Shown here one piece after another: positions 1 through 64,000 of a DNA stretch of 64,000 nt. Within the stretch, counting starts at the first letter, position 1. Each line of letters begins with the position of its first letter. The DNA comes from Halovivax limisalsi. GTDB taxonomy: Archaea; Halobacteriota; Halobacteria; Halobacteriales; Natrialbaceae. The translations under genes and the position numbers were made by a program. The DNA lies in NCBI RefSeq assembly GCF_023093535.1, contig NZ_CP095757.1, forward strand, positions 620,001 through 684,000. The letters are read 5' to 3'. The notes beneath the pieces are model-generated. The model had not been told where the DNA came from and made no database searches. It saw nothing but the letters and a program-made list of their open reading frames with translations.

Positions 1-117
1 GCAATGTTCGAATCGGACTGATCACCGGAACAACGGTGCGGCGGCCGTGAGCGTGCCCGTTTGGGCACGCGAGCACGGGGAAAGGCTGGTTCGCGCTAGT
101 CCACTCACCGCGAGCGA

Positions 118-241
118 GTCCGCGGAGCGGACGAGCGAGCGGGCCGACGACCGATGTGGAGTGACGCGAAGCGTCACGGAACGGAGGGAGGAGCGCTTTT
201 CATCGAAGTTTTGCCGAGTGCGGTTGCGTAGCGACCGCACG
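118..241. repeat. three successive short hairpins in intergenic DNA
   Basis: Three inverted repeats follow each other: GTCCGC-GGA-GCGGAC at 118-132, GTGACGC-GAA-GCGTCAC at 161-177, and GTGCGGT...ACCGCAC at 219-241. They lie just past the 3' end of the PAN gene on the opposite strand, so they could end or protect its transcript. The purine-rich three-base loops resemble the hairpins found inside the GNAT gene near 25474-25486. I see no credible gene in bases 1-259. Confidence 0.6.
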
Positions 242-259
242 CAGCGCAAAAGTTCGGTA

Positions 260-1489
<1,230 letters not shown>

Positions 1490-1625
1490 TCTGACGAGCG
1501 ATGGATAAACGGCGGATGTAAATGTGCCTTTGGGTCGCGGTGGCCGACCGTCGGCCGGTTCGATGGCGTCAAGCGGTCGCCAGCAGCCCGGTCGCCGATC
1601 CGGGCGTCGGGTAGCGGGCGGCGGT

Positions 1626-3476
1626 TCAGACGACGAGGTCTTCTAGTTCGTCGAGGCGGTCGTCGTAGCGCGCGATCGCGCGCTCGATCGGGCCCGCCGA
1701 GCGCACGTCGACGCCGGCGATCTCGAGCAGGTCGAGCGGGTACTCGCGCGAGCCGAGCGAGAGGAACTCGCGGTAGTCCGCCGCGGCGTCCTCGCCCTCC
1801 CTGAGGATGGTGTCGGCGAGCGCGAGCGCGGCGGAGATGCCCGTCGCGTACTGGTAGACGTAGAACGCGCGGTAGAAGTGCGGGATGCGCATCCACTCGC
1901 GGGCGATGTGCTCGTCGAGGACCGCGGGCTGGTAGTACCGGTCCTTGCGCTCGCGGAAGAGCTCGTCGAGCCGGTCGGCGGTGAGGGGTTCGCCGGCCTC
2001 CTCGAGTTCGTGAGCACGGTGTTCGAACTCGGCGAACAGCGTCTGGCGAAAGAGCGTCGAGCGGACCCGCTCTGCGAACTCGTTGAGGACGTGGAGTCGG
2101 AACGCGGGGTCTTCGACCGTCTCGAGGAGGTGTTCGGTCAGTAGCGCCTCGTTGACGGTGCTGGCCACCTCGGCGACGAAGAGGTCGTAGCTCGCGTAGA
2201 TCGGCGTCTGGTTTTCGCTGGCGTACTCGGAGTGCATCGAGTGGCCGAGTTCGTGGGCCAGCGTGTACATCGAGGCGACGTCGTCCTGGTAGTTCAGCAG
2301 GATGTAGGGGTCGGTGTCGTACGCGCCGCCGGAGTAGGCGCCCGAGCGCTTGCCCTCGTTCTCGTAGACGTCGACCCAGCGCGAGTCGAGCCCGTCCGCG
2401 AGTCGGGATTGATACTCCTCGCCGAGCGGGGCTACGGCCTCGATCACGTGCTCGCAGGCGTCCTCGTAGGGAACGTCGGGTCCTTCGCCGCCGGAGAGGG
2501 GCACGTAGAGGTCCCACATCCGGAGCTCGTCGACCCCGAGCGCCTCGCGCTTGAGGTCGGCGTGGCGGTGGAGCGCGTCGAGATTGTCGGTCACGGTCTC
2601 GACGAGCGTGTCGTAGACCGAGACGGGAACGTTCGCGTCGTCGAGCGAGGCCTCGCGCGCGGTCTCGTAGTTCCTGGCTTCCGCGAGGCGGACGTCGGCG
2701 GTGACGCTCTTTGCGTAGGCGGTCGAGACCGTGTTTCGCATCGACGCCCACTCCTCGTAGTAGGCCTCGTAGACGCGCCGGCGGAAGTCCCTGTCCGGTC
2801 GTTTGAGCAGGTTGACGAAGTTGCTCTGGGTAATTTCGACCGGTTCGCCGCCGGTGGCTCCCGATCCCTCGTCTCCGTCGGCTCCCTCGTCGGTGCCGGC
2901 GCGGATCTCGCTCGGTTCGACGGTCGGGAACGACATGTCCGCGTTCGCGAGCATCGAGTAGACGCTGCTCGCCGTCCCCGTCACTTCGCCGAGGTCGGCG
3001 AGCAGGCTCTCGACCTCCGGCGAGCGCGTGTGGGGTTTCATCCGCAGGACGTCGTCGACGTACTGGCGATAGTGTTCGAGTCCCGGCTCCTCGTCGACGA
3101 ACGCCTCGAAGCGCTCGGCGGTGAGGGTCTGGATCTCGGGTTCGATGAAGGAGGTGGCCGACGCCGCGTTGGACTGCAGGGTCTCCCCGCGCGAGGCCAT
3201 CGCCTGGCGTTGCTGGTCGGCCGTGTCCTCGTCCCGACGCATGCGGGCGTAGGAAGCGACTTTCTGAACCTCCCGCGTGAGGGCCTCGTAGCCTTCGAGG
3301 ACCGCGAGGAGGCTCGTCGCATCCTCGGTCGTCGTCCCCTCGTACGACGCGAACTTCTCGACGCGGTCGCTGGCCGCCTCGTAGGCATCGCGCCACGCCT
3401 CGTCCGAGTCGTAGATTCGTTCGATCGCCCACCGATTCCCCCTGGGTACCGACTCGCGGTCGGGAACGCCACTCAT
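1626..3476 (-). CDS. pepF: oligoendopeptidase F (M3 metallopeptidase)
   Basis: A cytosolic zinc peptidase of 616 residues that should cut short peptides, for instance those released by the proteasome. The zinc motif HELGH sits near residues 405-409, followed by the usual downstream acidic segment, and the length fits the PepF branch of family M3. I chose the internal ATG giving MSGVPDRES rather than the start seven codons upstream, because the family begins close to this point. It lies upstream of PAN on the same strand with a 136-base gap, so it may be separately transcribed. Confidence 0.94.
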   Translation of the reverse strand: MSGVPDRESVPRGNRWAIERIYDSDEAWRDAYEAASDRVEKFASYEGTTTEDATSLLAVLEGYEALTREVQKVASYARMRRDEDTADQQRQAMASRGETLQSNAASATSFIEPEIQTLTAERFEAFVDEEPGLEHYRQYVDDVLRMKPHTRSPEVESLLADLGEVTGTASSVYSMLANADMSFPTVEPSEIRAGTDEGADGDEGSGATGGEPVEITQSNFVNLLKRPDRDFRRRVYEAYYEEWASMRNTVSTAYAKSVTADVRLAEARNYETAREASLDDANVPVSVYDTLVETVTDNLDALHRHADLKREALGVDELRMWDLYVPLSGGEGPDVPYEDACEHVIEAVAPLGEEYQSRLADGLDSRWVDVYENEGKRSGAYSGGAYDTDPYILLNYQDDVASMYTLAHELGHSMHSEYASENQTPIYASYDLFVAEVASTVNEALLTEHLLETVEDPAFRLHVLNEFAERVRSTLFRQTLFAEFEHRAHELEEAGEPLTADRLDELFRERKDRYYQPAVLDEHIAREWMRIPHFYRAFYVYQYATGISAALALADTILREGEDAAADYREFLSLGSREYPLDLLEIAGVDVRSAGPIERAIARYDDRLDELEDLVV

Positions 3477-3543
3477 CGATCGGGTTTCGAATCGCAACTG
3501 GTAAAGCGTAACGAACTGCGATTCGCCGTCGACTGCCGTCGAA

Positions 3544-3786
3544 TCAACCCCGCCGCTCGGCTGCGACCGCCGTCCGAATCACCCGGGCGAGCCCGAGGAC
3601 GGCGACGTAGGTCCCGACGAGCGTGACTCCCGCGTAGAGAAACGCCCCGAGCGCCGTCGGCCCCGTCCCGCCCTGACCGAGGAACTGGCCGGCGAACCAC
3701 GTCCCGAACGTGACGAGGAGCAGTCCGGCGGCGATGCGGATCGAGGCCCGCCAGTAGGCGCTGTACTCCTCGGGATCGAGATTCAT
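3544..3786 (-). CDS. small membrane protein, two transmembrane segments
   Basis: An 80-residue protein with an acidic N-terminus (MNLDPEEYSAYWRAS) and two hydrophobic helices at about residues 15-35 and 45-67, ending in a basic tail. A run of T residues on the minus strand (GTTTTTTACGG) lies about 25 bases before the ATG and could be the promoter. No function recognised. It is followed on the same strand by pepF after about 70 bases. Confidence 0.75.
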   Translation of the reverse strand: MNLDPEEYSAYWRASIRIAAGLLLVTFGTWFAGQFLGQGGTGPTALGAFLYAGVTLVGTYVAVLGLARVIRTAVAAERRG

Positions 3787-3990
3787 GTTCGGGTGGAGGG
3801 AGGCGGCCGTAAAAAACGTACTCGAACGTGGCTAGGAGACCGTCCGGAGCACCCCGACCGTCATCTCGGCTGGCCTCGAGGGGCGCCCGAGACGGGTGCC
3901 GGCCGTTGCCGAGATCGCCAGGGTACGGGATCGGGGCCGGCGAACGGTTGCCTCGCACGGCTGTCGCTGATAGCAACCGCCACTCGCAAG

Positions 3991-4000
3991 CCTTATTATT
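3991..4000 (+). promoter_or_regulatory. TATA box for the 4023 membrane protein gene
   Basis: CCTTATTATT ends 23 bases before the ATG at 4023. This is the archaeal TATA spacing expected when transcription starts at or next to the start codon, and it supports 4023 over the longer upstream reading frame. Confidence 0.6.
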
Positions 4001-4022
4001 CGCGCCGTGGTGGCCGGTACTA

Positions 4023-4436
4023 ATGCAGCGGACTCGCCCGGCCTCCGTCCACGCCATCGAAATCGCGCTCTCGATAGCCGTCCTCCTCGTCGCGCTCGTC
4101 ATGAGTACCGACGCGCCCGTTGGGTTTCCGACGCGACCAGCCGTCGGCGACGTCCCACTCGATCCGGAACTCCTCGTTCCCGGATTGCTTGGGCTCGCAT
4201 CGCTCGGCTATTCCATCCGTCGCGGCCTCGGGATCGTGTCGGTGCTCATCGGCCTTCTCGGTGCGGTCACGGTAGCGCTGGCAGCCGTCAGCCTCCACAC
4301 CCTCTACAGCGGGTCGGCCGCCGGCGTGTTCGGCGGCGGACTCCTCACCCTCAGCGTCGGGATTCCGCTCGCGCTGTTCGTTCTCGGCGTCGGCGCCGTC
4401 GACCTGCTCCGGCGCGGCGACGTGGGATCCGGCTGA
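4023..4436 (+). CDS. integral membrane protein, about four helices
   Basis: A 137-residue hydrophobic protein with four predicted membrane segments (about residues 10-28, 47-63, 68-88 and 98-128), Gly/Leu/Val-rich with short loops. No recognised domain. The start is set by the TATA box at 3991-4000. It stands alone, divergent from the small membrane gene at 3544-3786 and convergent with the exported protease-like gene at 4519. Confidence 0.8.
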   Translation: MQRTRPASVHAIEIALSIAVLLVALVMSTDAPVGFPTRPAVGDVPLDPELLVPGLLGLASLGYSIRRGLGIVSVLIGLLGAVTVALAAVSLHTLYSGSAAGVFGGGLLTLSVGIPLALFVLGVGAVDLLRRGDVGSG

Positions 4437-4518
4437 CCGGACGGTCGCGAGCAGCGGCGATCGATCGACGCCGTCCGAAAACGAGGGGCCCGGACGATGA
4501 CCGTCGGGCTGGGGCGGC

Positions 4519-5733
4519 TCACTCCGGTTTGATCCGGGTGACGAACGAGTCGCTCCAGTTGCCGTTCTGGATCTTGTCCGCGGGCTCGTCGTAGCCGTTG
4601 TGGACCTTGTGGTAGAAGTCGCTGGGGAGCCAGCCGGCGTCTTTGTATCCGACGACGGTCACGCTGTGGCCGTTGACCCAGCCCTTGTCCTTCTTGGTGT
4701 ACGGGCCGTTTATCATATTCAACATCGGCGGATTGTTGTTCGACACGGCATCCTTGATGTTCCCGCGGATCATGAAGTGATTGTTATTTCCGTTGTACGA
4801 GTTGGATCCCTCGGCGTAGTTCGAGATGCCGTTGTCGATGTCGTGGAACTCCGAGTACCCGCTCGAGTCTGTGTTCATGTCGTCGTGGAGTCGGTCGATG
4901 AGCGCGTCGATCTCGTCGTACTCCCACTCGTCGATCCCCTCGTGGTACCCGATCGCCATCGAGCCGGCGATGGGGGAGCAGCCGTCCCACTCGTCCCACT
5001 CGTCGTCGCCGGAGCCGTAGTCGGTATCGTCGGCACCGCCGTCGTCGTAGTCCGTCCAGTTGGGAACGTCGCTGATCTCGTCGTCCGTGCCGCCCTCCCA
5101 GTCCGGCGGATCCGTGAAGACGGTTTTGGAGGATGCAACGCGTTTCGGGGACCCGTCCGCGTCGGGGCGGAAGGTCGGTTTCAGGAGGTCGGCGTGCTCG
5201 ACCGCCGGTGCCGGCACGACGCGCTCTCCGCGGAGATCGACCATCCGCCGGTCGGTAGTCTCGACGCCGAACTGGACCCCGCCGTGGTACAGGAACCGAT
5301 CTCGAACGGCCAGTCCGTGTCGGGAGCTCACCTGCGCCGCCCGGTCCAGACGGCGATGCGGCGCCGTGGAGCGGCCGAAGGCGAGTACGGGTGAGACGAG
5401 CTGGTCGGCGTCGATCGTGATGTATCCCACGTCCCGTCCGCGGTCTTCGATCGCGAACACCCAGGCGCGGGGGACGTACTCGACGACGCCGTCGGTCTCG
5501 ACCTTGCCGAAGTACAGCTGTCCGTCGGTGACGCCACTCGGGGCCCAGTCGTCGTACTCGTCCCACGTCGCGAGCTGTGCGACCGTCTCTCTGGCGACTC
5601 GTCCCGCCGTGTCCTTCGTCACCCGTTCGTCGGTCGCCGCTGTCGCCGAGCCGGACGATGCGAGCGCCAGTCCGCCGATGCCCATCGCGCCGATACGTTT
5701 CAACACGCCTCGCCTGCTGGTATCTTCCAGCAT
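4519..5733 (-). CDS. Tat-exported papain-fold peptidase-like protein (C10/C39 type)
   Basis: A 404-residue protein with a twin-arginine signal (SRRGVLKR) and hydrophobic stretch to about residue 33. Residues 95-125 (GYITIDADQLVSPVLAFGRS) resemble the propeptide of streptopain-like C10 proteases. An acidic linker (210-250) leads to the catalytic-type segment DGCSPIAGSMAIGYH (Cys252) and GHSVTVVGY (His356), the Cys-His pair of C10/C39 peptidases. Probably a secreted protease or hydrolase with an N-terminal pro-region. The C-terminal third is richer in Asn, Lys and Met than its neighbours. Family assignment is inferred from motifs; activity is not shown. Confidence 0.75.
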   Translation of the reverse strand: MLEDTSRRGVLKRIGAMGIGGLALASSGSATAATDERVTKDTAGRVARETVAQLATWDEYDDWAPSGVTDGQLYFGKVETDGVVEYVPRAWVFAIEDRGRDVGYITIDADQLVSPVLAFGRSTAPHRRLDRAAQVSSRHGLAVRDRFLYHGGVQFGVETTDRRMVDLRGERVVPAPAVEHADLLKPTFRPDADGSPKRVASSKTVFTDPPDWEGGTDDEISDVPNWTDYDDGGADDTDYGSGDDEWDEWDGCSPIAGSMAIGYHEGIDEWEYDEIDALIDRLHDDMNTDSSGYSEFHDIDNGISNYAEGSNSYNGNNNHFMIRGNIKDAVSNNNPPMLNMINGPYTKKDKGWVNGHSVTVVGYKDAGWLPSDFYHKVHNGYDEPADKIQNGNWSDSFVTRIKPE

Positions 5734-6014
5734 GGGCGATATTGATTCTGAGCGGGAACAAATAACTAATTATGAATGGGAATTATGAACAATGATATTA
5801 CTAACGCATCCGGACCGTATTTGGTGACCCTAGTATCCAATTCGTCACATCGACGCCGGTCAACTATATGATTAGATGACATAGGGGTCCCGTCGAGACG
5901 GGGCGTTCCAGCGGAGTGATGCTACTCGTCGGCGATTGCAGACGGTTCCTCGCGGATCGATACCGGTCGGAGCGCTCGTACGACGGGCGCCGGAGTCCGT
6001 CGCTGCCGAACCGA

Positions 6015-6710
6015 TCACTCGCCGAAGTCGCCCAGGTCCGTCTGGGACGTAGCGGCGAGGACTTCCTCGCAGGTCGACCACGTCTCGCGAGCGCCGTCCG
6101 GCAGACGACCGTGATCCGCGACGTAGGTCTCGAGAAAGGTCCGGGTCGTCGGATCGCTCGGATAGCCGCTGCCGATCTCGTCGTAGCCCTCGTCGGCGAA
6201 ACTGGCCGCGAGGCGCTCGATCCGGGCGTCCCGCTCGACCTTCGCGACGATGCTCGCCGCGCCGACCAGCGGGTCCGCAGCGTCGGCGCCGTGAAACGCG
6301 TCGATCGACGCGTCCCGGGCGAGCCCGTCGGCGACCCGACGGGCGAATCGGTCGGCGTCGGTGTCGCAGGCGTCGCAGACGCCTCGTGGGACGAGGTCGT
6401 CGTCGGCCGTCGCCTCGATCCCGGCGTCGTTCAGGGCGGCCTCGATCGCGCAAACGTGCGCCTCGACGGCCAGGCCGTTCATGTCCGTCTCGGGTGCGTC
6501 GATCCGCGCGGGGGTGATCACCGCGACGCCGACCGCGATCCCGTCGTCCGCCCGAAGCGTCTGCGACAGCGACTCGCGCGTCTCCTGGGCCAGGTCCTTC
6601 GAGTCGGCGATTCCCTCGGGAAGCCGGTCGCGACGGTCGACGTGGACGGCCGCCGCGACCATCGGGCCGATCGCCGGCCCCTTGCCCGCCTCGTCGACGC
6701 CGAAGCGCAT
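6015..6710 (-). CDS. rnhB: ribonuclease HII
   Basis: A 231-residue type 2 RNase H that should remove RNA from RNA-DNA hybrids and misplaced ribonucleotides. The N-terminus MRFGVDEAGKGPAIGPM holds the Asp-Glu metal ligands (D6, E7), and further acidic ligands follow in the DAFHGADAADPLVGA segment, with the conserved SIVAKVERDARI just after. Length and ATG start fit the archaeal family. About 280 bases between this gene and the exported protease gene upstream are AT-richer and hold no clear gene. Confidence 0.95.
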   Translation of the reverse strand: MRFGVDEAGKGPAIGPMVAAAVHVDRRDRLPEGIADSKDLAQETRESLSQTLRADDGIAVGVAVITPARIDAPETDMNGLAVEAHVCAIEAALNDAGIEATADDDLVPRGVCDACDTDADRFARRVADGLARDASIDAFHGADAADPLVGAASIVAKVERDARIERLAASFADEGYDEIGSGYPSDPTTRTFLETYVADHGRLPDGARETWSTCEEVLAATSQTDLGDFGE

Positions 6711-6802
6711 CGATCGACCAATCGACCGACGGGTGCAAAATCGTTGTGACTCGATCCGAACGGGACGGAAGATATACCGTCGCCGGCGAGAGGGTGTGTG
6801 GC

Positions 6803-7288
6803 ATGGGACCCGTGAACGCCCACGAGCTGGACTGGACCGCGATCGAGGACGGCGAGATACGGGTCAGGAGAAAGCAATTGGGCGAGGCGGCCGGCGGCGA
6901 CCGGATCGGCTGTAGCCTCTACGAGCTTCCGGCCGGCGAGCGATCCTGGCCGTACCACTACCACGCGGCCAACGAGGAGGCGATCTACGTACTCTCGGGC
7001 ACGGGGACGCTCCGGCTCGGTGACGAGACGTACGCACTCGAACCGGGGGATTACGCCTCGCTTCCGGCGACCCCGGACGGGGGTCACGCGGTGGCAAACG
7101 ACTCGGACGGACCGCTGCGCTACCTGGTCGTCTCGACCATGAACGAACCGGACGTGACCGTCTATCCCGATTCGGAGACATTTGGCGTCTTCGTCGGCAG
7201 CCCGCCCGGCGGGTCAGGGTCGCGACTCCTCCACGGCTACTACCCGATCGACGCCGACGTCGATTACTGGGACGAGCAGACGCGCTAG
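6803..7288 (+). CDS. cupin-domain protein
   Basis: A 161-residue single-domain cupin. Metal ligands are visible in PYHYHAANEEAIYVLSG (motif 1, about residues 51-67, two His and a Glu) and in the segment PGDYASLPATPDGGHAV (motif 2, final His). The substrate is not evident; relatives include sugar-phosphate-binding and dioxygenase-like cupins. A TATA-like GATATACC at 6771-6778 lies about 25-30 bases before the ATG, which supports this start over the upstream one. It is divergent from rnhB and its stop overlaps the stop of the small membrane gene on the other strand. Confidence 0.85.
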   Translation: MGPVNAHELDWTAIEDGEIRVRRKQLGEAAGGDRIGCSLYELPAGERSWPYHYHAANEEAIYVLSGTGTLRLGDETYALEPGDYASLPATPDGGHAVANDSDGPLRYLVVSTMNEPDVTVYPDSETFGVFVGSPPGGSGSRLLHGYYPIDADVDYWDEQTR

Positions 7289-7449
7289 GGTCCGACCATC
7301 CGGTAGCGAAACCCTAGGTAGCCAAGGATCAACGCGAAGGTGCCGGCGAAGAGGTATTCGCCGGTATCGATCGAGTAGATCAGTCCGAGGGTGTTGAGCG
7401 CGACGCCGATCAGGTAGAACGCCTTCAACTGCCTGTCGGAGACGGTCAC
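7285..7449 (-). CDS. 54-residue membrane protein coupled to pus10
   Basis: A short reading frame with a GTG start that overlaps the pus10 stop as GTGA. It reads VTVSDRQLKAFYLIGVALN and on, with two hydrophobic helices (residues 10-26 and 32-46) and a basic end RYRMVGP. The four-base overlap, acceptable codon use and two clean membrane segments argue that it is a real gene, translationally coupled to pus10. Function unknown. Confidence 0.7.
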   Translation of the reverse strand: MTVSDRQLKAFYLIGVALNTLGLIYSIDTGEYLFAGTFALILGYLGFRYRMVGP

Positions 7450-8918
7450 GACGCGTCCCCCTCGTCGGTCGGATCGGGTTCGGTGTTCGCCTCGTTCATG
7501 TCACGCTCGTCTTCGAAGTACTCGGGTTGCTCGAACGGTTCGTCCTCGCCTTCCACGGCGAGCACGTCGAGCGCGAGTACGTCAGCCCCGGTCTCGAGCA
7601 GGCCGGCGACGCTGGGTTCCGTCCGGCCGTCGTCGCCGCTGATGAGTTCCTTGATGTAGAGGCCGCCCGCGCCGTGGACCTCGATGGTCGCGGTCGTGGC
7701 GGTGCCCTCGCTCGGTTCCGTCGCGTCGGCATCTCCCCCTGCCGCGTCCACGCTCTCGGCCATCGCGTCGGCGATTCCGAGTTCGCCGTCGATCCCGTAG
7801 ACGGTGCGCTCGCGGGTTAGCGCGGCGCGGCGGTGGTCAACGCGCTGGGGCGTGTACTGCTCGACGGTCGTCCCCTCGAGCTCGTCGAACGCCGTCTCGA
7901 GGGCGTCGGCGTCGACCGGGTCGTCGAACCGCACCGCGGCGCGGTAGCGCTTGCTCGCGTCGTGTTCCTTGACGCGCTCGACCATGTCGTGGGTCGCGAG
8001 GCGGAGACCCTCGACCTCGACGGCACCAGCGGCGGCCTCGTTGATCGCGGCTTCGAGCGCCGCGACGTCGGGCGTCCGGGAACGGGGGTGTTTCACCTCG
8101 AGGACGAACGGCCGGCCGGTGCCGAGCATCCGGGCGTCGACGTCCTCGCGGCCGGCGCCGTGGAACGTGCCCTCGCGCCCGTCCATCGCCTCGACGACGT
8201 GCGGGCGGACCGTCTCCTCGACGCTGGTGTCGTAGAGGTAGCCCGATCCGCCGCAGTAGTCGCAGGGTTCCTCGCCGTCGTCTGCCAGCTGGGTACCGCT
8301 CCCGCCGCACTCCCGACAGGGCCACTCCGTCTGCGGGATATCGCGCTCGAGCTTGCGGTACCGGCCGTAGACGAACGCGGGGTTGAGCTGGCGGTCGACG
8401 GCGTGGCCCGTCACCGACTCGCCGTCTTCGAGCACCGAGAGCGGGTCGAACGCCGAGAGGTCGAGGACGCAGAGGACGTCCGGGCGCTCGAAGTCGACCT
8501 CGGTGCCCGTCCGCGCGCCGACGCGCCGGCCTACTTCGCGGTTGACCTCGCGCTTGAACGGTTCGCCGGCGTCGGGGTCCAGGCCCGCGTCCTCGCGCAG
8601 CAGGCGGTCGTTCTCCTCGACCAGCGGCGGGACGACCGTTCCCACCTGGTAGGTCGCAAACTCGACGTCCTCCAGCGTCTCGACGACCGCCCCGGCCAGC
8701 GCGTCGTAGGTCCCGCTGTAGCCCTCGCAGACCCAGCACTCGGCGGGGTCGTCCGACTCGTAGGGCTCGTCCGCCTCGAGGGCCAGCGTCGTCCGCAGCG
8801 CCCGGCCGCGCTCGTCGTTTCGCAGGCCGAAGCTCCGGTCGGCGAACGGCCGCCCGAGACAGGCGTCACAGACGGGGCCGCCGGCGAGCAGGTCGGCCGC
8901 CGATTCCGTGATGGTCAT
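7446..8918 (-). CDS. pus10: tRNA pseudouridine synthase Pus10
   Basis: A 490-residue enzyme that makes pseudouridine 54 and 55 in the T-loop of archaeal tRNA. The N-terminal zinc and THUMP-type part has CxxC pairs at residues 17-20 and 61-64. The catalytic Asp is D259 in GREDVDARMLG, followed by GRPFVLEVKHPR. Between them, residues 201-226 hold two CxxCGGSG units like DnaJ zinc knuckles, an insertion I do not associate with the core family. An acidic, Thr-rich insert (about 390-408) and a long acidic tail are typical of halophiles. The ATG lies at the head of a two-gene unit with the small membrane gene. Confidence 0.94.
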   Translation of the reverse strand: MTITESAADLLAGGPVCDACLGRPFADRSFGLRNDERGRALRTTLALEADEPYESDDPAECWVCEGYSGTYDALAGAVVETLEDVEFATYQVGTVVPPLVEENDRLLREDAGLDPDAGEPFKREVNREVGRRVGARTGTEVDFERPDVLCVLDLSAFDPLSVLEDGESVTGHAVDRQLNPAFVYGRYRKLERDIPQTEWPCRECGGSGTQLADDGEEPCDYCGGSGYLYDTSVEETVRPHVVEAMDGREGTFHGAGREDVDARMLGTGRPFVLEVKHPRSRTPDVAALEAAINEAAAGAVEVEGLRLATHDMVERVKEHDASKRYRAAVRFDDPVDADALETAFDELEGTTVEQYTPQRVDHRRAALTRERTVYGIDGELGIADAMAESVDAAGGDADATEPSEGTATTATIEVHGAGGLYIKELISGDDGRTEPSVAGLLETGADVLALDVLAVEGEDEPFEQPEYFEDERDMNEANTEPDPTDEGDAS

Positions 8919-9089
8919 TGTACCCAGGTGGGGACGGCGGGCCTAACACGCTTTCCATTCGACGGAGCGGTGAGCAGGAGGATTCTGCCTCGGTCGGCCG
9001 TCTGCCCGTGCGTCCGTTGGCGCCCGCCACGCTCCACTCGGCACCGACCGAAACGCTCATTATTCGAACACCTATTCCCTTCAGTAAAG

Positions 9090-9491
9090 ATGTTACTCCC
9101 GGTAGTCGCGATCGGTGCGTTCTTTCCGATCGTACTCGTCGCAGTGACGACAGGGTGGCTCGTCTACCAGGATGCAGCCGCTCGCGATGCGTCGAACCCC
9201 CTGTCTCGGGCGGTATCAGCAGGTCTCCTGCCGGTTCCGTCGGGCATTCAGTACTACTGGAATCGCCGAGACCTGGGTCCGCGGGAGTCGTCCGTTAGCG
9301 ACGCTGAACGGTACGCCGGCGTCCTGTGGTTCGTGGGCGTGCTGGCACTGCTCGCCGGGGCAGTTCTGTCCCCGCCGGATCCGTTCTCGGTGGGCCTGTA
9401 CGCCATCTACAGCGTGCTCCCCGCGGCGATCGTCGGGTATCTGTTCGTGTTCGTGACCGAGTGGGCGTATCGCGGATCGGCTCCGAACTAA
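9090..9491 (+). CDS. small membrane protein
   Basis: A 133-residue protein with a strongly hydrophobic N-terminus (residues 1-25) and two further helices (about 77-93 and 104-124). Between them lies SGIQYYWNRRDLGPRESSVSD. An ATTATTCG stretch 25-30 bases before the ATG at 9090 could be its promoter, which favours this start over the much longer upstream frame that runs antisense to pus10. No function recognised. Confidence 0.75.
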   Translation: MLLPVVAIGAFFPIVLVAVTTGWLVYQDAAARDASNPLSRAVSAGLLPVPSGIQYYWNRRDLGPRESSVSDAERYAGVLWFVGVLALLAGAVLSPPDPFSVGLYAIYSVLPAAIVGYLFVFVTEWAYRGSAPN

Positions 9492-9549
9492 GGTGAACCT
9501 GCCCGTCGCCGATCACCGTTTTCAAGACGGTCGACTGCATGGGGCCGGT

Positions 9550-10674
9550 ATGCACGAATCGGATCGGTCCCGCCGGGCGTTCCTCGCCGCGGCCGGCGGC
9601 GGGTTGGTCGCGGCGCTTGCAGGCTGTGCCGAACCCGGCGCCCGGCAGCGGGCGGGGTACGGCAACGCCTCGATGCAGCCCGAGTTCGACCCGGACGAGC
9701 AGGCCGACGGGACCGTCTTCACGGACATCTACGAGTCGGTGATCGACTCCGTGACGATGGTGACGGTCTCGGGGATCGAATCCTCGACGGGCCAGGAGGG
9801 CGTCGGGCAGGGCTCGGCGTTCGTCTACGAGGACTACCTGGTGACCAACGAACACGTCGTCTGGGGCGGCGATCGGATCGAATGCCAGTACACGAGCGGC
9901 GACTGGACGGTCGCCGACGTGGTCGGCACCGACGTCTACAGCGACCTGGCGGTGCTCGAAGTCGAACATCGTCCCGAGATAGCCGAGCCGCTCTCCTTTT
10001 CGGACGTCCGCCCGACCGTCGGGCAGGAGGTGCTGGCCATCGGCAACCCCTACGGCTTCGAGGGGTCGATGTCCCGCGGGATCGTCAGCGGCGTCAATCG
10101 CTCGCTGCCGGGGCCGGCGAACTTCGACATCCCGAACGTCGTCCAGACCGACGCGGGCGTGAATCCGGGCAACAGCGGCGGGCCGCTGGTCGATATGGAG
10201 GGTCGGGTCGTCGGCGTCATCAGCTCCGGCATCGCGGAGGGCGTCGGCTTCGCCACCTCCGCCGCGCTGGCCTCGCGTGTCGTCCCGACGCTGATCGAGG
10301 TGGGCGAGTACGAACACGCCCGCATCGGGATCGGATTGCGCGAGGTCGGGCCCGCGGTCGCGGCGGCGAACGACCTCGAAGAGGCCGTGGGGGTCCTCGT
10401 CGTCGAGGTCGACCCGGAGACGCCGGCGTCGGACGTTCTCCAGGGCAGCCCCGATCAGGTCACGCGCGACGGCCGGCCTATCCCCGTCGGCGGCGACGTC
10501 ATCGTCGGCGTCGCGGGCGAACCCGTCCCCGACCAGCACGCCCTCTCGCGCGTACTCGCGCTCCGGACGAGCCCCGGCGACGTCGTCGACTTCGAGATCG
10601 TCCGCGACGGCGAGCGCCGGACCGTCGACGTCGAACTCGTCGCTCGGCCGACCGACGTCGAACGGAACTACTGA
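9550..10674 (+). CDS. HtrA/DegP-like serine protease, Tat lipoprotein
   Basis: A 374-residue exported protease. Residues 1-26 carry a twin-arginine motif (SRRAFLAAAGG) ending in a lipobox AGC, so Cys26 is the likely lipidation site and the enzyme acts outside the membrane. The trypsin-fold triad is His102 (TNEHVVW), Asp132 (YSDLAVL) and Ser209 (NPGNSGGPLV). A PDZ domain fills residues 280-365 (VPDQHALSRVLALRTSPGDVV). This layout fits bacterial HtrA-type quality control of secreted proteins. The start was set at the Met just ahead of the signal. Confidence 0.94.
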   Translation: MHESDRSRRAFLAAAGGGLVAALAGCAEPGARQRAGYGNASMQPEFDPDEQADGTVFTDIYESVIDSVTMVTVSGIESSTGQEGVGQGSAFVYEDYLVTNEHVVWGGDRIECQYTSGDWTVADVVGTDVYSDLAVLEVEHRPEIAEPLSFSDVRPTVGQEVLAIGNPYGFEGSMSRGIVSGVNRSLPGPANFDIPNVVQTDAGVNPGNSGGPLVDMEGRVVGVISSGIAEGVGFATSAALASRVVPTLIEVGEYEHARIGIGLREVGPAVAAANDLEEAVGVLVVEVDPETPASDVLQGSPDQVTRDGRPIPVGGDVIVGVAGEPVPDQHALSRVLALRTSPGDVVDFEIVRDGERRTVDVELVARPTDVERNY

Positions 10675-10831
10675 CGACCGACGCGGGGTGCCGACGATCG
10701 AGGCAACGACCCCGCCGGGTAGGCGCCCCCTTCTCCCCCGAATGCCGCCGGAAACGACCCCGTACCGGCCCGTAACTGCGAGCTAACAATACCGCTCTCG
10801 GGTGTAGCTATCCCTCCAGTCGAACCGTCCC

Positions 10832-10963
10832 ATGAGCGCCCACTCCGCACTCGCACGCGCCCGCACAGCCACCGTCGAACGCACGCAGAACCGCACGCCA
10901 GCCGCCAGCCGTCGCCGCGCCGGGGGCGATTTCGCAACCCGGACGCACATCCCGGACCGATGA
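10832..10963 (+). CDS. possible 43-residue peptide coupled to the next gene
   Basis: Reading frame MSAHSALARARTATVERTQ through to HIPDR, whose stop overlaps the next start as ATGA at 10960-10963. It is Arg/Ala/Thr-rich with no membrane segment. The overlap suggests a leader or coupled peptide, but composition alone could be chance in this GC-rich DNA. Confidence 0.35.
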   Translation: MSAHSALARARTATVERTQNRTPAASRRRAGGDFATRTHIPDR

Positions 10964-11151
10964 CTCGACCCTCGATCACTGCCGTCTCCTTCTGGGCCGG
11001 CGCCCTGTTACCCGTCGTCTACCTCCCGCTACTCGTCGTCGGCGTCGAATCCACGGGCCAGTTCACTCTGTTGGTCGCGCTCCTCGGACTCAACGTGGCC
11101 GCGCTCGTCCTCGGGCACGACTATCCGGAGTCGAAGCGGTCTCGAACGTGA
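10960..11151 (+). CDS. 63-residue membrane protein
   Basis: Two membrane helices (about residues 7-28 and 32-51) and a charged end (GHDYPESKRSRT). The ATG overlaps the stop of a possible short upstream peptide. The two-helix layout recalls small accessory membrane proteins of haloarchaea, but I cannot name a family. Confidence 0.65.
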   Translation: MTRPSITAVSFWAGALLPVVYLPLLVVGVESTGQFTLLVALLGLNVAALVLGHDYPESKRSRT

Positions 11152-11164
11152 GCAATCGCTCTCG

Positions 11165-11273
11165 TTAGGCGTTTCTAACCTGTCGCAAGACGACGGCGTT
11201 CCGCCAGCGCGCCGTCGAGTGCGTCGACGTCGACCGTCTCGGAGTCGTCAGCGCCCGCTGCTCGCGCTCGGCC
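11165..11273 (-). pseudogene. decayed copy of the 3' end of alaS
   Basis: Two pieces of the alaS 3' end are repeated here in the same orientation. Bases 11165-11191 match the alaS terminus (13035-13061) at about 23 of 27 positions, giving the tail VVLRQVRNA where alaS ends DVLRQVRNA. Bases 11225-11273 match alaS 13391-13440 at about 44 of 50 positions ([15 protein letters not shown] against [15 protein letters not shown]). About 300 bases between the two parts are missing relative to alaS, and the join plus a frameshift breaks the frame. It is not translatable as a synthetase fragment. Confidence 0.75.
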
Positions 11274-11381
11274 ACGAGTGTCCCGAACGCCGGCCGCGGC
11301 GAAACAGACAAATCGCCCGTATTCGAAACTCTCGAGCGCGTTTCAGCGATCGTGAGGGCCGTCGCTAACCCGCGGACTCCG

Positions 11382-12398
11382 TTATCCCTCCCAGTCCAGT
11401 TCTGGGTACTCCGTGCGGAGCACCGCGGGAACGCCGGCGGATTTGACGCTGACCGATCGCCGCGCGTCGTGGGCCGCGTAGATGGGTTCGTCGTGGCGGG
11501 CGAGCGCCGACTGGACGTGGGGGTTCGCCGACTGAATGGCCGCAGCGTCGCCCGGGTCGTATCGCCGAATTCCGTACTCCGCTCGCTCCGCAGCCGACAT
11601 GTCGTCGGGGGGACTCGCGGGCGAGCCCATGATGATTTCGAACGTGTTGCTGACCGGGAACTCCGGGTAGGCCACCGCAAGGTCGGTCAGGTCGTGGATC
11701 GTCACCTCGTTCGAATCCATCTCGGCCCGGTACTTGTGATAATAGCCGGTGAGATGCTGGGTCGGGCCGCCGAGCGGGCTGTCGACGTTCCACTTTCGTC
11801 CCACGCCTCCGCCGCCGTACTCGGCGATCATGTCTTTGAGCAAGACCGCGGCTCCGAGCGCCGTCCCCGCGGCGGTGTTTAGAACGCCGACGCCGAGCGC
11901 GATGGCCGACTCGACGTGGGAAAGCTTCGAGTAGTCCGGCGGTTGTCGACCCTCGCCCTTCTTGATCCCACACCACTCGGGATCGTTTCTCGTGTACAGA
12001 TCCTTGTCGAACTGTTGGTTCGAGACCGTACACTCGTGCCACCACATCTCCTCGGCCGGGCTTCCGTCATCGACGAACGCGCAGTGGGCGATCCCCGAGA
12101 GGCTTATATCGCACTCCCACTGTTCGATACTCGGTGCCCAGATCGGTACATGTTCGATCACAGTGCTAGCCAGCGTCACCGTGAAGTCGCCGTTCCCTCG
12201 CATCTCCGGACCGGTGTAGGAGTCGGTGGCCGTCTCCTCCTCCCGTTCTTGCCCGTTCCCTGGATCGCCGGGACACGGCGGAACGGGACACTCCGCTTTC
12301 GCCGTAGAGGGTGACAGACCACCGATCGCGGAGAGCGCCGCTGCGTTCGTTCCCAGTACCTTCAACGCCTCTCTCCTCGGGAAATTACCCCTGGACAT
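11382..12398 (-). CDS. Tat-exported protein of unknown function, Cys-rich
   Basis: A 338-residue protein with a twin-arginine signal (FPRREALKVLG) and likely cleavage near residue 34 (STAKAECP). The exported part has seven Cys in its first half (two in CPVPPC, then WECDIS, HCAFVD, HECTVS and EWCGIK), unusual for a haloarchaeal secreted protein and suggestive of disulfides or metal binding. Residues about 162-192 are Gly/Ala-rich and hydrophobic. An AT-rich stretch (CTATTTATTTATCC on the minus strand) lies 20-34 bases ahead of the ATG. No family recognised. It sits between the alaS 3' remnant and a lipoprotein gene. Confidence 0.8.
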   Translation of the reverse strand: MSRGNFPRREALKVLGTNAAALSAIGGLSPSTAKAECPVPPCPGDPGNGQEREEETATDSYTGPEMRGNGDFTVTLASTVIEHVPIWAPSIEQWECDISLSGIAHCAFVDDGSPAEEMWWHECTVSNQQFDKDLYTRNDPEWCGIKKGEGRQPPDYSKLSHVESAIALGVGVLNTAAGTALGAAVLLKDMIAEYGGGGVGRKWNVDSPLGGPTQHLTGYYHKYRAEMDSNEVTIHDLTDLAVAYPEFPVSNTFEIIMGSPASPPDDMSAAERAEYGIRRYDPGDAAAIQSANPHVQSALARHDEPIYAAHDARRSVSVKSAGVPAVLRTEYPELDWEG

Positions 12399-12584
12399 GG
12401 TGCATGATAACAGAATGGATAAATAAATAGTTTTCTACTGATTGTGACTTGGATCAGGTATGTTTATACGCTGCAGCGCACACTGGTACGGTATGGTACC
12501 CGGACCCGGACCTCGCCCCCCACGAGTGCCGCGACCGCTGAACCGAACGCCAGCTGAGGCGGTCTCCCGCGCCCCTCCGGACCC

Positions 12585-13028
12585 ATGAACCGGCGACCGT
12601 TCATTGCCGCCGCCGGCGCGTTCGGTGCGGTAGCCGGAGCCGGCTGTCTCGCCACGATTACGGGCGACGACGGACCCTCGTTCGATATCCGGAACGTTCG
12701 GGTCTACCAGCCCGACGATCGGACGGTGTTCGTCGCACCGACGGTCGAGAAAACTGGGCCGGACAGGGGACGCGTACACCTGCGAGCCGAACTCCTGTTC
12801 GCGGACACGTACGATCATTCTCACGAACAGACGTTCGGAGTTCGAGCGGAGGTCGACGAGTACGTGTACGTCCTCCCGTTCCGATGGGGGTCGCCGTTCC
12901 TGGCGGACAAGACGTACGAGGCGCGTGCGAAGATAATCGAAGATGGCGACGCGGGGTGGGTCGACGCGTCCGAGCGGGTGTCGGCCACGCCGGAGTCGGA
13001 CGATAGCAATCGGAGCGAGACGGGATAA
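12585..13028 (+). CDS. Tat lipoprotein of unknown function
   Basis: A 147-residue protein starting MNRRPFIAAAGAFGAVAGAGC: a short twin-arginine signal with the lipobox Cys at residue 21. The mature part looks like one beta-sandwich domain (alternating strands such as DIRNVRVYQ, VHLRAELLF and YVYVLPFRW). Probably anchored on the outer face of the membrane. It is convergent with alaS, only six bases separating the stops, and divergent from the Cys-rich Tat protein. Confidence 0.8.
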   Translation: MNRRPFIAAAGAFGAVAGAGCLATITGDDGPSFDIRNVRVYQPDDRTVFVAPTVEKTGPDRGRVHLRAELLFADTYDHSHEQTFGVRAEVDEYVYVLPFRWGSPFLADKTYEARAKIIEDGDAGWVDASERVSATPESDDSNRSETG

Positions 13029-13034
13029 CTCGTC

Positions 13035-15860
13035 TCAGGCGTTTCGAACCTGCCGCAACACGTCCGGTGCCGCTTCGAGTGCATCGTCGAGCGCCTCGAT
13101 GTCCGGACCGCCGCCCTGGGCGAAGTCCGGCGGGCCGCCTCCGCCGCCGCCGACTTTCGCGGCGAGTTCGCCGACGACCTCGCCGGCGTTGACGCCGGCG
13201 CCGTCGGGCACGGCGACGACGAACTGCGCGCTGCCCTGTTCGCGGGACCCCGTCCCGCTCTCACTTTCCGTCGCGCTCCGCGCGACGCCGCCCAGCACGG
13301 CGATCTGGCCCTCCTCGGCGAAAGCGGAGGCGGTCGCCCGGAGCTCGTCGACGTCGGCGTCGATTCGCTGGACGACCGCCGTCGTCTCGCCGACGTCGAC
13401 CGTCTCGGCGTCGTCCGCGCCGGCCGCTCGGGCCTCGGCCAGCTGCGATTCGAGTTCCTCGATGCGCTTGCCGCGGTCCTTCCAGGCCTCGAAGAAGCGC
13501 TCGGCCGTCTCGGGCACCTCCGGCGGGTCGACGTCGAGAACGTCGGCGGCCTCGTAGAGGGCGTTCTCGGTCTCCTGGGTGGCCGCGATGGCGGCTTCGC
13601 CCGCCGCGAAGACGAGTCGCTCGACGCCGTCCTGGACGCGCTCGGTCGAGCGGATCTTGATCGCGCCGATGTCGCCGGTGCGGGCGACGTGCGTGCCGCC
13701 GCAGGCCTGGACGTCCTCGGCGACGTGGATCAGGCGGATGTGCTCGCCCGGCGGGATGCCGCCCTGGTAGAGGTCGAAGCCGTGCTCGGCCTCGGCCTCG
13801 TTGCGGTGGGGCCACTCCTGGGTGACCTGGGCGTTCGCTCTGACGAGATCGTTGGCGACGCGTTCGATCTCCTCGATTTCCTCGCGGGTGATGCGCTCGT
13901 AGTGGCGCACGTCGAGTCGGGCGGAGTCGACGCCCTTCTGGGCGCCGGCCTGGCGAACGTGCTCGCCGAGCACTTCGCGCGCCGCGTGGCCGATGACGTG
14001 GGTCGCGGTGTGGTGGGCCATCAGCTGGCGGCGACGCTCGGCGTCGATCTGGCCGGTGACGAACTCGCCCTTGCCGAGCGAGCCGTCGGTCCGGTGGAGG
14101 ACGACGCCGTCGACCTCCTGGACGTCGGTGACCTCGACGGTCGTCTCGTCGGTCGAGAGCGTCCCCCTGTCGGCGGGCTGACCGCCGCCCTCGGGGTAGA
14201 ACAGGGTGCCGTCGAGGACGACGTCGTAACCGTCCTCGTGCTCGAAGACGTCGAGGACGACGGCCTCGAACTGGGTGCGCTCCTGGTCGTCGTAGTAGCG
14301 CTTTTCCGTCTCGGGGAGGTCCTCGAAGCGCGCCTCGTCGCCGCTGCCGACGTCGCCGCCCGCCGTCTCCTCGTCGTGGCGCGAGGCGACGAGCGAGTAG
14401 AAGTCGTCGGGGACGTCGACGTTCGCGCCGTGCTCGGCGGCGATCTCCTCGACCATGTCCGGCTGGATCCCGTGGGAGTCGTAGAGCTCGATGAGCTCGT
14501 CGGTCGGGATCGCCTCGTCGCGCTCGGCGTACTCGCGCGCGAGGTCCTCGACGCGGCGGCCCCCGCGTTCGAGGGTCTCGCGATACTTCTCGACCTCGCT
14601 GCGGACGACGTCGCGGATCGTGTCGCGGTTCTCGTAGCCCAGCCGCTCGGCCTGCATGTCGACGAGTTCGTCCAGCGGCGCGTCGACGCCGACGGTGTCG
14701 CAGAGGCGCTTGGTGCGCCGGAGGACCATCCGCGCGAGATAGCCCGTGGCGACGTTCGACGGGACGATGCCGTCGCCGAACATGTAGGCCAGGGTGCGGG
14801 AGTGATCGGCGATCGCGTAGATGGTCTCGAGGGGTTCGACGAGGTCGCGCAGTTCGTCGACGTCGACGCCGAGTTCGTCGGCGATGTCACCGCGGGCGGC
14901 CTCGACGTCGTCGACGTCGTCGATGTCGAGGTTGCCCGAGAGCCTGGCCGCGTTCGCGACGAGGGCGGATTCCTCGTCGGTGTACTCGAGCCCGGCGTTA
15001 TCCTTCAAAAAGGCGATCATCTCCGGGTAGATCGCCTCGTAGACCGTCGGCGTCCCCTGGCTCATCCAGGTCCAGCGCTCGAGGCCGTAGCCCGTGTCGA
15101 CGACGTAGGTGTCCATGTAGGAGTAGGTGTTCCCGTCCTTGAGCTCGTACTCGCCGTCGGGGTCCTGCTCCATGCACATGAAGACCAGCGTCGCCAGCTC
15201 GAGACCCTTGTAGATGACCTCGATCGCGGGGCCGGCGTTGCCGCCGCCGACCCACGGGTCCTCGATGTAGGTGACCTCGGTGATGTCCGCGCCCATCGAG
15301 TCGAGCAGTTCGTCGCAGAGCTCGACGGTGCGGTCCTTCCAGTAGACCTCGCCCTCGTAGGCGTACTGCTCCGGATCGTCGAGATCCTCGCGGGCGTTGA
15401 ACGCGTGGTGGGCCATCATCTCGAAGGCCATGGTGTGCCGGCCGGTCTTGCCCACGTTGTCGATGTCCTGCATCCGGATGCAGGGCTGGGAGATCGTCAG
15501 CGGGTTGGCCGGCGGCGGCGTCTTCCCGGAGGTCACCAGCGGCTGGAAGTCGTAGACCGACGCCTGGGTCAGCAGGACGTCGTCGCGCCAGCGATTCGCC
15601 GCGACCGGGTACGGATCGATGCGTTCGTGCCCGTGCTCCTCGAAGAACGAGAGGAACGCCTCCCGCATCTCCTCGAGGGAGTAGGCCGCGTCGAATCCCG
15701 GGTCGCCGATGAAGTCGTACGTCGCACACGGCGGCTCGCCACACACCGTTCGCTCCGGGTCGCGCGTCCAGAAGTGATTGCCACACGAGACGCACTCCAC
15801 TCGCTCGAATCCCTCCGCTTCGAAGTAATCGAGGCGGTACTCCTCCTCGAGGTCGCTCAT
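13035..15860 (-). CDS. alaS: alanyl-tRNA synthetase
   Basis: A 941-residue archaeal-type AlaRS that charges tRNA-Ala. An N-terminal zinc segment (CVSCGNHFW) precedes the class II catalytic core with [18 protein letters not shown]. The editing domain has [11 protein letters not shown] and [11 protein letters not shown], which clear mischarged Ser and Gly. The C-terminal domain has Gly-rich linkers and a short insert ([15 protein letters not shown]) that spans a small DNA palindrome. It ends in DVLRQVRNA. The internal ATG ([11 protein letters not shown]) was chosen because a TATA-like GTTTTACCC on the minus strand lies about 26-33 bases ahead of it. Part of its 3' end is duplicated near 11.2 kb. 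Confidence 0.97.
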
Positions 15861-16165
15861 TGCTCGGGTTTGGACCTGCAGCGGGTAAAACAGTTCCGCA
15901 ACGCCGTCCACGAGGGGGATATCGATCCGACGGAGGCGGGAATCGACCGGTGCGGTCTCCCGCGGCGTGGCGTTCGCTCGGTCGCCTCGCCGATGCGACC
16001 GGGCTGCCGTGATCTGACCGATTCGGTATGCGCGTCGGAGCTGGCCGAACGCGTCCGAGAGCCTCCTTGGCCGGTACCTTTACTGTGTAGTTATTCATTG
16101 ATATTCATAATTGAATCTCGATTTCGTGACAAAGTTTTGGGCGGATAGCCGGGCCCGATGACACG
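15861..16165. other. divergent intergenic region with AT-rich segment
   Basis: About 305 bases separate alaS from the kinase-like gene. The alaS promoter lies in the first 35 bases. From about 16080 to 16135 the DNA turns sharply AT-rich (TTATTCATTGATATTCATAA), which is probably the promoter region of the gene starting at 16166. No small gene is visible between. Confidence 0.5.
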
Positions 16166-18460
16166 ATGACAGCGGGAGACATCGTCGTCTACGTGGCGCA
16201 CGCGGACGACACGGCGGCAGAGGGGGCGGAGGCGCTGCAAGCGGCGGCTTCGGGCGTCGAGGTCGTCCCGGCGACGGAGCCGGCGGCCGTCTCCGCGCAC
16301 GTCCCCGAGGCGGCCTGCGTGGTATTCGCGGAAACGCCGACGACGGTCGAAGGGGCGTCGCTGCTCGACGTCGTCGAGGCCGCTGCGGGGACGCCGTTGA
16401 TCCTCTTTTCGGACTCGACGTTCGAGCCGGGGATGGCACGCTCGACCGACGGGATCACCGACTACGTTCGCCGGGATACGGAGGCGGCAGCGGCGCACCT
16501 GGCGGATGCCGTCGTCTGGACCTGCCGAGGGGGACGTGACGAGTCGGCGTCGGCTGGCGGGTCGGCGGGGTCGACGACGCCCGACGACGAATCGGCGGAG
16601 GCGGAGCCGGGAGCGGACGACGCCACGTCGGCCGATGCGACCGAGCGTGACGAGTCCGCCGACGACGAAGCCGTCGGCGCCGACTCGCTCGACTGGCGCT
16701 CGCTCGCCGAGATGCTGGTCCGGAGCGAGGACGTTGGCGCCGTCGACGCGGCGGTCCTCGAGGCGATTCGGACGGCGACGGCGGCGGAGCACGCCTGGAT
16801 CGCCGCTGGCGGGGCTGGCCGGTGGACGATCGCCGCGCGCCGCGACGGACCGGACGACGACCGGACGCCGTCGGACGACCTTCTGGCCGCGATCACCGCC
16901 GGCACCGATCCGGTACCGCTCGACGAGCCGCCGTCCGCCGAGTCGGTCCCCGATCCGGGAACGCTGGCGTCGACGCTCGATCGCGACCGCGATGGGGCCG
17001 CCCCGGTCCCGGACGCGGGGTCGGGATCGGTCGTCGCCGTCTCGATCGGTCCCGCGAGCGCCCTGCTCGTCTGGTTCGAAGCCGTCGAAGACCCGCCCGA
17101 CGCGGCCGTCTCGACGGTTCGGGCCCTGGCTGGCCATCTCGCGGACGCACGCTCGCGACGCCGCCGGATCCGGTGGTTCGAGCGCGCGGCCGCCGAGCTG
17201 GGAGCCGACGTCGCCGCGGCGAGCCGAACCGAGACGGGACTCGCGGACGAGGTCGAGACCCTCGAAGCCAGGGTTGACGCCCTCGAGACCGACCGCGATC
17301 GCTTCCGGGCGTGGTTCCGCGCGCAACCCGAACCGGCGCTCGCCTTCACTACCGAGGACGGCCGCGCCGTCTGTCGGGCGGCGAGTACCGGGTTCGAGAC
17401 GACGTTCGAGCTCGCCAACGACCGGGTGCACGGCGAGCCGCTCTGCGACGTCCTCGCGATCCTCGACGCCGGAACCGACGGCCTCGCGATCCGCGAGGAT
17501 CTCCTCGCCCCGATCGTGGGCGGGGACGCCGGCGACCCACCGATCGTCTGGCGCTGCGAGACGGTCGACGGCGTCCGCGAGGTCGAACTCGCCGTCGCGC
17601 GCGTCGATGTGACCCCGGGATCCGACGGTGGACCGGTGGCGGACGGGGTGTCCCCGGGCGGCGAGGCCGATCGTCGCCCAGCGGCTGCGGACGGCGACGC
17701 GGGGGACGTCACGGCGGACGCGGACGCCGACCGGCCGACTTCGACCGGCGTCGTCCAGTTCCGCGACGTGACCGAGCGCCGGCGAACCGAGCGCGAACTC
17801 GCGGCCACGCGCGAGCGCCTGGAATCGGTCGGCGATCTGCTCGAAGCGGACGCCCGGCCCGCGCTGAACGTGGCCCGCGGCTACCTCGAACTCGCCGAAG
17901 AGACGGGGGAACGGACGGAGTTCGCGGAGGTCGAGGACGCCCACGAATCGATCGGCGAAACCCTGGATCACCTCGCGCGCGTCGTCGGCCGCGACGCCGA
18001 CATCATCGAGGCCGAGTCGATCGCGCTCTTCGACCTCGCCCGGCAGGCCTGGGTGGCGGTCGACCCCGCGGACGCCCGGCTCGACCTGGAGGGAAACGTC
18101 CGGTTCACCGGCGACCGCGACCGACTGCGGGCCGTCTTCGAACACGTCATCGCGGTGGCGACGGCCGGCGGTGCGACCGACGACGGCTCTGACTCGACGG
18201 CGGTGACCGGCGACGCGGCGGACGAAGAGACGGTCGTCTCCGTCGGGGCGACCGACGACGGCTTCTACATCGCGGGGAACACCGTCGACGAGCCGCCGGA
18301 CGCGCTGACGGAGCCGCCGGCCGCGGCCGACGGGACCGGCATCCGGCTGGGGCTGGTCGAGCGCGTCGCGCGGGCCCACGGCTGGCGGGTCGGCGTCGCG
18401 GAGGGCGAGTCGGGGACGGCCTTCGCGTTCCGGGGCGTCGCGGTCGAGGGTGCCGAGTGA
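16166..18460 (+). CDS. histidine-kinase-like signalling protein lacking the phospho-acceptor His
   Basis: A 764-residue acidic, soluble protein. Residues 1-115 look like a receiver fold; a low-complexity acidic linker runs to about 175; a GAF-like domain covers about 180-335; a short coiled coil follows; a PAS-like domain spans about 380-530. The last 220 residues match the HisKA plus HATPase layout of haloarchaeal kinases, but the H-box reads ADARPALNVA with Ala561 where His is expected, and the ATPase N-box Asn is missing (FEHVIAVATAGG). The end still shows GTGIRLGLVERVARAHGW. It may therefore be a sensor or scaffold rather than an active kinase. Confidence 0.8.
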   Translation: MTAGDIVVYVAHADDTAAEGAEALQAAASGVEVVPATEPAAVSAHVPEAACVVFAETPTTVEGASLLDVVEAAAGTPLILFSDSTFEPGMARSTDGITDYVRRDTEAAAAHLADAVVWTCRGGRDESASAGGSAGSTTPDDESAEAEPGADDATSADATERDESADDEAVGADSLDWRSLAEMLVRSEDVGAVDAAVLEAIRTATAAEHAWIAAGGAGRWTIAARRDGPDDDRTPSDDLLAAITAGTDPVPLDEPPSAESVPDPGTLASTLDRDRDGAAPVPDAGSGSVVAVSIGPASALLVWFEAVEDPPDAAVSTVRALAGHLADARSRRRRIRWFERAAAELGADVAAASRTETGLADEVETLEARVDALETDRDRFRAWFRAQPEPALAFTTEDGRAVCRAASTGFETTFELANDRVHGEPLCDVLAILDAGTDGLAIREDLLAPIVGGDAGDPPIVWRCETVDGVREVELAVARVDVTPGSDGGPVADGVSPGGEADRRPAAADGDAGDVTADADADRPTSTGVVQFRDVTERRRTERELAATRERLESVGDLLEADARPALNVARGYLELAEETGERTEFAEVEDAHESIGETLDHLARVVGRDADIIEAESIALFDLARQAWVAVDPADARLDLEGNVRFTGDRDRLRAVFEHVIAVATAGGATDDGSDSTAVTGDAADEETVVSVGATDDGFYIAGNTVDEPPDALTEPPAAADGTGIRLGLVERVARAHGWRVGVAEGESGTAFAFRGVAVEGAE

Positions 18461-18485
18461 CGGGCTGTCACCGTGTGCCGATCGC

Positions 18486-19475
18486 TTACGCGTCGCTTTC
18501 GAGCGCCAGGTCGGCCAGCATCGCCTCCAATTGCAGGCGCTCGTTGGCTCCCTCGGTGATCCGGTAGTCGACCTCGCCGAGTCGTTCGAGCAACTGGACC
18601 GTCTCGTGCTCGCCGAGGTCGAACTCCCAGGCCGAGCGGTGCAGCTGGTCGATGACGTCGCCGCCGGCGAGCCCGCGGTCGGTCAGCAGGTCCTCGAGCG
18701 TCGCCCGCGCGGCGGTGAAGTCGCCGCCGATGGCCTGTTCGACCATCGCCTCGACCTCCTCGGGGCGGGCGGTGGCGGTGATCGCGAAGACGGCCTCCTC
18801 GTCGACCGTCTCGCCCATCACGGCCGCGGCCTGGAGTCCGTTGATCGCCTTGCGCATGTCGCCCGCGGCGGCGTAGACCAGCGCGTCGACCCCGTCGTCG
18901 GTGAGTTCGATGGCCTCCGTCTCGGCGATCTCGCGCACCTGGGCCTCGACCGCCTCGTCCGAGAGCTGGGTGAAGCGGAAGACGGCGCACCGCGACTGGA
19001 TGGGATCGATGATCTGGCTGGAGTAGTTACACGAGAGGATGAAGCGCGTGTTGTGCGAGAACTGCTCCATCGTCCGGCGCAGCGCCGACTGGGCGTCGGA
19101 CGTGAGCGCGTCGGCCTCGTCGAGGAAGATGATGCGGTACTCGACGCCGCCGAACGACGAGCGCGCGAAGTTCTTGATCCGGTCGCGGACCACGTCGATG
19201 CCGCGCTCGTCGGAGGCGTTGAGCTCGAGGAAGTGCTCGCGCCAGTCCTCGCCGTAGAGTTCGCGGGCGATAGCGCCGGCTGAGGCCGTCTTCCCGACTC
19301 CGGCCGGGCCCGCAAAGAGGAGGTGGGGCAGGTCGTTCTGCTCGACGTACTTCTGCAGGCGCGGGACGATGTTCTCGTGGCCCTTGACGTCGCCCAGCGA
19401 TTCGGGCCGGTACTTCTCGATCCAGATCCCGGTCGGCCCCGGCGTCGCCTCCGTCTCGGCGTCGGCCTCGCTCAT
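18486..19475 (-). CDS. rfcS: replication factor C small subunit
   Basis: A 329-residue AAA clamp-loader subunit that loads the PCNA ring on DNA. Visible are [13 protein letters not shown] at the N-terminus, Walker A GPAGVGKT, Walker B FLDEADAL, the sensor and SRC motif (QSRCAVFRF), and the helical collar at the C-terminus. Haloarchaea have more than one small subunit, so the exact paralogue is open. Convergent with the kinase-like gene, with 25 bases between their ends. Confidence 0.95.
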
Positions 19476-19718
19476 AGGGAGAGGCAGGGTCGGCCCGAAG
19501 ATAAAACGACCGAAGCGGGAATGTACCCGACCCGACCGACGGGGAGTCGCCGACTCGGTCGGAACGGGGTTGCACTTCCGACGGAGTACGTACCGTCCGC
19601 GAGCCGGCGCGGCGGGTCCGTTTCGACGACTCGATGGATCCGCTCGCCGCGTCGATACTGGCGGTTTCCGCGCCGCACATGCAAGCTATATCCATATCGG
19701 TCACTCGGCAGAACCGGG

Positions 19719-19925
19719 ATGGCAATGGCATTCGAACCGGCCGCGACGTGTCCGGTCTGCGAGACGGTCCTGGCGCCCGACCGACGGCTCGAGGACCACC
19801 TCTGTCGAACTCACACGCAACTGGAGCTGGCCGAATTCATCGTCTTCCAGCGCGATCGCGACCGGATCGAGAACCGCCGACCGGTCCTGCCGGGGGTGTC
19901 GGCCGAGGGCACCGCGGGAGAGTGA
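19719..19925 (+). CDS. 68-residue C2H2 zinc-finger protein
   Basis: The reading frame holds CPVCETVLAPDRRLEDHLC and then RTH, a Cys-x2-Cys ... His-x4-His arrangement of a single classical zinc finger, followed by an amphipathic helix (TQLELAEFIVFQRDRDRI). A TATA box (CTATATCC at 19685-19692) lies 27-34 bases ahead of the ATG, supporting a leaderless start here. Single-finger small proteins occur widely in haloarchaea and may bind DNA or protein partners; its target is unknown. Confidence 0.75.
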   Translation: MAMAFEPAATCPVCETVLAPDRRLEDHLCRTHTQLELAEFIVFQRDRDRIENRRPVLPGVSAEGTAGE

Positions 19926-19997
19926 GGGCCCGTCCGGTGGCCGATCACTCCATAGATCGACCCGTCGCTGCCGTGCCGGGCGTCGACGGGGGACAGT

Positions 19998-21461
19998 CTA
20001 GTCCGCGAGATGCCCGGCGGCGACCAGCGCCGCCTCGATCGACTCCCAGTCCGGGTCGACGCGCGGCGGCTCGCGTCGCCCGCCGCTCGCGGATCGCTGA
20101 CGCTCCCCGCTCGCCGTTCCGAGGCCGTTCGCTTCACTCGCGCCCTCGCCGCTCGCGGATCGTTGACGCTCCCCGCTCGCCGTTCCGAGGTCGCGAGCGA
20201 CCTCGCCATTTTTGAATCCGCTCGAGGTCGCGATCGCCACGATCGGCCCGTCGTCGAGTCCGAGCGCCGCTCCGCGGCCGTCGTCGACCGCGCGAGTGAG
20301 ACCGGCGATTCCGGCCGCGCCGGCCGACTCCTGCCAGGTCCCACCGTGAGCGAGCCGTTCCTCGGCGCCTTCGAGGTCGGCCGCCGTAAAGCCGATCGCC
20401 CCGCCCCCGGACTCCTCGACGGCTCGACGGCCGCGAACGCTCGAGGTCGTCGCCGCGATGGAGTAGGCCTCGGTGGGGTTCGCCCCCACGCTCGCGACGG
20501 GGTCGTCGGACGCGAGCGCCTCCCGGAGCGGCCCGCGCGCGGCGGGCTCGCAGGCCAGCATGCGCGGCGTCTCGTTGACGACGTCGAGATCTTCGAGTTC
20601 GCGAAAGCCCTTCCAGACGCCGTACAGGAGCTCCGCGTAGCACGTCGGCACGGCGACGACTCCCGGAACCCGCCCGAGATCGCGATAGAGTTCGTAGGCG
20701 ATCGTCTTGTACCCCTCCGGGCCCCAGGGGTGGCCGGTGTGGACTGGCGTCCGCGTACTGACCGGGTGGTAGCCCCGTTCGGCCAGCCGGTCGACAGCCA
20801 GCCGTCGCACGTCGCCGTCGGGGACCGCGAGCACCGTCCCGCCGTAGGCGCCGATGAACCGCGTGACGGCCGCCGGCGTCTCGGGAGCGGTGACGACGAT
20901 GGCCTCCAGCCCCGCCCGGGCGGCGTACGCGGAGACGGCGGCCCCGTGGTTTCCGGTGGAGGACGCGACGACCCCTCGCGCGTCCGATCGGACGGCCGCG
21001 CTCACGACGCAGCGCGCCAGGCGGTCCTTCTGGCTCCACGTCGGGTTCTGACTCTCGTCTTTCAGAAACAGGTCGGCGCCGAGACCGATCTCGGCGGCCG
21101 CGCGCTCCAGTTGAAACGAAGGGGTGCGTCCCTCCCCCATGCCGATCGGCGCGAGCGGCGGTAGCAGCGGCGCCCAGCGATCCAGACCCGACGGGCGGGG
21201 AGTTCCAGGGCCCGTCTCGTCGCTGGTGCCGGCGCGTCCCGCCTCGCGAGTCGCGGCGTCGCTTCTCGCGAACAGCGACGGGTCGACAGCATCGTAGTCG
21301 TAGGTCACTTCGAGCGGGTACTGAATCTCGTCCGTACTCGTCTCGGGACAGCCGCGGGTCAGCGGCGGTTCGAGCGGGTACTCGATCGACGGATCGCCCA
21401 GCGAGCGGAGGCCGGTGGCGAGCGATCGAGACCCGCCGCCGGGGTCGTTTTGCGACGGCAC
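19998..21461 (-). CDS. threonine-synthase-like PLP enzyme
   Basis: A 487-residue fold-type II pyridoxal-phosphate enzyme. The N-terminal zinc region of threonine synthases survives only in outline (CPETSTDEIQYPLEVTYDYD, Cys ligands mostly lost). The PLP lysine is K145 in NPTWSQKDRLA, and ASSTGNHGAA is the phosphate or carboxylate loop. The true substrate may differ from O-phosphohomoserine. Near the C-terminus the unit LGTASGERQRSASG appears twice, encoded by 43-base direct repeats. The start lies two bases after the S66 peptidase stop, so the two form an operon. Confidence 0.85.
   Translation of the reverse strand: MPSQNDPGGGSRSLATGLRSLGDPSIEYPLEPPLTRGCPETSTDEIQYPLEVTYDYDAVDPSLFARSDAATREAGRAGTSDETGPGTPRPSGLDRWAPLLPPLAPIGMGEGRTPSFQLERAAAEIGLGADLFLKDESQNPTWSQKDRLARCVVSAAVRSDARGVVASSTGNHGAAVSAYAARAGLEAIVVTAPETPAAVTRFIGAYGGTVLAVPDGDVRRLAVDRLAERGYHPVSTRTPVHTGHPWGPEGYKTIAYELYRDLGRVPGVVAVPTCYAELLYGVWKGFRELEDLDVVNETPRMLACEPAARGPLREALASDDPVASVGANPTEAYSIAATTSSVRGRRAVEESGGGAIGFTAADLEGAEERLAHGGTWQESAGAAGIAGLTRAVDDGRGAALGLDDGPIVAIATSSGFKNGEVARDLGTASGERQRSASGEGASEANGLGTASGERQRSASGGRREPPRVDPDWESIEAALVAAGHLAD
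20082..20190. repeat. in-frame 66-base tandem repeat inside the PLP enzyme gene
   Basis: A 43-base unit at 20082-20124 recurs at 20148-20190 with one mismatch, a period of 66 bases (22 codons), so it keeps the reading frame. It encodes LGTASGERQRSASG twice and is absent from the conserved part of the enzyme, so it was most likely inserted into a tolerant loop near the C-terminus. Confidence 0.75.
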
Positions 21462-21463
21462 GG

Positions 21464-22540
21464 TCAGGCCCCCTCGAAGCCGATCCGTTCTTCAGTCGGA
21501 TCGATCGTCGCCGTCGCGCCCACGGGGACCGGCACGGTCGGCGCGCAGTGACCGAACTCGACGTCGAAGACGATCGGCGCCTCGGGGTTGTACAGTCCGA
21601 TCGTCTCCGCCATCGTCGTCCGGAGTTCGTCGCGGTACTCGCGGCGCTCGTCGGCGGACGGCTCTTCGAACGGGTTCCGGGCCTTCGCCCGGCCGACGAG
21701 CACGCCGTCGAAGCGCTCCAGGAGCCCGCGCTCGCCCACGGCCATGAGGAACTGGCGCGCGTACCACGGTTCCGGCATGACCTCGGACGTCTCGAGCAGG
21801 AGGACGGCCCCGTCGAGATCGTCCGGCTCCGGGACGGCGACGTCCGCCGCAAGGAGTTGATCGAGGACGGTCAGGCAGCCGCCCCAGGTGCGGCCCGTGA
21901 TCGGATCCGAGACGACGTCGCCTCCGCCCGCCCAGCGCCAGCCCTCGGAGTCCTCCGTCTCTCGGTGCTGGTCCAGGGTGTCGGGATCGCCCCACTCGAG
22001 GTCGTGATCGCTGAAGCACTCGGCCGGTTCGAGTTCGCCGATCGTCTCCTCGAACAGCGCGCGTCGGCTGTACTCGACGGTGTGCTCGAACATCGAACCC
22101 TGCATCGCGAACTCGGTCAGGACGCTCGGGCCGTAGTACGAGACGATCCCCAGTTGCCAGAGGTACGAGGCGAGGACCGTGTTGTCGCTGTAGCCGTAGA
22201 ATCGGGTCGGATTCTCGCGGAGGACGTCCGGATCGAGGTGGTCGACGAAGCGGATCTGGTCGTCGCCGCCGAGCGTCGTGATGACGCCGGCGATCTCGGG
22301 ATCGCGGAAGGCCTCCTCGACGTCCCGGGCGCGCATCTCGGGATCCGCGGCGAGGGTCTCCTGCTCCGCCGTCGCGGTCGGGTACTCGACCGGTTCGAGG
22401 CCGAACTCGTCTTCGATACGTTCGAGCCCCAGCTCGTAGACGTGCGGGAACGTCGCCGCCGCCCCCGAGGAGGTGGCGACGATCGCGACCCGGTCGCCAG
22501 GTTCGAGCGCTGGCGGGACGGTGAATTCGTGAGCGGCCAT
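21464..22540 (-). CDS. peptidase S66 family protein (LD-carboxypeptidase / MccF-like)
   Basis: A 358-residue serine peptidase-like protein. GDRVAIVATSSGA opens the domain; the nucleophile is Ser118 in FYGYSDNT; the catalytic Glu is probably in LLLETSEVMPEPW, and the His in EFGHCAPTVPVPVG. S66 enzymes either cut LD-peptides of murein, which archaea lack, or, as in MccF, detoxify aminoacyl-nucleotide antibiotics such as microcin C. The longer inserts fit the MccF side. The ATG at 22540 was chosen over a start 32 codons upstream whose extra part is Arg-rich and unconserved in look. Confidence 0.85.
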   Translation of the reverse strand: MAAHEFTVPPALEPGDRVAIVATSSGAAATFPHVYELGLERIEDEFGLEPVEYPTATAEQETLAADPEMRARDVEEAFRDPEIAGVITTLGGDDQIRFVDHLDPDVLRENPTRFYGYSDNTVLASYLWQLGIVSYYGPSVLTEFAMQGSMFEHTVEYSRRALFEETIGELEPAECFSDHDLEWGDPDTLDQHRETEDSEGWRWAGGGDVVSDPITGRTWGGCLTVLDQLLAADVAVPEPDDLDGAVLLLETSEVMPEPWYARQFLMAVGERGLLERFDGVLVGRAKARNPFEEPSADERREYRDELRTTMAETIGLYNPEAPIVFDVEFGHCAPTVPVPVGATATIDPTEERIGFEGA

Positions 22541-22747
22541 ACACCGTCGTACTCGCACGGCGACTAAAACGTTCAGTTCGTCGTGGTTGCGGTGCGTTCG
22601 ACTCGTGGCGGTCGGGTCTCGTTCGTCGCTGATCACCCTGCAATCGAATCCGTCGTGATCCGATTGTCCCGCTCGGACACCGACGGACGGCTACCAGCCG
22701 GTTAGTGTCGCGGGTAGTGTAGTCAGTGTCGAGCTGAGTGTGGGTTA

Positions 22748-23065
22748 ATGTTGCTGGGACCGCAACCGTACCACACGGGAGAAACGGACACGCCGGAAGC
22801 GGTGGGCGAGGGCGCGGTATCTGGCAATCAAGTTTCGATTCCGGCGGCTATCAGGGAACGGGCTGACGTCAGCGACGGTGACCGGCTCCGCTGGTTCTGG
22901 GAGGACGGCGAACTCGACGTCGAAATCGTCAGGCGACGACGGGGTGCCTTCGAGGATTTCGAGGGATACGAGCCAACTGAACCGCGGACGGATCCGGATC
23001 TAGCCGGACTTGAACCGGCGGGCTCGCTGGATGCTGGTGATCCGCGGAATGGATCGGAGGAGTGA
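22748..23065 (+). CDS. vapB: AbrB-type antitoxin of a VapBC pair
   Basis: A 105-residue protein with a swapped-hairpin AbrB-type core (VSGNQVSIPAAIRERADVSDGDRLRWFW) at about residues 25-55 and a charged, disordered tail that would wrap the toxin. The stop overlaps the toxin start as GTGA, the usual antitoxin-then-toxin order with translational coupling. The frame is intact, unlike its partner. Confidence 0.8.
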   Translation: MLLGPQPYHTGETDTPEAVGEGAVSGNQVSIPAAIRERADVSDGDRLRWFWEDGELDVEIVRRRRGAFEDFEGYEPTEPRTDPDLAGLEPAGSLDAGDPRNGSEE

Positions 23066-23503
23066 CTGTGAATCGGGCGCTCGCCGATACGCGTGTCCTC
23101 TACGCGGCGTTCGATCGGCGAGATAACCGGCGCGATACCGGACTCGCGATCCTCCGAGATGCCGATGCCGGTCGGCTCCCGGTACTGGTGATCCCCGACG
23201 TTGTCGTCGCCGAAACGATGAACGCGCTCACGCAGCGCGTCGCTCACGATGCGACCGTCGACGCGATCGAACGCCTCGAAGAGAGTGCGGGGTTCGCGAT
23301 TCGACGAACCACCGAGCAGCAATGGGCGATGGGACGCGAAATATACGAGCGTCACCCGCCGCTTTCCTACGTCGATTCGGTGCTCGTCGCGCGGTGCCGT
23401 GAGCGGGAACATCGAGCACGTTTACTCGTTCGATACCGGTTTCGACCCCATTGAGTCGATTCAACGACTCGACACCAACGTGGATCCGTTCGCGCCGAAC
23501 TGA
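23062..23503 (+). pseudogene. vapC: VapC-type PIN-domain toxin, frameshifted near its end
   Basis: From the GTG overlapping vapB the frame gives a PIN domain with acidic residues D9 (LADTRVLYAAFD), E51 (VVAETMNAL) and D105 (SYVDSVLVARC), then turns into RLLVRYRFRPH and stops at 23454. In the +1 frame the expected end continues as NIEHVYSFDTGFDPIESI up to 23503. One extra G in the run at 23405-23407 explains the break. The shifted protein loses the last PIN acidic site (SFDTGFD), so the toxin is probably inactive. A sequencing error in the G run is the main alternative. Confidence 0.75.
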
Positions 23504-23613
23504 GCACCGATCCTCCAGTCGATCCCGGCCGATCCGGGGGCCGATTACGCGCCGTCTGATAACTGGGTAATACCACTAGAGTATATTACGTTGGCCACCA
23601 TACAATCGCGCAC

Positions 23614-24273
23614 ATGGCATTCAGCGACGAACTCCTCGACGCGGGGAGCGAGATCTGGGCAGCCCAGTACGAGCACCCGTTCGTCACGGAACTGGCCGCG
23701 GGCACGCTCGATCCCGAGGCGTTCCGCCACTGGGTGGAGCAGGACTACCGGTATCTGCTCGACTACGCGCGCACGTTCGCCATCGCGGCGACGAAAGCCC
23801 GCCGGGAGGAAACCATGGCCGGCCTGCTGAACGTCGCGCACACGGTCATCGATTACGAGATGGACCTCCACCGGGAGTTCGCCGCCGACTACGACATCTC
23901 CCGGGAGGAACTCGAATCGACCCGAAAAGCGCCGACCTGCGTGGCCTACACCAACTTCCTCGTCCGGACCGCCCACGAGGGCACCCTGCCGGAGATCGCG
24001 GCCGCGATCTACCCCTGCGGCCAGGGCTACCTCGACGTCGCCGAGCACATGGCCGAACTCGCCGACGAGGAGCACCGCTACACTCCCTTCATCGCGAAGT
24101 ACACCAGCGACGAGTTCTACGAGGCCGTCGACTGGATGCGCACGCTCGTCGACGACTGCGCCGAGCGCAACCCCGGCGAGCGCGAGGCCATGCGGGCGGC
24201 GTTCCTGACGAGCGCTCGCCTCGAACACCGGTTCTGGGAGATGTGTTACACGCAGGAGGGGTGGGACGCGTGA
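23614..24273 (+). CDS. tenA: TenA family thiaminase II, Cys type
   Basis: A 219-residue all-helical protein of the thiamin salvage pathway, where TenA hydrolyses aminopyrimidine breakdown products of thiamin. It has the motif IYPCGQGYLDVAEHM with the catalytic Cys135, and HWVEQDYRYLLDYAR near the N-terminus. A TATA-like GTATATTA lies about 25-35 bases ahead of the ATG. The stop overlaps the next gene by four bases (GTGA), so both TenA genes are one transcription and translation unit. Confidence 0.93.
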   Translation: MAFSDELLDAGSEIWAAQYEHPFVTELAAGTLDPEAFRHWVEQDYRYLLDYARTFAIAATKARREETMAGLLNVAHTVIDYEMDLHREFAADYDISREELESTRKAPTCVAYTNFLVRTAHEGTLPEIAAAIYPCGQGYLDVAEHMAELADEEHRYTPFIAKYTSDEFYEAVDWMRTLVDDCAERNPGEREAMRAAFLTSARLEHRFWEMCYTQEGWDA

Positions 24274-24983
24274 CCGGCTCGACTCGCAATCAACCGGTCG
24301 AGGCGCCGGCCGAACGGTACGACCCCGACGCCGACGGCGCCTTCTCGGCGTGGCTCCGCGAGCGATCGGACTGGACGGCGGCCACGCGTCACCGATTCGT
24401 CCGCGAGTACCGCGACGGCGAGCTGGCCGACGACGTCTTCGAGCGCTACCTCGTGCAGGACTACCAGTTCCTCGAGGCGGGCGCTCGCCTCACCGCCCGC
24501 GCGGCGAGCCAGGCCCACGCGATCGAGGAGATGAACGCCCTCGCCGAGTCGCTGACCGTCCTCACCGGCGGCGAGGACGATTACTTCCAGCGGGCGTTCG
24601 ACGCGCTTTCCGTTCCCGATCCCGCCCGCGAGGACCCGCCGCTCCACCCGACGACGGCGGCGTTCAACGACTTCATGCTGCGCGCGGCGGCCGAGGGCGC
24701 CTACGAGGAGTCGCTCGCGGTCGTCGCGGCCGCGGAGTGGATCTACCGCGACTGGTGCGGCCACGTCGCCGACGCCGACGTCGCGTTCGACCGCTGGTAC
24801 CTCGACGAGTGGATCGAGATCCACGACACCGAGGACTTCGCGGCCTACGTCGACTGGCTGATCGGGCAACTCGATACCTACGGGCCGCGCCTCTCGCCCG
24901 AACGGCAGGCCCGCGTCGCCGAGATCTTCGGGCGGACCGTCGCCCTCGAGGCGGCCTTCTTCGACGCCGCGTACGAGACGTGA
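24270..24983 (+). CDS. second TenA-like protein without the active-site Cys
   Basis: A 237-residue TenA-fold protein with a short N-terminal extension; the matching motif is YLVQDYQFLEAGARLTARA. Where the first TenA has PCGQGYLDVAEHM this one reads AAEWIYRDWCGHVADAD, so the nucleophilic Cys is not in place and a Glu is nearby, as in the TenA_E group described for other organisms. The GTG start was chosen because it overlaps the upstream stop. It may act on a different thiamin-derived substrate or partner with the first TenA. Confidence 0.85.
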   Translation: MTGSTRNQPVEAPAERYDPDADGAFSAWLRERSDWTAATRHRFVREYRDGELADDVFERYLVQDYQFLEAGARLTARAASQAHAIEEMNALAESLTVLTGGEDDYFQRAFDALSVPDPAREDPPLHPTTAAFNDFMLRAAAEGAYEESLAVVAAAEWIYRDWCGHVADADVAFDRWYLDEWIEIHDTEDFAAYVDWLIGQLDTYGPRLSPERQARVAEIFGRTVALEAAFFDAAYET

Positions 24984-25057
24984 CCGCCGCCCGCCGCTCG
25001 ACCGCGGCGCCGACCCGCTGACGACGCCCTCAAGCCCCTCCGGCACCAAGCGCGGGT

Positions 25058-25285
25058 ATGCGCGTGACCGTCGACGTCGCGGGTGAGGCCACCCACGAGA
25101 TCGACCTGGCGGCGGACCTCGGCCGGTCCGCCGACGGCGCGACCCCGACCTACGCCGACCTCCTCGACGCGATCGACTACAGCCCTCACGAGGTGAGCGT
25201 CCTCGTCGACGGCCGACCCGTCCCCGAGGACCAGCCCGTCGAGCACGACGAGGTGACCGTCCTCCGCCTCATCACGGGCGGGTGA
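25058..25285 (+). CDS. samp2: ubiquitin-like small archaeal modifier (SAMP2 type)
   Basis: A 75-residue beta-grasp protein ending in LRLITGG. The free C-terminal Gly-Gly would be adenylated by an E1-like enzyme (UbaA in Haloferax) and then joined to lysines of targets or used to carry sulfur for tRNA thiolation. The segment SPHEVSVLVDGRPVPEDQPV resembles SAMP2 closely. It starts 74 bases after the second TenA gene and ends five bases before the GNAT gene, so it may share their transcript. Confidence 0.9.
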   Translation: MRVTVDVAGEATHEIDLAADLGRSADGATPTYADLLDAIDYSPHEVSVLVDGRPVPEDQPVEHDEVTVLRLITGG

Positions 25286-25289
25286 GACC

Positions 25290-25814
25290 GTGGCCGACTC
25301 GTCGCCGCCGATCTCGGTGCGACCCGCGACGCCCGACGACGAGCTGGCCGTCCGACGGATTCTCGACGGCGCGATGCTCGAATTCGCGGCGCTCACCCCA
25401 CGAATCGATGCGGACGATGTGCTGGTCGCAAGCGAAGCGCGGTTCGAACCCAGTGAGAACCGCGAAAACCCGAGCGGTGAAACCGCGAGCGAAGCGAGCG
25501 ACGACGAATCGATCCAGGGGGCGATCGTGCTCGAACCGGAACCGACGGCGACGGTGACGGAGGGGCTCGCGTCGAACGACGAGGCGTGGACGCAGTCGGC
25601 GGCGGCCGAACCCGGGGCGCACGTCGACGCGATCGCGGTCAGGATGCGCCGGCGCGGACGAGGGATCGGGGCGACGCTCGTCGAGCGGGCGCTGTCGCGC
25701 GAGGGGCGGTTGACCGCCCACTTCGACCAGCGGGTGCGGCCGTTCTACGAGGCGCTCGATTTCGAGATCGTCTCGCTCGACGACGGGCGCTTCGCGGGCG
25801 TTCGCAGGCGGTGA
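25290..25814 (+). CDS. GNAT N-acetyltransferase with an inserted repeat peptide
   Basis: A 174-residue GNAT protein with a GTG start. The acetyl-CoA loop is RMRRRGRGIGATLVERAL, and the C-terminal strand is RVRPFYEALDFEIVSL. Between helix 2 and the next strand (about residues 49-70) lies an insert of repeat origin, EARFEPSENRENPSGETAS, encoded by the dispersed element at 25432-25490. Acetyl target unknown. It follows samp2 by five bases. Confidence 0.88.
   Translation: MADSSPPISVRPATPDDELAVRRILDGAMLEFAALTPRIDADDVLVASEARFEPSENRENPSGETASEASDDESIQGAIVLEPEPTATVTEGLASNDEAWTQSAAAEPGAHVDAIAVRMRRRGRGIGATLVERALSREGRLTAHFDQRVRPFYEALDFEIVSLDDGRFAGVRRR
25432..25490 (+). repeat. dispersed 59-base element, copy inside the GNAT gene
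   Basis: This stretch is 52/59 identical to the reverse complement of 45902-45960 inside the CBS gene, and both are read in the same frame (S-E-A-x-F-E-x-S ... R-E-N-x-x-G-E-x-A-S). It carries two hairpins: GCGGTTC...GAACCGC (25439-25463) and GCGGT-GAA-ACCGC (25474-25486). Seen directly in the sequence; a mobile palindromic element is the inferred explanation. Confidence 0.8.
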
Positions 25815-25874
25815 AACGGGCGGCTTCGAGCGCACTCGCCGTTCACTTGCGCGGCCGGTCGGTTTGCCGTCCTA

Positions 25875-26156
25875 TCACTCCCCGCCGACGGCCTCTTCGG
25901 CCCCCGATGCGTCCGGGTCGGACGTGTAGACGAGTTCGAGGGCGAGGTTCGCCGTACAGCTCATCGCGGCCTCGTCGACTTCCGTGTCGGACTCGTCCTG
26001 ATCGAGGTAGCCGTTGCAGCGCCCGTGATTGATGACGTTCGGAAGCGTCGCCGCCGAGCCGCACTCCGGGCAGTCGATGTAGTACTCGCCGTCCTCGTCC
26101 TGGTGCCAGGCGTCGGCGCCGAGTTCCATGCGCGCCGCGTCGTCGTCCCGTGACAT
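25875..26156 (-). CDS. 93-residue zinc-ribbon-like acidic protein
   Basis: Hydrophilic and acidic. It has CPECGSAATLPN, then HGRCNG, and a lone Cys in AMSCTANL, so a zinc site is likely (CxxC plus a distant Cys/His). The tail is rich in Asp, Glu and Ala. It lies convergent to the GNAT gene. Function unknown, but composition and codon use look like a true haloarchaeal gene. Confidence 0.75.
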   Translation of the reverse strand: MSRDDDAARMELGADAWHQDEDGEYYIDCPECGSAATLPNVINHGRCNGYLDQDESDTEVDEAAMSCTANLALELVYTSDPDASGAEEAVGGE

Positions 26157-26303
26157 ACGACTCCCGACGCCGTCGAGGACCGTAAACGACGGCCCGGCAG
26201 CGGCCGCGCTCGACTCGCCGTTCTCTTCGCTTTTCGCCTGCGCGTCGCCCGCGACTGCAGCACCCGCGTCGGCGCACCCCTAACGCCCGCGTCGGAGCGG
26301 CCC

Positions 26304-27698
26304 CTACACCAGGCGTTCGACCAGCGCGGTCCCGGCGGCCAGGAGTTCGTCGACGCGCTCGTCGTCGCTCGCCTCGGCGTAGACCCGGAGGACGGGTTCG
26401 GTCCCGCTGGGCCGAACCAGGAGCCAGGAGCCGTCGGCGAGCAGGAGCTTGAAGCCGTCCGCGGTGTTGACGTCCTCGACGGCGACGCCGGCGACCGCGT
26501 CCGGGATCTCCGCCTCGAGCTCGTCGAGGACGCGTGCCTTCTCCACGTCCGGGCAGTCGACGCTTCGCTTGTCCTGGACCACCGTTCCGTGCGCCTCGAG
26601 CAGGCGATCAACGCGGTCGTCGATCGGCTCCCCGGCGTGCATCGCCGCGGCCAGCAGTGCGACGAGGACCCCGTCCTTCTCGCGGACGTGCCCGCGGACG
26701 GTGAAGCCGCCCGACTCCTCGCCGCCGACGAGGGCGTCGTGCTCGGCCATCGCCTCGGCGACCCACTTGAATCCGACCGGCACCTCGTGGACGGCCTCGT
26801 CGTGTGCCGCCGCCACCCGGTCGAGCAGGTACGTCGTCGAGACGGTGCGGACGACGGAGCCGGTCTTCCGTGTGAGCACCCAGTCGTACAGCGCCGCGAA
26901 GAACAGATTTTCGTCGAGATAGCCCCGTTCGGGCGTGACGATCGCCAGCCTGTCGGCGTCGCCGTCGTTGGCGATCCCCAGGTCCGCGTCGCCGGCTCGC
27001 ACGCGCTCGGCGAGCGCGTCGAGGTGGTCGGGACTGGGTTCCGGGGGCGTGCCCCCGAACGTCGGGTCTCGCTCGCAGCGCAGTCGCGAGACGGTGACGC
27101 CGGCTCGCTCCAGCAGGGCGTCGGTGAACCCGCGACCGGCGCCGTGCATGGCGTCGTAGGCGACCGTCAGGTCGGCGAGCGCGTCGATCGACCCGGGGGC
27201 GATCGATTCCAGCCGGTCGAGGGCGGCCGCGGCGTGGGAGTCGCGGAAATCGACCGTCTCGACCGCGCCGTGGTCGGACTCGGGGAGCGGATCGGGCTCG
27301 CCGAGTCGATCGCCGATGGCGTCCATCACCGCGGGCAGCGCGGGGGCGCCGTCCGACGGGATGAACTTCACGCCGTTGTACTCGGGCGGGTTGTGCGAGG
27401 CCGTCACGACCAGCGCGCCCGACAGGCCGCGGTCGACGATCGCGTGGGCGAGGACCGGCGTCGGGCAGTCGCGCTCGGCCAGCAACACGTCGAACCCGTT
27501 CGCCGCGAGCACGTCCGCGAGCGCTTCGGCGAAGTCGGGCGAGGTCTCCCTGGCGTCGTAGCCGATCGCCACCGGCGCCGTCTCGCCCTCGTCGCGCAGG
27601 TACGTCGCGACAGCCTGGCCGACCATCCGGACCCGCGGCTCGGTGAAGGTCTCGAGTGTGGCCCGCCAGCCGTCGGTCCCGAACGATATCGCGTCCAT
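26304..27698 (-). CDS. phosphoglucomutase / phosphomannomutase family
   Basis: A 464-residue alpha-D-phosphohexomutase that moves phosphate between C1 and C6 of a hexose (glucose, mannose or glucosamine). The phosphoserine is S101 in TASHNPPEYNGVKF, the metal loop is NDGDADRLAIV, the sugar loop is GGEESGGF, and the C-terminal phosphate site is VRPSGTEPVLRVYAEA. Start MDAISFGTDGWRA is typical. It would supply sugar phosphates for glycosylation or cell-surface polymers; the exact sugar is not set by the sequence. Confidence 0.94.
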   Translation of the reverse strand: MDAISFGTDGWRATLETFTEPRVRMVGQAVATYLRDEGETAPVAIGYDARETSPDFAEALADVLAANGFDVLLAERDCPTPVLAHAIVDRGLSGALVVTASHNPPEYNGVKFIPSDGAPALPAVMDAIGDRLGEPDPLPESDHGAVETVDFRDSHAAAALDRLESIAPGSIDALADLTVAYDAMHGAGRGFTDALLERAGVTVSRLRCERDPTFGGTPPEPSPDHLDALAERVRAGDADLGIANDGDADRLAIVTPERGYLDENLFFAALYDWVLTRKTGSVVRTVSTTYLLDRVAAAHDEAVHEVPVGFKWVAEAMAEHDALVGGEESGGFTVRGHVREKDGVLVALLAAAMHAGEPIDDRVDRLLEAHGTVVQDKRSVDCPDVEKARVLDELEAEIPDAVAGVAVEDVNTADGFKLLLADGSWLLVRPSGTEPVLRVYAEASDDERVDELLAAGTALVERLV

Positions 27699-27778
27699 AC
27701 CCGACGGTCAACCGCTCCTGATAAAAATCCGACGCCAGGGGCGATCCCGGAAGCGGACGGGGATCGCCGAGGGCCGTC

Positions 27779-28540
27779 TCACTCCGCTCGGCGCAGTTCC
27801 CACACCTGAATCGTATCGCCGTCCGCGATCGGCTCGTCGCCGAAGTCGCCGGTGACGGACCAGTCGGCGAACGGCGACTGCCGGGCCAGCAGCTCGACGC
27901 GGGGTTTCGGGAGCATCGAGAGCCGGTCCGTCTCGGCGAAGAGGCGCTCGCCGTCCGAGTCGTACAGCTCGGTCTCGACGTCGAACCGCTGCTCGACTTC
28001 GTCGACGATCCGCGTTCGCGTTCGAAGTTCGTGCTCGACGCCTCGATGGTCGACCGCGCGGGTCTGCCACTCGCCGTAGGTTCCACAGATCACGTCGAAC
28101 CCCGGGACGAAGACGTCGAAGACGAAGCGACCGCCCGGTTCGAGGGCGTCGTGGATCGATTCGAGCGCGGCCAGCTGGGCGTCGACGGTCCGCAGGTGCT
28201 GCAGGGCGTTGAACGGACACGTCGCGAGGGCGTACGCGCGATCGACCGCGAAGTCGGCCAGGTCGGCCGTCCACACCGAGGGATCGAGCCCCCGCTCGGC
28301 CGCGTGTTCGCGGAGAATGGCGAGCGCGTCCGGCGACAGGTCGAAGCCGTCGGCGTCGACGCCCGCGGCCAGCAGTTCGAGGTAGATCCGTCCGGTGCCA
28401 CAGGCCGTTTCGAGGACCGGCCCGTCGACCGACGTGGCCAGGTCGCGGTAGAACGCGACGTCATCCCGGTCGCCCGCACCCACCTGGGCGTCGTAGAATC
28501 TGGCTCGTTCCGTGCGATACGAGCCGTTCTGGTCCTTCAT
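27779..28540 (-). CDS. class I SAM-dependent methyltransferase
   Basis: A 253-residue Rossmann-fold methyltransferase. SAM-binding motif I is VLETACGTGRIYLELLAAG near residue 50, motif II has GFDLSPDAL, and ALEPGGRFVFDVFVPG closes the core. A C-terminal strand-rich segment could bind substrate. I took the internal ATG (MKDQNGSYRTERARFYD), nine codons after the longer possible start, because it is closer to the usual family N-terminus. Substrate unknown. It lies 80 bases upstream of the mutase gene on the same strand. Confidence 0.88.
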   Translation of the reverse strand: MKDQNGSYRTERARFYDAQVGAGDRDDVAFYRDLATSVDGPVLETACGTGRIYLELLAAGVDADGFDLSPDALAILREHAAERGLDPSVWTADLADFAVDRAYALATCPFNALQHLRTVDAQLAALESIHDALEPGGRFVFDVFVPGFDVICGTYGEWQTRAVDHRGVEHELRTRTRIVDEVEQRFDVETELYDSDGERLFAETDRLSMLPKPRVELLARQSPFADWSVTGDFGDEPIADGDTIQVWELRRAE

Positions 28541-28692
28541 TGGTGAGGACGGGCGGTGGACGACCAAAATAATGTCGGTTCCCGAACCGGAGTGCGCCGT
28601 GGACGGCCCCGGCGAACTGCCACAGCCGTGGCCGCCGAGCGGTGATCCACGGAAGCGACGCGCCTATCAGACCTGCCGTCGAATTTCGCCCC

Positions 28693-29280
28693 GTGCCACC
28701 CTCTCCGACCGTGCTCGCGGTGGTCGGTAGCCTCCGCGACGACAGCTACACGCGAACGGCTCTCCGGTACGTCCTCGATGCGGCCGCCGACGCCGGCGCC
28801 GAGACGCGGTTGCTCGACCTCCGCGAGTACGACGTCCCGGTCTACGACCCGGACGTCGGCGAGCAGGGCGACGCCGCGGCCGCCCGCCGGCTCGTCCGCC
28901 AGGCCGACGCCGTCGCGCTCGGGACGCCGGTTTACCGCGGGACGTTCTCCGGCGTCCTCAAGAATTTCCACGACTACTGCGGCGCCGACGAGTACGAAGA
29001 CACCACCGTCGGCCTGCTCGCGACCGCGGGCGGTGGCGGCTACGGGCCGACGCTCGAACACCTGCGCGCGACGGTCCGCAACGTCCACGGCTGGGCGCTC
29101 CCGCACGAGGTCGGGATCGGGAACGCGTCGGACGCCTTCGTCGCCGACCCGGACGCGATCGACGGACGCGCGTTCCGCGACCCGTCGCTTCGCACGCGCG
29201 TCGAAACCCTCGGCGACCGGCTCGTCACGTACGCGTTCATCGATTCGGAGCGGGCGTCTCCGACGGCGACCGGCGACTGA
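28693..29280 (+). CDS. NADPH-dependent FMN reductase (flavodoxin fold)
   Basis: A 195-residue protein. The FMN phosphate loop is VVGSLRDDSYTRTAL at its N-terminus, and PVYRGTFSGVLKNFHDYC and TAGGGGYGPTLEHLRATV line the flavin pocket. It would reduce FMN or quinones with NAD(P)H. I placed the start at GTG 28693; an ATG 51 bases upstream is possible but adds residues not seen in the family and would pass over a TATA-like CCTATCAG near 28662. Confidence 0.88.
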   Translation: MPPSPTVLAVVGSLRDDSYTRTALRYVLDAAADAGAETRLLDLREYDVPVYDPDVGEQGDAAAARRLVRQADAVALGTPVYRGTFSGVLKNFHDYCGADEYEDTTVGLLATAGGGGYGPTLEHLRATVRNVHGWALPHEVGIGNASDAFVADPDAIDGRAFRDPSLRTRVETLGDRLVTYAFIDSERASPTATGD

Positions 29281-29285
29281 GTGGT

Positions 29286-29534
29286 CTAGTCGAATCCGAC
29301 CAGGCGCTCTTTCTGCGCTCGCGAGAGCTGTTTGATCTCGTACTCGCGGGACATCGCCGCCGAGCGGTCGCCGAATCGTTCCGCGTGGACCACCTCGACG
29401 GGCGTCCGCGCCCGGGTGTACTTCGCGCCGTCGCCGGCGTTGTGTTCCTCGACGCGCCGGTCGAGATCCGTCGTGTATCCCGTGTACAGCGTCCCGTCGG
29501 CGCACTCGAGCACGTACACGACGTGATCGCTCAT
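29286..29534 (-). CDS. GIY-YIG nuclease-fold protein
   Basis: An 82-residue protein of the YhbQ/UPF0213 group of GIY-YIG nucleases. [28 protein letters not shown] includes the YVL and TGYT pair of the fold with the catalytic Arg after it, and [20 protein letters not shown] ends it. A role in DNA processing or repair is expected from the fold; nothing in the context narrows it. Confidence 0.9.
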
Positions 29535-29881
29535 ACCGGGAGGTCCGCCCGGCGGGACTTAATCGCTGGCTCCCGCGCTCGGACGGACCCCAGTCAGGCT
29601 CGGTCCCGTCCATCGAACTGGTAGTCGTCGACCGTCGATCTGTCGGGCGTCGATCGTCGAACCGATATGAACGTCGCAGGGGCCGCTGGCGAAATCCGTG
29701 GCGAGCGCGCGCGAGCCTCGGCGCTACCCGCGATCCGGGGAATCGGGCGGATCGGTATTCCATCCGCATATAGGTTTCGGTCCGAAACCGCGTCAGACGC
29801 CCGCTCACACCATCATCAGGGGCCCTAACCCGTGTATTAAACAGAACGCTTATAAGGGGGTACACAGAACGGGTAATCCGT
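29535..29881. other. intergenic region with a clear TATA box
   Basis: About 345 bases with no convincing gene. Near the right end CTTATAAG at 29849-29856 lies 26-33 bases before the ATG at 29882, and an A/T patch with CGTGTATTAAACAG just upstream may hold the BRE or a regulator site. The left part (29540-29800) is GC-rich and shows nothing I recognise. Confidence 0.55.
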
Positions 29882-30049
29882 ATGGCAGACCTTATCGTCA
29901 AAGCCGCCGTCAAGGAAGCGCTCGATGACAAGAACGTCGCCTCGGACTTCTACGACGCCCTCGACGACGAAGTCGAATCGCTCCTCGACCACGCCGCTCG
30001 GCGCGCCGAAGCCAACGACCGGAAGACCGTCCAGCCCCGCGACCTGTAA
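29882..30049 (+). CDS. 55-residue histone-fold-like protein (DUF1931 type)
   Basis: Reads MADLIVKAAVKEALDDKNV through to RKTVQPRDL. The pattern of a short helix, a long central helix (SDFYDALDDEVESLLDHAARRAEAN) and a final TVQPRDL matches a single histone fold, as in DUF1931 proteins of haloarchaea, and the last motif is like the strand-helix end of TAF/histone proteins. It may dimerise and bind DNA. A strong TATA box with leaderless spacing suggests high expression. Confidence 0.8.
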   Translation: MADLIVKAAVKEALDDKNVASDFYDALDDEVESLLDHAARRAEANDRKTVQPRDL

Positions 30050-30209
30050 GGTCTCGTCGACCCCATTCTTCCAGACGCCGACCGACGAGCGGAGCGGTTA
30101 CGCAACCGAGTTGTCGGCTTCGAGTGGCGCGGGAGTCGCCGGGCGAGTTCGGGTGACCGCACTGGGCGTCGCCGACTGGCGGCCCGACGCGGTCCGTCCC
30201 ACCGGCCCG

Positions 30210-31655
30210 TCACCGAAACCCGAGTCGCTCGAGCAGTGCCGACGTCCGGCCCCGAAGCCGAGCCCAGACCGACGTCTCGTCGGTCGTCGTCTCGGCTGGG
30301 TCGTCGGGACGCGGGTCGGACCCGTCGGAGTCAGTCCCACGCGAGTCGGCGCCACGCTGGGTGGCAGGATTCGCGCCTGTGCCCGACGCGTCGACGCCGG
30401 GCGCCGTCGAATCCCCCACATCCGTCGGCGACAGAACGCAATCGACGGAGCTGGCGGGGCCCGTCTCGGGTACCGGCCTGACCGTTCCGGCCATCGATTC
30501 GGCCCCATCGGTGCGAACCGGCCGTCCCTTTGGTTCGTCGGCGTTCAACCCGCCAGGCGCCTGCGCGGCGATCGATTCCAGTTCGTCGCGCGTGACGAGC
30601 GGCCGCGTACATCGGGTCGTCCGATCCCGGTGGGACGACGCGGCCGGTGCGTCCGCGGGGCCCTCGCGTTCGTCGTCGGCCGTCGTCGAATCCGCGTCCG
30701 GCGCGCCGCCGTCACGCGGCTGTGGACTCGCGACCGCCTCGTCCGCGGCCGCCTCGTCCGATCCGGCGATCGGATCGTCCGTCGTGCGCTCGGATGCCTC
30801 GATCGGCGACGCCTCGTCCGCGGTAGATCCGGCCGCGTCGGGTTCGTCCGGCCATCGAGCGTCCGACGGGGGCGGGCTGAGCGCGTTCCGCAGGTCGACC
30901 GAGTCCTCCTCGCCGGGGACGAGCCACGAGGCGGAGTCGGACGCCGCTTCGGGCGTCTCCGATTCGGCGGGTTCGACGGCCAGCTCGGTCGGATCGACGG
31001 CCTCGAACTCGTCCGTCCGGTCGTCCGAACCGCCGACCCGGTCGTGGCGGTCGTAATCGCCGGATGGTGCCCGATCGGTGGTCGATTCGTCGACGGACGG
31101 TGACTCGTCCTCGAGGTGTGCGAGGATCTCGTCGACGCCTTCGTCGGAGACGGTCGTCGTCGGTCCACCGCCGGCGAGCGAGCCGAACTCGGTTTCGACG
31201 TCGCGTTCGACGCGCTCGAAGTCCGCGGACGGCCGATCGAGCCGGTTCGATCGGCGGTCGACCGATGGCCCGTCGGTACCGTCGGTCACCGACGACGCGC
31301 CCGGGCCCGCCGATTCGCCGGGCTGCGTCGCGTCGTGCTCGTCGGACTCGGTCCCGTCGGGTGCCCCGACCGACGCCTCGAGCTGTTCGAAGACCTCGTC
31401 GATTCCCGCCGTCGAGACCGTTCGCGTGGGTCCGCCGGCGAGGCCGAAGCCCCCGGTCGTCTCCGGTTCCTGTGGCGTCGAGATCGACTCGAGGACGTCG
31501 TCGACACTCGCGTCGGAGACGTGACGTCGGGGGCCGCTTTCTCGCAGCCGATCGACCACCGTTTCGGTGTCCGCTCCCGTCGCATCGAGTAGCGCTTCGA
31601 GCGACTCGACGTCAGCGGACGCCGTCGGTCGGTCGTCCCCCTGTCGTGCAATCAT
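30210..31655 (-). CDS. acidic, largely disordered protein with a thrice-repeated short motif
   Basis: A 481-residue protein dominated by Asp, Glu, Ser, Thr, Gly and Pro. Three copies of a motif of about 18 residues stand out: PRRHVSDASVDDVLESI (42-58), GPTRTVSTAGIDEVFEQLE (75-93) and GPTTTVSDEGVDEILAHLE (165-182). Each looks like a short amphipathic helix after a V-S cap. The C-terminus is a basic amphipathic segment (SVWARLRGRTSALLERLGFR). A TATA-like stretch (CTAATAAAAATATGC, + strand 31686-31700) lies about 30-45 bases ahead of the start. No family recognised; a scaffold or adaptor protein is possible. Confidence 0.75.
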   Translation of the reverse strand: MIARQGDDRPTASADVESLEALLDATGADTETVVDRLRESGPRRHVSDASVDDVLESISTPQEPETTGGFGLAGGPTRTVSTAGIDEVFEQLEASVGAPDGTESDEHDATQPGESAGPGASSVTDGTDGPSVDRRSNRLDRPSADFERVERDVETEFGSLAGGGPTTTVSDEGVDEILAHLEDESPSVDESTTDRAPSGDYDRHDRVGGSDDRTDEFEAVDPTELAVEPAESETPEAASDSASWLVPGEEDSVDLRNALSPPPSDARWPDEPDAAGSTADEASPIEASERTTDDPIAGSDEAAADEAVASPQPRDGGAPDADSTTADDEREGPADAPAASSHRDRTTRCTRPLVTRDELESIAAQAPGGLNADEPKGRPVRTDGAESMAGTVRPVPETGPASSVDCVLSPTDVGDSTAPGVDASGTGANPATQRGADSRGTDSDGSDPRPDDPAETTTDETSVWARLRGRTSALLERLGFR

Positions 31656-31848
31656 CCCTGATCGATATCTATCACGGACTTACCCCTAATAAAAATATGC
31701 ACGCTTCATTTTAAATTCAGTGAAGATGGCGCGGTAGTTGGTGCTTGTGCGACAGATACGGCCGCTTGCAATCGCTCAATAGCACCTGAATCCGGTCAAT
31801 TACCGAGAGAGAATGTCCCTTTGTGGTGGAATCCGCGGTAATATTTCG

Positions 31849-32934
31849 TTATCGTTCGATCCGTCCGGAACGCGGCCGAGATCGCTCGGCGTGGTACTGC
31901 CGGGTCCGTCCGAGCAGCACGTACTCGGTCTCCCGAAGCGCCGCGACCGTCTCCGACCCGGTGACGAACATCGCCGTTTCGAGCTCTCGCTGGAGCGTCT
32001 CGATCAGGTCGACGACCGCGTCGGTACCCCGGCCGGCGGGCGCCAGAAATGGCTTCGCGAGGCCGCCGGCCCGCGCGCCGAGCGCGATCGCCTTCGCGAT
32101 GTCGAGGCCGGAGCGGACGCCGCCGCTCGCGACGACGCAGTCGTGGACGGACGCGGCCTCGAGCGTGCTGATCGCCGTCGGAACCCCCCAGGCGCGAAAG
32201 CGCTCGCCGACGGCCGCCTGCCGATCCGCGCCGACGGCTTTGGCGCGGTGGGCCTCGATCCCCGACCAGGTCGTCCCGCCCTTCCCGGCGACGTCGATCG
32301 CGTCGACGCCCGCGTCGGCGAGGCGCCCGGCCGTCTCCCGGGAGATGCCGTTCCCGGTCTCCTTGACGACGACGGGGACCGAGAGGCCATCGACCACCCG
32401 CTCGATCGCCTCGAGGCAGCCGCGCGCGTCGACGTCGCCCTCGGGCTGGACGGCCTCCTGTAAGAAGTTGAGGTGGATCGCCATCGCGTCGGCGTCGATC
32501 ATCTCGACGGCGCGCTCGACGGCCTCGACGCCGTACTCGGCCAGCTGGGCGGCGCCGACGTTGCCGTAGAGACACGCGTCCGGGGCGACGTCGCGGACGA
32601 CGGTGTAGGACTCGAGCAGGTCGGGGTCGTCGAGTTCGAGGCCGGCGCGCTGGCTGCCGACGCCCATCGCGACGCCCGTCTCCTGGGCGGCTTCGGCGAG
32701 CCGTCGGTTGAGCTTCGTCGTGTTGGGGTGGCCGCCGGTCATGCTCTCGATGACGACCGGCGCCGAGAGTTCGCGCCCGAACAGCGAGACCGCGGGGTCG
32801 ATCGCGTCGCGGTGAATCTCCGGCAGCGCCTCGTGGACGAGCTCGACGTCGGCGAAACCGGTGCCGGTCGTCTCGACGTCTTCCTCCTCGATGATACGGA
32901 TGTGGTCGTCCTTGCGGTCGGCTGTCTCGGGCAT
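31849..32934 (-). CDS. fni: type 2 isopentenyl-diphosphate delta-isomerase
   Basis: A 361-residue FMN enzyme that interconverts isopentenyl and dimethylallyl diphosphate for archaeal lipid isoprenoids. TIM-barrel motifs are visible: RKDDHIRII at the N-terminus, [44 protein letters not shown] and [16 protein letters not shown] for the flavin phosphate. Length fits. About 190 bases to the next upstream gene (31655) hold AT-rich DNA but no gene. Confidence 0.96.
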
Positions 32935-33087
32935 CTACACCACCGATCGACGCTACCCCGGAAAAACGGTTCGCTTCGGCGCGAACGCCGCGAGCGAGCG
33001 GCCAGCTGGGGCGAGCGTACCGCGACGCAGTCGCCCGAACCGGCCGTCGGGCGTGCCTTTTTCGAGCGGGCCGTGGTGGGTCGCCAC

Positions 33088-33549
33088 GTGACTCGCCACC
33101 CGTTCTCGCGGCTCGCCCGCACGGTACTGATCGCGTTCGGCCTCTTCGAGATCGTCGCCCCGAAACCGGTTATCGACGCCTGCGAGCGGATCGGCCTCGA
33201 GAACCCGGACCGGGCGCGGCTTCGATCGGAAGCGCTCGACCTCGCCCGGCTGGAGGGCGCCCTGTTCGTCTGGGTTCTCCGTCGGGGCGGCCGTCGCTCC
33301 CCGCTTTCGACGGGTGCGCTCGCCCTCGCCGGCCTCGTCGCCGCGATCGCGCCGCGGCCGCTGATCCGGTTCAGCCAGGCGTTCGCCTACGAGAACCCGA
33401 CAGACCTCGAGCTGAAGCCGTGGGTCGAACCCGCCGCGCGAGCGCTCGGCGTCCTCTACCTCGCGGTCGTCGCCCTGGCCTGGCGGCGGGAGACGGAGCA
33501 GGCCGAAGAGTCGTTGGAGAACGACAAAACGGCGATCAGAGTGCGGTGA
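33088..33549 (+). CDS. membrane protein with three hydrophobic segments
   Basis: A 153-residue protein: TRHPFSRLARTVLIAFGLFEI at the N-terminus, a middle helix (ALALAGLVAAIAPRPLIRF) and a C-terminal helix (ARALGVLYLAVVALAW). Two similar halves (PKPVIDACERIGLENPD and PRPLIRFSQAFAYENPT) suggest an internal duplication. GTG 33088 was chosen; GTG 33073 in frame is equally possible. It runs divergently from fni. Function unknown. Confidence 0.7.
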   Translation: MTRHPFSRLARTVLIAFGLFEIVAPKPVIDACERIGLENPDRARLRSEALDLARLEGALFVWVLRRGGRRSPLSTGALALAGLVAAIAPRPLIRFSQAFAYENPTDLELKPWVEPAARALGVLYLAVVALAWRRETEQAEESLENDKTAIRVR

Positions 33550-33634
33550 GACGGTCGATATCGATTCCCGACCGAACGCCCTGCCCGTTCGATCGAACTC
33601 GATTCGTCCATCCCGTTCGGTCGCCTCGCACCGG

Positions 33635-34327
33635 TCACCGGTCGCCGGACAGCACCTCCACGCCGTCGTCGGTGCCGACGTAGATCTCGTCGGCGAGGTC
33701 GACGAAGAGGCCGTGTTCGACGACGCCGGGGATGGCCGAGAGCGAGCACGCGAGCCGGGCGGGATCGTCGATGGCGCCGAAGTCGGCGTCGATGACGAGG
33801 TGGCCGTCGTCGGTGACGACCGGGCCGTCCTTGCGCTCGGCCGGGCGCAGCGTCGCCTCCCCTCCGAGTTCCCGGATCCGCCCGGCAACGACGCGCTCGG
33901 CGCCCCGGAGCGCGGCGATCGGGATCGGCCAGTCGAGCGCGTCGGCGAGCTTCGAGTCGTCGACCACCACGAGGAATCGATCGGCCGCGGCGTCGATCAG
34001 CTTCTCGCGCGTGTGGGCCGCGCCGCCGCCTTTGACGAGGTCGCCCCCGGCCACCTGGTCGGCGCCGTCGATGGCGAGGTCGACGCCGTCGACCGCCGCG
34101 AGCGTGGTCAGCGGGATGGCGTGATCCCGCGCGAGAGTGGCCGATTCGGCGGACGTCGGGATCCCCCGGACGTCGAGGCCCTCGGCGACGGCGCGGCCGA
34201 TGGCCTCGATGGCGGCGGCGGCCGTGCTGCCGGTGCCGAGTCCCACGACCATCCCGTCTTCGACGGCCGCGGCCGCGGCCTCGCCCGCCCGCCGCTTCGC
34301 CTCGGCCGATCCGTCGCCCGCTTTCAT
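33635..34327 (-). CDS. rpiA: ribose-5-phosphate isomerase A
   Basis: A 230-residue enzyme that interconverts ribose 5-phosphate and ribulose 5-phosphate, feeding nucleotide synthesis where haloarchaea lack a full oxidative pentose path. GLGTGSTAAAAIEA binds phosphate, the acidic DLAIDGADQV and KGGGAAHTREK hold the catalytic Asp, Glu and Lys, and VVVDDSKL follows. The internal ATG MKAGDGSAEAKRR was taken because the upstream option adds a Pro-rich leader only. Confidence 0.95.
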   Translation of the reverse strand: MKAGDGSAEAKRRAGEAAAAAVEDGMVVGLGTGSTAAAAIEAIGRAVAEGLDVRGIPTSAESATLARDHAIPLTTLAAVDGVDLAIDGADQVAGGDLVKGGGAAHTREKLIDAAADRFLVVVDDSKLADALDWPIPIAALRGAERVVAGRIRELGGEATLRPAERKDGPVVTDDGHLVIDADFGAIDDPARLACSLSAIPGVVEHGLFVDLADEIYVGTDDGVEVLSGDR

Positions 34328-34526
34328 ACCCTGCGGTGGGGGCGGGACGGGCAAAAAACCAGTCGGTGTCCGCCGAGGGTCCCGTTCGACGTGAGAGCCG
34401 ACGTCGACCCGGACCCCGTCGACCGGGCCGCTCGCCGTTGTCCTTGGCAGCCGGCAGCGTCGACCGGTCGCGGCGAACCGTGCAGCGATCGAAGGCGCCT
34501 TTGAACCCCCGTCCCAATGCGTCTCC

Positions 34527-35438
34527 GTGTCCCGTTCGCTCGACGCGACCCGGTTTCTCGCCCTCTCGCTGCTGTGGGGACTGTCCTTTCCCGCGATTTC
34601 CGTCGGGCTCGAGTACCTCCCGCCGTTGCTCTTCGCGTCGGTTCGCTACGACGTGGCCGCGATCCTGTTGCTCGCGGTCGCCGCGGTCCGAGTCGACGAC
34701 TGGGTGCCGTCGAGACGGCACGACCTGGCGGCGATCGCCGCGGGGGGATTCTTTCTGGTCGGCGCCAACGGCCTACTGTTCGTCGCCCAGCAGTCCGTGC
34801 CCGGCGGTCTCGCCGCGATCATCCAGTCGCTCACGCCGATCGTGACCGCGCTCCTGGCGATCGCCCTGCTCGACGAGCGCCTGACGGCCGTCGGCGGCGT
34901 CGGCGTCGTGATCGGCTTCCTCGGCGTCGGCCTCGTCGTTTCGCCCGATCCGGGCGCCCTCTTCGCGGGCGATACGCTCGCGAAGCTCCTCATCGTCTTT
35001 CAGGTGTGTTGCATCGCGCTGGGTGGCGTCCTCGTCCAGCGGTTCGCGCCGACGATCGACCGCGTCCCGATGACCGGCTGGTCGCTGGTTGTCGGGGCGA
35101 TCCTCCTCCACGGCGCCAGCGCTCTCGCGGGCGAAATCCCGGACGCCGGCGCCGTGGCACCGCTGTCGATTGCGGCGATCCTCTACCTGGGTCTCTTCGC
35201 CACGTCGATCGCGTTCCTGCTGTACTTCAGCATCCTCGAGGAGTACGGCGCGTTCCAGGTCGCGCTCGTCTCCTACGTCGTGCCGGTCGTCGCGACGATC
35301 GCCGGCGTCGTCGTCCTCGGTGAGGAGATCGGAGCCAGCGCCGTCGCCGGCTTCGCGCTGGTGGCGACCGGGTTCGCCCTCCTCAAGCGCCACGCGCTGG
35401 TCGACGCCGTCGACGTCGTGACCGGCGTGCGGCCGTAA
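34527..35438 (+). CDS. EamA/DMT-superfamily transporter
   Basis: A 303-residue protein with ten predicted membrane helices in two EamA halves. FLALSLLWGLSFPAISVGLEYLPP opens the first half, and the second closes with VSYVVPVVATIAGVVVLGEEIG. Members of the drug/metabolite transporter superfamily export or import small organic molecules. Start is GTG 34527. It stands alone between rpiA (divergent) and a Tat lipoprotein gene (convergent). Substrate unknown. Confidence 0.92.
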   Translation: MSRSLDATRFLALSLLWGLSFPAISVGLEYLPPLLFASVRYDVAAILLLAVAAVRVDDWVPSRRHDLAAIAAGGFFLVGANGLLFVAQQSVPGGLAAIIQSLTPIVTALLAIALLDERLTAVGGVGVVIGFLGVGLVVSPDPGALFAGDTLAKLLIVFQVCCIALGGVLVQRFAPTIDRVPMTGWSLVVGAILLHGASALAGEIPDAGAVAPLSIAAILYLGLFATSIAFLLYFSILEEYGAFQVALVSYVVPVVATIAGVVVLGEEIGASAVAGFALVATGFALLKRHALVDAVDVVTGVRP

Positions 35439-35501
35439 GTGCGCGGAGGGTGCCGCCAATCGTCTGGGCTGGTCGACGCGCACTGCCTCGTCTTCCCGTC
35501 G

Positions 35502-35999
35502 TCACTCGATTGTGATAGCGTATCGTTCGAGCCAGTTTCGATAGGTGTCGAGTTCGTCGGGATCGATACTTTCGACGCCCCAGGCGATTGCATCGGTTCC
35601 AGGGCGAACGTTCCCTGCAAATCCGACAAACGTACCGCGTTCGGTGTCTCGCTGGGTCGTTCGAAACGCCCGGTCGGCGCCATCGAGTCGGGCGACGGCC
35701 TCGTACTCGCCCCACTCTGGCCACTCACCGGCATAATATCGCTGGAAGGGGGCGTTGTCCGGGCGGACTTCCTCTGACGGCGTCTCGTCCGGCGATTCGA
35801 GCGTCATCATCGTGCTGGCCTGCAATTCCCCGTTCGCTCGCACGTCGAGGTCGATCGTCCGCGGATTCGCGTGGAAATTGGTGACACTCACGTAGACGAG
35901 ATGGACGGAATCCCGACGACTGGGGAGGAGACACCCGCTGGTGACTGCGGATCCAACACCGGTACTCGCAGCGACGAACCGACGCCGGCTCAGTCGCAC
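35502..35999 (-). CDS. Tat lipoprotein of unknown function
   Basis: A 165-residue protein with a twin-arginine signal and lipobox: SRRRFVAASTGVGSAVTSGC. The GTG start at 35999 gives VRLSRRRFV. The mature part looks like a beta-sandwich with FHANPRTIDLDVRANGEL and WPEWGEYEAVARLDG. Probably membrane-anchored outside the cell. An inverted repeat (TATTTC-ACCTC-GAAATA) sits 50-67 bases ahead of the start. Confidence 0.75.
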   Translation of the reverse strand: MRLSRRRFVAASTGVGSAVTSGCLLPSRRDSVHLVYVSVTNFHANPRTIDLDVRANGELQASTMMTLESPDETPSEEVRPDNAPFQRYYAGEWPEWGEYEAVARLDGADRAFRTTQRDTERGTFVGFAGNVRPGTDAIAWGVESIDPDELDTYRNWLERYAITIE

Positions 36000-36142
36000 A
36001 CTATCCGCCTCCGTCAGAACCGAGAGACGCGCGCTGCTGATCCATACGATATTTCACCTCGAAATAGTTATTCAATTATTCGATCGATGATGATCGGCTG
36101 CCGGCGTCGTCCCCGTTCAGTGACGTGATTTCCGACCGATTC

Positions 36143-37801
36143 TCACTCGGCCAGCCACTCGCTCGCCTGCGGTTCGTGCGGGTCCGTCGGTACTTCGACC
36201 AGCACCGGCTCGTCGCTCGCGACGGCGTCGGCGACGGCTTCGACGACCGCGTCCCGACTCTCGGCCCGCACGCCCGTCATGCCCATGCTTTCCGCGAGCG
36301 CGACGAAGTCGATGGGGGCGTCGGGCCAGCCGTAGGCGCTCTCGGCCAGGGCGTAGGAGCGTTCGGCCTCCTCGCTGATGATCGCGTAGTCCTCGTTGCG
36401 AAAGAGCACGACCGTGAGCGGCAGGTCGGCGGCGACGGCGGTGTGGATCTCGTGGACGGCCATCATGAACCCGCCGTCGCCCGCGATGGAGACGACGTCG
36501 GCGTCCGGGTTGGCGACCTGCGCGCCGATGGCCGAGGGGAGGCTGGTCCCCATGGTCGCCCACGACCCGGGGTTGACGTACGACCGCGGGCCGTAGGCGG
36601 GGAAGGCGTTGAGCCCCCAGACGCGCGAGCCGCCGGCGTCCGCGGCGACGATGGTCTCGCGGGGCAGGGCCTCGCGCACCGCTTCGAGCGCCGTCACGGA
36701 GGTGAGCGGGGCGTCGGTCACTCGCAGCCCGTCCACTCGCTCGTCGAAGTCCGCGCGGACGGCCCCGGCGCGTTCTGTGCCCGACGTCTCGTCGGTCCCC
36801 GTTGGGCCCGCGACGTCGCGGTCGGCGAGCGCCTCGCCGATGGCCGGGAGCGCCTCGGCGGCGTCGGCGAGCACGCTGACCGCCGGCTCGTAGCCCGTCC
36901 CCAGGTCGTCCGGATCGAGCGTGACGTGGACGAGCTCGTCGGGCACCTCGACCGACCAGGCGCGGGTCGCGACCGCGTCGAAGTTCGTCCCCACCGCGAG
37001 GGCGGCGTCGGCCTCGGCCAACAGCGAGAGCAGCGCGGGCGGGGCGCTGCCCGAGAGCGTCCCCGCCGAGAGCGGGTGGTCGGCCGGGATCGTCCCCTTC
37101 CCCTTGTAGGTGGTCACGACCGGCGCGTCCAACCGCGTTGCGACGGCTTCGAGGTCGACGCTCGCGTCGGCCGCACGCACGCCGCCGCCGGCGATCACGA
37201 CCGGCTCTGTGGCCTCGGCAAGCAGCTCCGCGGCGGCCGCGACGTCCGACTCGGCGGCGCCTGCGGGTCCGGCCCGCGAATACTCGGGCGCTCCGGCCAG
37301 CGCGACGTCCATCCCGAGGAAGTTCTTGGGAATGCCAACGCGGACCGGCCCCTTGGGGGCTGTCTCCGCGATCGCGACGGCCTCTTCCAGCGCGGCGATC
37401 GCTCCCTCGGGTCGCTCGACGAGGACGTTCTCCTTGACGACGTTGTCGTAGGTGTCAGGCGGCGTCTCGTGGATGCCCTCGCCGCCGCGAATCTCGGGGT
37501 CGGTCTCGACCGCGATGTGGATCAGCGGCGTGCAGTCGTTGTAGGCGTTCTTCAGCCCGTTCATCGCGTTCATGTCGCCGGGGCCGGGGACGACGACCGT
37601 CGCGGCGGTCCGCCCGCTGGTCTCGGCGTAGCCCCACGCCTGGTGGGAGACGGCGGTCTCGTGGCGCGCCATGACGAACTGGACGTCCTCGCGCCCGCCG
37701 ATCGCCTCGTTCAGCGGGAGCGTCTGCTTGCCCGGAATGCCGAAGACGGTGTCGATGCCGTTCGAAACGAGCGCATCGACCACCGCAGCGTCTACCTGCA
37801 T
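36143..37801 (-). CDS. acetolactate-synthase-like thiamin-diphosphate enzyme
   Basis: A 552-residue protein of the ThDP-enzyme fold: the N-terminal Pyr domain carries the cofactor-activating Glu (E48 in ARHETAVSHQAWGYAE), the middle domain resembles a FAD-type Rossmann fold, and the C-terminal PP domain has SIAGDGGFMMAVHEIHTA ... LFRNEDYAI. No small regulatory subunit lies nearby, so it may be a catabolic relative (acetolactate synthase, oxalyl-CoA or benzoylformate decarboxylase types) rather than the biosynthetic IlvB. It lies divergently from the HAD hydrolase at 37941. Confidence 0.88.
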   Translation of the reverse strand: MQVDAAVVDALVSNGIDTVFGIPGKQTLPLNEAIGGREDVQFVMARHETAVSHQAWGYAETSGRTAATVVVPGPGDMNAMNGLKNAYNDCTPLIHIAVETDPEIRGGEGIHETPPDTYDNVVKENVLVERPEGAIAALEEAVAIAETAPKGPVRVGIPKNFLGMDVALAGAPEYSRAGPAGAAESDVAAAAELLAEATEPVVIAGGGVRAADASVDLEAVATRLDAPVVTTYKGKGTIPADHPLSAGTLSGSAPPALLSLLAEADAALAVGTNFDAVATRAWSVEVPDELVHVTLDPDDLGTGYEPAVSVLADAAEALPAIGEALADRDVAGPTGTDETSGTERAGAVRADFDERVDGLRVTDAPLTSVTALEAVREALPRETIVAADAGGSRVWGLNAFPAYGPRSYVNPGSWATMGTSLPSAIGAQVANPDADVVSIAGDGGFMMAVHEIHTAVAADLPLTVVLFRNEDYAIISEEAERSYALAESAYGWPDAPIDFVALAESMGMTGVRAESRDAVVEAVADAVASDEPVLVEVPTDPHEPQASEWLAE

Positions 37802-37940
37802 GGACGGGCGTTCGCGCGGGCGCTATATCAACGACGGTGGTTTCGCGGTTGCCGGTGCCCGTCGCCCGTCGAGCAGCCGTCGAACCAACGAACAGTCACC
37901 GAATCCGAACGGTTTTGCCCGGCACATCCCCATTCCCCAC

Positions 37941-38621
37941 ATGGGCGCCGTCACGACCGTTCTATTCGACCTCGACGCCACGCTCTGTCACCAGCCGACG
38001 CCGTCGAGCGACCGCCTGGCGGCGGCGTTCGAGCGCGCCGGCGTCGAGCCGTTCTTCGAGGCGGCCGACTACCACCGCCTCGTCGACGAACTCGGGGGAA
38101 CGGGCAGCGATATCCGACGGCGCGAGACGTGTTTTCGACAACTCGCACGGGAGGCTGGCCGCGAGGAGGCGGTCGGCCTCCGGGTCGCCGACGCCTACCA
38201 GGCGGTGACCGACTACGCGGCCGTCGAGTTCCTCCCCGGCGCGACCGACGTTCTCGATCACCTCTCGGAACGCTACCGACTGGGGCTGGTCACCAACGGC
38301 GGCCCGGACACGCAGTCGGTGAAGATCGACGCGCTCGACGTTCGCGACTCCTTCGAGACCATCGTGCTGGCGGGCTACGAAACTGCTGCCAAGCCCGATC
38401 CGGAGCCGTTCGAACGCGCGCTGGCGGAGCTGGAGGCCGACCCCGACGAATCCGTCTACGTCGGCAACTCCCTGGATCACGACGTCGCCGGCGCATCGGC
38501 ATGTGGAATGCGGACGGTGTGGTATCCGAACGATTCAGCGAGGACGGCGCCGACGCCGGAACCGGATCACCGGATCGACGGATTGGCCGACCTGCTGGAC
38601 CCGCCGTGGGAGGGCGACTAA
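37941..38621 (+). CDS. HAD-superfamily hydrolase
   Basis: A 226-residue phosphatase. Motif I is LFDLDATLCH with the nucleophile D, motif II LVTNGGPD, the motif III Lys in ETAAKPDPEPFE, and motif IV VGNSLDHDVAGA. An alpha-helical cap separates them. Relatives act on phosphoglycolate, sugar phosphates or haloacids. Divergent from the ThDP enzyme; 140 bases between hold the promoters. Confidence 0.9.
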   Translation: MGAVTTVLFDLDATLCHQPTPSSDRLAAAFERAGVEPFFEAADYHRLVDELGGTGSDIRRRETCFRQLAREAGREEAVGLRVADAYQAVTDYAAVEFLPGATDVLDHLSERYRLGLVTNGGPDTQSVKIDALDVRDSFETIVLAGYETAAKPDPEPFERALAELEADPDESVYVGNSLDHDVAGASACGMRTVWYPNDSARTAPTPEPDHRIDGLADLLDPPWEGD

Positions 38622-38786
38622 TTGTTCCTGCGGTAACCCACTCGCCGTTGCAGTGCGGGTCGGTTCGACGCGGGGTGTTCTTCGGTTGTGTCTCCTCGTG
38701 GATGTCCTCGTTGACCCCCACCGAGTCGGTCCCGAAGGGATTCGCCACCGAGGTAATGCGTGTGCCCGGAGAACGAACGGACAGTG

Positions 38787-39878
38787 ATGGAAACCCAACT
38801 CGACCTGCGAGACCGTCCGCCGGCGGCATCCCGACGGGCACTCGTCGACGAACTGGACGCGGCGGACGAAGGGGACGCCGTCGACGTCGTTGCCGACCGG
38901 GACGTCGACGACCATCTGGTACGGTATCAACTCGACCGCGATCGACGCCTGAAGTGGACGTACGCGGACCCCGACGCGGAACCTCGGGAACTCCGGGTGA
39001 CCAAGGGCGAGCCGCTGGCCGACGACGAACTGGGGACGATCGACGTCCGCGACCTGAAACCCCAGCGGCGACACCAGGCCCTCCTCGCCATCGTCGACGA
39101 ACTCGGGGCCGACGAGGGGTTCGTCCTCGTCAACGATCACGACCCGAAGCCGCTGTACTACGAACTCACGTCGATGCACGGCGACGTGATCGACTGGACG
39201 TACCGCGACCGCGGCGGCGCCGACGGGTGGCGCGTCGAGGTCGTCAAGACCGCCGATTCGGACGCCGACGACACGGACGTCGTCACCCGATACGACGTCC
39301 GCGAGATCCCGAAGGCGGAGCGACACCCGACGATTCACCACCGGTACGGAATGCTCCCCGAAGGCGGGACGCTGGAACTGATCGCGCCCCACGAACCGCG
39401 GCCGCTTCGCCAGGAGTTTCGCCAGCGCTACGGCGACGCGTTTTCCTGGGTGGTGCTCGAGAACGAACCCGAGCGCTGTCGAGTCCACGTCACGAAGGGC
39501 GGCGATTCCGGCGATGCCGACGAATCGGACGATGCCGTGGGGACGAGCGCCGAACCGGAGGAGTCGGGGGTGGACGCGACGATCGAGGTCCGCGAGGAAC
39601 TGGACGTCCGAGACCTCCCGCCCGCAGCGCGCCACGAGCGGATCTTCGACGCGTACGCCGCCCTCGATGCGGGCGCGGGGTTCGTCCTGGTCAACGACCA
39701 CGATCCGAAACCGCTGTACCACCAGTTCGAGGCCGAGGCGGGTCCTGAATTCCGCTGGGAGTACCGCCAGCGCGAGCCCGGCGAGTTCAGGGTCGTGATC
39801 GGCAAGTCCGACGCGGTCGATACCCGGGCGAGTGCGAACCGAGACGTAGCGGGTGGGAGGCCCGAGCCCCCGTTCTAA
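38787..39878 (+). CDS. protein made of four tandem DUF2249 domains
   Basis: A 363-residue soluble protein with four repeats of the DUF2249 domain. Starts: LDLRDRPPAASRRALVDELD (about 5), IDVRDLKPQRRHQALLAIVD (about 83), YDVREIPKAERHPTIHHRYG (about 170) and LDVRDLPPAARHERIFDAYA (about 272). Domains 2 and 4 keep VNDHDPKPLYY/H; domain 3 has APHEPRPLRQE; domain 1 has only ADRDVDDHLVRYQL, so it has diverged most. DUF2249 is a TusA-like fold seen next to redox and nitrogen-oxide genes. ATG 38787 was taken over the GTG nine codons earlier. Confidence 0.85.
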   Translation: METQLDLRDRPPAASRRALVDELDAADEGDAVDVVADRDVDDHLVRYQLDRDRRLKWTYADPDAEPRELRVTKGEPLADDELGTIDVRDLKPQRRHQALLAIVDELGADEGFVLVNDHDPKPLYYELTSMHGDVIDWTYRDRGGADGWRVEVVKTADSDADDTDVVTRYDVREIPKAERHPTIHHRYGMLPEGGTLELIAPHEPRPLRQEFRQRYGDAFSWVVLENEPERCRVHVTKGGDSGDADESDDAVGTSAEPEESGVDATIEVREELDVRDLPPAARHERIFDAYAALDAGAGFVLVNDHDPKPLYHQFEAEAGPEFRWEYRQREPGEFRVVIGKSDAVDTRASANRDVAGGRPEPPF

Positions 39879-39880
39879 CC

Positions 39881-40195
39881 ATGTCCGGGACACCACCCGT
39901 CGCCGATCGCGGGGACGATCGCTCCGCCGCGGACTCGATCGCCATCACGTTCCACCCGCAAGAGTGGGTCGACTCGCCGGGCGAGGCCCACGACTGGGGC
40001 CGACGACAGCTGGTTCCCGCACCCGGCCGAGATCCCGCGACGTTCGTCGTCCCGCGAGCGGACGCCGCCGACGACGATGGCGAGCCGTTCCCCGACGAGT
40101 CCTACGAGGCGAACGCGCTCCGAGACCATCCGGCGGCCCCGGAGTGGGTCGCCGACTGGGATGGCCCGTACTACGTGACCGTGACCGATACCTGA
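39881..40195 (+). CDS. 104-residue soluble protein after the DUF2249 gene
   Basis: Starts two bases after the DUF2249 gene ends, so it is in the same operon. Acidic and aromatic, with FHPQEWVDSPGEAHDWGRRQ and APEWVADWDGPYYVTVTDT. No family or metal motif is certain. The tight spacing suggests a shared function with the DUF2249 protein. Confidence 0.65.
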   Translation: MSGTPPVADRGDDRSAADSIAITFHPQEWVDSPGEAHDWGRRQLVPAPGRDPATFVVPRADAADDDGEPFPDESYEANALRDHPAAPEWVADWDGPYYVTVTDT

Positions 40196-40213
40196 CGAAC
40201 GCTCCGCGAGGAG

Positions 40214-42394
40214 TCACCGCTCCCGTCCACGCCCGTGGATCGACTCGACGCCGACGGCGATCGTCCCGAGCAGGCCGACGGCCAGCGCGCCGAGCCGCAG
40301 CAGCGAGGAGAACGGCGTCTCCGCGCGAGTTCCCGTCCCCCGATCGCGTCCGTCGCCCGCAATCGCGCGAACGTCGAACCACTCGTCGACGTAGGTGCCG
40401 TCGAAGAGGCCGGTGACGCGGAGCCGCCAGCCGTCGGGGTCGGGGAGCGTCTGGACGGTCGAGTACGTCCCGTCGCCGTTCGCCCGCAGGTCCACGTTCA
40501 TCGTCGTGTCGTGCTCGGGATTGGTCGCGACCAGCCGGACCCCTCGGTCCGACCGGACGCGCTCGCCGTCTTGGACGGCGGCGACGTCGAAGACGATCGG
40601 CTCGCCCCGGTGAACCGTGAGGTTCCCGGCCGAGCGATCGCCGGGCGTCGCCGTCAACGAGAGATCGAGGTCGCCCGCGTCGCGTTCGAGCGTGGCCTCG
40701 CCGAACCCGCCGCCGGCGCCGGCCACCGCGGCCGTCGGCGCGCTCGTAATGAGTCCGGAGAGGACGACGACGAGGAGCAAGACGCCCGCCTCGACGCGAA
40801 CTGCGCGGACGAACGCGGAAACGGCCGCCGCGCCCTCGGCGCCGGACGCGTCGCCGGTACCGCCGTCGCTACGAACGTCGGCGGCGGGATCGAGCGCGCG
40901 GAGTACGGCCGTCAGGGACTCGTCGCCGGCCGGCGATTCGAGGCGGTGCAGGACAGCCATCCGCGAGAACCCGGCGAGCCCGAGCGCCAGGATAACGAGG
41001 ACGACTTTGGTCGAGAGCGCGACGCCGTAGAGCGACGCGACGATGGCGTCCACCGTCGGCGCGTGCCAGGCGGCCAGCAGGAAGCCCGTCGCCACGACGA
41101 GCGTCACGCCCGCCATGGCGAGGATGGAAAAGCGCCGGATCAGCGCGGCAGCCAGTCGGAATCGGTCGGTCGCGGGCGTCTCCGCGAGCACCGGCGGGAC
41201 CACGGTCGCGAGGACGACCAGCCCGCCGACCCAGACGCCGGCGCCGAGCACGTGGGCGGCGTCGACGGCCGTCCCCGACAGCCGGGCGACGGCGGTCGCG
41301 GAGTGGCTCGACCAGCTCACCGTCGCGAGAGCGAGCCCGCCCCCGACGACGCTCCCGGCGAGCCAGACCCGTCGCGACAGGCGTCGCGTCCGGATTCCCG
41401 ACTCACCGGTCGTGGCCACCCTCTCGATCCCACCCGGAACCCGCGCTCGAATCGGAACCAGGCCGTAGAGCGAGACGGTCAGGCCGACCGCGAGGGCGAT
41501 CGCGACGGCGAACTGGATCAGCCAGAGTCGCCCGAGCCCGGTTTCGAGAAAGCGGGTGAGCGACACGACCGACGCCCCGCCGAGCGCCGTCGCCTGGACG
41601 GCGCCGTAGGCGAGCGAGGCCGGCGCGAGCGCGAGCGCCGGGACGAGCAGGACGGTTCGCAGGCGGCGGTCGATCCGCGCGGACGTCGACCCGTCGCGAC
41701 CGAGGACGGGGTAGACGACGGTTCGAGCCGTCACCGGCACGCCGACGAGGGCGACGATCGCGAGGAGCAACAGTCCCTTCGCGCCGGCCTCGAACGGCGA
41801 GACCGAGGCATCGCCGTCGTCGGCCGTCGCGGCGGCGATGATCGCGTCGCGATCGATGGGGCCGTCGCCGACGGTGAAGAAGAACGAGCCGTCCGTGGTG
41901 TGGCCGTCGTCGGAGAGGATCTCCCACTCGACCGTGTACATACCCTCGGGCGCTGGCGCCCCGTCGTCCGCTTCGGCGAGGGGCACCCGCACGAGTCTCC
42001 GATCGTCCGCGTCGACGACGGCCGATCCGCTCACGACGTCGCCGTTCGGCCCGGTGACCTCGACCTCGGCCACCTGGATGCCGTCGCCGGAGAACGCGAG
42101 CGCGAGTTCCTCGGGCAGCGTTTCGACCTGTTCGCCGTTGCCCGGCGTCGTCTCGTCGAGGTAGGCGTGGGCCGCGACGGGCGCGGCGAGCAGTCCGCAG
42201 ACCAGGACGAACAGGCAGGCGAGCGCGACTATCTTTCCGAGCGGGGACGTGGCGCTGTCCCCTCTCGTCGCACCGCCCGCTTTCGTCGACGGATCGTCTC
42301 GTCGGCGCCCGGTCGCCGACGACTCGTCCCGTCGCGATTCGGCGCGCTCCGTGGGGCGGCCGGCGACGGTGTGAGACGAGTCGTCGGTGGGCAT
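40214..42394 (-). CDS. CopC-CopD copper transport fusion with extra C-terminal domain
   Basis: A 726-residue membrane protein. After a long hydrophilic leader and a signal or anchor helix, the CopC domain begins AHAYLDETTPGNGEQ with the copper-binding N-terminal His and has ILSDDGHTTDG as the second His site. The CopD part (about residues 180-520) has eight or more helices. A soluble outer domain near the end (EPIVFDVAAVQDGERV) looks like a FixH/YtkA-type sandwich, followed by a last helix. It should import or traffic copper across the membrane. It is cotranscribed with a beta-propeller lipoprotein, six bases upstream. Confidence 0.86.
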   Translation of the reverse strand: MPTDDSSHTVAGRPTERAESRRDESSATGRRRDDPSTKAGGATRGDSATSPLGKIVALACLFVLVCGLLAAPVAAHAYLDETTPGNGEQVETLPEELALAFSGDGIQVAEVEVTGPNGDVVSGSAVVDADDRRLVRVPLAEADDGAPAPEGMYTVEWEILSDDGHTTDGSFFFTVGDGPIDRDAIIAAATADDGDASVSPFEAGAKGLLLLAIVALVGVPVTARTVVYPVLGRDGSTSARIDRRLRTVLLVPALALAPASLAYGAVQATALGGASVVSLTRFLETGLGRLWLIQFAVAIALAVGLTVSLYGLVPIRARVPGGIERVATTGESGIRTRRLSRRVWLAGSVVGGGLALATVSWSSHSATAVARLSGTAVDAAHVLGAGVWVGGLVVLATVVPPVLAETPATDRFRLAAALIRRFSILAMAGVTLVVATGFLLAAWHAPTVDAIVASLYGVALSTKVVLVILALGLAGFSRMAVLHRLESPAGDESLTAVLRALDPAADVRSDGGTGDASGAEGAAAVSAFVRAVRVEAGVLLLVVVLSGLITSAPTAAVAGAGGGFGEATLERDAGDLDLSLTATPGDRSAGNLTVHRGEPIVFDVAAVQDGERVRSDRGVRLVATNPEHDTTMNVDLRANGDGTYSTVQTLPDPDGWRLRVTGLFDGTYVDEWFDVRAIAGDGRDRGTGTRAETPFSSLLRLGALAVGLLGTIAVGVESIHGRGRER

Positions 42395-42400
42395 CGTGGC

Positions 42401-43678
42401 TTACTCCCGCGGGATGTACTGGACTGTGTCGACGCCCTCGGCGACCTCGACGTTCGCGACCGTCTCCTGGGCCGCCATGTCGACGACGGCGACGGTGCCG
42501 TCCGCGCTCGCACCGCTGAAGAAGTAGCCGCCGCCGGTGACGCCGCCCCGGTGGAGGTGCTGTGCGCCTTCGGGGCGCTCGATGTCGCCGATGTCGACGG
42601 TTCCGACGACCTCCATCGCGTCGACGTCGATGATCGCCGAGTTCGAGTTCATCGTGTTCGCGGTGTAGGCGTAGAGCCCGTCGTCACCCTCGTAGAACGC
42701 GAGGTGGTCGGGGCCGCCGTCGATCTCGACGGTTCCGAGTTCGGCCGTCTCCTCGCTCGTCCCGTCGAAGAAGTGGACGGTGCCGTGATCGATGATCCCG
42801 AGCACCTCGTCGCTGTCGGGGTGGAACAGCGTGCCGCCGACGTCGAGTTGCTCGACGACTTCGTTCGTCTCGGGGTCGACGACCGCCGTCTTGCCGACGC
42901 CGCCGGAGCGTTCGAAGTACGCCAGGCCGTTCTGAGTGCTGTAGGCCTTCGAGTGCGTGCCGCCCTCGTCGCCGAGTTCGATGTGGTCAGTCCGCTCGTA
43001 GGCGTCCATATCGATGACCAGCGCGGCCGCGTCGTTGACGTTCGTCGCGTACCCCGTCGAGCCGAAGTCCGCGTGGTAGAGGAGCTTGCCGTGACCCTCG
43101 TTCTCGAGGCCGGATTGGACGACGGTCACGTCGTAGTTCTCGGTGTCGATGACGTAGAACGCCCCTTCGTCGTCGGCGTGGGCCCACATCTCCGTCTCCT
43201 TCGGGTGGTACATGTGGGTGCCGCCGGGGCCCATCCCGACCTCCTCGACGATCTCGCGCGTCTCGAGGTCGATGACGAGGACCTGTTCGAGACTGTCCTC
43301 GACGACGAACAGCTGCGAGCCGTCCGCCGTGCGAACCGCGTCGCCGTAGGAGTAGCCGTCGATACCGTCGGTGATCTCGTCGACGACCGCGCCCTCCTCC
43401 GGGTCGATCAGGGCGATCGAGTCGGGGCTGAACGCGTAGAGCAGTCCGTCGCTCCCGGGCGACGCCTCGCCATCGTCGCCGTCGGTTCCGTCGTCGCCAT
43501 CGCTCCCACCGTCGCTTTCGTTCCCGCCGGAACCGTCGCCTCCATCGCTGCCGTCGTCACCGTCGTCCGAACCGTCGCTTCCATCCTCGTCGCCTCCGGT
43601 GAGACAGCCGGCGAGTCCGATGGTGAGAGCGCTTCCCGTCGCCTGTACGAATCGACGCCGTCTGGCCGTCGGATCCAT
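42401..43678 (-). CDS. Tat lipoprotein with beta-propeller repeats
   Basis: A 425-residue protein. The signal is ARRRRFVQATGSALTIGLAGC with lipobox Cys, then a Gly-Asp-Ser-rich disordered spacer of about 45 residues (poly GSDG type). The rest is a propeller of seven or so repeats with D-x-E motifs such as VLVIDLETREIVEEV, FYVIDTENYDVTVV and TAVVDPETNEVVEQL, and it ends in VAEGVDTVQYIPRE. It may hold a metal or act as a sensor beside CopCD. It lacks the cytochrome c heme motif. The ATG used follows a TATA-like AAAATATAG on the minus strand, about 25-38 bases ahead. Confidence 0.82.
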   Translation of the reverse strand: MDPTARRRRFVQATGSALTIGLAGCLTGGDEDGSDGSDDGDDGSDGGDGSGGNESDGGSDGDDGTDGDDGEASPGSDGLLYAFSPDSIALIDPEEGAVVDEITDGIDGYSYGDAVRTADGSQLFVVEDSLEQVLVIDLETREIVEEVGMGPGGTHMYHPKETEMWAHADDEGAFYVIDTENYDVTVVQSGLENEGHGKLLYHADFGSTGYATNVNDAAALVIDMDAYERTDHIELGDEGGTHSKAYSTQNGLAYFERSGGVGKTAVVDPETNEVVEQLDVGGTLFHPDSDEVLGIIDHGTVHFFDGTSEETAELGTVEIDGGPDHLAFYEGDDGLYAYTANTMNSNSAIIDVDAMEVVGTVDIGDIERPEGAQHLHRGGVTGGGYFFSGASADGTVAVVDMAAQETVANVEVAEGVDTVQYIPRE

Positions 43679-43821
43679 GATCGTACAGTACGGCATTAGT
43701 TTAATCTATATTTTGGTTCGAAAATAGAAAACACGGAACGGTGGTGATACCGGCGCTGTACGGTCGATCTTCCGTCGAGAGTATCGTCGTTCGACTCTGC
43801 CGGTCGATCGTCGCGCCGCCG

Positions 43822-44349
43822 TCAGGAGCCGTCGGGCACGTCGTCGAGGACGTCGTCGACGAAGCGGGCGAAGCGGTCGGTGAGTCGCGCGGAGACCGTC
43901 GGCGTCACGACGTCCAGTAAGGTCTTCGTCCGCTCGGGGTCGACGAGCGACAGTTCGACGCGGTTGTGCTCGCCGTACTCCTTGCGGACGACGTCCTGGG
44001 AAACCAGGTGGGAGAGGTGATGTTCGATCGTACTCCGGGCGAGGTCGAGGTCGGCGGCGAGCGCCGCCGGCTCGGCAGTCCCCCGTTCGAGCAGGGCGAG
44101 GACGATCTCCCGGGCGGTCTCGCGTCGAAAGAGGGCGATCGTCGCGCGCTCGGATTCGTCGTACGTCGGCGGATAGTAGTGGGTTCGACCGTAGTACTCC
44201 CCGCGTTCGAGCGTCCCGTCGCGGAGCAACTGTCGGACGTGGTACTGGACCTGGCCGGGTGCGAGGTCGGATTCGCGGACGAGTTCGTTGAAGTGAATCC
44301 CCTGGTTTTCGTAGATATGCTTACGGAGTCGCGTTCGCGTTTCGGACAT
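43822..44349 (-). CDS. transcription regulator with two winged-helix domains
   Basis: A 175-residue protein. The first winged helix reads LRKHIYENQGIHFNELVRESD and then LAPGQVQYHVRQLLRDG; the second includes ETAREIVLALLERG, then LDLARSTIEHHLSHLVSQDVV. This tandem layout is common in haloarchaeal regulators. The ATG at 44349 was taken as the start (MSETRTRLRKHIYENQG). It lies upstream of the copper genes on the same strand and may control them; that link is only by position. Confidence 0.85.
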   Translation of the reverse strand: MSETRTRLRKHIYENQGIHFNELVRESDLAPGQVQYHVRQLLRDGTLERGEYYGRTHYYPPTYDESERATIALFRRETAREIVLALLERGTAEPAALAADLDLARSTIEHHLSHLVSQDVVRKEYGEHNRVELSLVDPERTKTLLDVVTPTVSARLTDRFARFVDDVLDDVPDGS

Positions 44350-44616
44350 GGTGGATGGAGGGCGACCGTTGATTTGGTTCGGCAAATTCGATATAGTAAC
44401 TGCTTTACCGTTCGTTCCCCAACTATCTACATCGAATGAAACCGCTCCGTCCACAAGTTCCTATCGATATTCGTTCCGGACCCGAATACAACGAACGAAA
44501 CCGGTGACGCCGTCGAGCGCCGGTCGGTCCGACCGGAGTGCGGGCGGTTCGGCCGCCGGGGCGAGGACGGGGCGGGCTGAACCCACGCGCGTCGTTTCCA
44601 GCCACCGACCACTCTC

Positions 44617-44958
44617 ATGATACCACCGCGATCACTCGCTCACGCCTGGATCCGCCCGGAACTCGCGCCGGTGCTCGTCGCGATCATCCTGGTAGCCGTG
44701 GCCGGGACGGTCGCGTTATTCGCGGTTGGCGTCGTCGCGTACAGTCGGCGCCGGACGTCCAGGTACCTGGTGATCGCCGGCGTGCTGGGCCTGCTGGTCG
44801 TTCGATCGATCGTCGGGCTGGGGACCGTCTTCGATCTGGTGCCGATGTCGATCCACCACCTCGTCGGCCACAGCGCCGACGTCCTGATCGCCGCCCTCGT
44901 CCTCTACACCGTCTATCGAAGCGGATCGAGGCAGAGCCAGTCCCGACTCGTCGAGTAG
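44617..44958 (+). CDS. small membrane protein, three helices
   Basis: A 113-residue protein with helices at about 17-42, 48-65 and 80-98, and His residues in SIHHLVGHSAD that could bind metal. It is divergent from the tandem winged-helix regulator, a pairing often seen in haloarchaea near copper or redox genes. No certain family name; it resembles the DUF7471 type. Confidence 0.75.
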   Translation: MIPPRSLAHAWIRPELAPVLVAIILVAVAGTVALFAVGVVAYSRRRTSRYLVIAGVLGLLVVRSIVGLGTVFDLVPMSIHHLVGHSADVLIAALVLYTVYRSGSRQSQSRLVE

Positions 44959-45086
44959 TCGGCGCCGGTTCGTCGAGCGAGTACCGCCGCGAACGGGCGT
45001 GCGCTGGAGGCGACGGGCCAACGGCGCGCGACGCGGCCGGATGGATACACTCAACACCCAGCGGGAAAAACGGTCTCGACCGACGG

Positions 45087-45515
45087 ATGTCTTCGCAATT
45101 CGACGCCGCCGGAACCGCGATACCGACGGCCACGCTCGTCGTACGGGGAATCGTCGCGACCGTCGTCGCGCTCGTCGCGAACGGCGTCATCCTGGGCGCC
45201 GTCCTCGCGACCGAACTGGTAGCGCCGATCGATCCGCTCTCGATCGGTCCGGTCGCCCTCTTTACGATCCTGGGCGTCGCTGGCGCGACGCTCGTCTTCG
45301 GGGTCCTGACGCGTCGCTCGGACCGGCCGAATCGAACGTTCCTGCTCCTCGCGGCCGCCGTCCTCGTCCTCTCGTTCGGCCCGGACCTCTGGCTGTGGCA
45401 GTCGGATCCGGCGGCGACGATGGGAGCCGTGGCCGTCCTCATGGTCATGCACGCCGTCGTCGCCGCGAGCAGCGTCGTCGCGCTGACCGATCGCTACTCG
45501 CCCATCGCGCGGTGA
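45087..45515 (+). CDS. four-helix membrane protein (DUF6069-like)
   Basis: A 142-residue integral membrane protein; four hydrophobic helices (about 19-43, 53-75, 84-101 and 109-132). VVRGIVATVVALVANGVI at the N-terminus and a DPLSIGPVALFTILGVAG loop recall the DUF6069 group. Follows the previous small membrane gene by about 130 bases. Role unknown. Confidence 0.75.
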   Translation: MSSQFDAAGTAIPTATLVVRGIVATVVALVANGVILGAVLATELVAPIDPLSIGPVALFTILGVAGATLVFGVLTRRSDRPNRTFLLLAAAVLVLSFGPDLWLWQSDPAATMGAVAVLMVMHAVVAASSVVALTDRYSPIAR

Positions 45516-45592
45516 TCGGTGGAGCCGCGTTCGACGATCCGCCACCGTCTCGATCGGTGTTCTCTCTGGCCGACGGCGGCGAGACGGACTGA

Positions 45593-46147
45593 TCAGCCCC
45601 GGTCGCGACCCCGGCCCTTCTGGCGCGTCGAGAGGGAGGGTCGCTCGCGCAGCCGGTCTGGCAGATGCCAGGCGACGTCGGACAGCGTGATGATCCCGAG
45701 CGGTTTCGACCCGCCCCGGATCGGGAGGCGCTTGACCTCGTGTTCCTGCATCGTCCGCAACGCCGCGGTCACGCTCGTCGTCGACGTCACCGTTACCAGG
45801 TCGGCGCTCATCACGTCCGCCACCCGCATCGATTCGAGCCGGCTGCGGCTCGCGGCTTCACCGTTCGCGTTTCCGAGGCCTCGCTGCCGCTCGGCCTCGC
45901 GGCTCGCGGCTTCACCGTTCGCGTTTTCGCGGTCCGCACTGCGTTCGAACCCCGCTTCGCTCCCGTCCTCGCCTTCCTGATACCACGCTCGCAACAGGTC
46001 AGATTCGGTGACGATTCCCGCCAGGCCGCCGTCGAGGACGACGACGCTGCCGACGCGCTCCTCGAGCATTCGCCCGACCGCCGTCCGGAGGGTGTCCTCG
46101 GGCGCGGCCGTCACCACCGGCGAGGACATGATCTCCCGGACTTCCAT
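45593..46147 (-). CDS. CBS-domain protein with inserted repeat peptides
   Basis: A 184-residue protein with a pair of CBS motifs that bind adenine nucleotides: MEVREIMSSPVVTAAPEDTL and MRVADVMSADLVTVTSTTSV. Between them lies an insert of about 40 residues (SEAGFERSADRENANGEAAS and NANGEAASR again) made by repeat DNA; the normal linker would be shorter. The final part (EHEVKRLPIRGGSKPLGIIT) completes the second CBS motif. Likely an energy-sensing regulator of an unknown partner. Confidence 0.87.
   Translation of the reverse strand: MEVREIMSSPVVTAAPEDTLRTAVGRMLEERVGSVVVLDGGLAGIVTESDLLRAWYQEGEDGSEAGFERSADRENANGEAASREAERQRGLGNANGEAASRSRLESMRVADVMSADLVTVTSTTSVTAALRTMQEHEVKRLPIRGGSKPLGIITLSDVAWHLPDRLRERPSLSTRQKGRGRDRG
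45845..45926. repeat. 28-base direct repeat inside the CBS gene
   Basis: A 28-base unit (GCGGCTCGCGGCTTCACCGT and on) occurs at 45845-45872 and again, perfectly, at 45899-45926. The period is 54 bases, or 18 codons, so the repeat keeps the frame and gives NANGEAASR twice. It overlaps the dispersed element below. Confidence 0.8.
45902..45960 (-). repeat. dispersed 59-base element, copy inside the CBS gene
   Basis: Reverse-complement match to 25432-25490 (52 of 59 bases). It encodes EAGFERSADRENANGEAAS in the same reading frame as the GNAT copy. Both hosts tolerate it as a loop insert. The first hairpin arms are less perfect here than in the GNAT copy. Confidence 0.8.
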
Positions 46148-46335
46148 GCTAGATACTCACTCACGAAGAACATAACGTTTCCTGTCGTCCGCCGCGGTGG
46201 ACCCGCGGTGAGGTCCGGGCGGCCGCGAGACCTCGCGAACCCGTCCACCTGGCCCGACAAACCCGATATCGCCCGGAAGCCGCGGTGTAATCGCTCATCC
46301 GTGGCTTTTTGCGTCGGCCGTTCGACCGGCCCCAT

Positions 46336-46605
46336 ATGGCCGTAACCAAACTGCTGGGCGGACTCTTGCAGATGGTCGTGACGATCACCGTCCTGCTGGC
46401 GGTCGGCATCGTCGCGTTCTTCGTCGCCGTCTTCGTCGTCTCGCGGGGCGCGTGGCTGGCTGGCTACGATCCGAGCGGCGACTTCGTCGTCCTCGCCGCG
46501 TCGTTGCTCGTGGTGGCGGCGCTACTCGGCGGGATCCCGCTCGGCCGATCCAGGGAGACTGCGGAGGTGCCCCAGGAGCAGTACGATACGACCGGTTTCC
46601 AGTAA
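46336..46605 (+). CDS. 89-residue membrane protein
   Basis: Two long hydrophobic helices (about 10-37 and 45-66) and an acidic tail (SRETAEVPQEQYDTTGFQ). The ATG at 46336 was chosen as the first that leaves the helices intact. It is divergent from the CBS gene. Function unknown. Confidence 0.75.
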   Translation: MAVTKLLGGLLQMVVTITVLLAVGIVAFFVAVFVVSRGAWLAGYDPSGDFVVLAASLLVVAALLGGIPLGRSRETAEVPQEQYDTTGFQ

Positions 46606-46685
46606 GCGCGCGGCGTCCCTGCCCGCGGTCGAGTGACGATCGATGTCGGTTCGGGGCCGACGGTAGCCGGCGACCGCGTTCCGAC

Positions 46686-49115
46686 TCAGGCCGACTCCAG
46701 TTTCTCGCGGAACCGATCGAGGCCGAGCTGGAGCATGTCAGGGCTGACCGGCTGGAACTCCGCCGCGTCGGGGAGGTACTTCCGGACCGAGTCCCAGCTC
46801 TCGCGCGCGTAGCGTTCGTCCAGCAGGACCCGAACCCCGACGTCCTCCGGGCTTCGAATGACCCGCCCGAGCGCCTGGCGCGCCTTGCGGACCGCGGGAA
46901 CGGTCAGGGCGTACTCGAAGCCGGCGCCGAACTCGTCGTCGTAGGCGCGTCGAACCGCCTGCGTGCGCGGGCTGGAGGTGTTGACGATCGGAACGCCGCA
47001 GACCACCGCCGCGTTCAGCCGGTCGCCGCCGTAGTCGACGCCCTCGGTGAGCGTCCCGCGGAGGCTGGTGACGAGGACCTTCCCCTCGCCCGCGAAGAAC
47101 TCGTCCTTGAGCGATTCGGTCGCCCGATCGTCGCTGGAGACGTCGAGCAGGACGGGTTTCCCGGACAGTCGTCCCTCGAGGACGCCCGCCGCCCACTCGG
47201 CCTCGGCGTAGCTCGGCATCCCGACGAGGACGTTGCCCGGGAGCGAGGCGATCCGTTCGAGGGCGTCGGCGTAGGCGCGACGGGTTTCGTTGTCTCCGGC
47301 GGACGCCGTCTCGCCGCCGCTTTCACCGGCGGACCTCGTACCATGGGGTGCGCCTCGATTCTCGTAGGTGAACTTCGGCGCGGCAACGGCGAAGCTCTCG
47401 CGGTTTGCCTCGGGGAAGTGCAGGCCGTAGCGTCGTTCGACGACCGGGCGGTCGGCCTCGCGCTCGAGGTACTGAAGGCCGGTCACCTCCGTGAAGGCGT
47501 CCATCGGCGCGAGCGTCGCGCTCATCAGGACGCCGCCGCCGAAGGCCGACAGGCGCTCGCCGATCGCCCCGCTGGGGACGCAGTTGTGCAGCGAGAGCCG
47601 GGCGGTGTAGGCGCGGCGCCACGAGTCGCCGGGCTCGGTCTCGTCCCAGGTGCGTTCGAGTTCGATCTCGCGGAAGTAATCGGTGTGGCCGCGGCGATTC
47701 CACTCGCCGAGGAGGCGCCCGACGGCGGGGGCTGCCCGGGTCCGCTCCTCGTCTTCGGCCTCGTTCAGGATCCGGGCGACGAGGGCGCCGACCGACTCCG
47801 CGCGCACCCAGTGGACGTCGGTGTACCCCGCCTGTTCGGCCCACGCGGAGATCTCGTCGACCGCCGGCTCGGCCGGATCGCGGAGCGGAATCTCGTCGTC
47901 GGGCAGGTCGTTCAGGTTCGAGCGCCAGCCGGGCTGCTCGGCGTCGAGGTGGGTCTCGACCCGCCGTTCGAGTTCCGACCGGAGCTCCTGGAGAAATTCG
48001 AGCGTCGCCTCGAGTTCCTCGAAGGAGACGTCCGAGCCCGCAAGTTCCGCGCGGACGAGTTCCGCGTCGGCCGTCTTCGAGCCGCCCTCGGTCTGGCGCC
48101 CCTCGCGCTCGTACCGAACGGGGCGGATCACGCGCGAGAGTTCCGTCACGGCGTCGCGGATCGTCGCGTCGGCCGCGCCGTCGCTGACCAGCTCGCGCAC
48201 GCGCGGTTCGAGCATGTGGGCCTCGTCGCAGACGACGAACGTCTCTTCGCCGGCGAGCGCGCCCGTAAACGCCGACAGCGTCGTCGGGTCGAACGCGTGA
48301 TAGTAGTTGCCGATCACGACCTCGACGGCGCCGAGCGCCGCCCCCATCGCAGAGTGCGGACAGGTGCCGTGGCGAACCGAGTGCGCGACGAGATCGTCGG
48401 GCGTCACCATCCCGGCGCTGGTCAGGTCGAACGGCACGGCCTCGACGGGCGATCCCTCCCCCTCGTCGGGGAGGTCGTCGAGGTACTGCGCGTAGAAGGG
48501 ACAGTACTCGACCTCGCTCCGGCCGTCGTCGTACTCGGGGAGGTCGGGCGCGAACGGGGCGGTCTCGCCGGCCGTCTCCAGCAACCGCACGCCGCGACCG
48601 CTGCGCCCGGAGTCGGCCAGCCCGACCTGCTGGCTGCGCGCTCGCGCGGTGAGGTCGCCGGTCGTGGTCGAGCCGCCCTCGCCGGTCAGGTCGCGGGTGC
48701 GATCGCGCAGCGTCTCGCAGCGGTCGTAGACGACGCTATCGTCGAAGCCGGCCGCGCGCTCGCGGTTGTACGGACAGACGTCTGCCTTCCCGACGAGGGT
48801 GAGTCCGGAGACCGGTTCGTGGTCCTCTGGCAGGTTCTCGTTGATCGTCCCTAGGTCCGTCTCGAACTGGCGAAGCTGCTGCTTGACGCTCGTCAGGACG
48901 AACACCCGCTCGTAACTCGAATCCGGATCGCGAACGAGCGAGAGGCCGGCCGAGAGCGCGAGCATGGTCTTGCCCGTCCCGCAGGCGCCCTCGATCACGG
49001 TGAAGCCGCTTTCACGAGCCGTCTCGATCGCGGTCTCGATGCCGTCGACCTGCTCGTCGTAGGGCTCGTCGTGACCGAAGAGTTCCCGCCACGTCTCCAT
49101 CTCTACAGTTCTCAT
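46686..49115 (-). CDS. XPD/Rad3-like ATP-dependent DNA helicase
   Basis: An 809-residue superfamily 2 helicase. Walker A is EGACGTGKTMLALSAG, the DEAH box is VVCDEAHMLEP, and the late motif has QALGRVIRSPEDVG. Four Cys for an iron-sulfur cluster lie between motifs (ADVCPYNRER, YDRCETLRDR, VEYCPFYAQ, HGTCPHSAM), as in XPD, FancJ and DinG. It likely unwinds DNA in repair or R-loop removal. Two Met choices, 49115 and 49100, are close together; a TATA-like TTTATATTC on the minus strand lies about 50 bases upstream. Confidence 0.92.
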   Translation of the reverse strand: MRTVEMETWRELFGHDEPYDEQVDGIETAIETARESGFTVIEGACGTGKTMLALSAGLSLVRDPDSSYERVFVLTSVKQQLRQFETDLGTINENLPEDHEPVSGLTLVGKADVCPYNRERAAGFDDSVVYDRCETLRDRTRDLTGEGGSTTTGDLTARARSQQVGLADSGRSGRGVRLLETAGETAPFAPDLPEYDDGRSEVEYCPFYAQYLDDLPDEGEGSPVEAVPFDLTSAGMVTPDDLVAHSVRHGTCPHSAMGAALGAVEVVIGNYYHAFDPTTLSAFTGALAGEETFVVCDEAHMLEPRVRELVSDGAADATIRDAVTELSRVIRPVRYEREGRQTEGGSKTADAELVRAELAGSDVSFEELEATLEFLQELRSELERRVETHLDAEQPGWRSNLNDLPDDEIPLRDPAEPAVDEISAWAEQAGYTDVHWVRAESVGALVARILNEAEDEERTRAAPAVGRLLGEWNRRGHTDYFREIELERTWDETEPGDSWRRAYTARLSLHNCVPSGAIGERLSAFGGGVLMSATLAPMDAFTEVTGLQYLEREADRPVVERRYGLHFPEANRESFAVAAPKFTYENRGAPHGTRSAGESGGETASAGDNETRRAYADALERIASLPGNVLVGMPSYAEAEWAAGVLEGRLSGKPVLLDVSSDDRATESLKDEFFAGEGKVLVTSLRGTLTEGVDYGGDRLNAAVVCGVPIVNTSSPRTQAVRRAYDDEFGAGFEYALTVPAVRKARQALGRVIRSPEDVGVRVLLDERYARESWDSVRKYLPDAAEFQPVSPDMLQLGLDRFREKLESA

Positions 49116-49296
49116 CGATGGGCAGCCATAGGGTTGACGGAGTGAGATTGCCCCGTCATCGAATATAAATGGACGGCCGGGCGAAGCGTCGGCTGTTCGA
49201 TTCACCAATCCCCGGCAGTTACATAATACATCCTGACGATCGGTTGAACGGAAGCCGCGCTCCACGCTGTGGTGTCAGTGGCATCGTCGTCGGCCA

Positions 49297-49534
49297 TCAG
49301 ACCATCTCGTCGAGAAACGCCTGAAAGCAGTGAGCGCCCGCCTGGTCCGCGATGCTTCGAAGCGTCTTCGTTGCAAGTTCGTCGTGCAGCGGAACGGTCA
49401 CGTACCGCTTCTTCCCCGTATCGGGGTTGACGTACTCCAGCTTCACATGGCTCCCCGTCTGATCGACTCGTCGGAATCCCCAGTTCCCGAGCGCTTTGAT
49501 TATATCCTCACCGGAGTACGTTCCGCCGACTCAC
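49297..49534 (-). pseudogene. hicA: HicA-type toxin broken near its start
   Basis: The frame carries the HicA body: SGEDIIKALGNWGFRRVDQ, then TGSHVKLEYVNPD with the catalytic His, then YVTVPLHDELATKTLRSIAD and a stop at 49297. It has no usable start: an in-frame TGA (49531-49533) precedes it, and the likely GTG start (GTG AGT CGG CGG) is out of frame by one base, with an extra T (minus-strand A) at 49521-49522. The body is otherwise intact. The result is probably a silent toxin. Confidence 0.75.
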
Positions 49535-49596
49535 TGTTGAACTGTGGTTCTCGCGCGTCCCGTATAAACCATGTAGAAGCCGGGGTGAAAGTGGTC

Positions 49597-49815
49597 CTAT
49601 AACCAGGGAGCTGAAGACGGATCGGGTTCGCCCTCGACCTCGTCGGGGACGGGGCGGGTATGGAGTTGGAGCGCATCGGCCAGGTTCTCTAGCGCCTCGG
49701 CCTTCGTCTTTCCTTGACTGGCAACCCCGGTAGACTCGTCTTTAGCGACGAACCAGTCGTCGCTGTGGGTGACGGTGATCGTCTCATCGCCGTTGGGCCG
49801 GGACTGCACACCCAT
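49597..49815 (-). CDS. hicB: HicB-type antitoxin
   Basis: A 72-residue protein of the HicB fold: TITVTHSDDWFVAKDESTGVASQGKTKAEALENLADALQ spans the RNase H-like core. The gene precedes hicA on the same strand by about 60 bases, the antitoxin-first order. The C-terminus ends at PDPSSAPWL and is shorter than some relatives, so a DNA-binding tail may be missing. Frame intact. Confidence 0.85.
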   Translation of the reverse strand: MGVQSRPNGDETITVTHSDDWFVAKDESTGVASQGKTKAEALENLADALQLHTRPVPDEVEGEPDPSSAPWL

Positions 49816-50133
49816 GATAAACTCCTATACTAGCAGGTGGCAAAAGCCTTTGTGATTTTGTAGATCAACAGTGACAGTCCCCGAATCTGCTAGAATCTCC
49901 GGTTACGGTTCTTCCAGAAGTTACTCCCCCGGGGCGGTTTACGTGCCAATCGCGAGCTCGTAGAAGTCGAGCGCAGGGGCTGTGGCGACTGCGTCGGCGC
50001 GCTCGGGATGCTGGAGTTCGAGAGGGCCCGACGGTCCGGGGACCCGGTCGACGATCGATCAGTGCGCTCGACCGGCGGGTGAGTCGAGGTCCCGATTCCG
50101 GCGTTCGGCTCGGGTCACGCTCCAACGCCGGCC
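49816..50133. other. intergenic region, hicBA promoter only
   Basis: About 318 bases. The part next to hicB is AT-richer (GATAAACTCCTATACTAGC) and should hold its promoter. The rest, to the end of the GNAT gene, shows no convincing gene, RNA or repeat. Confidence 0.5.
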
Positions 50134-50577
50134 CTACCGCTGATCGTTCCGCATGCGGACGAGTTCTTCTTCGCCATCGTCGACCGGGACGGTCATCTCG
50201 TGGCGTTCGAAGCCGCAATCCTCGTAGAACGGGACCAGGCCCTCCCGACAGTGGAGGGTGAGCACCTCGACGCGCCGGAGCGACTCGTGCTCGAGGATCG
50301 CGTCCATCACCCGCCGTCCGAGCCCGTCTCGCCGGCGCGCCTCGTCGACGATCACGTCGAAGATTTTGCCGTAGTACGTAAAGTCGGTCAGCACGCGCGC
50401 CGCGGCGACCAGTTCGCCCGTCTCGGGATCGGCGAGTCCCACGAACAGGTCGGTCGCCTCGACGGCTCGCCGGACGTCGTCCCGGTCCCGCTCCTCCCAC
50501 CACGGGTAAGATCGGTAGAGATCGACCAGGTCGTCGAGCTGGGCCGGCGATGGCGTTTCGACCGTCTCGTAGGTCAT
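50134..50577 (-). CDS. GNAT N-acetyltransferase
   Basis: A 147-residue GNAT protein. The N-terminus (SPAQLDDLVDLYRSYPWW) resembles GNATs of the yeast Spt10-like or YitI-like kind; the acetyl-CoA loop is EARRRDGLGRRVMDAILE, and the C-terminal motif LVPFYEDCGFERHEMTV. Target unknown. Start ATG is the only good choice. Confidence 0.9.
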   Translation of the reverse strand: MTYETVETPSPAQLDDLVDLYRSYPWWEERDRDDVRRAVEATDLFVGLADPETGELVAAARVLTDFTYYGKIFDVIVDEARRRDGLGRRVMDAILEHESLRRVEVLTLHCREGLVPFYEDCGFERHEMTVPVDDGEEELVRMRNDQR

Positions 50578-50809
50578 ACGATGCCCTTCGTCCGGTCGAT
50601 TCCAATACGGTTACGGATCGCGCGGACGGGCTGTTATCCGTGACGCCCCGCGGTCGACGATCAGGGGCGGTCCGGATCGCGCGGGAAGCGGATCGCATCT
50701 GAACGTGGCCGCGGTCGGCGACCCGCGGGACGGTCGATGCCGAGTCCGGACGACCGCTCGCCGGCGCGTCGATCGCAAGGCACACCCGACGCGACGCCCA
50801 CCCGTCGGT

Positions 50810-51379
50810 ATGGACTTCGACGTCGACGCCTGGCGGGCCGAACTCGAGGCCAAACGCGAGGAGAAGGACGACTTCTTCGCCGAGCACCCGCAGTCGCCGA
50901 TCCCGCCGGACGAGCGCGATTCGTTCGACGGACTCTCCTACTTCGACCCCGACCCCGCCTATCGCGTGACGGCAGACGTGACCGTCCACGACGATCCCGA
51001 GGTCGTTTACGTGGACACCTCGACGGGCGGCGAGATGCGCTACCTCGCCGTGGCGACGCTGTCGATGACGCTCCCATCGGCCGATCCGGACGCCGCGGAC
51101 GCCGACGTCGACCTCGACGGCTATCGCCAGGAGAGCGCCGAGGACGAGACGCTGTTCGTCCCGATCCGCGACAAGACGACGGGCCAGCAGACCTACGAGG
51201 GCGGGCGCTACCTCGAACTGGCGGCGGATCGATCGCTGTCGACCGGCGACGAGATCGTCGTCGACTTCAACCTGGCGTACGCGCCGTTCTGCGCGTACTC
51301 GGAGGCGTTCGAGTGCCCGCTCCCGCCCGAATCCAACTGGATCGAGGTCGCGATCCCGGCCGGCGAACGGGGGCCGTAG
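50810..51379 (+). CDS. DUF1684 family protein
   Basis: A 189-residue soluble protein. The N-terminal DVDAWRAELEAKREEKDDFF, the middle LFVPIRDKTTGQQTYEGGRY and the C-terminal DFNLAYAPFCAYSEAFECPLPP are typical of DUF1684 proteins, whose C-terminal Cys may bind an iron or another metal. Function unknown, often near lipid or antioxidant genes. Start chosen at the Met at the domain edge. Confidence 0.9.
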   Translation: MDFDVDAWRAELEAKREEKDDFFAEHPQSPIPPDERDSFDGLSYFDPDPAYRVTADVTVHDDPEVVYVDTSTGGEMRYLAVATLSMTLPSADPDAADADVDLDGYRQESAEDETLFVPIRDKTTGQQTYEGGRYLELAADRSLSTGDEIVVDFNLAYAPFCAYSEAFECPLPPESNWIEVAIPAGERGP

Positions 51380-52098
51380 TTCCCGGCGACGGCGACGGAC
51401 GATTGCCACTTGCGATACCTCCGTTTCAACTGGACGTCAGCCGTGCGTCAGACGCCGTCAGGAACCGGCTGTCGGCGGTTCGCGGGGCGGCTGCGGACGA
51501 GGGGTTCGATTCCACGGGAAATCGTGGGGTTCGATACCGCGCCGTGCGATTGCGGCCCGTCGCCCTCATGCGATTTCGAAACGACCGGTTCGAGTGGAGC
51601 GTCAGACGTTCGGCTGACGGACGCACTCCCCCTCATCGTCGGGAATCTGGTCGCGTTGGGGAATGTGACGAAATATTCGAGGTGAAATAAGGGGGTTCGA
51701 TCGACGGAACGAGACGGCGACGCGGTGGCGGCGGTCTGTCGGTCGGTGTCGCCGCCCGTGTCACGGCGACCGGCAGCGGGGAGCGGCCGACGGAACCCCG
51801 GGACGGCACCGAAACGCATTTTAGGCCAGCCTAAAAACAATGCACTGCGGGAGTGTCACACCGTGGGCATCGGTCCGGGCACTCCAGCAACCCCAGATCC
51901 CTGTCCTTCCGCCAGTCAGCACCCCGTGGAACGTACTCTTACGTCCCGCCGACGGTTCGTCCCGTTCGGCCGGCCGGTGCGTTCTCGTTCCGACTGTCGA
52001 TCCCGTCACTGGCCGTCAGGTCCCGTCATTCCACCCCGGTCACCGGTGCTGATCCTGATTCTCCCGGCGCAGGGCGGCGAGACGCGGAATCAGCACAC
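51380..52098. other. long gene-poor stretch with scattered small repeats
   Basis: No convincing gene in about 720 bases; several Arg/Pro/Ser-rich frames cross it but none has a start, composition or motif I trust. It holds a hairpin CCACG...CGTGG (51512-51527), three copies of GGGGTTCGAT (51501, 51526 and 51692), a TATTC-GAGGT-GAAATA sequence (51674-51689), and the palindrome at 51819-51836. It may be a decayed gene region. Confidence 0.5.
51819..51836. promoter_or_regulatory. DtxR/Idr-type metal-box palindrome
   Basis: TTTTAGGCCAGCCTAAAA is a perfect inverted repeat with a two-base centre. It fits the TTAGG...CCTAA core of sites for DtxR-family regulators, such as Idr/SirR in haloarchaea, which respond to iron or manganese. 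No gene is clearly its target: the nearest annotated start is 291 bases downstream, though an ATG follows four bases after the palindrome. Confidence 0.55.
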
Positions 52099-52108
52099 GT
52101 ATAAGAGG
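52099..52108 (+). promoter_or_regulatory. TATA box for the GGGP synthase gene
   Basis: CGTATAAGAG ends 19 bases before ATG 52128, and its TATA core is about 27 bases from the start codon. It supports the ATG at 52128 over GTG 52116. Confidence 0.65.
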
Positions 52109-52127
52109 CGATTCCGTGCACTCGCCC

Positions 52128-52895
52128 ATGCATCTCGACTGGAGCGGGATCGACCACGTCACGAAGGTCGATCCGGAAAAGCCCATGCCGGCGGATCCGG
52201 CGTCGCTACTCGCCGCGACGGATCTGGTGATGGTCGGCGGCTCGGACGGCGTCACCGAGTCGAACACGCTCGAGACGATCGAGGCGGTTCGCGACGCGGC
52301 CCCCGACGTCCCGATCTTCCAGGAACCGTACGACGCCGCCCAGGTGACGAAGGCGACGGTCGACGCGGTCGACGTCCTCTCCGTGCCGGCGGTCTACAAC
52401 GGCGACCTGGATCACTTCGTCGGCAAGCACCTCTCGATGTTCGGCGAACTCGCGAACAAACCGTCCTCGCTCCTGGGGACGAGCCTGCCGGTCGTCGGCA
52501 ACGTGATCGAGTCCAAGGGCGAGGCCGTCGTCGCCGAACTCGCGGAGAAGATCGTCGGCGAGGGCTACGTCATCCAGCACGTCGACTCCGAGGCCGCTCG
52601 CACCGCCGGCGTCTCCACCCCCTTCTCGACCGCTGACGTCGCCGGCGCCGCGCTCGCGACCGAAGCCTTCTACGACTTTCCGATCTTCTACGTCGAGTAC
52701 TCCGGCACCTACGGCGGCCCCGAGGACGTCGCGGCCGCGGCGAACCAGCTCGAAGAGACCGTGCTCCTCTACGGCGGCGGCATCGACTCGCGGGAGAAGG
52801 CCGACGAGATCCTCGAGGCGGGCGCGGACGCCATCGTCGTCGGCGACTGCTTCCACGACGACCGCGAGAAGTTCCGCGAGACGATTCCGGGGTAG
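52128..52895 (+). CDS. geranylgeranylglyceryl phosphate synthase
   Basis: A 255-residue TIM-barrel prenyltransferase of the PcrB/GGGPS family that joins geranylgeranyl diphosphate to glycerol 1-phosphate, the first step of archaeal ether-lipid making. It has HLDWSGIDHVTKVDPEKP at the start, VMVGGSDGVTESN, FYVEYSGTYGG and LLYGGGIDSREKADEILEAG, the phosphate-binding end of the barrel. The spacing to the TATA box at 52099 fits a leaderless transcript. Confidence 0.94.
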   Translation: MHLDWSGIDHVTKVDPEKPMPADPASLLAATDLVMVGGSDGVTESNTLETIEAVRDAAPDVPIFQEPYDAAQVTKATVDAVDVLSVPAVYNGDLDHFVGKHLSMFGELANKPSSLLGTSLPVVGNVIESKGEAVVAELAEKIVGEGYVIQHVDSEAARTAGVSTPFSTADVAGAALATEAFYDFPIFYVEYSGTYGGPEDVAAAANQLEETVLLYGGGIDSREKADEILEAGADAIVVGDCFHDDREKFRETIPG

Positions 52896-52978
52896 CCGGC
52901 CCGGACGGTCCGTCGCGATCCCGGCTGCGCGCCGGACCGGTCCCAACAGTATTTCTCTCCCACGTGCGTCGGTCGCAT

Positions 52979-53623
52979 ATGAGCGAATACGCCGCGTCGA
53001 TCGTGCTCTTCGACGGCTTCGACGAACTGGACGCGATCGGCCCCTACGAGGTGTTCGAGACGGCCGCCGAGTTCGGTGCCGATATCGATACCGCGCTCGT
53101 CACGACGGCTGCGCGCGATCGCGTGACCGCCGGCCACGGCCTCCGCGTCGAGGCGGACGGCGTCCTCGCCACCCCCGGAGCGTCGGCCGAACTGCCCGAC
53201 CTGCTCGTCGTCCCCGGGGGCGGGTGGACGAGCGATGACGGCGCCGTTCGCCGCGTCGTCGATGCGGGGGACCTGCCGAGACGCGCGGCCGAACTCCACG
53301 CCGCAGGGGTGACCGTCGCCTCGATCTGTACGGGGGCGATGATCCTCGCCGCGGCGGGGCTCCTCGACGCCCGCCCGGCAGTCACCCACCGCGACGCGCT
53401 GGCGGACCTGGCGAATGCGGGCGCCGAGATCCCCGCCGCGGCCGAACCGCGCGACGCCTCCCCCGTCATCGGGGTCGACGACGGCGACGTCCTGACCGCC
53501 GGGGGCGTGACGACGGGCATCGACCTCGCGTGCTGGCTCGTCGAGCGCGAGTTCGGCGCCGACCTCGCCGAATCGGTCGCGACGGAACTCGAACACGAGC
53601 GCCGGGGCGAGATCGTCCGGTGA
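52979..53623 (+). CDS. DJ-1/PfpI family protein
   Basis: A 214-residue protein with the flavodoxin-like fold of DJ-1/PfpI. The nucleophilic Cys117 sits in VASICTGAMILAAAG, and VVPGGGWTSDD supplies the acidic partner. Relatives are amidases, glyoxalase-like deglycases or transcription-factor domains without DNA-binding heads. It starts about 80 bases after the GGGP synthase gene. Substrate unknown. Confidence 0.9.
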   Translation: MSEYAASIVLFDGFDELDAIGPYEVFETAAEFGADIDTALVTTAARDRVTAGHGLRVEADGVLATPGASAELPDLLVVPGGGWTSDDGAVRRVVDAGDLPRRAAELHAAGVTVASICTGAMILAAAGLLDARPAVTHRDALADLANAGAEIPAAAEPRDASPVIGVDDGDVLTAGGVTTGIDLACWLVEREFGADLAESVATELEHERRGEIVR

Positions 53624-53710
53624 CCGGTCTCGTCGCCGGTCGCATCCGCCCACCTCGTGCTCGGTCGGCTGTCCAAACCGATTTCCGCCCCGGTGTCCAA
53701 CCGGGCGCCA

Positions 53711-54364
53711 ATGACAGCCGTGTTGTTCGACATGGACGGCGTGCTGGTCGACAGCGAGGACTACTGGGTGACGTTCGAATCCGAGACCCTGTTCCCCGAC
53801 GCCGTGCCCGACGGCGACGTGGACCTCAACGAGACGTCGGGGATGAACTTCCGGGAAATCTACGACTACCTCGACGCGGAGTACGGCACCGCCATCACGC
53901 GCGCCGAGTGGGTCGAGCGCTTCGACGAGATGGCCCGCGAGGTCTACACCGACCGCGTCTCCCTGCTCCCCGGGTTCGACGCGTTACTCGCCGAGTTGCG
54001 CGAGCGCGGGACCACGGTGGCCGTCGTCTCCTCCTCGCCGCGGGCGTGGATCGACCTCGTCCTCGAGCGCTTCGACCTGGTCGAGGCCTTCGACGCGGTG
54101 GTCAGCGCCGAGGAGATCCGGGGCGAGAGCAAACCCGCGCCCGACGTCTACGAGTACGCCGCACAGACGGTCGGCGAGGCGCCCGCGGCCTGCGTCGCCG
54201 TCGAGGACTCCGAAAACGGCGTCACGGCGGCCGACCGGGCGGGGATGACCGTGGTCGCCTACCGCATCGCCGCCCACGGCGACGCCGACTACTCGCGCGC
54301 GGATGTAGTTGCCGACGACCCGACGGCACTTCGGGAGACGGTCCTCGACCTGGCCGGCACCTGA
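53711..54364 (+). CDS. HAD-superfamily phosphatase (beta-PGM-like)
   Basis: A 217-residue HAD protein. Motif I is LFDMDGVLVDSE, motif II VVSSSPRAWID, the motif III Lys in GESKPAPDVY, and motif IV VAVEDSENGVTAADRAGM, the mark of beta-phosphoglucomutase-like phosphatases. The cap domain lies between residues 15 and 85. Likely a sugar-phosphate phosphatase; substrate unknown. ATG 53711 chosen because the upstream GTG adds 18 residues with no fold role. Confidence 0.92.
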   Translation: MTAVLFDMDGVLVDSEDYWVTFESETLFPDAVPDGDVDLNETSGMNFREIYDYLDAEYGTAITRAEWVERFDEMAREVYTDRVSLLPGFDALLAELRERGTTVAVVSSSPRAWIDLVLERFDLVEAFDAVVSAEEIRGESKPAPDVYEYAAQTVGEAPAACVAVEDSENGVTAADRAGMTVVAYRIAAHGDADYSRADVVADDPTALRETVLDLAGT

Positions 54365-54403
54365 GTCACCGCAGCCCGTTCCTCGACCGAATCGCGACCC
54401 GGC

Positions 54404-54556
54404 TCAGTGTTTCGGGACGCGCCGGTGGTCCACCGCAGCGTCGTCCATCTCGGCCGCCTGGAGCACCTGCCGAATGTGAAAGTCCTTCTTCTGCGAATCG
54501 TCCGCCTCGAGTGCGTCTTCGAGGTGGCGTTTGCACTCCGTACTGAGTTCGCCCAT
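54404..54556 (-). CDS. 50-residue conserved-looking small protein
   Basis: Starts MGELSTECKRHLEDALEADD and ends AAVDHRRVPKH. A helical, charged protein (two amphipathic helices) with one Cys. The internal ATG at 54556 was chosen because the upstream part is Cys/Gly-rich and looks like untranslated DNA. I believe this is a real small haloarchaeal protein, but no function is known to me. Confidence 0.6.
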   Translation of the reverse strand: MGELSTECKRHLEDALEADDSQKKDFHIRQVLQAAEMDDAAVDHRRVPKH

Positions 54557-54690
54557 TCCTTGTCGGACGGTGTAACCCGGGCTACAAAACTGTCCTGGAA
54601 TCCCTCGGTAATCGTGACATCCTGCCCGTGTCACCGTTCACCGATGCTAACTAGCACCGTGTCGACGCCGACCGGCGATCCGGGCGGTTC

Positions 54691-57087
54691 TCAGTCGATC
54701 GTCACGGTTCGGGATTCGCGCACCGGAACGAGCGGCAGGTCCGGAAACGCCACGCTCACCGTCAGGTCGAGCGCGTCGTGGTCCGGGGCGCCGAAGACGG
54801 CAGCCGGAACCGTCTCCGACCCGCGGAGGTAGGTGTCGGTGCTCGTCATCTCGCGGCCGTTGACCGTCACGCGAAGCTCGGCGCGGGCGGCCTCGCCGGT
54901 GTTCCTGACGGTCACGTCCCGCATGTCGTTCGCGCCGACCGCGATCGACTCGGGGAAGGAAGCGGGCCAGTCGATCTCGACGGCGGGGAGCGATCGCGCG
55001 GCCTCGATGACGCGTTCGGCGATCCCCTCCTCGAGTCCGGCGTCGACCAGGCCCGAGACGCCGGCCGCCCGGACGGCGCCGGGGGTGTGGATATCCGATC
55101 GCGCGAGTTTGCTCGCCCGGCCGGGGCCGACGCCGTCGATGGCGGTGAGTCCGACGGCTTCGTCGTCGACGCCGTTCTCGACGCGCGCCTCCAGCCGCCG
55201 CGCCAGGTTGGCGTCGTGTCCGCTCGCGAATCTGTCGAGGAAGGCCCTGAGTGCGGCGAGCAGCCGAAGCGCGTTGCGGGTGATCGCCCAGGCGTCGCTC
55301 CGGAGGTCGGCCGGCGTCGTCCCGCGCGCCTCGGCCCGGAGGATCGCCAGCACCTTCCGCCCCCCGCTCGTCTCGATCCGTTCTCCGACGGACTGGCCGG
55401 CGAGGACGGCGTCGATCGCCTCGCGCTCGGCCTGGCGGGCGGTGACGGATTCGAACGCGCTCGCCGTCGCGACGGCCTCGAAGATGGCCGCCTCGTCGAG
55501 GTCGCCCGCTGCCGCGCGGTCACAACAGTCGGCGAAGCCGCGGGCGGTATCCAGGTCGAGGTAGTACCGCGAGGTGAGTCGGCCGAGCGCCGTCGGTTCG
55601 ATCGCGCCCGCGCTGGCGTCGCCACTGTCTCGCTCGCGCTCGATGAAGCCGTCGGCGTCGAGCGTCGCGAGCGTGTCGCGAACCCTCGTCTCCAGGTCCT
55701 CGAACGCGTACTTCGTCGGCCGGCGCTGGCCGCGCTCGTAGTAGAACGTCGTCTCCAGCCAGTCGAAGACGTCGGCCTCGCTCGCGACGTTGCCCATCGC
55801 GATCTCGGCGTTGAGGTGCGTATCGAGGCTCTCGGCGAGCTGGGACTCGATCTCGGTGCCCTCCCGAAGCAGGCGCCGGTAGCGGTCGGCGTCGGCGCCG
55901 TCACAGACCACCCAGCCGTAGCCGACGTCGTCGTAGCCGGGTCGACCGGCCCGACCGAGCATCTGGAGGACGTCCAGGGGACTCATGTCGACCTCGCCCT
56001 CCAGCGGATCGTGGTACTTCGTATCGCGGATGATGACGCAGCGGGCGGGCAGGTTGACGCCCCAGGCCAGCGTCGTCGTCGAGAAGAGCAGTTCGATCAG
56101 CCCCTCCTTGAACCACGCCTCGACGCGATCCTTGTCGTGCTTCGAGAGGCCGGCGTGGTGGAAGGCGACGCCGTCGAGCACCGACTTCCGGAGGGTGTCG
56201 TTCTCCAGTTCCTTCGCGCGCGTGTGGAAGTCGTACTCGCCGCGGGCGCCCATCGGGATATCGCGTTCGGCGATCTCGTCCCTGGCCTTCTTCGCCGCCT
56301 GGACGGTGTCCTGCCGGGAGGAGACGAAGACGAGCGCCTGCCCGTCCTCTCGGAGGTGGGGTTCGGCCAGGTCGAGCGCGCGGTAGAGCCGGCGGTACTT
56401 GTCCGCGAAGGCGTTGTCGCCGTGCGTGTAGGTCTTGACGTCGGCGTGGAGGTCGACCGGGCGGTAGTCGTCGCCGAAGTCGAACGTGCACGCGTCGGGC
56501 GCGTCGAGCCACGCGGCGACGTCCTCGACGTTGGGCATCGTCGCCGAGAGGGCGACGATCCGCGGGTCGCAGAGCCGCCGCAGTCGCGAGATCGTCACCT
56601 CGAGCACCGACCCCCGGCCGTCGGCGTCGAGGAGGTGGACCTCGTCGATGACGCAGCAGTCGACGTCGGTGACGAAGTCGTAGCGATTCGAGTCGTGCTT
56701 GCGCGTCGCCGAGTCGAGCTTCTCCGGGGTCATCACGAGGATGTCAGCCCGGCGCGCGCGGCGGGGATTCAGGTCGCGCTCGCCGGTGACGACGTAGACC
56801 GAGTAGTCCAGTTCCTCGAAGCGGTCCCAGTCGGCTTCCTTCTCGTTCGTCAGCGCGCGCAGCGGCGCGACGAAGAGGGCCGTCCCGCCCGCATCGAGCG
56901 CCTTGCAGATCGCGAGTTCCGCCAGGGCGGTCTTGCCCGACGCGGTGGGCGCGCTGGCGACCACGTTTTCGTCGCGTTCGAGCAGCGCCGGCAGCGCCTC
57001 GCGTTGCATCCGGTTGAACTCATCGAACGCGAACGCGTCGGCGAAATCGGTTTCGAGCGAGTCGGCGAGACCCTCGGCGACGTCCAT
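54691..57087 (-). CDS. hel308: Hel308-type ATP-dependent DNA helicase
   Basis: A 798-residue superfamily 2 helicase that acts at stalled replication forks. Walker A is APTASGKTALAELA, the DEAH-like box IDEVHLLDADGRG, motif III LSATMPNVEDV, and motif VI QMLGRAGRPGYDD. Then come a winged-helix and ratchet domain and a helix-hairpin-helix near 655-690 (GLTAIDGVGPGRASKLAR). After residue about 715 there is an extra beta-sandwich tail (DMRDVTVRNTGEAARAELRV), unusual for Hel308. It runs opposite to the genes before it. Confidence 0.95.
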   Translation of the reverse strand: MDVAEGLADSLETDFADAFAFDEFNRMQREALPALLERDENVVASAPTASGKTALAELAICKALDAGGTALFVAPLRALTNEKEADWDRFEELDYSVYVVTGERDLNPRRARRADILVMTPEKLDSATRKHDSNRYDFVTDVDCCVIDEVHLLDADGRGSVLEVTISRLRRLCDPRIVALSATMPNVEDVAAWLDAPDACTFDFGDDYRPVDLHADVKTYTHGDNAFADKYRRLYRALDLAEPHLREDGQALVFVSSRQDTVQAAKKARDEIAERDIPMGARGEYDFHTRAKELENDTLRKSVLDGVAFHHAGLSKHDKDRVEAWFKEGLIELLFSTTTLAWGVNLPARCVIIRDTKYHDPLEGEVDMSPLDVLQMLGRAGRPGYDDVGYGWVVCDGADADRYRRLLREGTEIESQLAESLDTHLNAEIAMGNVASEADVFDWLETTFYYERGQRRPTKYAFEDLETRVRDTLATLDADGFIERERDSGDASAGAIEPTALGRLTSRYYLDLDTARGFADCCDRAAAGDLDEAAIFEAVATASAFESVTARQAEREAIDAVLAGQSVGERIETSGGRKVLAILRAEARGTTPADLRSDAWAITRNALRLLAALRAFLDRFASGHDANLARRLEARVENGVDDEAVGLTAIDGVGPGRASKLARSDIHTPGAVRAAGVSGLVDAGLEEGIAERVIEAARSLPAVEIDWPASFPESIAVGANDMRDVTVRNTGEAARAELRVTVNGREMTSTDTYLRGSETVPAAVFGAPDHDALDLTVSVAFPDLPLVPVRESRTVTID

Positions 57088-57159
57088 CTACCGCACAAGG
57101 CGGGGCGGCGAGTGAAAGGCGTTTCCTTCGCGGTGAACGAACCGGCGGCCGGCGATCCG

Positions 57160-57744
57160 TCACCGCGAGGAGAGCGCCGTCGCGGCGACGGCACCGGCGG
57201 TCCCGAACACCAGCGGGTAGAGGATCCCGGCGAGAACGATCGCCGGCAGGAGGGCGGGGGCCGCCGAGCCGCCCCACTCGATACCGAAGACCGCCCCCTG
57301 CGAACTCGATTCGACCACCAGCGCACCCAGGCCCATCACGACGCCGTAACCGACCGTGATCGGCGCGCCAGTCGTGACCGCCTCGCCGAGGTCGCGCGCA
57401 CCGAGTCGCGACGCGAGGAACGCCCCGCCGACCAGCAGGACGAGCGGTGGGAGCGCGTACAGCAACTCGGCGTTTTGACTGCCCGATTCCGCGATCAGGT
57501 TCACCGAGTCCGACCCGCTGAACCCACCCACCGCCCCGCTCGCCTCGAGCTCGACGAAGTGGGCGCTGAAGTAGTACCACGCCGTTCCCTTCCACTCGGC
57601 GATGGGATCGAGATTCTGGGCAACTTCGTCTCGAATGAGTAGCGTCGCGAGCAGGTAGCCGACCGCCGCGGCGAGAACGCCGATCCCCGCACTCGCCGCG
57701 ATTCGGCTGCTATCGGTCGCGCTTTCGAGACTGTTCTGAGCCAT
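57160..57744 (-). CDS. membrane protein, about five helices
   Basis: A 194-residue integral membrane protein. Predicted helices at about 16-36, 92-110, 121-143 and 160-190, with an aromatic outer loop (WKGTAWYYFSAHFVELEASG). The ATG at 57744 was chosen over the upstream Met, which would start in a Pro/Arg-rich leader. It follows the next gene upstream by 170 bases. Function unknown. Confidence 0.75.
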   Translation of the reverse strand: MAQNSLESATDSSRIAASAGIGVLAAAVGYLLATLLIRDEVAQNLDPIAEWKGTAWYYFSAHFVELEASGAVGGFSGSDSVNLIAESGSQNAELLYALPPLVLLVGGAFLASRLGARDLGEAVTTGAPITVGYGVVMGLGALVVESSSQGAVFGIEWGGSAAPALLPAIVLAGILYPLVFGTAGAVAATALSSR

Positions 57745-57914
57745 AGCACTCTCCCCTGGGCGTGGGGTTGTAATAGGCTTTTGTTTAGATAAAATAGGTA
57801 CTTTCCCGCTGTACGTTTCCGGACTCGGGCTCGGATAGCCTGGTGTTGGCGTGTTTCGGGGGCCGACCAACAATCGAGGTCCGGTTCTACCCGATTGCCA
57901 TGCCGGAATCCCCC

Positions 57915-58565
57915 TCACACACTGATTCTTGTGTCGCGTGCAACGACCGTGTACCCTTGCACCGCGAGCACGTCGTCGCGGTACCGTGATGCGAGGAGCA
58001 CCTGTGGGAGGTATCGTAGATCGAAGCGTCGATTCGAGGTATAGTCGACCTCGATGATCGTCTGGCCGTTCTCACGACTGATCGTCGACGTGTACGTTCC
58101 CCAAGGCCGGTCGTCGACCGTGACCACAGACTCGATCAGTTGCGCTCCGTCTGGCGTGGCATTGGTGTGGGTATCGACGACCATCTCGACCGAGTGCAGT
58201 CCGAACAGGGACGAGATGGCGTACGTCGTCACACCCGCTTCAGTGGTGATCGCATCGGCGACGCCCCATTGAAGTGCTAGTGTGGGCGGTGTGGCGCTGC
58301 TGAACTCCGCAACTACCGTTTCAGGGTGCCTGTCTGTTCGAAGCCGGGCCGTCCCGCTTGACTTGAATAGTGGTGCCCGTGTGCTGACGAGCGAGAGCGC
58401 CCCGACTCCGATAGCTGGCAACAGTGACGTCGCCAGATACGTCCCCAAGAACAGCGAGACCACGAGCACGACGACGAGTGCGCTGAGCGCGCGTTCCCGC
58501 CTGCGATAGTGCGCTGTGACGTCGAGTACGGCCTGTGATCGCTCGATTTCGGTTGCGGAAGACAT
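57915..58565 (-). CDS. membrane-anchored protein of unknown function
   Basis: A 216-residue protein with one or two hydrophobic helices at about 27-58 (LSALVVVLVVSLFLGTYLAT) and a long beta-rich outer part, which includes SVEMVVDTHTNATPDGAQL and GQTIIEVDYTSNRRFDLRY. It is less GC-rich and less acidic than most neighbours, so it may have been acquired. Start ATG 58565 chosen. Confidence 0.7.
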   Translation of the reverse strand: MSSATEIERSQAVLDVTAHYRRRERALSALVVVLVVSLFLGTYLATSLLPAIGVGALSLVSTRAPLFKSSGTARLRTDRHPETVVAEFSSATPPTLALQWGVADAITTEAGVTTYAISSLFGLHSVEMVVDTHTNATPDGAQLIESVVTVDDRPWGTYTSTISRENGQTIIEVDYTSNRRFDLRYLPQVLLASRYRDDVLAVQGYTVVARDTRISV

Positions 58566-58741
58566 TGGCTGTGTCACCAGGCGCGGAACGGAAACCTCGC
58601 CACGGTCATTATCGACGCTGACCGTTCGACACTATTAGCCGTATCGAAGTGGGCGTTCCGTCCGTAGTAATCATCACTTCAGCGGCCCCGATCGAACGGA
58701 AACCGTCGCCGAATGCCACCTTCGAGTACCGAGCGAACCAC

Positions 58742-59284
58742 TCAGACGCGTCCTGCGTTCCCCGATCGCCCGATTTGCGTCGCGAGCGCGCTCCGGGCGT
58801 CTCCGGGCGTCGGCGCGCGGACGAACGTCACCTCCGGCGACCCGGAGCCGGCGGTGTAGACGGCGACGTCGCCGTACCCGAGAATCCGACCGGCGACCGA
58901 CTGCTCGAGCGTGGTGTTCTGGACGCGCTCGAGCGAGAGCTGGGTGACGCTGCGCGAGATCACGCCGCGCTTGGCGTAGAGCTGGTCGCTCGTGATCACG
59001 TAGCGCGTGTTCGTCCACCGGACGTAGGCGGCCGTCGCGGCCACGATCCCGAGGAGGGCGACGCTCACCGCCACCCACCCGACGAGGGTGTAGCCGCGAT
59101 CCCAGGCCCAGGCCGTCGCGACCAGGGCGAAGACGGTGATCGCGAGCGCGGAGACGAACCGACTCCCCAGCGCGATCGGGTGGGGCCGACTCGACCACAG
59201 CACCGTCTCGTCGCCCGCGAGGTGGAGCCAGTCTGTCGCCTCCGCGATCGATCGCACGACTCCATGCTCAACGGGGAGGGACAA
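58742..59284 (-). CDS. membrane protein with bacterial PH (bPH2) domain
   Basis: A 180-residue protein. Two helices (about 42-61 and 68-88) precede the bPH2-type domain NTRYVITSDQLYAKRGVISRSVTQLSLERVQNT, typical of DUF304 proteins. The N-terminal DWLHLAGDETVLWSSRPHP matches the first part of the same family. Role in membrane stress or lipid binding is suspected only from the family. Confidence 0.88.
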   Translation of the reverse strand: MSLPVEHGVVRSIAEATDWLHLAGDETVLWSSRPHPIALGSRFVSALAITVFALVATAWAWDRGYTLVGWVAVSVALLGIVAATAAYVRWTNTRYVITSDQLYAKRGVISRSVTQLSLERVQNTTLEQSVAGRILGYGDVAVYTAGSGSPEVTFVRAPTPGDARSALATQIGRSGNAGRV

Positions 59285-59432
59285 AAGTTAGGCACCGGCT
59301 TCCACAGCCGTATCGATCGACGCCCGCCTCGAGACGGCGCCGCGTGCGGTCGTCGCCATCGAGCGACGGAACGCAGTCGACCGGGCGCTGGAGCTCGACC
59401 GGCGCCCGGTTTCGGAGCAACCCTCGGCGGTT

Positions 59433-60824
59433 TCAATCGGCGGCCGTCGCCGCCACGGCCTGCTGGTTCATCCCCTCGCGGGTCTCGTAGTGGTAGTAGG
59501 CGCCGAGCACGACGGCCAGCAGGACGTTCGAGACGGTGACCGCCCAGAAGATGCCCTGGATCCCCATCCCGAGCGGGTAGGCGAGCGCGAGCGCGATCGG
59601 CAGGCGCAGGAGCCAGTACTGGGCCAGCGAGGCGATCATGCTCGTCCGGGTGCGCCTGGCGCCGTTGAATCCGGCTTGCAGCAGGTACGTGGCACCGATG
59701 GCCCAGTAGCCCACCGCGAGGATGACCAGGTACTCGGCGGCGAGTTCGATCTCGGCCGCCGTCGCGTCGGGGACGGTGAACGCGGCGATTGGTTCGGGAA
59801 ACAGGAGCTGGACGGCGCCGACGACCGTCAGCGCGCCGGCCGCGAGCGCGACGCCGACCCAGGTGGTCCGCCTGGCCCGGTTGGGCCGTTCCGCGCCGAG
59901 GTTCTGGCCGACCATGCTCTGTGCGGCCTTCTGCAACCCCATCGCGGGAACGAAGGCCACGCTCGCGACGCGGGCGCCGACGGTGTAGGCCGCCAGCGCC
60001 GGCTCGCCGCCGACGGCCGCGACGAGCCAGACCATCGCGACACGGGCGGACTGGCTGACGCCGTGCTGACCGGCCGTCGGCCAGCCGATATCGACGATCT
60101 CGCGGACGTCGCCGCGATCGACGACGAGGACGTCTCTCGTGAGTCGGAAGCCGTCGCGGCCGCGGACGAACATCGCAAGCGCCAGCGCGAAGCCGCAGCC
60201 GTAGCCGATCCCGGTCGCGAGCGCGGCGCCGGCCACCCCGAGTTCGGGAACCGGCCCCCAGCCGAAGATGAGAAACGGGTCGACGACGACGTTGACGGCG
60301 ACCGCGAGGACGTTGACGTAGAGGGCCGCCCGCGTGTCGCCCCAGCCGACGAACCCGCCTTCGAGGACGTCGCTCCCGGCGAGAATCGGAAATATGAGCG
60401 CGTAGACCGCGAGGTACTCGGCGGCGAACTCGGCCGTCGAACCGTCCGTATCGAAGATGGATACGATCTCGTCCGCGAGGCCGAACGTCGCGAGGCCGGC
60501 GACCAGCCCGGCGATCACACCGACTCCGATCCCGTTGACCGTCGCGCGACGCGCGCCCGCACCGTCGTCGGCGCCGACGCGCTGGGAGACGAGCACCTGC
60601 GTGCCGACCATGGCGCCGATCGCGACGACGCCGAGCACCGTCACGAGCGGGAAGTTGAGCCCGACGGCGGCGACGGCCTTCCAGCTGTAGCGACCGAGCC
60701 AGAGCGTGTCGATCAGCTGCTGGAGCACCTGCACGACGTTCTGGACGAGCAGCGGGGCGGCCAGCACGAGCAGTGTCCGGGCGATGGGCCCGCCCGTGAT
60801 ATCCTCCTGGTCGACGTCGAACAT
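59433..60824 (-). CDS. MATE-family multidrug exporter
   Basis: A 463-residue protein with twelve helices in two six-helix halves. QLIDTLWLGRYSWKAVAAVG and GTQVLVSQRVGADDG begin the first half, and AYTVGARVASVAFVPAMGL the second. MATE proteins pump cationic compounds using sodium or proton gradients; the sodium type is likely in a halophile. A TATA-like ATTTATGATT on the minus strand about 30 bases upstream fits the second Met (60824), so I chose that over the first Met at 60854. Confidence 0.93.
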   Translation of the reverse strand: MFDVDQEDITGGPIARTLLVLAAPLLVQNVVQVLQQLIDTLWLGRYSWKAVAAVGLNFPLVTVLGVVAIGAMVGTQVLVSQRVGADDGAGARRATVNGIGVGVIAGLVAGLATFGLADEIVSIFDTDGSTAEFAAEYLAVYALIFPILAGSDVLEGGFVGWGDTRAALYVNVLAVAVNVVVDPFLIFGWGPVPELGVAGAALATGIGYGCGFALALAMFVRGRDGFRLTRDVLVVDRGDVREIVDIGWPTAGQHGVSQSARVAMVWLVAAVGGEPALAAYTVGARVASVAFVPAMGLQKAAQSMVGQNLGAERPNRARRTTWVGVALAAGALTVVGAVQLLFPEPIAAFTVPDATAAEIELAAEYLVILAVGYWAIGATYLLQAGFNGARRTRTSMIASLAQYWLLRLPIALALAYPLGMGIQGIFWAVTVSNVLLAVVLGAYYHYETREGMNQQAVAATAAD

Positions 60825-61063
60825 CAGGCCTGGCGCGGAAATTGCCGGTGCCAATCATAAATGTTTTCATCTGTGTCGGTCGCCCGACCGGTTCGACCGG
60901 GGAGCCTCCACCGGTTCGCCGCGTCGCGACTCTGCACGGCTCTCCGCGGGCCCGCTCGGGAGGGAGACGTGCCGCAACCGGACCGGCACGTCGTGGCGTT
61001 GGATCACCCGTTCCCCGAACCGGATCACCACGCTTTTTCACCATCGCTCCCGACGCGTCGAGT

Positions 61064-62026
61064 ATGAGCCGCGCCCGCAAGCCCGATTGGCTGAAGATGC
61101 GGCCGCCGTCGGGCCGGGAGTTCGCGGGGATTCGCGAGACGCTCCGCGAGCACGATCTTCACACCGTTTGCGAGGAGGCCAACTGTCCGAACCTCGGTGA
61201 ATGCTGGTCCGGGCGAGGGTCCTCGAGCGAGGGCGGCACGGCCACGTTCATGCTGATGGGCGATCGGTGCTCGCGCGCCTGCAACTTCTGCGACGTACGC
61301 ACGGGCGGAATGGAGCCGCTCGACCCGGACGAACCCGAGAACGTCGCGAGCGCGATCGCCGAGATCGGCCTCGACTACGTCGTCCTCACGTCCGTCGATC
61401 GCGACGATCTTCCCGACCAGGGGGCGGGCCACTTCGCCGAGACGATCCGCGAGATCAAGGATCGCCATCCGGGGATCCTCGTGGAGGTTCTCATTCCCGA
61501 TTTCCAGGGCGAGGAACGCCTCGTCCGGAAGATCATCGACGCCGAGCCGGACGTCATCGCGCACAACGTCGAGACCGTCGAGCGCCTGCAGTTCCCCGTG
61601 CGAGACCGTCGCGCGGGCTACGAGCAGAGCCTCGGCGTTCTGGAGCAGGTCGACCGCGAGTCCGACGTCTACACCAAGACCTCGATCATGCTCGGCCACG
61701 GCGAGTACGACCACGAGGTCTACCAGACGCTGGCCGACTGCCGCGAGCGCGGCGTCGACATCGTCACGCTGGGTCAGTACCTGCAACCCTCGCGGAATCA
61801 CCTGGACGTCAAGCGCTACGACCACCCCGACAAGTACGAGACCTGGCGCCGCGTCGCCGAGGACGAACTCGGCTTTCTGTACTGCGCCAGCGGGCCGATG
61901 GTCCGATCCTCGTACAAGGCCGGCGAACTGTTCGTCGACGCCGTGTTGCGCGAGGGCTCGTCCGTCGAGGAGGCGCGAGCGGCCGCCCGGGCGTCGAGTC
62001 CGGAGTCCACCGTCGGCGGCGACTGA
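61064..62026 (+). CDS. lipA: lipoyl synthase
   Basis: A 320-residue radical-SAM enzyme that inserts two sulfurs into octanoyl groups to make lipoate. The radical-SAM Cys triad is DRCSRACNFCDVRTGG, and the auxiliary cluster has HTVCEEANCPNLGECWS. YLQPSRNHLDVKRYDHPDKY and CASGPMVRSSYKAGE close the fold with its final Ser. It sits just upstream of the pyruvate dehydrogenase genes, whose E2 subunit needs lipoate. Confidence 0.96.
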   Translation: MSRARKPDWLKMRPPSGREFAGIRETLREHDLHTVCEEANCPNLGECWSGRGSSSEGGTATFMLMGDRCSRACNFCDVRTGGMEPLDPDEPENVASAIAEIGLDYVVLTSVDRDDLPDQGAGHFAETIREIKDRHPGILVEVLIPDFQGEERLVRKIIDAEPDVIAHNVETVERLQFPVRDRRAGYEQSLGVLEQVDRESDVYTKTSIMLGHGEYDHEVYQTLADCRERGVDIVTLGQYLQPSRNHLDVKRYDHPDKYETWRRVAEDELGFLYCASGPMVRSSYKAGELFVDAVLREGSSVEEARAAARASSPESTVGGD

Positions 62027-62376
62027 CGCACCCGTTCGGTCCGACACCTCCGGGCACTGGACCCGCCAGACACCGGAGCGCGGCGGGAACGCGGGAGAGC
62101 GAATATTCGGGACGTCGCGGGCCGCGGAGGATCGTCCCTTGCTAACACAGGACAGTGAACGCTCCTCCACGTGCGTTCAGTTTCTCATCGAAAATGAGGG
62201 AGGATTGTTCGTATATCTCCGAGACGGGGGATAAAAACACGATCGTCCACAACACCACCCTATAGCCGACGGCGTGTGGCATCCCCTCGCAAAATTTCTG
62301 CCGTTAGTAAACTATATACGAAAATTTGATACCGGGTGGCGTGTAATCCCCAGCACATGCGAAGGTGGGTTTACCC
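62027..62376 (+). promoter_or_regulatory. promoter and leader of the pyruvate dehydrogenase genes
   Basis: About 350 bases without a gene. Going right: a weak hairpin CTCAT-CGAAA-ATGAG near 62184, an A-rich GGATAAAAACAC near 62230, and a strong TATA box CTATATAC at 62312-62319. The leader that follows has GAAGGTGGG about nine bases before GTG 62377, a Shine-Dalgarno-like site, so unlike many genes here pdhA has a leadered start. Confidence 0.55.
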
Positions 62377-63486
62377 GTGAGCACGCTTCAACACGAACCC
62401 GACGATCGCGTCCAGATTCTCGACGATACCGGGCGCGTTCGCGAGGGCGCGACGGTACCCGATCTCGACGAGGACACCCTCGTCGAGATGTACGAACAGA
62501 TGCGACTGGTCAGACACTTCGACGAGCGCGCGGTCAGCCTCCAGCGCCAGGGGCGGATGGGCACCTATCCGCCGCTGTCGGGCCAGGAGGGCGCCCAGAT
62601 CGGGAGCGCGACGGCGCTCGACGAGGAGGACTGGGTCTTCCCCAGTTACCGCGAGCACGGGGCCGGACTCGTGCGCGGCCTCTCGTTAAAGCGCACGCTC
62701 CTGTACTGGATGGGCCACGAGCACGGCAACTACGTCCCGGAGGACGTCAACCTCTTTACGGTCGCCGTGCCGATCGCGACCCAGATCCCGCACGCCACGG
62801 GCGCGGCCTGGGCCTCCCGCCTGAAAGGCGAGGAGAAGGCCTTCCTCTGTTACTTCGGCGACGGCGCCACCTCGGAGGGCGACTTCCACGAGGGGCTGAA
62901 CTTCGCCGGCGTCTTCGACACGCCGTCGGTGTTCTTCTGTAACAACAACCAGTGGGCGATCTCGGTGCCCCGGGAGCGCCAGACCGCGAGCGAGACCATC
63001 GCCCAGAAGGCGACCGCCTACGGCTTCGAGGGCGTCCAGGTCGACGGCATGGACCCGCTCGCGGTCTACCGGGTGACCCGCGACGCCGTCGAGAAGGCCA
63101 AGAACCCGGGCGAGGGCGAACTCCGCCCGACGCTGATCGAGGCGGTCCAGTACCGCTTCGGGGCCCACACGACCGCCGACGACCCCTCGGTTTACCGCGA
63201 CGACGAGGAGGTCGAGCGCTGGAAGCAGAAGGACCCGATCCCGCGCATGGAGACGTTCCTGCGCAACTACGGCATGCTCGACGACGAGCGCGTCGACGCG
63301 ATCGAGGCGCGCATCGAGGACGAGGTGGCCGACGCGATCTCGGCCGCCGAGGAGTTCGCCGCGGCCGAACCGGAGGAGATCTTCGCGCACGTCTACGAGG
63401 GGATGCCCAAGCGCCTCGAAGAACAGTTGCAGTGGCTCGAAACGCTTCGCGAGCGCCACGGTGACGAAGCACTCCTGGAGGACTGA
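62377..63486 (+). CDS. pdhA: pyruvate dehydrogenase E1 alpha subunit
   Basis: A 369-residue subunit of a 2-oxoacid dehydrogenase E1, which decarboxylates pyruvate or branched oxoacids. The ThDP motif is [18 protein letters not shown] followed by [11 protein letters not shown], and [11 protein letters not shown] and [11 protein letters not shown] fit the E1-alpha pattern. GTG 62377 preceded by GAAGGTGGG was preferred to GTG 62365. The beta subunit follows after two bases. Substrate pyruvate or branched-chain acids cannot be set from this subunit alone. Confidence 0.95.
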
Positions 63487-63488
63487 CC

Positions 63489-64000
63489 ATGGCGGCCCAA
63501 CAACAATCACAGCCGGCAGCCGACGCAGAGACCGAGAGCCTGACGCTCGTCCAGGCGGTCCAGGACGGCCTGGCGACCGAGATGGCTCGCGACGACGACG
63601 TCCTCGTCATGGGCGAGGACGTCGGCAAGAACGGGGGCGTCTTCCGCGCGACCGACGGCCTCTACGAGGAGTTCGGCGAGGATCGGGTCATCGACACGCC
63701 GCTGGCGGAGTCGGGCATCGTCGGCACGGCCGTCGGCATGGCCGCGTACGGCATGCGGCCCGTCGCCGAGATGCAGTTCCTCGGGTTCATCTACCCGGCG
63801 TTCGACCAGATCGTCTCCCACGCCGCGCGCCTGCGCACGCGCTCTCGCGGTCGATTCGAGTGCCCGCTCGTCGTCCGCGCGCCCTACGGCGGCGGCATCC
63901 GGGCGCCGGAGCACCACTCCGAGTCGTCCGAGGCCTTCTTCGCCCACCAGCCCGGCCTCAAGGTCGTCGTCCCGTCGACGCCGTACGACACGAAGGGGCT
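63489..64000 (+). CDS. pdhB: pyruvate dehydrogenase E1 beta subunit (cut by the window end)
   Basis: The first 170 residues of an E1-beta. [35 protein letters not shown] is the standard start of the ThDP-binding beta fold, and [25 protein letters not shown] and [19 protein letters not shown] continue it. The ATG at 63489 starts two bases after the pdhA stop, so the two are translated from one transcript. The rest lies outside the window. Confidence 0.94.

Follow-up and report, generated by a model that had tools for sequence, protein, structure and literature searches.

Palindromic DNA that becomes part of protein-coding genes is best known from Rickettsia and Wolbachia, and there is one archaeal precedent, in a methanogen. 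As PMC2229807 summarizes Ogata et al. (2000), Rickettsia palindromic elements (RPEs) are palindromic repeats that lie between genes and are also fused in frame in unrelated, often conserved genes while missing from the orthologues, and the family of haloarchaeal repeats that we describe here shares these properties; the same paper cites Wolbachia palindromic elements alongside RPEs. By its description the two are nonetheless set apart, since RPEs measure 105–146 bp and comprise a long stem-loop with terminal inverted repeats, whereas our modules are 51–60 nt long and contain two separate hairpins. Unlike RPEs, the family also combines variable stems with a fixed tip, stacks in tandem, is linked to the 3′ ends of tRNA genes, and has archaeal hosts. 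The methanogen palindromic element (a 2005 paper cited in PMC2229807 and PMC2996958) is, as the citing papers describe it, likewise archaeal, palindromic, and possessed of coding potential, but its host is a methanogen and ours are haloarchaea.

Other repeats are similar in part. REP and REPIN sequences with RAYT (PMC3116915, PMC12306157) are short, dispersed, hairpin-forming, and sometimes paired, as are the copies described here; REPs are, however, mainly extragenic by definition (PMC12306157), whereas many of our copies are coding and the genome in which they were first noticed has no detectable Y1 transposase. PARCEL repeats (PMC2996958) are palindromic, encode protein segments, and spread between genes, again like our family, but they constitute amphipathic tandem repeat domains and, according to PMC2996958, none was present in the archaeal genomes then available. 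The genome paper on Natrialba magadii mentions only simple sequence repeats encoding peptide repeats (PMC3403918), and we found no earlier description of the family from haloarchaea in the open-access literature, though one may exist in subscription papers. The family has the appearance of a selfish DNA element that adds new pieces to core enzymes of salt-loving archaea.

We analysed a 64-kb stretch of the Halovivax limisalsi chromosome (the window), for which a preliminary description had reported a 59-base element inserted in two unrelated genes. The features concerned are, in window coordinates:

25290–25814, + strand: host gene 1, a GNAT-family acetyltransferase of 174 aa (Pfam PF13508 and PF00583 above cut-off)
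25431–25499, + strand: module in the GNAT gene (SEARFEPSENRENPSGETASEAS), between strands DVLVA and GAIVL (identity to the CBS copy; missing from congener orthologues)
25438–25464, + strand: hairpin 1 of the GNAT copy, CGCGGTTC-GAACCCAGTGA-GAACCGCG, with an 8-bp stem (DNA folding, stem search)
25474–25486, + strand: hairpin 2 of the GNAT copy, GCGGT-GAA-ACCGC, with a 5-bp stem and a GAA triloop (DNA folding)
45593–46147, − strand: host gene 2, a two-CBS-domain protein of 184 aa (Pfam PF00571, two stretches)
45902–45961, − strand: module A in the CBS gene (SEAGFERSADRENANGEAAS), with decayed hairpins (BLAST match to the GNAT copy, folding)
45848–45901, − strand: module B in the CBS gene (REAERQRGLGNANGEAAS), tandem to A, with its own hairpin GAGGCC..GGCCTC intact (profile match, stem, folding)
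45839–45979, − strand: stretch between the CBS domains that holds a 42-aa net gain over orthologues (alignment with four congeners)
20081–20193, − strand: related tandem coding repeat near the C-terminus of a third gene, read GTASGERQRSASGEG (weaker similarity)

The GNAT and CBS copies are identical at 52 of 59 bases, the figure given in the preliminary description, and the match (E = 5.9e-17, BLAST within the window) is far beyond chance. Both copies are read in a single frame, as had been claimed, so that the encoded peptides are (S)EARFEPSENRENPSGETASEAS (GNAT) and (S)EAGFERSADRENANGEAASREA (CBS), and the two hairpins noted in the GNAT copy are both perfect on DNA folding, with stems of 8 and 5 bp. 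The bounds of the element need adjustment: the identity is real, but it starts one base earlier than was proposed, at the AGC codon at 25431 and 45961. Similarly, the CBS gene does carry the module that had been taken for a single 59-base insert, but the insert is larger and consists of two tandem modules, the second at 45848–45901. The folding z score is −2.4 for the GNAT copy and +0.6 for the matching CBS copy, in which the hairpins are largely lost. The GNAT copy lies between two strands and the CBS copies between the two CBS domains, and the flanking blocks align with those of congeners. In the third gene, which presumably encodes a protein resembling threonine synthase, judging from its translation, 47 nt occur twice at a spacing of 66 nt in copies that are 96% alike; the repeat is weakly similar to CBS module B and, from this similarity, is a probable distant relative of the element. 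A helicase stretch in the window read SGGETAS (~47300) was not counted, as the palindrome is absent from its DNA.

In all four other species of the genus in our genome collection, the insert is missing from the GNAT protein and the entire 42-aa stretch from the CBS protein, and the blocks on either side align well; GNAT orthologues were found in 44 of 61 relatives. Phosphoglycerate mutase (GpmI) carries a 51-nt insert in one species that is missing from eight of eight congeners at ~77–81% identity over the region, and an aldo/keto reductase gene, discussed below, has empty alleles. Absence from orthologues, which the preliminary description had put forward as a check, is thus observed in each of these genes. 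In more distant genera the GNAT loop is variable and may hold unrelated repeats, and the GNAT orthologue L074, from another genus, has an unrelated tandem repeat (EVRGERESSP, twice) in the same loop. Because it varies and can accommodate such repeats, the loop is, on the evidence of these alignments, a tolerant site, and the comparison suggests an insertion hot spot. Just 3′ of the insert-free GNAT gene of one congener lie three 46-bp tandem copies of hairpin 2 (L050, L053, and L056; G002:C1:1067479-1067606).

Further copies, for which a wider search had been recommended, are abundant, and many of them occupy a single frame within unrelated genes. The 3.89-Mb chromosome of H. limisalsi holds 7 copies at E<0.001, and each of the four congeners has 5 to 14. 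A neutral 69-nt consensus is matched at the DNA level in 54 of 125 genomes and 18 of 29 genera of the family, and in 102 of 392 genomes and 37 of 95 genera of the order, the genome counts being lower bounds with few candidates scored per genome. When a profile was searched against 0.46 Mb of the H. limisalsi genome, a sample that took in regions picked for holding copies and gives no estimate of density, nine matches were obtained at E<0.003, and none in a fifth-order Markov control fell below E = 0.58. An exact-pattern scan of genome contigs, with a pattern that was too strict, yielded one match, in Natrialba taiwanensis, and the plasmid collection yielded one weak, unannotated match. We conclude that the 59-base element is very probably one module of a dispersed palindromic repeat family of haloarchaea, present both in non-coding DNA and inside protein genes.

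The module, ~54–60 nt in length, is composed of two adjacent hairpins. Hairpin 1 combines a conserved tip, GA(A/G)C-GNA-G(T/C)GA, with a GC-rich stem that varies and reaches 8 bp at most, and hairpin 2 conforms to (A/G)CGG(T/C)-GAA-(A/G)CCG(T/C). The stem of hairpin 1 varies on both sides together, with the tip kept, and this holds in coding copies as well. Among 21 distinct coding copies, 81% of cells are paired versus 63% in shuffled alignments (0 of 500 shuffles as high), and the covariation score is 0.48 versus 0.20 when shuffled and ≤0.14 for structures slid by 1 to 3 columns; kinship of the copies inflates the shuffle control, and more weight belongs to the slid controls and to how many different stems occur. 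Within the tip, the A..T and G..C positions covary (38 GAACGAAGTGA and 24 GAGCGAAGCGA versus 2 GAGCGAAGTGA) and the middle base of GNA varies, while the inner pair of hairpin 2 in coding copies is T-A in 22 cases, C-G in 8, T-G in 3, and C-A in 1. DNA folding indicates that the hairpins are gone from some coding copies, so an inserted module can do without the structure.

These data bear on whether the peptides could instead be acidic low-complexity linkers of halophilic proteins that evolved independently and are alike by chance. Such linkers would be acidic and would sit in loops and linkers, as the encoded peptides do, and the unrelated repeats in the GNAT loop of other genera (L074) are what convergence would lead one to expect; but it accounts neither for the DNA identity between unrelated genes, nor for homologous copies in non-coding DNA, nor for base-pair covariation beyond any protein constraint. 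For the GNAT and CBS pair, the DNA identity and the existence of non-coding relatives refute convergence, and for the family we regard it as extremely improbable.

Mini-hairpins of single-stranded DNA are known to be exceptionally stable when a G-C pair closes a GNA triloop (PMC4686876). The C-GNA-G tips of our family fit this stability rule for d(GCGAAGC)-type mini-hairpins, which are, unlike the genomic tips described here, synthetic oligonucleotides (PMC4686876). By analogy, the GNA tips may hint at a step in which the DNA is single-stranded and in which they would play a biological role.

To class 166 distinct copies, we used codon log-odds computed on the flanking DNA, with the element excluded and six frames treated alike. 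By these log-odds, on which the gene calls rest, 24 copies are internal to genes, 4 are at C-termini, 112 are not called coding, and 26 flank an open reading frame on its start side, a mixed class that contains the GNAT copy (internal by the orthologue test) together with copies upstream of the real start. The coding strand is the sense strand of the element in 24 of 24 internal copies. Codon phase, counted for those internal and C-terminal copies whose second hairpin was anchored automatically, is the same in 19 and different in 2, both from one orthologous group, and unanchored copies outside that group have the same frame by translation. Counted by host gene, ~14 families use the main frame, one uses another sense frame, and none is antisense. 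The main frame reads ...ERSExxENASGETAS inside genes and is found in all internal copies bar the one orthologous group. Hosts include LeuRS, CarB, TrpA, GpmI, Kae1-Bud32, and aldo/keto reductase; among those confirmed by Pfam are tryptophan synthase alpha, phosphoglycerate mutase, leucyl-tRNA synthetase, the Kae1/TsaD half of a fusion protein, aldo/keto reductase, alpha/beta hydrolase, and carbamoyl-phosphate synthase. Aligned with solved TrpA sequences, the TrpA insert falls between two well-aligned blocks. Three matches from protein searches (L134, L138, and L144) were dropped, as they look like native motifs of their families and are no inserts. The exceptional orthologous group (L179, L194, L205, and L215) uses another open sense frame (AVRNEVRTADGARRSR) and has a perfect 8-bp hairpin.

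Among the six frames of the consensus, only the one observed is at once acidic (net −3), hydrophilic, and free of stops; one of the other sense frames contains stops and one is strongly basic (+8), and the antisense frames are basic, two of them also hydrophobic. Since no other frame has these properties, selection after insertion suffices to explain the frame, and frame-aware insertion is not needed. Such selection would set the frame by retaining an acidic, hydrophilic, and probably disordered loop of a kind that halophilic proteins tolerate. Copies of the family are palindromic, occur in frame in unrelated genes as well as between genes, and are missing from orthologues, and by this analogy the family is a protein-coding palindromic element that appears to work as the Rickettsia elements do. 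The preliminary description had drawn the same parallel, which is apt for the way of working; shared ancestry is no part of it. Its further proposal, of a mobile or copied element that spreads as coding DNA, agrees with the presence of copies in many genes, but the spread is not solely coding, as most copies are non-coding and many of these follow tRNA genes.

Stepwise gain is seen most clearly in the aldo/keto reductase gene, whose alleles within one other genus have inserts of 0, 60, 117, and 171 nt: the site is empty in two species, 60 nt are present in one and 117 nt in two, and another 54 nt lie upstream in one. In the 117-nt allele a second module, of 57 nt, lies within the first insert, and all resolved insert lengths are multiples of three. 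The empty site, CGCGAGGACG, is single and flanks the insert as a 10–11-nt direct repeat in the filled site, and the stem of the first hairpin (CGAGGAC/GTCCTCG) includes one copy of this repeat. The phosphoglycerate mutase insertion, the second of the two resolved sites, has no direct repeat. Alignment of these alleles shows that modules have been gained in genes, in some cases in succession at a single spot, and are missing from close orthologues; the tandem growth within single genes could in part be local duplication instead of new arrivals.

Clean empty and filled sites of this kind, one with a direct repeat that might be a target duplication, would be produced by a classical non-autonomous transposon, either a MITE or a REP/REPIN-like element mobilized in trans by RAYT or another Y1 transposase of the IS200/605 type, with the coding cases as by-products. 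The copies are also short, palindromic, and dispersed, and have two adjacent hairpins as in REPIN. However, the Y1 transposase domain of the IS200/RAYT type (PF01797) has no match in the H. limisalsi genome, although the same search was positive in control genomes including Haloferax volcanii, and no common terminal inverted repeats were seen in the alignment of copies. Duplication length is not constant, with one of the two resolved sites lacking any, and the aldo/keto reductase cassette occurs elsewhere in its genus with the direct repeat at its ends in other genes too. On balance we consider a transposon of this type unlikely.

The non-coding copies have a distinctive distribution. Of the 84 stronger copies not called coding, 28 are found downstream of a tRNA gene, at a distance of up to 600 nt and on its strand, 1 is on the opposite strand to the tRNA gene, none is upstream, and 55 have no tRNA within 600 nt. 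In the H. limisalsi genome (L102, L104-L108, L113, L241-L261; G000:C1:2922244-2922606), 15 of the 29 tRNA genes examined have their own 3′ end repeated downstream in one to three direct copies, counted by a 20-mer with up to 4 mismatches, and none has such a copy upstream. In each of these tRNA 3′ units, ~110–190 bp in length, an inverted copy of that tRNA's T-arm is followed by a hairpin, in many cases with the tip GAACGAAGTGAG, and by a further copy of the T-arm and acceptor end; the arrays could constitute a separate finding. Three ~175-bp tandem units lie behind one tRNA-Leu gene of this genome.

The same-strand, downstream position of the 28 copies, together with the conserved tip and covarying stems, raises the possibility that the hairpins function primarily as RNA or DNA structures, for example in the trailers, processing, or termination of tRNA transcripts, and that coding copies are accidental captures of them. 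The 55 copies remote from any tRNA gene do not fit this explanation, nor does the observation that neither 3′-end repeats nor tips follow about half of the tRNA genes that we examined. There is also no fitting Rfam family, as only tRNA and rRNA families reach the gathering score at six tRNA-linked loci, and functional structures alone do not explain repeated stepwise insertion at one spot in a coding loop. We regard this explanation as tentative, and lean against it.

A step through single-stranded DNA or RNA is suggested by the conservation of the tips while the stems covary, and by the shared orientation of the copies and the tRNA genes whose 3′ ends they follow. In the mechanism that we propose, one strand, single during replication or repair, would fold into hairpins, and the folded strand would be copied elsewhere by template switching or microhomology-guided insertion, a process to which we assign no enzyme. 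The direct repeat at the aldo/keto reductase insertion, present once in the empty site, would correspond to such microhomology. It is also conceivable, if rather doubtful, that what propagates is a folding rule and no fixed sequence: a GNA-tipped single-stranded DNA hairpin would keep its tip and acquire each stem by copying or matching local DNA, via fold-back synthesis or template switching without a transposase, and one process would have built both the tRNA 3′-end arrays and the loops of haloarchaeal proteins. Derivation of the stem from the host gene was rejected as a general rule; the aldo/keto reductase and the tRNA arrays agree with it, but the GNAT copy has the common stem of the family. 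The hosts are a large group of free-living archaea, some of them culturable and genetically tractable, and as sister species carry alleles with no module or with one, two, or three, the gain, tolerance, and copying mechanism of the modules are directly testable.

A related hairpin, ACGGG-GAACGAAGTGA-CCCGT, occurs at L029 (6246-6372) in two tandem 78-bp repeats that are read SSETRTGNEVTRERREGSEEAKATTD at the N-terminus of a protein, which we take from its translation to be ScpA-like.

Follow-up and report, generated by a model that had tools for sequence, protein, structure and literature searches.

A DtxR-type iron box with no adjoining iron gene in Halovivax limisalsi as the probable relic of an fbpAB control region

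The locus and an inversion at its right edge

We analysed a 64,000-nucleotide stretch of Halovivax limisalsi DNA (the window; contig NZ_CP095757.1, positions 620,001 to 684,000) in which a predicted iron box lies between two protein-coding genes on the plus strand. The gene to its left belongs to the DUF1684 family (positions 50810-51379; Pfam accession PF07920, E 7.7e-45) and is conserved on the left side of the ancestral locus described below. The gene to its right (positions 52128-52895; Pfam accession PF01884, E 3.8e-38) encodes a geranylgeranylglyceryl phosphate (GGGP) synthase of the PcrB family and is a non-iron gene. The start of the GGGP synthase gene at ATG 52128 aligns with those of relatives, and the closest named record is from Halovivax asiaticus (83%). 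Its promoter region contains a plus-strand TATAAG (positions 52100-52105) that is alike in four congeners of the window's species.

The box, TTTTAGGCCAGCCTAAAA, occupies positions 51819-51836 and is the only such site within the window. It matches the palindromic core TTTAGG-N4-CCTAAA at all 12 specified bases. A first-pass annotation had described the site as a perfect palindromic metal box of the DtxR type with no evident target gene. The 8-bp inverted-repeat arms are indeed perfect (TTTTAGGC-CA-GCCTAAAA); the central CA is non-palindromic, and 'perfect palindrome' is therefore true of the arms only. The assignment as a real metal box of the DtxR type holds: at no more than one mismatch, TTTAGGNNNNCCTAAA identifies 25 palindromic sites (14 of them exact) in the window's genome (G000; 3.89 Mb, one contig), while a reversed-pattern control identifies none. 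The apparent lack of a target gene holds as well. The closest coding-like start found by a crude gene caller is 280 nt away, and 292 nt separate the box from ATG 52128.

The earlier description of the surrounding DNA as resembling decayed coding sequence finds no support. No frame across about 51380-52127 has haloarchaeal codon-position GC, Pfam searches with five open reading frames around the box returned no match, and the traceable stretches correspond to ancestral intergenic DNA. When positions 51380-52127 were compared with 125 genomes of the family, the only matches besides the self-match were of the edges to congeners, the rest being short and mostly low-complexity. Positions 51640-52127 had no match in plasmid and phage collections.

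In all four congeners (G001-G004), the counterpart of positions 51415-51701 lies between the DUF1684 gene and a methyltransferase gene and contains short conserved blocks. The blastn pieces for this stretch cover 51415-51457, 51424-51620 and 51673-51699. By eye, the stretch ends in GTGAAATAAGGGGGTTCG, of which the congeners have variants. The blocks GGACGTCAGCCG-GCGTCAGACG, GGAGCGTCAGACG and GTGAAATAAGGGGGTT are kept, with small variants, in five species of the genus. Positions 51702-51807 then correspond to the place where relatives carry the methyltransferase gene; blastn and tblastx searches for a trace of it there gave just short low-complexity pieces. The best methyltransferase match in the window's genome is 59% identical and lies at G000:C1:3046550.

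Synteny points to a rearrangement between the two flanking genes. The left block (46.5 to 51.37 kb), which ends with the DUF1684 gene, has syntenic counterparts in G001-G004, where the methyltransferase gene comes next. Beyond the methyltransferase gene, G001, G003 and G004 have a DUF7090 gene and G002 has iron boxes, fbpA and fbpB. The right block, which begins at 52062 and includes the GGGP synthase gene, is syntenic with separate loci of the same four genomes. There it is preceded by a divergent zinc-finger gene in G001, G003 and G004 and by a different gene in G002. In the window's genome, the DUF7090 gene (521.5-522.1 kb, minus strand) and the zinc-finger gene (537.6-538.3 kb, plus strand) are both inverted relative to their congeneric counterparts, a placement explained by one inversion of about 134-150 kb. 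These comparisons of gene order show that the box-bearing region of the window abuts, at its right edge, the junction of this putative inversion. The junction would fall within positions 51925-52061, as a covariance-model match described below stops at 51924 and right-hand homology starts at 52062.

No box-like site occurs at the reciprocal junction. The junction is filled by a gene of about 4,435 codons (L098 5176-18483; G000:C1:524175-537482), next to which lie CcdA-like and TlpA-like genes. By eye, the product of this large gene has RHS-like repeats together with numerous repeated domains that resemble those of surface proteins.

Iron boxes and DtxR-family regulators in the genus

PMC11349517 names three DtxR-type iron regulators in Haloferax (Idr, SirR and TroR) and the regulators Idr1 and Idr2 in Halobacterium. 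The same source cites a comparative study of archaeal DtxR regulons (Leyn and Rodionov, 2015). We identified three proteins with the DtxR-family domain PF02742 in the window's genome, two of which were confirmed by Pfam. Two of the proteins examined also contain PF01325, and one also contains FeoA. The box shares with the haloarchaeal iron-uptake operators of the Idr/SirR family both the palindromic core and a genome that encodes DtxR-family proteins. It differs from them in that no iron gene adjoins it and in that it lies in what appear to be the remains of a control region, beside a rearrangement junction.

The 24 other sites in the window's genome have the same palindromic core. Genes next to these sites include those for solute-binding proteins, an IucA/IucC-like siderophore cluster, ABC components, a ZIP-like transporter and glycosyltransferases (gene names recognised by eye from translations), and many boxes lie 3 to 12 nt 5' of a start codon. 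Across the five genomes of the genus, 44 of 46 exact sites have a coding-like start within 184 nt according to the crude caller. The two exceptions are the box at 51819-51836 and a site in G004 (C8:41570), for which the caller found no start nearer than 409 nt. Whereas the window has no metal-uptake gene promoter at the box, the orthologous place in G002 and in 26 loci elsewhere in the family has one.

The methyltransferase-fbpA control region and its remnant

We identified relatives of the G002 FbpA protein in 109 of the 125 family genomes and compared the best 29 loci from outside the genus among these 109 genomes, with flanks of 1.5 kb. Synteny with relatives, a check suggested at first annotation, reveals a transporter gene at the expected place: the methyltransferase gene adjoins the iron ABC transporter gene fbpA in G002 and in 26 of these 29 best loci. 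A DUF1684 gene is in view, within the 1.5-kb flanks, in G002 and in 22 of the 29. The 26 methyltransferase-fbpA loci beyond the genus span nine other genera.

All 27 methyltransferase-fbpA intergenic regions (the 26 and that of G002) contain three iron boxes, which we call Boxes 1, 2 and 3. Box 2 follows Box 1 by 31-34 bp and ends in CCGAAA, and Box 3 lies 3-7 nt before the fbpA ATG. A TGGGCA hairpin block is present in 23 of the 27 regions, its CCG starting 32-36 nt after Box 1; the regions without it (L139, L142, L144 and L150) were excluded from our alignment A1. The order in relatives is thus DUF1684 gene, methyltransferase gene, Box 1, Box 2, hairpin block, Box 3 and fbpA. Immediately 5' of Box 1, relatives read ACCGA(C/T)A, with the C at -10 and the G at -9 present in 27 of 27 regions.

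Three short modules of this region are recognisable in the window. First, the box itself corresponds to Box 1. Second, a plus-strand ACCGAAA (positions 51808-51814) sits 12 to 6 nt before the box, at the same offset as ACCGA.A in relatives, and has the commonest letter of the 27 relatives at -12 to -8 and at -6. This motif is probably a BRE, the part of the promoter that is recognised by TFB. Third, the 13-mer CCGTGGGCATCGG lies 25 nt 3' of the box with 13 of 13 bases intact. It forms part of a plus-strand A-CCG-TGGGCAT-CGG-T hairpin block (positions 51860-51874) with A-T as its closing pair. The spacer before this block (positions 51837-51859) is shortened by loss of Box 2: the CCG starts 25 nt after Box 1 here, but 32-36 nt after it in the 23 relatives with a hairpin block. 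The expected number of copies of the 13-mer at +20 to +40 of the box is 6.7e-7, and a search of 834 kb of sequence outside the fbpA loci recovered none besides the window's own copies.

Profile searches with models trained without the window recovered the same site. We built a covariance model (R1) from the Box 2-to-Box 3 block of 23 relatives, with no whole box included. R1 ranks plus-strand positions 51859-51924 of the window first (24.5 bits, E 3.6e-6, model positions 1-70 of 70), the next-best match having an E-value of 0.037. When R1 was run over 43 sources, the window (E 2.5e-5) was the sole match below 0.06 outside the training set. A DNA hidden Markov model of the whole region matched 51800-51889 with an E-value of 1.4e-6, a score that comes partly from the box itself (other iron boxes score as much as 27 bits with this model). 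When the box was excluded, the E-value for the window was 0.097, yet the window was still the best match.

Because of the offset of ACCGAAA, the placement and rarity of CCGTGGGCATCGG and the rank of the R1 match, we assign the box as Box 1 of an ancestral control region. The window retains the DUF1684 gene, Box 1 with its 5' ACCGA.A, and the 3' CCGTGGGCATCGG block. Unlike the family region, it is without the methyltransferase gene, Box 2, Box 3 and fbpAB, and its hairpin 2 and GGCC block are broken. With Box 2 lost and hairpin 2 broken, the homology therefore rests on three short modules and one model. Searches with FbpA, FbpB and HxlR proteins found nothing significant in the window or at the reciprocal junction. 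No protein fragments of the methyltransferase, FbpA or FbpB remain in or near the interval, and the argument for gene loss therefore comes from synteny and the control region alone.

The homology to Box 1, the synteny and the missing methyltransferase gene, Boxes 2 and 3 and fbpAB together lead us to interpret the box, with a probability of about 0.88, as Box 1 of an ancestral three-box methyltransferase-fbpAB control region, an operator that survived the loss of its iron-uptake operon. The first-pass annotation had raised a lost metal-uptake gene as one possible origin of the site, and this suggestion is strongly supported by the homology to a box that G002 and many family members keep. An orphan repressor site would thereby be linked to a specific lost operon, fbpAB, and to the methyltransferase gene next to it. 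G001, G003 and G004 keep the methyltransferase gene, yet no box remnant occurs there, and the losses were therefore independent or differently shaped. That the box and hairpin are intact while Box 2 is lost and hairpin 2 is broken is compatible both with recent loss and with a reduced unit that still serves a purpose.

In relatives, the promoter closed by a DtxR-type repressor on Boxes 1 and 2 would consist of ACCGACA followed by a TATA-like element that overlaps Box 1. This promoter would produce a small RNA or a long fbpA leader that starts near Box 2, and Box 3 would close a leaderless fbpA promoter. When iron is plentiful, a repressor of the Idr/SirR type would likewise bind the box in the window. 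The window's box probably still binds repressor; it would either have no protein-coding target or drive just a short remnant transcript.

Alternative roles for the box

One alternative, which we hold to be possible but tentative, is an iron-repressed small RNA or leader under the control of the box. Such a transcript would start near 51845-51860 and include the hairpin CCG-UGGGCAU-CGG, the copy in relatives lying between the methyltransferase gene and fbpA. Box 1, the 13-mer and ACCGA.A are intact while most of the surrounding DNA is unalignable, although this intactness may only reflect recent loss of the operon, and the breaks in hairpin 2 and the GGCC block count against a working RNA. Hairpin 1 of G002 also departs further from the family form than the window's does, although G002 retains fbpA. 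The conserved hairpin block 25 nt 3' of the box lends some support to the earlier suggestion that the box may control a small RNA.

Covariation within the hairpin block gives a mixed picture. The closing pair covaries strongly: of the 20 sequences that contain the exact 13-mer (the window and 19 relatives), 19 keep the pair, as TA in 11, AT in five, CG in two and GT in one, against a shuffle mean of 10.0. A DNA-only palindrome was considered as a possible cause of this covariation and rejected, as the 7-nt centre is nearly invariant and asymmetric. In contrast, a two-helix structure scored over a 23-row alignment has a covariation score of 0.101; shuffles give 0.074, and 20 of 500 of them score as high. 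Its paired cells (73.5% against 71.0% in shuffles) and most other measures are unremarkable, and RNAalifold does not predict hairpin 1.

By eye, the block looks non-coding: relatives show short stops and indels of one base. We likewise rejected a leaderless mini-gene at GTG 51863, on early stops and frame-breaking indels seen by eye in relatives. No Rfam family matched the window or six fbpA loci, and three matches from a lower-scoring Rfam search of the window fell far below gathering thresholds and were taken as chance. Among the titles and abstract openings covered by a partial literature search, none names this hairpin or an iron-controlled haloarchaeal RNA 5' of fbpA.

A promoter matrix derived from 14 gene-facing sites scored -8.6 on the plus strand and -0.5 on the minus strand at the box, against a background median of -7.6 and a 95th percentile of 0.8. 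These model scores spoke against a live leaderless promoter in either direction. Box 1 is of a different layout in relatives, and the matrix is therefore not decisive on whether the box is active.

Iron-repressed small RNAs of the RyhB and HrrF type occur in bacteria. The window's element, if transcribed, would work in a similar way, as a short RNA of an iron regulon under the control of a repressor. The likeness drawn here is in mode of control, with an archaeal DtxR-type operator in place of Fur.

Several genera share a conserved hairpin block, outside any Rfam family, between the paired boxes and fbpA, and this block is a concrete candidate for an iron-controlled archaeal RNA. A broader version of the small-RNA reading is more doubtful still. 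Haloarchaea of the family may carry an undescribed iron-repressed RNA, either a small RNA or a long leader with CCG-UGGGCAU-CGG as its 5' hairpin, between the paired boxes and fbpA. In the window's species it would be an active, iron-responsive, free-standing unit that has outlived both neighbour genes and possibly reads into the GGGP synthase gene. The window offers a natural test case, as it has the operator and hairpin without the operon; if still transcribed, the element would have a function of its own.

It is unlikely that the box is a promoter captured after the inversion, giving the GGGP synthase gene an iron-responsive transcript with a long leader. In promoter-like order, ACCGAAA followed by ATTTTAGG does face this gene from 292 nt before its ATG, with no coding sequence between. 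However, the gene retains its own promoter region, which is conserved in congeners. Leaderless mRNA is common in haloarchaea, and a leader of 280 nt would be unusual. If such a capture had occurred, it would have added an iron response to an early step of archaeal membrane-lipid synthesis.

We give very little credence to the idea, put forward in the first-pass annotation and contradicted by our comparisons, that the box serves a short protein-coding gene beginning at ATG 51840 as its operator. This ATG lies 4 nt after the 16-bp core, a distance also seen at several true targets, but in relatives the same position falls in the spacer between Boxes 1 and 2. The 70-aa open reading frame has no coding composition, no Pfam match and no convincing DNA relative among the 125 family genomes. 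The upstream TATA-type pattern of leaderless targets is also absent (-8.6 against a background median of -7.6).

A chance palindrome, favoured solely by the missing target gene, is ruled out by the genome count (25 sites against 0 in the control) and the R1 match, and against it also stand an expected count far below 1, the flanking modules that match the fbpA control region and the zero matches within three mismatches in shuffles of the window.

Several other boxes in the genus have features of their own. Four pairs of iron boxes in the window's genome are spaced exactly 36 bp start to start (G000:C1 454334/454370, 458293/458329, 462898/462934 and 2252971/2253007), compared with 31-34 bp for the box pair of the fbpA region. 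In four species (at G000:C1:3865604 and at the matching sites in G001, G003 and G004), another box lies at a distance of exactly 32 nt from the start of the gene that follows, which was recognised by eye as glycosyltransferase-like and has no obvious link to uptake. We also identified a TTTTGG-N4-CCTAAA variant of the box at G000:C1:2081511, G001:3350334, G003:1235760 and G004:C6:316414, the first of which is close to a ZIP-like transporter gene (named by eye).
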